A DNA stretch of 17,594 bases from Magnetococcales bacterium (lineage in GTDB: Bacteria; Pseudomonadota; Magnetococcia; Magnetococcales; JADFWU01): NCBI GenBank assembly GCA_015234045.1, contig JADFWU010000057.1, positions 1 through 17,594 of the forward strand, given 5' to 3'. Below the pieces are notes generated by a model, which saw nothing but the letters and a program-made list of their open reading frames with translations, made no database searches and had not been told where the DNA came from. The translations under genes were made by a program, and so were the position numbers. This document shows positions 1 to 17,594 of the stretch, piece by piece; positions within the stretch are counted from its first letter, which is position 1; every line of letters begins with the position of its first letter.

Positions 1-108
1 TATTTTAGACGAAAGCGCTATATAGTGATTTCGATCCGAAATTTGACAATGAGCCACAACCTGAGTGGAAGCCCTGGTGATGTTTTTGCGCCGCTTTTGA
101 TATGCGAA
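1..108. repeat. Palindromic repeat family R: end of one copy and left half of another
   Basis: Bases 21-108 match the left half of the palindromic repeat at 7261-7420. Both have a TAGTGATTTCG-like start, AAATTTGACAAT-like and CTGAGTG blocks, then the core arm GCCCTGGTGATGTTTTTGC and the loop start. Bases 1-24 resemble the right terminus of the same element (compare 7401-7420), so another copy probably ends here and abuts this one at TATATA. The right half of the copy starting at 21 is missing after the GATATGCGAA block, where a G-run and a different repeat begin. The left copy is cut by the window edge. Confidence 0.7.
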
Positions 109-120
109 GGGGGGGATAGA

Positions 121-171
121 GAACCAAACTGGATTCCCGGAGACAAAATTCATTTAACTGCGTAACGCCTA
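121..171. repeat. Dispersed repeat D, copy without hairpin
   Basis: GAACCAAACTGGATTCCC at 121-138 and ACAAAATTCATTTAACTGCG followed by TAACGCCTA up to 171 recur at 6969-6986 and 7008-7036. The later copy has about 20 extra bases between the two blocks that include the second arm of a GGATTCC/GGAAT hairpin. Here that arm is absent. The GGATTCC...GGAAT type of repeat resembles dRS3-like elements known from other bacteria, but the family name is uncertain. The repeat ends 7 bases before the stop codon of the E1-TusA gene. Confidence 0.65.
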
Positions 172-178
172 TTTTTGA

Positions 179-1207
179 TCAAGAGGTGGGTCTGCGTGTT
201 TTTAAAATAAAGGTTCCGGTCTGATCATCCGCCATGGGTGAACTCACCCAACACCCTTCATCCACCAGCGATAACGGCACGTTATGTAACGGCTCTCCGC
301 CATTCAATCGGATGGTCAACTCTTGGCCGGGTGGCATGCTTTCCAGCTTCAATTTGACTTTGACAAAGGTCATCGGACACTGCTCGGTAGTGATATCTAT
401 ACAGGCGGCACCCGCATCATCCTCTTGCCTATCTTCGACAACCTTGTCCGCAACACTACCCTTGCTACAAACCGGGCAATCACCCTGCCTCTCAACAGGA
501 TACGCTTTAAAGGCTGTGTCAAAAGGCGAGAAACACCAACGCTGCCCACGCAATCCTGTACCTAGTCCCATCAACCATTTACACGCTTCAGTGGCCAATA
601 CTGTGCCTACCATTCCGGCTAGCAGACCGGAAAATGGCTCTATGGCAGTCACATTGCCACGCTGTTTAATTCCCTGACAGCGCATGCAGACCGCTTCAGA
701 TTCGACACCCACCAAACTCGCCGCAGCCCATCCACCGTGTTGATCGACCCAGCCGGAAAAGAGTGGAACCCGCTGCTGAATACAGACTTGATCCCATTTA
801 AGAGACAGATCAGCGCTCAGATCCAATACCAGATCCACACTTTTGATCTTATCAATCACATAGTCATCGGAAAGAGGAAGGTCCAAGGCTGAGATCTCAA
901 CCTCTGGATTTACAGCATGAATACGCTGTTTAGCTGAATAGACCACCGGCTGGCCGGCGTGGATGCGTTCATGGATAATGTCACCCGGCAATAAACTATC
1001 TGCAACCCGCGCATCATCCACCAAGGTCAAACGCCCTACACCCGCACCGCCCAGATAAAGCAATGCAGAAGCACCTAACGCACCAACACCCAGCACCATG
1101 ATATGTGCATCCAACAAATGGCGTTGGCCAATCCCACCGATCTCTTTGAGTATAATCTGGCGTGAATAACGCGCCATCTGCTCTGCTGTCAGAACAGCCG
1201 CGCCCAT
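179..1207 (-). CDS. Divergent MoeB/ThiF/HesA-type E1 protein fused to a C-terminal TusA-like domain
   Basis: The protein has 342 residues. Residues 1-250 form an E1-like Rossmann domain: an N-terminal RYSRQI segment (13-18), the nucleotide loop GVGALG (40-45), and zinc-type CMRC (174-177) and CPVC (244-247). Residues 268-340 resemble the TusA/SirA sulfur-relay fold, with CPMT at 277-280 replacing the usual CPxP motif, so Cys277 is the candidate persulfide carrier. The E1 core is unusual. The SNLxRQ block of MoeB is replaced by SLLPGD (71-76), the conserved lysine after GQP is valine, and the E1 cysteine region has no cysteine. Canonical adenylation is therefore doubtful. The start codon overlaps the cysteine synthase stop (TAATG), with an AGGAAC ribosome site 6 bases upstream, so the two genes are likely translationally coupled. 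The domain calls are firm; the role in sulfur transfer or cysteine synthesis is inferred from the operon. Confidence 0.8.
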   Translation of the reverse strand: MGAAVLTAEQMARYSRQIILKEIGGIGQRHLLDAHIMVLGVGALGASALLYLGGAGVGRLTLVDDARVADSLLPGDIIHERIHAGQPVVYSAKQRIHAVNPEVEISALDLPLSDDYVIDKIKSVDLVLDLSADLSLKWDQVCIQQRVPLFSGWVDQHGGWAAASLVGVESEAVCMRCQGIKQRGNVTAIEPFSGLLAGMVGTVLATEACKWLMGLGTGLRGQRWCFSPFDTAFKAYPVERQGDCPVCSKGSVADKVVEDRQEDDAGAACIDITTEQCPMTFVKVKLKLESMPPGQELTIRLNGGEPLHNVPLSLVDEGCWVSSPMADDQTGTFILKTRRPTS

Positions 1208-2136
1208 TACAGTTCCTGAAACAGCTCAGTGGAAAGATAACGCTCGGCAAAACTGGGCAGAATAATCACAAACCGTTTGCCCTGGTACTGTGGCTGATCT
1301 GCAAGCTCTAACGCAGCGGCTACAGCGGCTCCAGACGAGATACCACAGGCGATCCCCTCTTCCCGCGCCATGCGTCGTGCTGTTGTAAAGGCGCGATCAT
1401 CACCCACATTCACCACCTCATCAACCAGATCTTTATCCAAAACCGTAGGAATAAAACCTGCGCCAATCCCCTGAATCTGATGTGGTCCTGGCATACCACC
1501 GGACAGTACCGGTGAATTCTCCGGCTCAATAGCAATCACTCGACAGGCAGGATTACGCGCTTTAAGCACCCGAGCAATACCGGTCAATGTACCACCGGTT
1601 CCCACACCGATCACCACAGCATCCACCTGACCATCGGTATCCGCCCAAATCTCCTCTGCCGTGGTGTCAGCATGGATATCCGGGTTGGCGCTATTTTCAA
1701 ATTGATTAGGCATAAAAGATTTTTTATGCTTTTTCATCAATGCATTGGCACGATCAATCGCACCACGCATGCCGGTTTGTGCTGGCGTCAATTCCACCTT
1801 TGCACCCAACAGCTGGAATAATTTTCTCCGCTCAATGGACATCGACTCCGGCATGGTCAATACCAATTGATAGCCCCGCGCCGCACAAACAAAGGCCAAA
1901 GCGATACCTGTGTTGCCGGATGTTGGCTCAATGATCACTGTGTCCGTGTCAATCTGTCCAGCTGCCTCAGCTTTTTCAATCATGGCCAAACCGATCCGAT
2001 CCTTGACCGATGACATGGGATTGAAATACTCCAGCTTGACAAGAAATTCCGCACTTTTTTCCGCACCTAATCGATTTAAACGAACCAAAGGCGTGCTTCC
2101 AATGGTTTCTGTAATATCTTTGTAAATCCGACCCAT
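1207..2136 (-). CDS. cysK: Cysteine synthase (O-acetylserine sulfhydrylase, CysK/CysM family)
   Basis: This 309-residue PLP enzyme of fold type II normally makes L-cysteine from O-acetylserine and sulfide, or from a protein-bound sulfur donor. Visible motifs are SSVKDR with the PLP lysine Lys45, the substrate loop TSGNT (72-76), the phosphate-binding GVGTGGT (177-183), GISSG near 265-269, and the C-terminal ERYLST signature (298-303). The length is typical of the family. ATG is preceded by TACGGAAA. It lies 44 bases downstream of the short E1 gene and overlaps the E1-TusA gene by one base. Its position between two E1-like proteins and a TusA-like domain suggests sulfur might be delivered by a protein carrier, as in the mycobacterial CysO-CysM pathway, but no ubiquitin-like carrier gene is visible here. 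CysK and CysM cannot be told apart with confidence by eye. Confidence 0.9.
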
Positions 2137-2180
2137 GATATTTTCCGTAAATAATCCTGTTTCAATAACACATGGCCAAG

Positions 2181-2846
2181 TTATTCATGCCCACATCCCG
2201 AACATCCGGCACGACGACGTAAGATCACTTCCCGCCGCCGACCCTGATGAAAATCAATCGTCATGAGACGATTCACCATAGGCTGCCCCTGTCCATGAAT
2301 CAGTTTGGCAACTTCCAGCGCCATCCACCAACCCATCTCACCAACTACCGGACCCAACACACCCTGAGTTCGACATGTCGCCCCCTCTTCATCAGGCGGC
2401 CCATCAAACAAACACCTCAAACACGCGGTTTCATTGGGAAAGATCGTCATAAACTGCCCATGCAATCCCACGACAGCTCCATGTACCAGTGGTATACCTG
2501 TTTTCAATGCGGCATCGTTGGCAGCAAACCGAGTCTGAAAATTATCCGTTCCATCTACAATAACCCGACATCCAGCCGCCTGAGCCGCAATGGCTTCCGG
2601 CGTATCCAAACGTTGCGTTATGGTTTTTATCGACAACGCATCATCGGTTAGCGCACAAAGATGCGAAACCGCACTGGCCGTTTTATCCATCCCCACACTG
2701 GATATGTCATGTAGAACCTGGCGATGCAGGTTGGATAGCGACACCTGATCATCATCCACAATAATCAACTCTGTGATTCCAGCACCCACCAGAGCCAGAG
2801 CAACTGCCGAACCCAGTCCTCCAGCACCGAGCAGTAATACGTCCAA
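2181..2846 (-). CDS. Short MoeB/ThiF/HesA-type E1-like adenylyltransferase
   Basis: The family adenylates the C-terminus of ubiquitin-like sulfur carriers. I chose the TTG at 2846 because a perfect GGAGG (2856-2852) sits five bases upstream. The other candidate, TTG 2858, overlaps that site, and an in-frame TAG at 2879-2877 rules out a longer protein. The product (221 residues) opens directly with [12 protein letters not shown], the first Rossmann strand and glycine loop. It therefore lacks the ~25-35 residue N-terminal segment (RYxRQI) found in MoeB and ThiF. The remaining catalytic features are intact: the acidic VDDD, SNLHRQ (38-43), a lysine at 55, GTDN (99-102), CLRC (142-145), an ATCRTQGV block with Cys158, and CSGC (215-218). 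It follows the Rrf2 gene by about 30 bases. MoeB, ThiF and HesA cannot be separated by eye. Confidence 0.85.
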
Positions 2847-2879
2847 GCGTGCCTCCAAATGGGCTAGAGCAACACACTA

Positions 2880-3341
2880 TTAAATCGAAAAATTAATCCG
2901 ATTGTATACTTCACTCGACACACCCGATCTAAATGCCCGATTACTCAACTCTTCCACTGAAATTTCATCCATCATCACCAAAATCTGTGACTGAAACTCC
3001 AACCAAAGCGGCCGGATAACCGATTTGCCAATAGGTCCATTGGCGACATCATTGGGCAACCCCATTTCTACGTCTTTACTCATATCCATCACCACACGGG
3101 CGATATCACCAACGCTGATTTTGGCGCGTTCACGAGCCAACAAATAACCACCACGCGGACCACGAATCCCCTTTAGGATGCCCGCTTTTACCAAGCGTTG
3201 CATCACCTGTTCAAGGTAGCGCTGAGGCACACCCTGTCGGCTGGTCACATCTCGGATCTGTACCGGCTCTCCACCGGAGTTGTATGCGATATCAACAACC
3301 GCCTCAATGGCATACAACAGTTTTTTGGAAAACTTGAGCAC
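2880..3341 (-). CDS. Rrf2-family transcriptional regulator without cysteines
   Basis: This 153-residue winged-helix protein has the Rrf2 pattern: a LLYAIEAVVDIA-type first helix (8-19), a helix-turn-helix around 27-55 (VTSRQGVPQRYLEQVMQRL), and the wing RGPRGGYLLAR (59-69). The three cysteines that hold the Fe-S cluster in IscR and NsrR are absent, and the protein contains no cysteine at all. It should therefore sense something other than a bound Fe-S cluster, as CymR does through a partner protein. The start is GTG, with AGAAGG upstream. It heads the sulfur operon and is likely its local regulator. An inverted repeat in its upstream region (3362-3373) is a candidate operator. The family call is firm; the target and signal are inferred. 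Confidence 0.85.
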   Translation of the reverse strand: MLKFSKKLLYAIEAVVDIAYNSGGEPVQIRDVTSRQGVPQRYLEQVMQRLVKAGILKGIRGPRGGYLLARERAKISVGDIARVVMDMSKDVEMGLPNDVANGPIGKSVIRPLWLEFQSQILVMMDEISVEELSNRAFRSGVSSEVYNRINFSI

Positions 3342-3361
3342 AACAATAACCTTCTGTTATT

Positions 3362-3373
3362 CCAATCTATTGG
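3362..3373. promoter_or_regulatory. Candidate operator: CCAAT-N2-ATTGG inverted repeat upstream of the Rrf2 gene
   Basis: On the plus strand CCAATCTATTGG is a perfect 5-base inverted repeat with a 2-base centre. It lies 20 bases upstream of the Rrf2 GTG start in the 87-base gap after dut. It lies where a promoter -10/start region could be, so a regulator bound here could block transcription. No convincing -35/-10 pair was found around it. Short palindromes also arise by chance, so the call rests mostly on position. Confidence 0.35.
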
Positions 3374-3428
3374 TAAAGCACCTGACCAAAAACGTCCCTG
3401 GGACCGAAGATGCTCATGATTCAAAAAA

Positions 3429-3878
3429 TTATCCCGTGTGGCCAAATCCACCCGCACCACGAACAGTGTCATCAAGATCATCAACCGAACGCCAAATCCC
3501 TTGAACCACCGGAGCAATAATCATCTGTGCAATGCGATCGCCACGTCCAATATCTACCAACGTATCACCATGATTAATCAGAACAATACCAATCTCACCA
3601 CGATAATCCGCGTCAATTGTGCCAGGACTGTTCACAACCGTGACACCCTTCTTGAAAGCCAAACCCGACCGAGGTCTAATCTGTGCTTCGTAACCCGAAG
3701 GTAAACCGATAGCTAATCCCGTTGGAATCAACGCACGCTCACCCGGTTTGAGTTGAACGCGCTCTTCTATGGCTGCCATCAGATCCATTCCTGCGGAATC
3801 TGAGGTTTGATAGCGCGGCAGTTCAAGCCCTTGACCATTTGGCAACACACGCACTGCAATTTCAACCTGTTGGGTCAT
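3429..3878 (-). CDS. dut: Deoxyuridine 5'-triphosphate nucleotidohydrolase (dUTPase)
   Basis: A trimeric dUTPase of 149 residues that converts dUTP to dUMP and pyrophosphate, keeping uracil out of DNA and supplying dTMP synthesis. All five family motifs are visible: DSAGMDL (27-33), [11 protein letters not shown] (about 69-79), [16 protein letters not shown] (about 82-97), DRIAQMII (about 114-121), and the C-terminal glycine-rich [10 protein letters not shown] that closes over the substrate. The length is normal. Its ATG overlaps the coaBC stop (ATGA), so it is probably translated from the coaBC message. The dut-coaBC pairing is common in proteobacteria. Confidence 0.96.
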
Positions 3879-5143
3879 TTCACTCTCTCATCCGGTGGTG
3901 CCTCCGTCATGACATCCATGCCCTGACCATTCAACACCCGCGCCACCACATTGATCAACTGCGTACCGATCCAGTTTTTTGTCCCTAACGGCCAGGAAAG
4001 ATTCCGTCCAGCCTGATCCAATACCACCACACGGTTGGTATCCACATCAAACCCCACACCCGGCTCTGCAACATCGTTGACCACCATCAGATCACACCCT
4101 TTGCGAACCATTTTACGTTGGGCTTTTTCCAATGCCTGACCTGTTTCAGCGGCAAACCCCATCAATAGCGGTCCAGCCCCTGCTTCCTTCCGCCATTGTG
4201 CGACAGAAGCGAGAATATCCGGGTTTTGGATCATCTCCACAGAGAGTTGATTGCCTTTTTTCTCTTTTTTAATCTTCTCAGTCGCCTGATATTTTGACCG
4301 ATAATCCGCTACCGCCGCTGCAAAAACAGCCACATCAGACACCTGCCAGTGATCCTGAACCGCGTGATACATCTGTTCTGCACTCTGCACAGCAATCATC
4401 TGAATACCGGCAATCGGCGGCTGACTGACCGGACCATGAATCAACGTCACCTCAGCCCCTGCCCTAACCGCTGCTTTTGCAATGGCCCATCCCATTTTCC
4501 CGGAAGACCGATTAGTCATGTAGCGCACGGGATCAACCGCCTCTCGGGTTGGACCAGCGGTGATCAAAACAGTACGCCCTGCGAGGATATTCGGTTCAAG
4601 AATGCGTCGTCCTGCCTCGATGATCACAGTATCATCAACCAATCGTCCGGTATCCACATCACCACAAGCCAGTGATCCGTGGCCCGGCCCGACAAAGGCA
4701 ATACCATCACTTTTCAGCGTCTCGACAGAGCGACAGGTGGCCGGATGACGCCACATAGCACCGTTCATTGCCGGCGCCACCAAAACAGGCCCCAAACGCG
4801 CCAACAAAAGCGTACTTAACAGATCATCAGCCAGACCATTAGCCATCTTGGCCAGCAAATTGGCCGTGGCTGGCGCAACAACGACCAGATCCGCTTCCTG
4901 CGCCAGTCGGATATGCCCCATATCCTGCTCTTGACTCAGTGAAAACAGATCATCATAAATCGGACGATCACTGACCGTCTGAAGCGTCAACCGAGTGACA
5001 AATTCAAGAGCTGCCTTTGTGACGACAACAGTCACTTCAGCGCCCTGCTCGCGGAAGCGGCGTATCAACGCAGGCGCTTTGTAGGCCGCTATACCACCGG
5101 AAATTCCGACAACGACCCGCTTGTCATGCCAAAAGCCCACCAC
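3875..5143 (-). CDS. coaBC: Bifunctional phosphopantothenoylcysteine decarboxylase / phosphopantothenate-cysteine ligase
   Basis: A 422-residue Dfp protein that performs two steps of coenzyme A synthesis: ligation of cysteine to 4'-phosphopantothenate, then decarboxylation to 4'-phosphopantetheine. The N-terminal CoaC flavoprotein half (about 1-190) shows [10 protein letters not shown], a HIRLA block with the catalytic-type histidine, the substrate motif PAMNGAMW, and the catalytic cysteine in [11 protein letters not shown]. The CoaB half (about 190-400) shows [29 protein letters not shown] and a KIKKEKK segment for CTP and ligase activity. The start is one of two consecutive GTG codons (5143 or 5140), with AGGTGAGG just upstream. 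It consumes cysteine, which fits loosely with the cysteine synthase operon downstream on the same strand. Confidence 0.96.
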
Positions 5144-5340
5144 ACCTCACCTGTCCGCCAGAACGCGAAAGAATTACATTTCATCTCAATTCAAAAGGTA
5201 TTTTACAAATGAATTATCCACTAAATTCGGTGTATGTCAAATTTTTTACCACATGTTTTTTGGGCTTTTTCATGTTGTTTCATCACTGTTACAAAGTCTG
5301 AGACTTCATTATTTCACACCTAATATAAGGGCTACGGAAA
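5144..5340. other. AT-rich intergenic stretch upstream of coaBC, no gene seen
   Basis: This stretch is AT-rich with several T-runs, and stops are frequent in all frames. It should contain the coaBC promoter on the minus strand. TTGTAA with GATGAA 17 bases away is the best pair I see, and it is weak. No RNA gene or terminator was recognised. Confidence 0.4.
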
Positions 5341-5425
5341 TATAAATTGACGTGATGCTCAATAAATCAACCTTGAAAAAAAACTTCAAGCTGAATTGAC
5401 TCACCGCCCAGTTGACAGTTAAATG
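5341..5425 (-). repeat. Repeat C, copy A (inverted relative to 7084-7167)
   Basis: Read on the minus strand, this begins with AACTGTCAACTGGG and continues through TCAATTCAGCTTGAA, AAGGTTGATT, TTGAGCATCACGT and CAATTT. The plus-strand copy at 7084-7167 has the same blocks in the same order and spacing, at roughly 70% identity by hand alignment. A local CTTGAA...TTCAAG hairpin is present only here. Both copies can be read in one frame with similar residues (TVNW then FSLK), so it may be the tail of an old coding region, perhaps a transposase, but I do not recognise the protein. Confidence 0.6.
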
Positions 5426-5649
5426 GAATTGAAATCCCAAATACGATTTTAGAATCTCCCAGGAGAGAACTGAGTCCCCCGAAAAAAGGTAGCTTCCCTC
5501 ATGAGCGTATCTCCACGTAAGGAGTGCACTGGTTGAGATTGCAGCACCAATTCCACGCCAAGCGGTCATCCAACCCGGATTTCAGGCACTTCTCCCCTGA
5601 TTATGCCGGAGTTTCCACTGCTTCCAACCTATTTTCCGGCAACAGGGCG

Positions 5650-5743
5650 TGTAAACCTCCCATGATTAGTGCCACGTATTTTTAGAGGTTTCCGCTTGGT
5701 GTTTGATCAAATACTCCGCCGGTGTGAGGTGACCCAAAGCCCC
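5650..5743 (-). mobile_element. Remnant of an IS3-family insertion sequence (3' end of orfB plus terminal repeat)
   Basis: On the minus strand, bases 5740-5666 encode ALGHLTPAEYLIKHQ, a few more residues, then TWH and a stop. This is the typical C-terminus of IS3-family OrfB (DDE integrase-core) transposases. Sixteen bases past the stop, the sequence ends in ...GGGAGGTTTACA, giving a 5'-TG...CA-3' type terminus at 5650, as expected for the element's right end. Reading upstream, the frame is broken by a stop at 5746-5744, where the HNH-like gene begins, so everything before this short tail is lost. The element cannot move. Confidence 0.75.
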
Positions 5744-6086
5744 TTATCTCTTCTGGTGAAAAAGAGAATTTTTTTGGCAGTTTTAATCTTTTCTTAACTG
5801 CTCCATCAGAGCCATCGCATTGCCCACAAATTATAGTTTCTGGAAATCTTGGTAACATATTTCCATATCTACTGACTGAGTGGTCGTGATGCTTTGTAAG
5901 CGTAGCAACCCAATCAAAAAAAGGATTTGGTGAGTTTGGAAATCTTTTAGTCCAACGGAGAATTTGAAATTTAGTTCTATTACAGGCTGGGCAGGTCCAT
6001 GTATCATCTAATTCTTTCCAGAGAAGGTGATAATGTAGTCCAGTATGGTTTATATAATCTGCATATAACGGTATTTTTATACTCAT
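5682..6086 (-). CDS. HNH-endonuclease-like protein, 3' end replaced by an IS remnant
   Basis: The reading frame has 134 codons. Residues 30-36 (WTCPACN) and 84-91 (TIICGQCD) give two CxxC pairs as in a zinc ribbon. KHHDH at 65-69 and the CxxCD that follows match the spacing of HNH nucleases with a zinc knuckle, and FSFSPEEI (107-114) looks like the tail motif of such proteins. After residue ~114 the sequence runs out of frame through the IS3 transposase remnant (5743-5682), so the last ~20 residues are foreign and the original C-terminus is missing. It starts 16 bases after the toxin stop on the same strand, so it may have been part of that operon. No strong ribosome site is visible. Function is uncertain and the gene is probably inactive. 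Confidence 0.55.
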   Translation of the reverse strand: MSIKIPLYADYINHTGLHYHLLWKELDDTWTCPACNRTKFQILRWTKRFPNSPNPFFDWVATLTKHHDHSVSRYGNMLPRFPETIICGQCDGSDGAVKKRLKLPKKFSFSPEEIRGFGSPHTGGVFDQTPSGNL

Positions 6087-6102
6087 TAAAATAAGTACCG
6101 AT

Positions 6103-6399
6103 CTATTCTAGTGATTTATAAATTTTTTCCGCATCCATTCTTGTATTAAAAATTGAGGCGATATAAATCACATTTCCATCAACAGAATACAATATTTTAA
6201 AATTATATTTTGATTCAATAATCTCTCTGATATTTTTTATAAATGATTGCTTTCCTGAATATGGATTGTCTTTTAATCTCTCAACAGCCAATGAGATTCT
6301 TTTGAAAACTCGCTGACTGGCTTGCGGATTTATTGAATTTAAATAATCAACCTGATTTTCTAAAAATTCTCTAGCCTCTCTTGAAAACCTAATCTCCAT
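6103..6399 (-). CDS. RelE/ParE-type toxin of a toxin-antitoxin pair
   Basis: The 98-residue product matches the plasmid-stabilisation (ParE/RelE) fold. It opens with MEIRFSREAREFLENQ, followed by a long helical hairpin, LKDNPYSGKQ near residues 52-61, then a C-terminal sheet (YNFKILYSVDGNVIYIASIF) and a short final helix. I chose ATG 6399 over the upstream TTG 6408 because the N-terminus then starts at the first strand and a GGGCG stretch lies nine bases upstream. The gene overlaps the antitoxin 3' end by 11 bases, typical of co-translated pairs. ParE members poison gyrase and RelE members cut mRNA on ribosomes; the sequence alone does not decide between them. Base composition is clearly AT-rich. 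Confidence 0.85.
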   Translation of the reverse strand: MEIRFSREAREFLENQVDYLNSINPQASQRVFKRISLAVERLKDNPYSGKQSFIKNIREIIESKYNFKILYSVDGNVIYIASIFNTRMDAEKIYKSLE

Positions 6400-6634
6400 C
6401 AATATCAACGCCCTTACTTTTGTAAAATTCTCTCATTTCAGCTTCTGTATAGTAATCACCTGCTTTTGCTGACTCCAAAGAATCAAGAGTAAATTGTTTC
6501 TCAAAATCAGTAAGAGGTCTATCATTTTTCTGACTGATCGCCTTTTGGAACAGGTCAATAGCAAACTTGTCAAGGTTAGGTAAGGCTTGTAGTTGCTCTC
6601 CTAGTTCATCAGGAATATTAAGCGTAATATTCAT
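6389..6634 (-). CDS. Antitoxin of the ParE/RelE-type pair
   Basis: This 81-residue protein starts with MNITLNIPDELGEQL, a short strand-then-helix pattern of ribbon-helix-helix-like DNA-binding antitoxins. Its acidic C-terminal half (about 40-81: DFEKQFTLDSLESAKAGD and on) is suited to wrapping the toxin. It precedes the toxin and overlaps it, the standard order, and would autorepress the pair's promoter. A GGTGGTGAG stretch lies just before the ATG. The exact antitoxin family is not recognised; the call depends partly on the toxin next to it. Confidence 0.75.
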   Translation of the reverse strand: MNITLNIPDELGEQLQALPNLDKFAIDLFQKAISQKNDRPLTDFEKQFTLDSLESAKAGDYYTEAEMREFYKSKGVDIDGD

Positions 6635-6662
6635 AGCTCACCACCGTTCTAGTATTTTCATC

Positions 6663-6668
6663 ATTATA
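6663..6668 (-). promoter_or_regulatory. Candidate -10 box for the toxin-antitoxin operon
   Basis: A perfect TATAAT on the minus strand lies 28 bases upstream of the antitoxin ATG. No good -35 box is found 16-18 bases further upstream (TAAAAT at best). The surrounding 6655-6720 is very AT-rich, so chance matches are likely. Confidence 0.35.
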
Positions 6669-6943
6669 TCGTTATATTTGACACAATTTTATTGTTTTCA
6701 TTGATATTTATCAAGTAAAAATTCAAGAATACCGAAAGCTCGCTTTTTTACAAAGCGAACATTTGAAGGGAACCAACTTGGAAATCTTCCTTACAATTAA
6801 AACAACTGTTTTTATTTTACCTCACAAAAACAAGGTAACATACCCTCAAGCAATTTTTATGAGTTCGGAACACCTGTTCCACTAAGAATGTCAATTTTCT
6901 TGAAATTGGGTTTGATACGATTTAGAAGTTACACAATGGCCGG
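6669..6943. other. AT-rich stretch, no gene seen; contains a short GGAACA-CC-TGTTCC palindrome
   Basis: No plausible coding frame is present. At 6867-6880 GGAACACCTGTTCC is a perfect 6+6 inverted repeat. It contains GAAC-N4-GTTC, the core spacing of Cheo-box-like LexA sites in some bacteria. It is more than 230 bases from the antitoxin start, so a regulatory role is unsupported. Confidence 0.35.
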
Positions 6944-7036
6944 TTGAAACAGGAATCCAGGAGACACGGAACCAAACTGGATTCCCCCTTCCGCAGGAAT
7001 GATGGGTACAAAATTCATTCAACTGCGTAACGCCTA
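6944..7036. repeat. Dispersed repeat D, copy with hairpin
   Basis: This copy shares GAACCAAACTGGATTCCC (6969-6986) and ACAAAATTCATTCAACTGCG plus TAACGCCTA (to 7036) with 121-171. Here the middle is retained: GGATTCCCCCTTCCGCAGGAATGATG has the GGATTCC...GGAAT hairpin layout of dRS3-like bacterial repeats. A second GGAATCC block at 6952-6958 can pair with GGATTCC at 6980-6986 instead, so two alternative stems are possible. The 70-codon frame across this region is not credible as a gene. Confidence 0.65.
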
Positions 7037-7083
7037 CGATTAAATTGAAATACGCGATGTTCGGGTTAGATAGGTGGTACGAT

Positions 7084-7167
7084 TCAACTGTCAACTGGGA
7101 CATGAACCACTTCAGCCTGAAAGACTTGTTAAAGGCTGATTAGTTGAACCTCGCGTTAATTTGCGCT
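7084..7167 (+). repeat. Repeat C, copy B
   Basis: This is the partner of the minus-strand copy at 5341-5425. AACTGTCAACTGGG opens both, followed by TTCAGCCTGAA, AAGGCTGATT, TTGAACCTCGCGT and AATTT at matching spacing. Read as codons it gives TVNWDMNHFSLKDLLKAD and a stop. That supports a vestigial coding tail rather than random sequence, but the protein is not recognised. Confidence 0.6.
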
Positions 7168-7260
7168 TTTTTATGAGTAACAAAACACCACGACTGAATT
7201 GACACACTATCCACCATGTCGTACAACCCTCTCTGATACTCTCAATCACTCAGAAGCAAT

Positions 7261-7420
7261 TATCGTGATTTCGGTTCAAATTTAGACAATCACTCCTATT
7301 CTGAGTGAAGGCCCTGGTGATGTTTTTGCGCTGCATTTGATTTGCGGAACAGATTATCAGAGCAAAAACTTCTATCGGACCGGAACGGATAACTGTTCAA
7401 ATTTTGGACGAAATCCCTAT
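7261..7420. repeat. Palindromic repeat family R, near-complete copy upstream of queF
   Basis: The ~160-base element is an imperfect palindrome. The outer arms TATCGTGATTTCG (7261-7273) and, in complement, ATAGGGATTTCG (7420-7409) match, and the AAATTTAGACA/AAATTTGAACA blocks are also mirrored. The core left arm is GCCCTGGTGATGTTTTTGC (7311-7329). The right arm at 7362-7381 keeps GCAAAAAC but has several mismatches. The 32-base loop agrees with the copy at 7822-7945 at 26 of 32 positions. The element ends 31 bases before the queF ATG, so it sits in the queF leader or promoter region. Confidence 0.75.
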
Positions 7421-7451
7421 AAAAACAGCTTCTCAACTCAGTTGGAAAATC

Positions 7452-7808
7452 ATGCAGCCTGATAAAGCCCTTTTGGAAACCTTTGAGAATCCCTACCCGA
7501 ACAGAGACTATGAAATTGACATGGCCTGCCCGGAATTCACTTGCGTCTGTCCGAAAACCGGACAGCCGGACTTTGCCGATATTCGCATTGTCTATATTCC
7601 CAATGAACGGTGTGTAGAGCTGAAGTCTCTTAAGATCTATTTATGGAGTTTTCGCCAGCATGGCGGGTTTCATGAAGCGGTCACCAATCGGATTCTTGAT
7701 GACATCGTTGAAATCACCCAACCGCGCTATATGCAGATTACCGGTGCTTTTAACGTGCGTGGTGGCATTACCACCACCATCACAGTCACTCATGAAGCTG
7801 ATAAATAG
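7452..7808 (+). CDS. queF: NADPH-dependent 7-cyano-7-deazaguanine reductase, short type I
   Basis: The enzyme reduces preQ0 to preQ1 in the queuosine pathway for tRNA wobble modification. The 118-residue protein is the short single-domain QueF form. [16 protein letters not shown] carries the catalytic cysteine (Cys33) and Asp40. The QueF NADPH motif is [12 protein letters not shown] (56-67), followed by HGGFHE (70-75) and a FNVRGGI segment near the end. I chose ATG 7452 because GGAAA lies just upstream and the N-terminus then matches the family (about 12 residues before the ETFENP-like block). The frame stays open back to a TTG at 7404, but those codons fall largely within the palindromic repeat. 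No other queuosine gene is nearby. The gene is bracketed by two copies of repeat R. No preQ1 riboswitch was recognised. Confidence 0.93.
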
Positions 7809-7821
7809 CGCTTCCTCAAAA

Positions 7822-7945
7822 AGCCCTGGTGATGTTTTTGCGCCGCCTTTGATATGCGAAGCAGATCATCAGAGCAAAAACATCACCAGGGCTGGAACGG
7901 CTGACTGTTCAAATTTGAGAAGAGATCACTACACATATATCCTAT
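7822..7945. repeat. Palindromic repeat family R, copy with a perfect 20-bp stem, between convergent genes
   Basis: AGCCCTGGTGATGTTTTTGC (7822-7841) is exactly complementary to 7874-7893, with a 32-base loop. The right flank (GGAACGG, CTGTTCAAATTTGAG, AGATCACTA) mirrors the left flank of the copy near base 21, while this copy's own left flank is missing. The stem begins 13 bases after the queF stop and the flank ends 23 bases before the deacetylase stop. It could therefore act as a transcript-end hairpin for both convergent genes. There is no following T-run to make it a standard intrinsic terminator. Confidence 0.8.
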
Positions 7946-7968
7946 TGATTATTAACCGACAACACCGG

Positions 7969-8736
7969 TCAACCCAACCGACCACCGGTTAGACGATTTA
8001 GATAATAACGCATCGGATAAGTTCTAGTCGCTGTCGCATTAGCATAGGTCAATTTTTGCGTTAATTGCCAATTTTCATCACGACCGTATACCTCAACCCG
8101 CCGCAAGATAAACGGATTCACATCTCTTTCATTAAAACCTGCCCGCACCGATAGTCCCTGAGCAAATCCCGCATTCCGAACTGCGTCACACACCGCGTCA
8201 GAGAAGTTGCCATAGGGATAGGCAAAGTGCTTCACAGACTCACCCAACTGTTGTTCTAAAATATCACGCGCTTCAACAGTCTCACGCAACAAATCCGCAC
8301 CGGAAAGCGTAGCCATTTTCGCATGACTCATGGAGTGACATCCCATATCCATACCACCCGCCGCCATTTCCCGCGCCTGCTCCCAACTGAGCATCTTCCG
8401 CGCAGGAAAGCCTTCCGCCTGCATCCAACCATTTTCTCCGCCCATCAATCCTGGCAACACAAAAAAGCTGGCTGGAAAACCATGTTCAGTCAATATTCTA
8501 AACGCCTGACTGTAGGCATCTTCAGTGCCATCATCCAGAGTGATCACCAAGGCGGTCTGATCGTGATGTTTTGCCAACCAATCAGGCAAGGCACCCAAGG
8601 CAATCACCGGCATATTCTGATTATGGATCAATCCCATATGCTCAGAAAATCGTTCCGGTGTGATGGCATACCGCGCCTCAGCCTCCGAACGTGGTGTGTC
8701 CACAATGTGATACATGAGAATGATGGCACGGCCCAT
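7969..8736 (-). CDS. Polysaccharide deacetylase (NodB homology, CE4-like)
   Basis: A 255-residue NodB-fold protein that would remove N- or O-acetyl groups from a polysaccharide or lipid-linked sugar. Motif 1 is ITLDDGTEDAY with the Asp68-Asp69 pair, motif 2 is CHSMSH with the metal ligands His134 and His138, and motif 3 is AYPYG (172-176), so the metal-dependent active site appears complete. The opening IILMYHIVD is a common start for this family. No signal peptide is seen, which suggests a cytoplasmic or membrane-associated role in surface polysaccharide synthesis. A GGAAAGAG ribosome site precedes the ATG. It lies 39 bases after the DUF4435 gene on the same strand, with the GT2 gene further upstream. 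Confidence 0.9.
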   Translation of the reverse strand: MGRAIILMYHIVDTPRSEAEARYAITPERFSEHMGLIHNQNMPVIALGALPDWLAKHHDQTALVITLDDGTEDAYSQAFRILTEHGFPASFFVLPGLMGGENGWMQAEGFPARKMLSWEQAREMAAGGMDMGCHSMSHAKMATLSGADLLRETVEARDILEQQLGESVKHFAYPYGNFSDAVCDAVRNAGFAQGLSVRAGFNERDVNPFILRRVEVYGRDENWQLTQKLTYANATATRTYPMRYYLNRLTGGRLG

Positions 8737-8775
8737 AGTTATACTCTTTCCAAAACAAGTAATAACACCATTAAA

Positions 8776-9660
8776 TTAACGATCACTTGCTATCCTTTGT
8801 TGAATCAAATTATAGAGTTTCTGAAAATCATCAGGCTGGTGATGCAGGTCTTTATTAAGCAGCTCTTTAACCACAGCCTTGCAAGCAAACTTCTGGGAAC
8901 ACCAACCAGGATCATCTTGTTTTGGTACTCTAAAACAATCAGTAATCACTTTGTTAAGTATCTTCTTGCCGCTCATCTGATTCTGCCAATCTCCCACTCC
9001 AAACGCTAACTGATCAGACCCACCACTCCATGACTGGAGAATTGCATTAAATGAATCAACGCGCCCACTAACGCCTAATGTGTTCTGCGTCAAATTCAAA
9101 TGTTCTACACACTCTGAAAGCGCTTCTAATCTTTCAATTGCAACCTCTTTACTTGGAAAATCATCAGGGTTACTAAGCAAACTTATCCAGCTTTTCTTAA
9201 GTGACTCACGCATGGAAATGATGACTTGGTTTGCGACATCCAGATAGAGCCGCTGTTGGGCATGTTTTATTATGAGTCTCTCAAGCCCTGCTCTATCAAC
9301 ACCTTTTTTCAAATAGGATGATAGCATCAGATAGTTGGGATCAAGAAAGTAGTTTTCCAACTCACGCTTACGCCAGATCAATAGATTATATTTGTCAGGA
9401 TCGGGAAAACAACGCCATGACTGCTCTACAAAATCATCATCATGATAATCTCTATCCACTAAAAAATAGTAGTTTGGATGTGCAGTTACCAAAGCTTGGG
9501 CAGCATTTTTTATACTGTGAGAAGGGCCTAAAGGCACGATGGAGATGCGTGGGAGTAGTTTCTTAAGAACAGTCGCATCAAGGGAATTATTATCCCCTTC
9601 AACAAACAATTTATGCGCTTGAATCTCACTCCTATTTACACCAAATTGAGCACTTGTCAT
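8776..9660 (-). CDS. DUF4435/TOPRIM-like protein, candidate AriB effector of a PARIS-like system
   Basis: The protein has 294 residues. LFVEGDNNSLD near residues 18-28 gives the acidic EGxxD start of a TOPRIM-like fold, and YFLVDRDYHDDD (65-76) gives the following DxD. KRELENYFLDP (98-108) matches the RxxENY motif of DUF4435 proteins. In PARIS the DUF4435 subunit AriB is a nuclease released from the AriA ATPase upon phage infection and cuts host tRNA. That function is known for the family and inferred here. I chose ATG 9660 because it overlaps the ATPase stop as ATGA and GGCGGA lies nine bases upstream; ATG 9669 would touch that site. The gene is AT-rich compared with the flanking polysaccharide genes. 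An OLD-like nuclease partner of another type is the main alternative. Confidence 0.75.
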   Translation of the reverse strand: MTSAQFGVNRSEIQAHKLFVEGDNNSLDATVLKKLLPRISIVPLGPSHSIKNAAQALVTAHPNYYFLVDRDYHDDDFVEQSWRCFPDPDKYNLLIWRKRELENYFLDPNYLMLSSYLKKGVDRAGLERLIIKHAQQRLYLDVANQVIISMRESLKKSWISLLSNPDDFPSKEVAIERLEALSECVEHLNLTQNTLGVSGRVDSFNAILQSWSGGSDQLAFGVGDWQNQMSGKKILNKVITDCFRVPKQDDPGWCSQKFACKAVVKELLNKDLHHQPDDFQKLYNLIQQRIASDR

Positions 9661-10778
9661 AACACACATTCCGCCACGTTCGATGTACTCACGCTTTGCT
9701 TCAATAATAAACGCTGTTCAGGCTCGACTGCGCCAAAGATATCTTCTGAATGCGTAGCAAGAATATATTGATTATCCGGTGCCAATTCATAAAGTTGCTC
9801 AACAAACTCACGATGCCACTCAGCATTGAGGTGCAATTCAGGCTCATCAATAAAAATTATTTTTGGATTATTAACCGTATGATACCAAATCAGAAAAAGC
9901 GTTGATATAATCTCTTTTTGCCCAGAACTCAAACCATCAAAGGCAAAAGCCTCTCCGCCTTGACTGGGTGTGACACATAATTCAAGCGTGTCATCTGACG
10001 TTGGACGCAATTTCTCTACTGTTCCACCAGCATACATTTTAATAATTGAGTTTAATTTATCCAATGCCTCTTGCGAGTTGATTTCACCTTGCTGAGATAC
10101 TTCAAAAAGACCAGCGCGCCCCATCATCGCGCGAAATACGCTTAATTTAAAAGCACTTATTGCACTCCTCTTATACCCCGCAATATTCATTGGCCCTTTT
10201 TGTTTCTCTTCTTGATTGATCATCATACCCATTGCAGGATTATCTTCTGGCGTCTTTCTATAGCCATGAAAATAGTAACATCCTCCGAGTTGAACTGGAT
10301 CAACCAGACCACCTTTAATAATATTTTCAACCAGGAGATATAGATCAATCTTTTCCTCCTGTTTCTGCAACACCATCTCTCCTATTTTGCCATCATTTCC
10401 CTTAACACGTATCGCACTCTTACGGTTAATTTCAATATCAGAAGTGAGCACTTCATGACCACATCGGAATGAACATACTATGGATAATGTACTCTGATCA
10501 GATTTAATTAGATTACTGAAATAGTTCTGAATATTTGGTAATTTGATATAGTTTGGACGATCAATATCATCATGAATCAAGAGCACCAATATAGAAATGG
10601 CACAAGCCTCCATCACGGAAGTCTTACCAACACCGTTCCGACTTCCCATGACAACAATGTCTGGCTCATTTGGCAACTCTGGTCGAGGAAAAGAGATATC
10701 AAGGCTGTCCAAACACTTAAAATTTGTCAGTTGAATCCGCTCTAGGCGGAGTAATTTTCTTTTGGTATCAATATCCAT
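9657..10778 (-). CDS. AAA/ABC-type ATPase (AAA_21-like), candidate AriA sensor of a PARIS-like system
   Basis: The protein has 373 residues. The N-terminus (LERIQLTNFKCLDSLDISF) is the strand pattern of SMC/RecF-like ATPases. Walker A is GSRNGVGKTS (45-54), the ABC signature is LSSGQKEI (283-290), Walker B is IIFIDEPELHL (307-317), and ATHSED with His343 is the switch region. This is the AAA_15/AAA_21 layout found in OLD, Gabija, retron and PARIS ATPases. The directly overlapping DUF4435 gene narrows it to a PARIS-like pair, where AriA is a multimeric scaffold that holds AriB until a phage anti-restriction trigger is sensed. The gene starts 32 bases after the GT2 stop with a weak ribosome site. 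Two 60-base lines (10141-10200 and 10321-10380) each count 22 G+C, against 31 at 11341-11400 in the GT2 gene. The trigger is unknown. Confidence 0.8.
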   Translation of the reverse strand: MDIDTKRKLLRLERIQLTNFKCLDSLDISFPRPELPNEPDIVVMGSRNGVGKTSVMEACAISILVLLIHDDIDRPNYIKLPNIQNYFSNLIKSDQSTLSIVCSFRCGHEVLTSDIEINRKSAIRVKGNDGKIGEMVLQKQEEKIDLYLLVENIIKGGLVDPVQLGGCYYFHGYRKTPEDNPAMGMMINQEEKQKGPMNIAGYKRSAISAFKLSVFRAMMGRAGLFEVSQQGEINSQEALDKLNSIIKMYAGGTVEKLRPTSDDTLELCVTPSQGGEAFAFDGLSSGQKEIISTLFLIWYHTVNNPKIIFIDEPELHLNAEWHREFVEQLYELAPDNQYILATHSEDIFGAVEPEQRLLLKQSVSTSNVAECVL

Positions 10779-10810
10779 TGGCTACTTTAATCCAATCATT
10801 AAAAGCACTT

Positions 10811-11743
10811 CTACTTGGTAGCATAACCCATCATACGCCCAATCTGATAGGCAACCTTCATCAACTGGACAAAAGCACCGCTTGGCCCCTTACTAACCAA
10901 TTGTATTAAATAACTGACCAATAAACGCAACAGCTGATTGACGATAAACAGCGGTATACCAAACAGTGTGCGTGAGTAACGATCAGGATCACGGGCTGCA
11001 TTGATCTTGCCGGAGTTATATTGGACGATCATAAAATAACGCCTTTTTAACTGAAAATCATGCACTTTGTGATAGACCAATGCATCCGGCGTATACCACA
11101 TCATACACCCTTGATCGCCCAGCGTATTGAATAACACCGTCTCCTCACCTTTGATCAATTCACTGGCCGAAGTGCCGGTGCCTTTCCGGCCTAAATTGGG
11201 ATCAAAACCACCAGCATTAATCAATACATCCCGCTCAAATCCCATATTACCGCCATAAGGATAGGTTTTATGACCATCCAGCGCTTTTGGCTCAGGACCA
11301 TAGTCCTGGAAACCGATAAAGCCTTTTACCACTGGATTTTGTTCAATCCAGGTTGGTACTGGAACGGTTGGATCAAGGTGAATGCGTCCGCCTACTACCT
11401 GCGCTTTTGTTTGCTGAAATCCGCGCCAATAGGCGGCAATCCATCCTGGAGAGACACGGATATCATCATCGGTGAAGACAATATATCGACCTTGGGCAAT
11501 CTCGGTTCCGTGATTGCGTGCATTACTTAGACCTTGTTTTGCTTCAAAGGTATAGCGCAGCCTGTAGGAGACTTTCTCTATCAACGCTTGTACCACTGTT
11601 TGTGTCGCATCATTGGAATTGTTATCCACCAGGATCACTTCCCAATCCACACCGTCCAGATCAATCTGATCGTCAAAAGCTGACAAACAATCCGGCAGAT
11701 TGTAATCACGGTTATAGGTACTGATGACAATGGAAATGTCCAC
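10811..11743 (-). CDS. Family 2 glycosyltransferase
   Basis: A 310-residue GT-A enzyme that transfers a sugar from a nucleotide donor to a growing glycan. The start MDISIVISTYNRDYNL and VILVDNNSNDAT form the nucleotide-sugar site, and the metal-binding DXD is TDDDI (91-95). GGNMGFERDVLINAGGFDPN (about 164-183) and the following acidic GEETVLF block fit the acceptor side. Near 265-285 a hydrophobic segment (LFGIPLFIVNQLLRLLVSYL) probably anchors it to the inner membrane. The gene is divergent from the deacetylase-like gene at 11835. On its own strand it is followed by the PARIS-like pair and then a NodB deacetylase, so its original downstream neighbour was probably that deacetylase. The sugar substrate is unknown. 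Confidence 0.9.
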   Translation of the reverse strand: MDISIVISTYNRDYNLPDCLSAFDDQIDLDGVDWEVILVDNNSNDATQTVVQALIEKVSYRLRYTFEAKQGLSNARNHGTEIAQGRYIVFTDDDIRVSPGWIAAYWRGFQQTKAQVVGGRIHLDPTVPVPTWIEQNPVVKGFIGFQDYGPEPKALDGHKTYPYGGNMGFERDVLINAGGFDPNLGRKGTGTSASELIKGEETVLFNTLGDQGCMMWYTPDALVYHKVHDFQLKRRYFMIVQYNSGKINAARDPDRYSRTLFGIPLFIVNQLLRLLVSYLIQLVSKGPSGAFVQLMKVAYQIGRMMGYATK

Positions 11744-11834
11744 GTTGAGACACCTTTATTCAAATGAGACACGATGCGGATGCAACTCTATGCTATCCTA
11801 CTGTCACGGACTAACCAACCACCTGATTTATCAA

Positions 11835-13028
11835 ATGAACGTAATTGCAATCATATCAATCTGGTTTACGATTTGGACAGGCCTTGGGCTACTGTTTTTT
11901 TTCAAGGCGATCCGTGCCAATTGGCGTGAGCCGGTATTTCATCATCCGATCCTGATTTTTGAAAGCGATGATTGGGGCCCAGGTCCAACAGAGCATGCTG
12001 ATGCACTCAACAAACTAAGTAAAACGCTTTCTGGATATCATGATAAATCCGGCCAGCATCCCTGTTTTACCTTAGCGTTGCAACTCACCGCGCCGGATCC
12101 GAAACAACCTCTGACCACTTCTGGCAACCAACTGAATCGTATTGATCTATCCCATCCTGATCAAGCACCGGTATTATCGGCCATTAATGCCGGCGTTGCG
12201 GATAAAACCTTCTCACTACATCTGCATGGACTGGAACATTTCAGAGCCGAAACGCTACTGGAACACGCGAACCAAAAAGAGGGCATTTTTCACTGGCTCA
12301 CCAGTCGTGCGGAGACTGAATCCCTTCCACCAATGCTGCAAACCCGTTGGAATCCAATCGCCCATCATGACCAAACACGCCAAGCCAGAGTGGATACGAA
12401 AAGCGCCTACGATGAGGCCAAGCTGTTTGAAAAGATATTTTCCCATCCGGCTCAAGTGGCTGTACCACCCTGTTTTGTCTGGAATCCGAATGTGGAACAG
12501 GGTTGGCAAAAAGCGGGAATTTCGGTTGTTGTAACACCGGGTTGTCGTTTTGATCAACGCCGGGATGATGGTACACTTTCGCGTGTATCTGGCGCTATTC
12601 ACACAGGTGATCTTTCACCAACAGGCCTGCTTTATCTGGTGCGTGACCGTTATTTCGAGCCCTATTTAGGCCATACGGCAGAAGATGGACTGCATGCACT
12701 CAGCGAAAAAACCGCCCAAGGTCGCCCAACTCTTTTGGAAACCCATCGCGCCAACTTCATTCGATCCGCTGAACACAATCAGCACGCTCTGGAACATCTT
12801 AAAATCATTTTGACCGAAGCTCAGAAAAAATGGCCAGAGCTACGATTCACCAACACATGGAATCTGGCTCAAGCGATTCGTACCGGTGATCCACAATGGA
12901 TCTGTTTTGACACCATACGCCGCATTCGAATCTGGTGGCACCGTATGGAGAGCGTGCCACGCTGGCGGAAATGGCTTCTGGTAAGTGGTTGGTGGTTGGT
13001 GAGTCGTCTGATGAAGGAAAAAATCTAG
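11835..13028 (+). CDS. Membrane-anchored polysaccharide deacetylase-like protein
   Basis: A 397-residue protein with one N-terminal membrane segment (about 2-24), probably a signal anchor that places the rest in the periplasm. ILIFESDDWG (39-48) gives the Asp pair of a NodB-like fold, SLHLHGLEH (127-135) a possible metal-binding histidine set, and LETHRANF (301-308) a further histidine. The canonical third motif is not clear, so this is a distant relative and activity is uncertain. I chose ATG 11835 because the membrane segment follows directly. ATG 11790 is possible and has a GCGGA upstream; the frame also opens at 11724, inside the GT2 gene. It is divergent from the GT2 gene, and its stop overlaps the histidine kinase stop by three bases (tail to tail). 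Confidence 0.7.
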   Translation: MNVIAIISIWFTIWTGLGLLFFFKAIRANWREPVFHHPILIFESDDWGPGPTEHADALNKLSKTLSGYHDKSGQHPCFTLALQLTAPDPKQPLTTSGNQLNRIDLSHPDQAPVLSAINAGVADKTFSLHLHGLEHFRAETLLEHANQKEGIFHWLTSRAETESLPPMLQTRWNPIAHHDQTRQARVDTKSAYDEAKLFEKIFSHPAQVAVPPCFVWNPNVEQGWQKAGISVVVTPGCRFDQRRDDGTLSRVSGAIHTGDLSPTGLLYLVRDRYFEPYLGHTAEDGLHALSEKTAQGRPTLLETHRANFIRSAEHNQHALEHLKIILTEAQKKWPELRFTNTWNLAQAIRTGDPQWICFDTIRRIRIWWHRMESVPRWRKWLLVSGWWLVSRLMKEKI

Positions 13029-15964
13029 GACGCATTATTTAACAGATCAGCACTGGTATTATATATTTCCTGCAATTTTTCACTCTGATGACTTGCCTCG
13101 GCAAAGTGCCCTTTGCGCGTCATGAGCAACAACCGCATCACCGTTGCCCGAATTCGGTCCGCACCCACATCCGCCGCCAGCTGTTTAAGCCGTTGTCCAG
13201 CGGCTTCTACGCTGGGCTCATCTTCTGATTGCAGGGCATTTGAGATATTTTCAAGTAGTGCGGGTACCGAATCAAGAAACACAGCGCGTTGATTATTTAG
13301 TGTATCAGCGCTTTCTGTTATATCCGGCTTCCAAAGCGGCTGTTGACGCTTGTTGAGTTTTCGGCCAGGCCGTGCAGTTTTGGCTGCCATAACCTTTTCT
13401 ATGGTCGCCAGAAGGATATTTGCTCTAAAAGGTTTGGAAAGGTACGCATTCATACCCGCTGAGAGCGCTATTTTTCGATCCAGATCCATAGCTCTAGCGG
13501 TTAATGCAATGATCGGAATCGATGCATTAACGCCCTGCTCACTGCCAGCACGAATCCGTTCTGTAGTGGCCAATCCATCCAATTCCGGCATTTCGAGATC
13601 CATCAACACCAGATCAAACGCTCCTCCTGAAAGCAGTGCCAGGGCCTCCAATCCATGATTGGCCACAGCGGTCTGGTGACCCGCTTTTGTTAATATATTG
13701 ACTGCCAATTGTTGGTTGTTGGGCTGATCTTCAACCACAAGAATGTGCAAACAACGCGCGGCTTTTTGATGTTCTATCTGCTGTTGAGCCTGTGCCATCT
13801 GCTGCTGTTTCTCAGGACTAAACAGCTCTTCGAGGGTTTGGATCAATACCGTACGCCGAACCGGCTTGATCAAACCACGAGCAACATTCATGGTAGAACA
13901 CGCTGGAATGCCATGTCTGCGCTGTCCGGTATAGAGCATCACAATGATTTTTCCAGTTTGATCCATTAGATCTCGCATTTCAGCTTGCACATTTTCCGCT
14001 TGCACACCGAATGCGTGACAATCCAACAGCGTAAGATCAAAAGGCATCTCCATCTGTTTAGCCTCTTGAAGTGCGGCCAATGCCTGATCTGCTGTACCGG
14101 CGGCAATGACCGTGTAGCCCCAAACGGAGAGGGTCTCCACCAGAAACCAGCGAGCGGTTCGATTGCGCTCAATCACCAGAACACGCAACGCCACCGGCTC
14201 AACACCTTGAGGCACAACACCACTGGCACGTGGATGGTGCGCTGTTTGAAAAACCGGATTGAGATAAAACACACTGCCGCGATTAGGTTTACTCTCCACC
14301 CGAAGTTCACCATCCATCATGGCGGTTAACTCCTTGGCAATTGCCAAGCCCAGACCGGTACCACCAAATTTCCGGGTTGTAGACCCTTCTGCCTGACTGA
14401 AACTATCAAAAATCAGGTCCAATTTTTCCTGTTTAATACCGATACCAGTATCGGAAATGGAGAAGTTGAGCCGATGGCCTTTCGCTGTATTTGTTCGATC
14501 TTCTTTTACGCGAACAATCACTTCACCTTCGTGAGTGAACTTAATGGCATTACCTACCAGATTAATAATAATCTGCCGCAGCCGAATCGGATCACCGTTG
14601 ACCACATGTGGCACCATGGGATCAACGTGACACAACAGATCCAGCCCTTTGTTATGGGCCTGAACCGCCAACGTTTCACATCCCTGCTCAATCACGGTTA
14701 CTGGATCAAAATCCACCTGTTCAAGCACCAGCTTACCGGATTCGATTTTTGAAAAGTCCAGAATGGAATTAATAATAGACAGCAGTGCATTAGAAGATTG
14801 TAAAACGATTTCAAGGTATTGACGCTGTTCTCGGGTAAGTTCTGTGGAGAGTGCCAAATCGGTCATACCGATCACTGCGTTCATGGGACTGCGGATCTCA
14901 TGGCTCATACTGGCAAGGAATGTACTTTTGGCCAGCGTTGCTTCTTCTGCGCGCCGTTTGGCATCCCTTAGACGCTCTTCCACCTGTTTTCGCTCGGTAA
15001 TATCCCGAGCAAACGCCATAATCAATCGCTCTCCATCAGGCGGATCGAGAACACCAAGACGCACTTCTACCGGAAAGGTCGTACCATCAGCGCGTCGATG
15101 TGAGCCTTCTATTGTAACGCCTTCTCCAGGCTCCATATCCTGCCAAGCTTGCTGGGTCTTTGCCATCTGTTCGGGATCATCCAACAGTATGTCAACATCG
15201 CGTATGGTGCGCTGTGCCAACTGCTCTTTGCTGTAGCCCAAACTACTGCATGCCTGCCGGTTGGCCTTGATAATACGGCCTTGCAGATCATGAATAACAA
15301 CCCCATCAGCGGCTTTTTCCAGCAGCAAACGAAACAGCTCTTCACTGCGCTGTTGTGCTTCTTCAGCCTCTTTACGTTCTGTGGCATCGCGGGTGATGAC
15401 AACCACACCCCGCTCTCGACCGGTGGCATTTACATACGGATGATAGGAGACATCAATCCAGCGCCGACCAATCTCGGGAAAATCTGCCCATGCTTGATAA
15501 TTGACGGCTTCTCCAGACAAACAGCGGTCCAGATCCGGCTTGATTGATTGGAACACCTCATCACCCAACAGATCAGCAAGACGCTGGCCCTCCATCTCCT
15601 GGCGGCTTTTTCCATGCGCCTTAAGATGGGCATCATTCACTGCCAAATAGACATAATCATCACTGATAATGGACATATGGTCCTGTGATGCGGACACAAT
15701 ACGCCAATATTTGCCTAATTCAGAACGCTGTCTTTCCAACTCCTGTTCTTTTTTAGACATGGCACTATTCAACAGATAGCGCATTATCAGTGTAATCAGT
15801 ATGGATAGAATCGCCCCATCCACCATGGCCTCAACCAATGTTTCCATGGCCGGGAACAGGTGCAGTATGAACATGACCAGCACTTCGGAGCTGAACACGA
15901 CCAGACCGATCACAATAAAGCTTCTGTTTTTTAATGCTTTGATCAGCGAATCATGCCAATCCAT
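13025..15964 (-). CDS. Hybrid sensor histidine kinase (2 TM, 2 PAS, HisKA, HATPase, 2 receiver domains, degenerate Hpt)
   Basis: The protein has 979 residues. Two membrane helices (about 16-37 and 45-66) have almost no periplasmic loop, so sensing is probably cytoplasmic or intramembrane. PAS/PAC domains lie at about 85-198 and 205-330. HisKA has SHEIRSP with the phospho-acceptor His355. The ATPase domain shows GNAIKF (471-476), DTGIGI (505-510) and GGTGLGL (534-540). The first receiver (about 592-715) is atypical: its acidic pocket near 599 is reduced and the LLDC aspartate is Asp648. The second (about 739-860) is canonical: VVEDQ, Asp789 in LMDLEMPELDG, and SKPF. The C-terminal ~95 residues look like an Hpt domain, but its phospho-histidine position is Gln924 (GQRLK in place of AHxLK). 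No response-regulator gene adjoins it, so the output partner is elsewhere. Confidence 0.93.
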   Translation of the reverse strand: MDWHDSLIKALKNRSFIVIGLVVFSSEVLVMFILHLFPAMETLVEAMVDGAILSILITLIMRYLLNSAMSKKEQELERQRSELGKYWRIVSASQDHMSIISDDYVYLAVNDAHLKAHGKSRQEMEGQRLADLLGDEVFQSIKPDLDRCLSGEAVNYQAWADFPEIGRRWIDVSYHPYVNATGRERGVVVITRDATERKEAEEAQQRSEELFRLLLEKAADGVVIHDLQGRIIKANRQACSSLGYSKEQLAQRTIRDVDILLDDPEQMAKTQQAWQDMEPGEGVTIEGSHRRADGTTFPVEVRLGVLDPPDGERLIMAFARDITERKQVEERLRDAKRRAEEATLAKSTFLASMSHEIRSPMNAVIGMTDLALSTELTREQRQYLEIVLQSSNALLSIINSILDFSKIESGKLVLEQVDFDPVTVIEQGCETLAVQAHNKGLDLLCHVDPMVPHVVNGDPIRLRQIIINLVGNAIKFTHEGEVIVRVKEDRTNTAKGHRLNFSISDTGIGIKQEKLDLIFDSFSQAEGSTTRKFGGTGLGLAIAKELTAMMDGELRVESKPNRGSVFYLNPVFQTAHHPRASGVVPQGVEPVALRVLVIERNRTARWFLVETLSVWGYTVIAAGTADQALAALQEAKQMEMPFDLTLLDCHAFGVQAENVQAEMRDLMDQTGKIIVMLYTGQRRHGIPACSTMNVARGLIKPVRRTVLIQTLEELFSPEKQQQMAQAQQQIEHQKAARCLHILVVEDQPNNQQLAVNILTKAGHQTAVANHGLEALALLSGGAFDLVLMDLEMPELDGLATTERIRAGSEQGVNASIPIIALTARAMDLDRKIALSAGMNAYLSKPFRANILLATIEKVMAAKTARPGRKLNKRQQPLWKPDITESADTLNNQRAVFLDSVPALLENISNALQSEDEPSVEAAGQRLKQLAADVGADRIRATVMRLLLMTRKGHFAEASHQSEKLQEIYNTSADLLNNAS

Positions 15965-16211
15965 AGGGGCTCCAATAGAGAGTGCTGACTGTTTGGCGTT
16001 TTTGTCCTATCAATCACAATACTATCCAGCACTTTACATACTAATCCTTCTGTCTTGCCATCGAAAGCGAAAGTTTATGATTAACAGCGGTTCATTATTG
16101 TGACAATCATTGATATTGTGAGTGTTCACTTTCAAAAAAACAGTGCCAGTCTTAAGAGTGATCTGCACCTAAATTTCTGGCTCCGTTTATCAATAGCTAA
16201 CCTTGGTTGAT

Positions 16212-17246
16212 ATGAAAACGGAAACGTGGAAACGCATTGTACATATGGGCATTCTGTTCGGTGTATTGGTCCTGCTTCATGTATTGGCCATGCACTTTTT
16301 GGAACAGATGCGTTGGGGAGATGCGTTGTGGGTCACTTTAACCACGGTCACAACAGTTGGCTATGGTGACCTTTCAGCCACCACCGCGCTGGGACGTACA
16401 GCCACAGTTATACTGCTCTATGTTGGCGGTATTTTTATCCTGGCCCGTGTGGTCAGTGACTATTTTGATTTTCGTCTAGAGCGCCGCGACTTGATGATCA
16501 AGGGCTTCTGGAGATGGAAGATGAATGACCACCTGTTATTGCTGAACTGCCCAAAAAACAATACCGAGCAGTATCTACACCGGCTGTTGGATGAATTTCA
16601 GTCCAACACGGCACTCACCGGTATTCCGCTTCAACTGCTGACATACCGGTTTCCCGAGGGTCTGCCTGAACCGCTTCGACAACGTGGTTTACTTCTGTAC
16701 AGCGGCAAACCCGGCAATCCCGCTGATCTACAAGCGGTTGATGTCAACAAAGCCCGTCATATCATTGTATTAGCCCGTGATGAGAACGATACAGAGTCTG
16801 ATGTTCACACGTTCAACATCCTGCATCGTCTGCAAGAGGCCAAAGTAGAGGCCCGAATTATTGTTGAGTGTGTGGAGGATAACAACCGTCAGCGCTTTAA
16901 AAAAATCGGTGCCCATTCGGTTATTCGTCCCATGCGTGCCTATCCTGGCATGATTTTACAATCACTGGTTTCGCCGGGTTCGGAAAACATCTTCGAAAAC
17001 TTCATGTCCCAAAAAGGCGACCATTACGCCCGCTATGATTTTCCACTGTCTGGCCTTACTTGGATGGATGTCGTGCAGACCCTGGTGGCCAAAGGCGTAG
17101 GCACGCCCATGGCGTATGTTGATCATGATGGTGAGGTGATCTGCAACCCGCTCGGAACAGACACCGTAGACGCTCAAGCACTGTTTATCATGACCCGCGA
17201 CCAAGGGAGCTGGGGTCAGGCTGAAATTGCAGGGTTGTTCAGTTAA
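16212..17246 (+). CDS. Two-TM potassium channel-like protein with RCK/TrkA-N-like cytoplasmic domain
   Basis: A 344-residue protein. Helix 1 is at about 11-30, then a pore loop with TTVTTVGYGDLS carrying the K+ selectivity filter TVGYGD (48-53), then helix 2 at about 65-82. The cytoplasmic part (about 104-340) alternates strands and helices like RCK domains: ARHIIVLARDENDTESDVHTFNI is the core and ARIIVECVEDNNR follows. The first strand, HLLLLNCPKNN (107-117), lacks the glycine-rich nucleotide motif, so a dinucleotide ligand is unlikely. TMHMM-type topology would be two helices per subunit and a tetrameric pore. I prefer ATG 16212 over TTG 16203; neither has a good ribosome site. It is divergent from the histidine kinase, with 247 bases between them. 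Confidence 0.88.
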   Translation: MKTETWKRIVHMGILFGVLVLLHVLAMHFLEQMRWGDALWVTLTTVTTVGYGDLSATTALGRTATVILLYVGGIFILARVVSDYFDFRLERRDLMIKGFWRWKMNDHLLLLNCPKNNTEQYLHRLLDEFQSNTALTGIPLQLLTYRFPEGLPEPLRQRGLLLYSGKPGNPADLQAVDVNKARHIIVLARDENDTESDVHTFNILHRLQEAKVEARIIVECVEDNNRQRFKKIGAHSVIRPMRAYPGMILQSLVSPGSENIFENFMSQKGDHYARYDFPLSGLTWMDVVQTLVAKGVGTPMAYVDHDGEVICNPLGTDTVDAQALFIMTRDQGSWGQAEIAGLFS

Positions 17247-17563
17247 TACTTAACAAGTAATATCAAACAGATTCGCGCTTCTGAAATGATCATCATATCC
17301 AGTTTAATTGTTTACTGAGGAACTTTTTTCCGTCATCATTGCCGAAATTTCTTTTCATTAAGTAATGCCGGTGGAATTTATTCATGCCGAATTCCCATAC
17401 TAAAGCACTCCACATCAATTATCTGTTTAACAGACCCCTTGGCAATCACCAATGGAATCGTTTATTCAATCTTTTTGAACAAACAGACTTGATGAATTAC
17501 GACAGGCTAACCCGCTATTATATAGTCATTCCATTCTAAAATCTAACAGTGTATAATGTACTC
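17247..17563. other. Gene-free stretch between the channel gene and the IS630-type transposase
   Basis: No credible coding frame or RNA gene is present. A TACTT-AAC-AAGTA hairpin just after the channel stop has no T-run and is not a convincing terminator. The last ~45 bases (from about 17519, starting TATAGTCATTCC) probably belong to the left end of the insertion sequence whose transposase starts at 17564. IS630 elements insert at TA. Confidence 0.4.
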
Positions 17564-17594
17564 ATGAGCTATGATATTGATTTGAGAAAACGCG
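17564..17594 (+). CDS. IS630-family transposase, N-terminal fragment cut by the window end
   Basis: ATG at 17564 encodes MSYDIDLRKR before the window stops. This is the characteristic start of IS630-family (Tc1/mariner-like) transposases, whose N-terminus is a helix-turn-helix of the form MSYxxDLRxRV. A TATAAT occurs at 17552-17557, too close to the start to be an ordinary promoter unless the message is leaderless. The rest of the element is outside the window, so intactness cannot be judged. Confidence 0.7.
   Translation, partial: MSYDIDLRKR

Follow-up and report, generated by a model that had tools for sequence, protein, structure and literature searches.

A putative bacterial E1 heterodimer from a TusA/CysK operon: a pseudo-E1 may lend its N-terminal arginine segment to a truncated catalytic E1

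The window, the whole 17,594-nucleotide stretch of Magnetococcales DNA analysed here, carries on its minus strand, in this order, coaBC, dut, an Rrf2 regulator, a short E1 gene (E1a), cysK and a second E1 gene fused to TusA (E1b-TusA), after which the contig ends (base 1). The features of interest are the following.

179..1207, minus strand: E1b-TusA, a degenerate E1 with a C-terminal TusA (PF00899 over residues 14-246, PF01206 over residues 270-334).
206..400, minus strand: the TusA domain of E1b-TusA (PF01206, 44.8 bits, cut-off 28.6), with a CPMTFVK motif.
1109..1177, minus strand: E1b residues 11-33, its N-terminal arginine segment, MARYSRQIILKEIGGIGQRHLLD; Arg13 and Arg16 correspond to MoeB Arg11 and Arg14.
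1207..2136, minus strand: cysK, encoding cysteine synthase A and separating the two E1 genes (TIGR01139, 445 bits, which exceeds the cut-off).
2181..2846, minus strand: E1a, a catalytic E1 with the ThiF/MoeB fold that lacks the N-terminal segment; it starts at the TTG at 2846, or alternatively at a TTG at 2858.
2852..2856, minus strand: ribosome-binding site GGAGG, which precedes the E1a TTG at 2846 by 5 nt.
2880..3341, minus strand: Rrf2-family regulator (IscR/CymR-like), the first gene of the sulfur group (PF02082, 97.2 bits).

The original prediction, made from the sequence alone, was that the two E1 proteins have complementary defects and form a catalytic/inactive pair encoded in one operon. 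The genes do share an operon, but they are not adjacent, as cysK (1207-2136) lies between them. E1a (221-225 aa) carries SNLHRQ, the lysine (residue 55 counted from 2846), TDN and the cysteine equivalent to MoeB Cys187, and has zinc cysteines at its end. It matches the ThiF profile PF00899 with 196.6 bits over profile positions 21-236, so that the match begins at position 21. Both the alignment and Pfam thus agree with the prediction that the short E1 starts at the Rossmann strand with its catalytic blocks intact and its N-terminal arginine segment missing. Upstream of its start, two in-frame stops, TAG at 2877-2879 and TAA at 2880-2882 (the rrf2 stop), leave room for an extension of at most about 11 residues, none of which resembles the N-terminal segment; because the stops lie so close, no such segment can be hidden there.

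E1b presents the reverse. Its N-terminal segment reads RYSRQ, with Arg16 aligned to MoeB Arg14, while its core has decayed: SNLQRQ has become DSLLPG, GQPK has become GQPV, and TDN and Cys187 are lost. The alignment bears out the predicted loss of the SNLxRQ arginine, the lysine and the cysteine alongside a retained segment. The structural zinc cysteines are mostly present in E1b in the order-wide alignment, and hence its fold is probably kept. The C-terminus of E1b-TusA, a PF01206 domain with the CPxx motif, places it in the TusA family.

To see how general this pattern is within the order, we surveyed 48 Magnetococcales genomes, 42 of which encode E1a, and compiled residue tables in MoeB numbering from 40 E1a and 39 E1b sequences. 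Aligned to MoeB, all 40 E1a proteins keep the MoeB/ThiF-type Rossmann ATP site, namely G41, D62, D64, S69-N70-L71, R73, Q74, K86, D130, N131 and R135, together with cysteines 172, 175, 187, 244 and 247. None of them has the Arg14 segment, apart from one spurious RHFR in a stop-to-stop frame, and the open frame upstream of E1a is shorter than 25 aa in 17 relatives. In E1b, R11, R14 and Q26 are invariant (39/39), whereas the catalytic ATP site is gone: R73 remains in one sequence, K86 in four, D130 in three and C187 in none. Mean column conservation tells the same story, at 0.01 in E1a versus 0.74 in E1b for the N-terminal segment, and 0.66 versus 0.05 for the ATP loop. In pairwise comparison, E1a sequences share 52% identity on average and E1b sequences about 29%. 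Since the same complementary pattern holds across 40 E1a and 39 E1b proteins, the pair in the window is neither a sequencing error nor a chance event.

The two genes also tend to occur together. Both were found in 39 genomes, E1a only in three, E1b only in two and neither in four (Fisher p = 0.0024, a statistic that ignores phylogenetic relatedness among the 48 genomes). The expected co-occurrence of the homologues was therefore recovered, with E1b present in 39 of the 42 E1a genomes, at times elsewhere in the genome. In six genomes (G002, G003, G004, G013, G016 and G017), E1b lies on a contig of its own, with the arginine segment kept and the core decayed; in G013 this separate E1b is near a contig edge, and in G002 it occurs without E1a. 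The two genomes with E1b only, G002 and G005, are both incomplete. Of the three with E1a only, G025 lacks E1b at a contig edge. In G012 (99% complete) and G035 (77% complete) we did not find E1b although E1a, cysK and TusA are in place, and these two genomes are the main counter-evidence inside the order.

The Rrf2-E1a-cysK-E1b-TusA operon recurs across Magnetococcales: Rrf2 is conserved upstream of E1a, and almost every relative whose locus is intact has cysK between E1a and E1b. Some genomes of the order have TusA joined to E1b, and in many others it is a separate gene. No ThiS/MoaD-like carrier or JAB peptidase was seen beside the operon in the downstream frames inspected in relatives (the window's own contig ends at base 1); both are encoded elsewhere in the window's genome.

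Several loci of that genome bear on these carriers. ThiS is fused to the N-terminus of ThiG (L110, 2891-3874, minus strand), which leaves the ThiS Gly-Gly internal, and ThiS matches inside frames of about 330-370 aa suggest that the fusion is order-wide. A second locus (L111, 137-3708, minus strand) holds the Moco genes mobA, moaC, moaD and moaA, plus a moaE joined to a MogA/MoaB-like part; no canonical MoeB was found in this genome. A third (L109, 896-2133, minus strand) holds a JAB/M67-type peptidase gene beside a LarE-like PP-loop gene.

Outside the order, 398 Pseudomonadota genomes yielded no match to the E1a model above 224 bits, against 302-361 bits for full-length matches inside it. The N-terminal RY-R segment was present in 72 of the 74 best outside matches on GTDB contigs. 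One exception, from a Thiotrichaceae genome (L191), is an E1 that also lacks the segment, and no partner motif was found for it. The other, from a Myxococcales metagenome-assembled genome (L226), encodes a catalytic but truncated E1 (E1x), a TusA-like protein and a second, degenerate E1 (E1y) that carries RYARQ; a cysC-like and a LarE-like frame come next, the latter recalling the LarE-like neighbour of the JAB gene above. A restriction of E1a to Magnetococcales, which fitted the 398 Pseudomonadota genomes, was overturned once this locus led to Myxococcota.

A search of 195 Myxococcota genomes revealed a clear group of E1x orthologues (287-515 bits) in 24 genomes, plus more distant ones. In 38 of the 39 loci examined, an E1x without the segment stands next to a partner that has it. 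E1x keeps R73, K86 and D130 in 35/35 sequences and C187 in 33/35, and the Arg14 segment is found in none of the 35. Conversely, all 35 scored partners carry R14 and Q26, and at the catalytic positions they do not show the conservation seen in E1x, although the alignment of the partners' core is loose. Some partners are strongly reduced, to about 85-125 aa from the motif on; in L311, L315, L316, L317, L319 and L321 this length is about 85-115 aa. For example, the 122-aa partner at L311 matches the ThiF profile in Pfam only at positions 1-52, while E1a begins at profile position 21 and E1x at 18. Several Myxococcota loci have cysK-type neighbours. The remaining locus of the 39 (L313) has Rrf2, TusA, two frames of cysK type and a single E1, which is full-length and has no partner. 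Three Myxococcota genomes also have second E1x/E1y copies (L308, L309 and L310), in which E1x too lacks SNLxRQ and the catalytic Asp; judged by these residues, the second pairs are apparently doubly inactive.

Structural models are consistent with these assignments. The AlphaFold2 monomer model of E1a (pLDDT 93.5) has as its first element a strand at residues 5-10, and its best PDB matches are MoeB (Z 30.8), ThiF, UBA3 and UBA2. The E1b monomer model (pLDDT 82.6) has low confidence in the N-terminal segment (residues 1-22) and the former ATP loop, and its structural matches include MoeB, ThiF, SAE1 and APPBP1. E1a superposes on UBA3 (Z 28.8) and UBA2 (Z 26.8) from their Rossmann start, and E1b on SAE1 (Z 21.1) and APPBP1 (Z 21.2), N-termini included. 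At the level of sequence and monomer models, then, E1a and E1b resemble SAE1-UBA2 and NAE1(APPBP1)-UBA3, in which the active and inactive adenylation domains are likewise separate chains. They differ from these eukaryotic E1s in lacking catalytic-cysteine half-domains and a ubiquitin-fold domain, and in being bacterial and part of a sulfur-metabolism operon with TusA and CysK.

Other known E1 systems share individual traits with the pair. MoeB, ThiF and Uba4 have the fold, catalytic residues and zinc cysteines of the pair, but each of their chains carries both active-site halves, whereas E1a and E1b have one half each, the N-terminal arginine segment being found in E1b only. MoeB, which uses Gly41, Arg73, Lys86 and Asp130 (PMC12355090), is described in reviews as a homodimer, as is ThiF, and Uba4 Arg18 is reported to be given in trans (PMC7527816). 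BilD is, similarly, a bacterial E1 with one inactive and one active adenylation domain; unlike E1a and E1b, which are separate genes with cysK between them, it is a single chain with a Cys domain that activates BilA within the Bil operon (PMC11354881). In the yeast Tcd1-Tcd2 heterodimer, the pseudo-E1 Tcd1, which lacks a catalytic arginine, gives the arginine finger Arg59 to active Tcd2, a contact in trans taken from a structural model; the heterodimer is required for function, and Tcd1 is needed for Tcd2 solubility (PMC13139853). Tcd1 thus serves Tcd2 as E1b would serve E1a, although Tcd1-Tcd2 belongs to the TcdA family, acts on tRNA t6A, and its pseudo-E1 has not shrunk to a short partner. 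Finally, rows 4c-4e of Iyer et al. 2006 list operons that link E1, CysK or SirA/TusA to sulfur assimilation; these rows feature one E1, often with rhodanese, together with ThiS/MoaD and JAB, and describe no E1 pair (PMC1779556). A two-chain E1 from bacteria is not described in the literature that we searched, whose coverage was incomplete, with most subscription papers outside it.

Taken together, we propose that E1a and E1b, encoded in a TusA/CysK sulfur-relay operon, pair up as a bacterial E1 heterodimer, the pseudo-E1 E1b supplying E1a with the N-terminal segment and the arginine in it, and assign this reading a probability of about 0.83. Reciprocal residue loss and retention, co-occurrence, a conserved operon and recurrence in a second phylum are evident from sequence comparison. 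The complementary conservation across 40 and 39 proteins, the co-occurrence and the 38 Myxococcota loci strongly favour the predicted catalytic/inactive pair, and from them we infer a physical dimer with the arginine inserted. Because one set of active-site residues is on E1a and the other on E1b, each heterodimer would have a single active site. E1a would bind ATP and the carrier and perform adenylation, while E1b would complete the MoeB-type dimer and insert its N-terminal segment, with Arg16, into the E1a ATP pocket. TusA would then deliver sulfur, as persulfide, to a ThiS/MoaD-type sulfur carrier whose C-terminal glycine has been adenylated, perhaps with the conserved E1a cysteine as an intermediary; the resulting thiocarboxylate would supply CysK with sulfur for cysteine synthesis, under Rrf2 control. 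TusA is proposed as the sulfur donor because of its operon linkage and because the above rows connect E1 with SirA/TusA and with cysteine synthase (PMC1779556). The heterodimer is much surer than this pathway from TusA through the carrier to CysK, for which we see an even balance of chances.

The contribution of the arginine itself may be modest. MoeB and ThiF reportedly do not depend on their arginine fingers, and TcdA is without one; in yeast, the Tcd1 arginine is likewise reported as non-essential, R59A lowering the product ratio by only 26% (PMC13139853). UBA5 57-404 activates UFM1 with no need of the N-terminal extension (PMC12355090). Given these non-essential arginines and UBA5, E1b may be as important for keeping the dimer intact as for catalysis; its arginine may only tune activity, and the main job of E1b may be to keep E1a in a dimer that is stable and competent.

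A first alternative touches only the pathway and does not conflict with a heterodimer: the pair may be the order's activator of MoaD or ThiS, with an incidental link to cysK. The operon contains no carrier gene, and most genomes have MoaD and ThiS-ThiG without an extra ThiS-type carrier. In G000, which has moaA, moaC, moaE, a MoaD ending in GG, a ThiS-ThiG fusion and a JAB peptidase elsewhere, no canonical or other MoeB/ThiF was found to do this work. However, most genomes also encode a canonical MoeB, and the conserved linkage to cysK, TusA and Rrf2, with cysK-type genes recurring beside Myxococcota pairs, speaks for a cysteine-pathway E1, leaving this alternative plausible but the less probable choice.

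It is unlikely that E1a is self-sufficient, forming, in the manner of the short UBA5 isoform or TcdA, a homodimer that has no arginine finger, with E1b a separate pseudoenzyme such as a TusA-docking scaffold. The activity of UBA5 57-404, the dispensable arginines of MoeB and ThiF and the E1a genes that persist without E1b in G012 and G035 all fit such a homodimer. Yet E1b preserves its N-terminal segment better than any other part as its active site decays, with the reverse in E1a, and the small Myxococcota partners retain the segment and little else. Moreover, many genomes encode TusA on its own, so E1b is more than a carrier of TusA. Less probable still is a pairing of E1a with the full-length canonical MoeB of the same cell, E1b being a decaying remnant. 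A canonical MoeB/ThiF match exists in 39 of 48 genomes and would supply the segment in G012, but in G000 and G017, which are 93-96% complete, E1a and E1b are present and we found no canonical MoeB, and the invariance of R11, R14 and Q26 in 39/39 E1b proteins at about 29% mean pairwise identity does not fit decay. A frameshift or misread start hiding a normal E1a N-terminus, the misread start already discounted in the original prediction on the basis of the GGAGG site and an in-frame upstream stop, is effectively ruled out, as all 40 relatives lack the N-terminus too, many with stops close upstream, and nothing was found in its support.

Regarding the origin of the heterodimer, the word "split" used in the original prediction is misleading. 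E1b spans the whole E1 fold and, in a quick tree with long branches and low certainty, falls nearer the order's canonical MoeB, with E1a elsewhere. This disfavours fission of one E1 gene and makes paralogues with reciprocal loss the likelier origin; by this sequence comparison, E1a and E1b are probably such paralogues and not halves of one gene. In another quick tree, the truncated E1s from the two phyla form one group (SH-aLRT 92), which takes in 20 of 22 E1x. The full-length E1 of L313 adjoins this group weakly (56), and is possibly the ancestral one-chain form. The E1x of L312 and L318 fall outside the group and may represent a second case.

It is likely that these proteins constitute a two-chain E1 family in at least two phyla, whose inactive partner, the donor of the segment and arginine, shrinks to about 100 residues, forming a counterpart of SAE1-UBA2 that works on sulfur carriers with TusA. 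How evolution passed from symmetric MoeB-type homodimers to the asymmetric E1s of eukaryotes, which combine an active with an inactive domain, is a standing question, and the step was apparently taken in bacteria too, in a small sulfur-transfer E1. The possible full-length relative at L313, the intermediate E1b forms that keep the lysine and the extreme forms of about 100 aa provide a comparison series, and E1a/E1b offers a simple test of what a second subunit and its arginine contribute. Current annotation models label both proteins simply ThiF/MoeB.

The window contains two further gene pairs, both on the minus strand. An AAA_15/AAA_21-type ATPase and a gene matching the C-terminal part of PADLOC AriAB (46 bits) overlap at 8776-9669 and 9657-10778, forming a possible PARIS-like (AriA/AriB) defence pair. 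At 6103-6408 and 6389-6634, a ParE-type toxin gene has a probable antitoxin gene just upstream.
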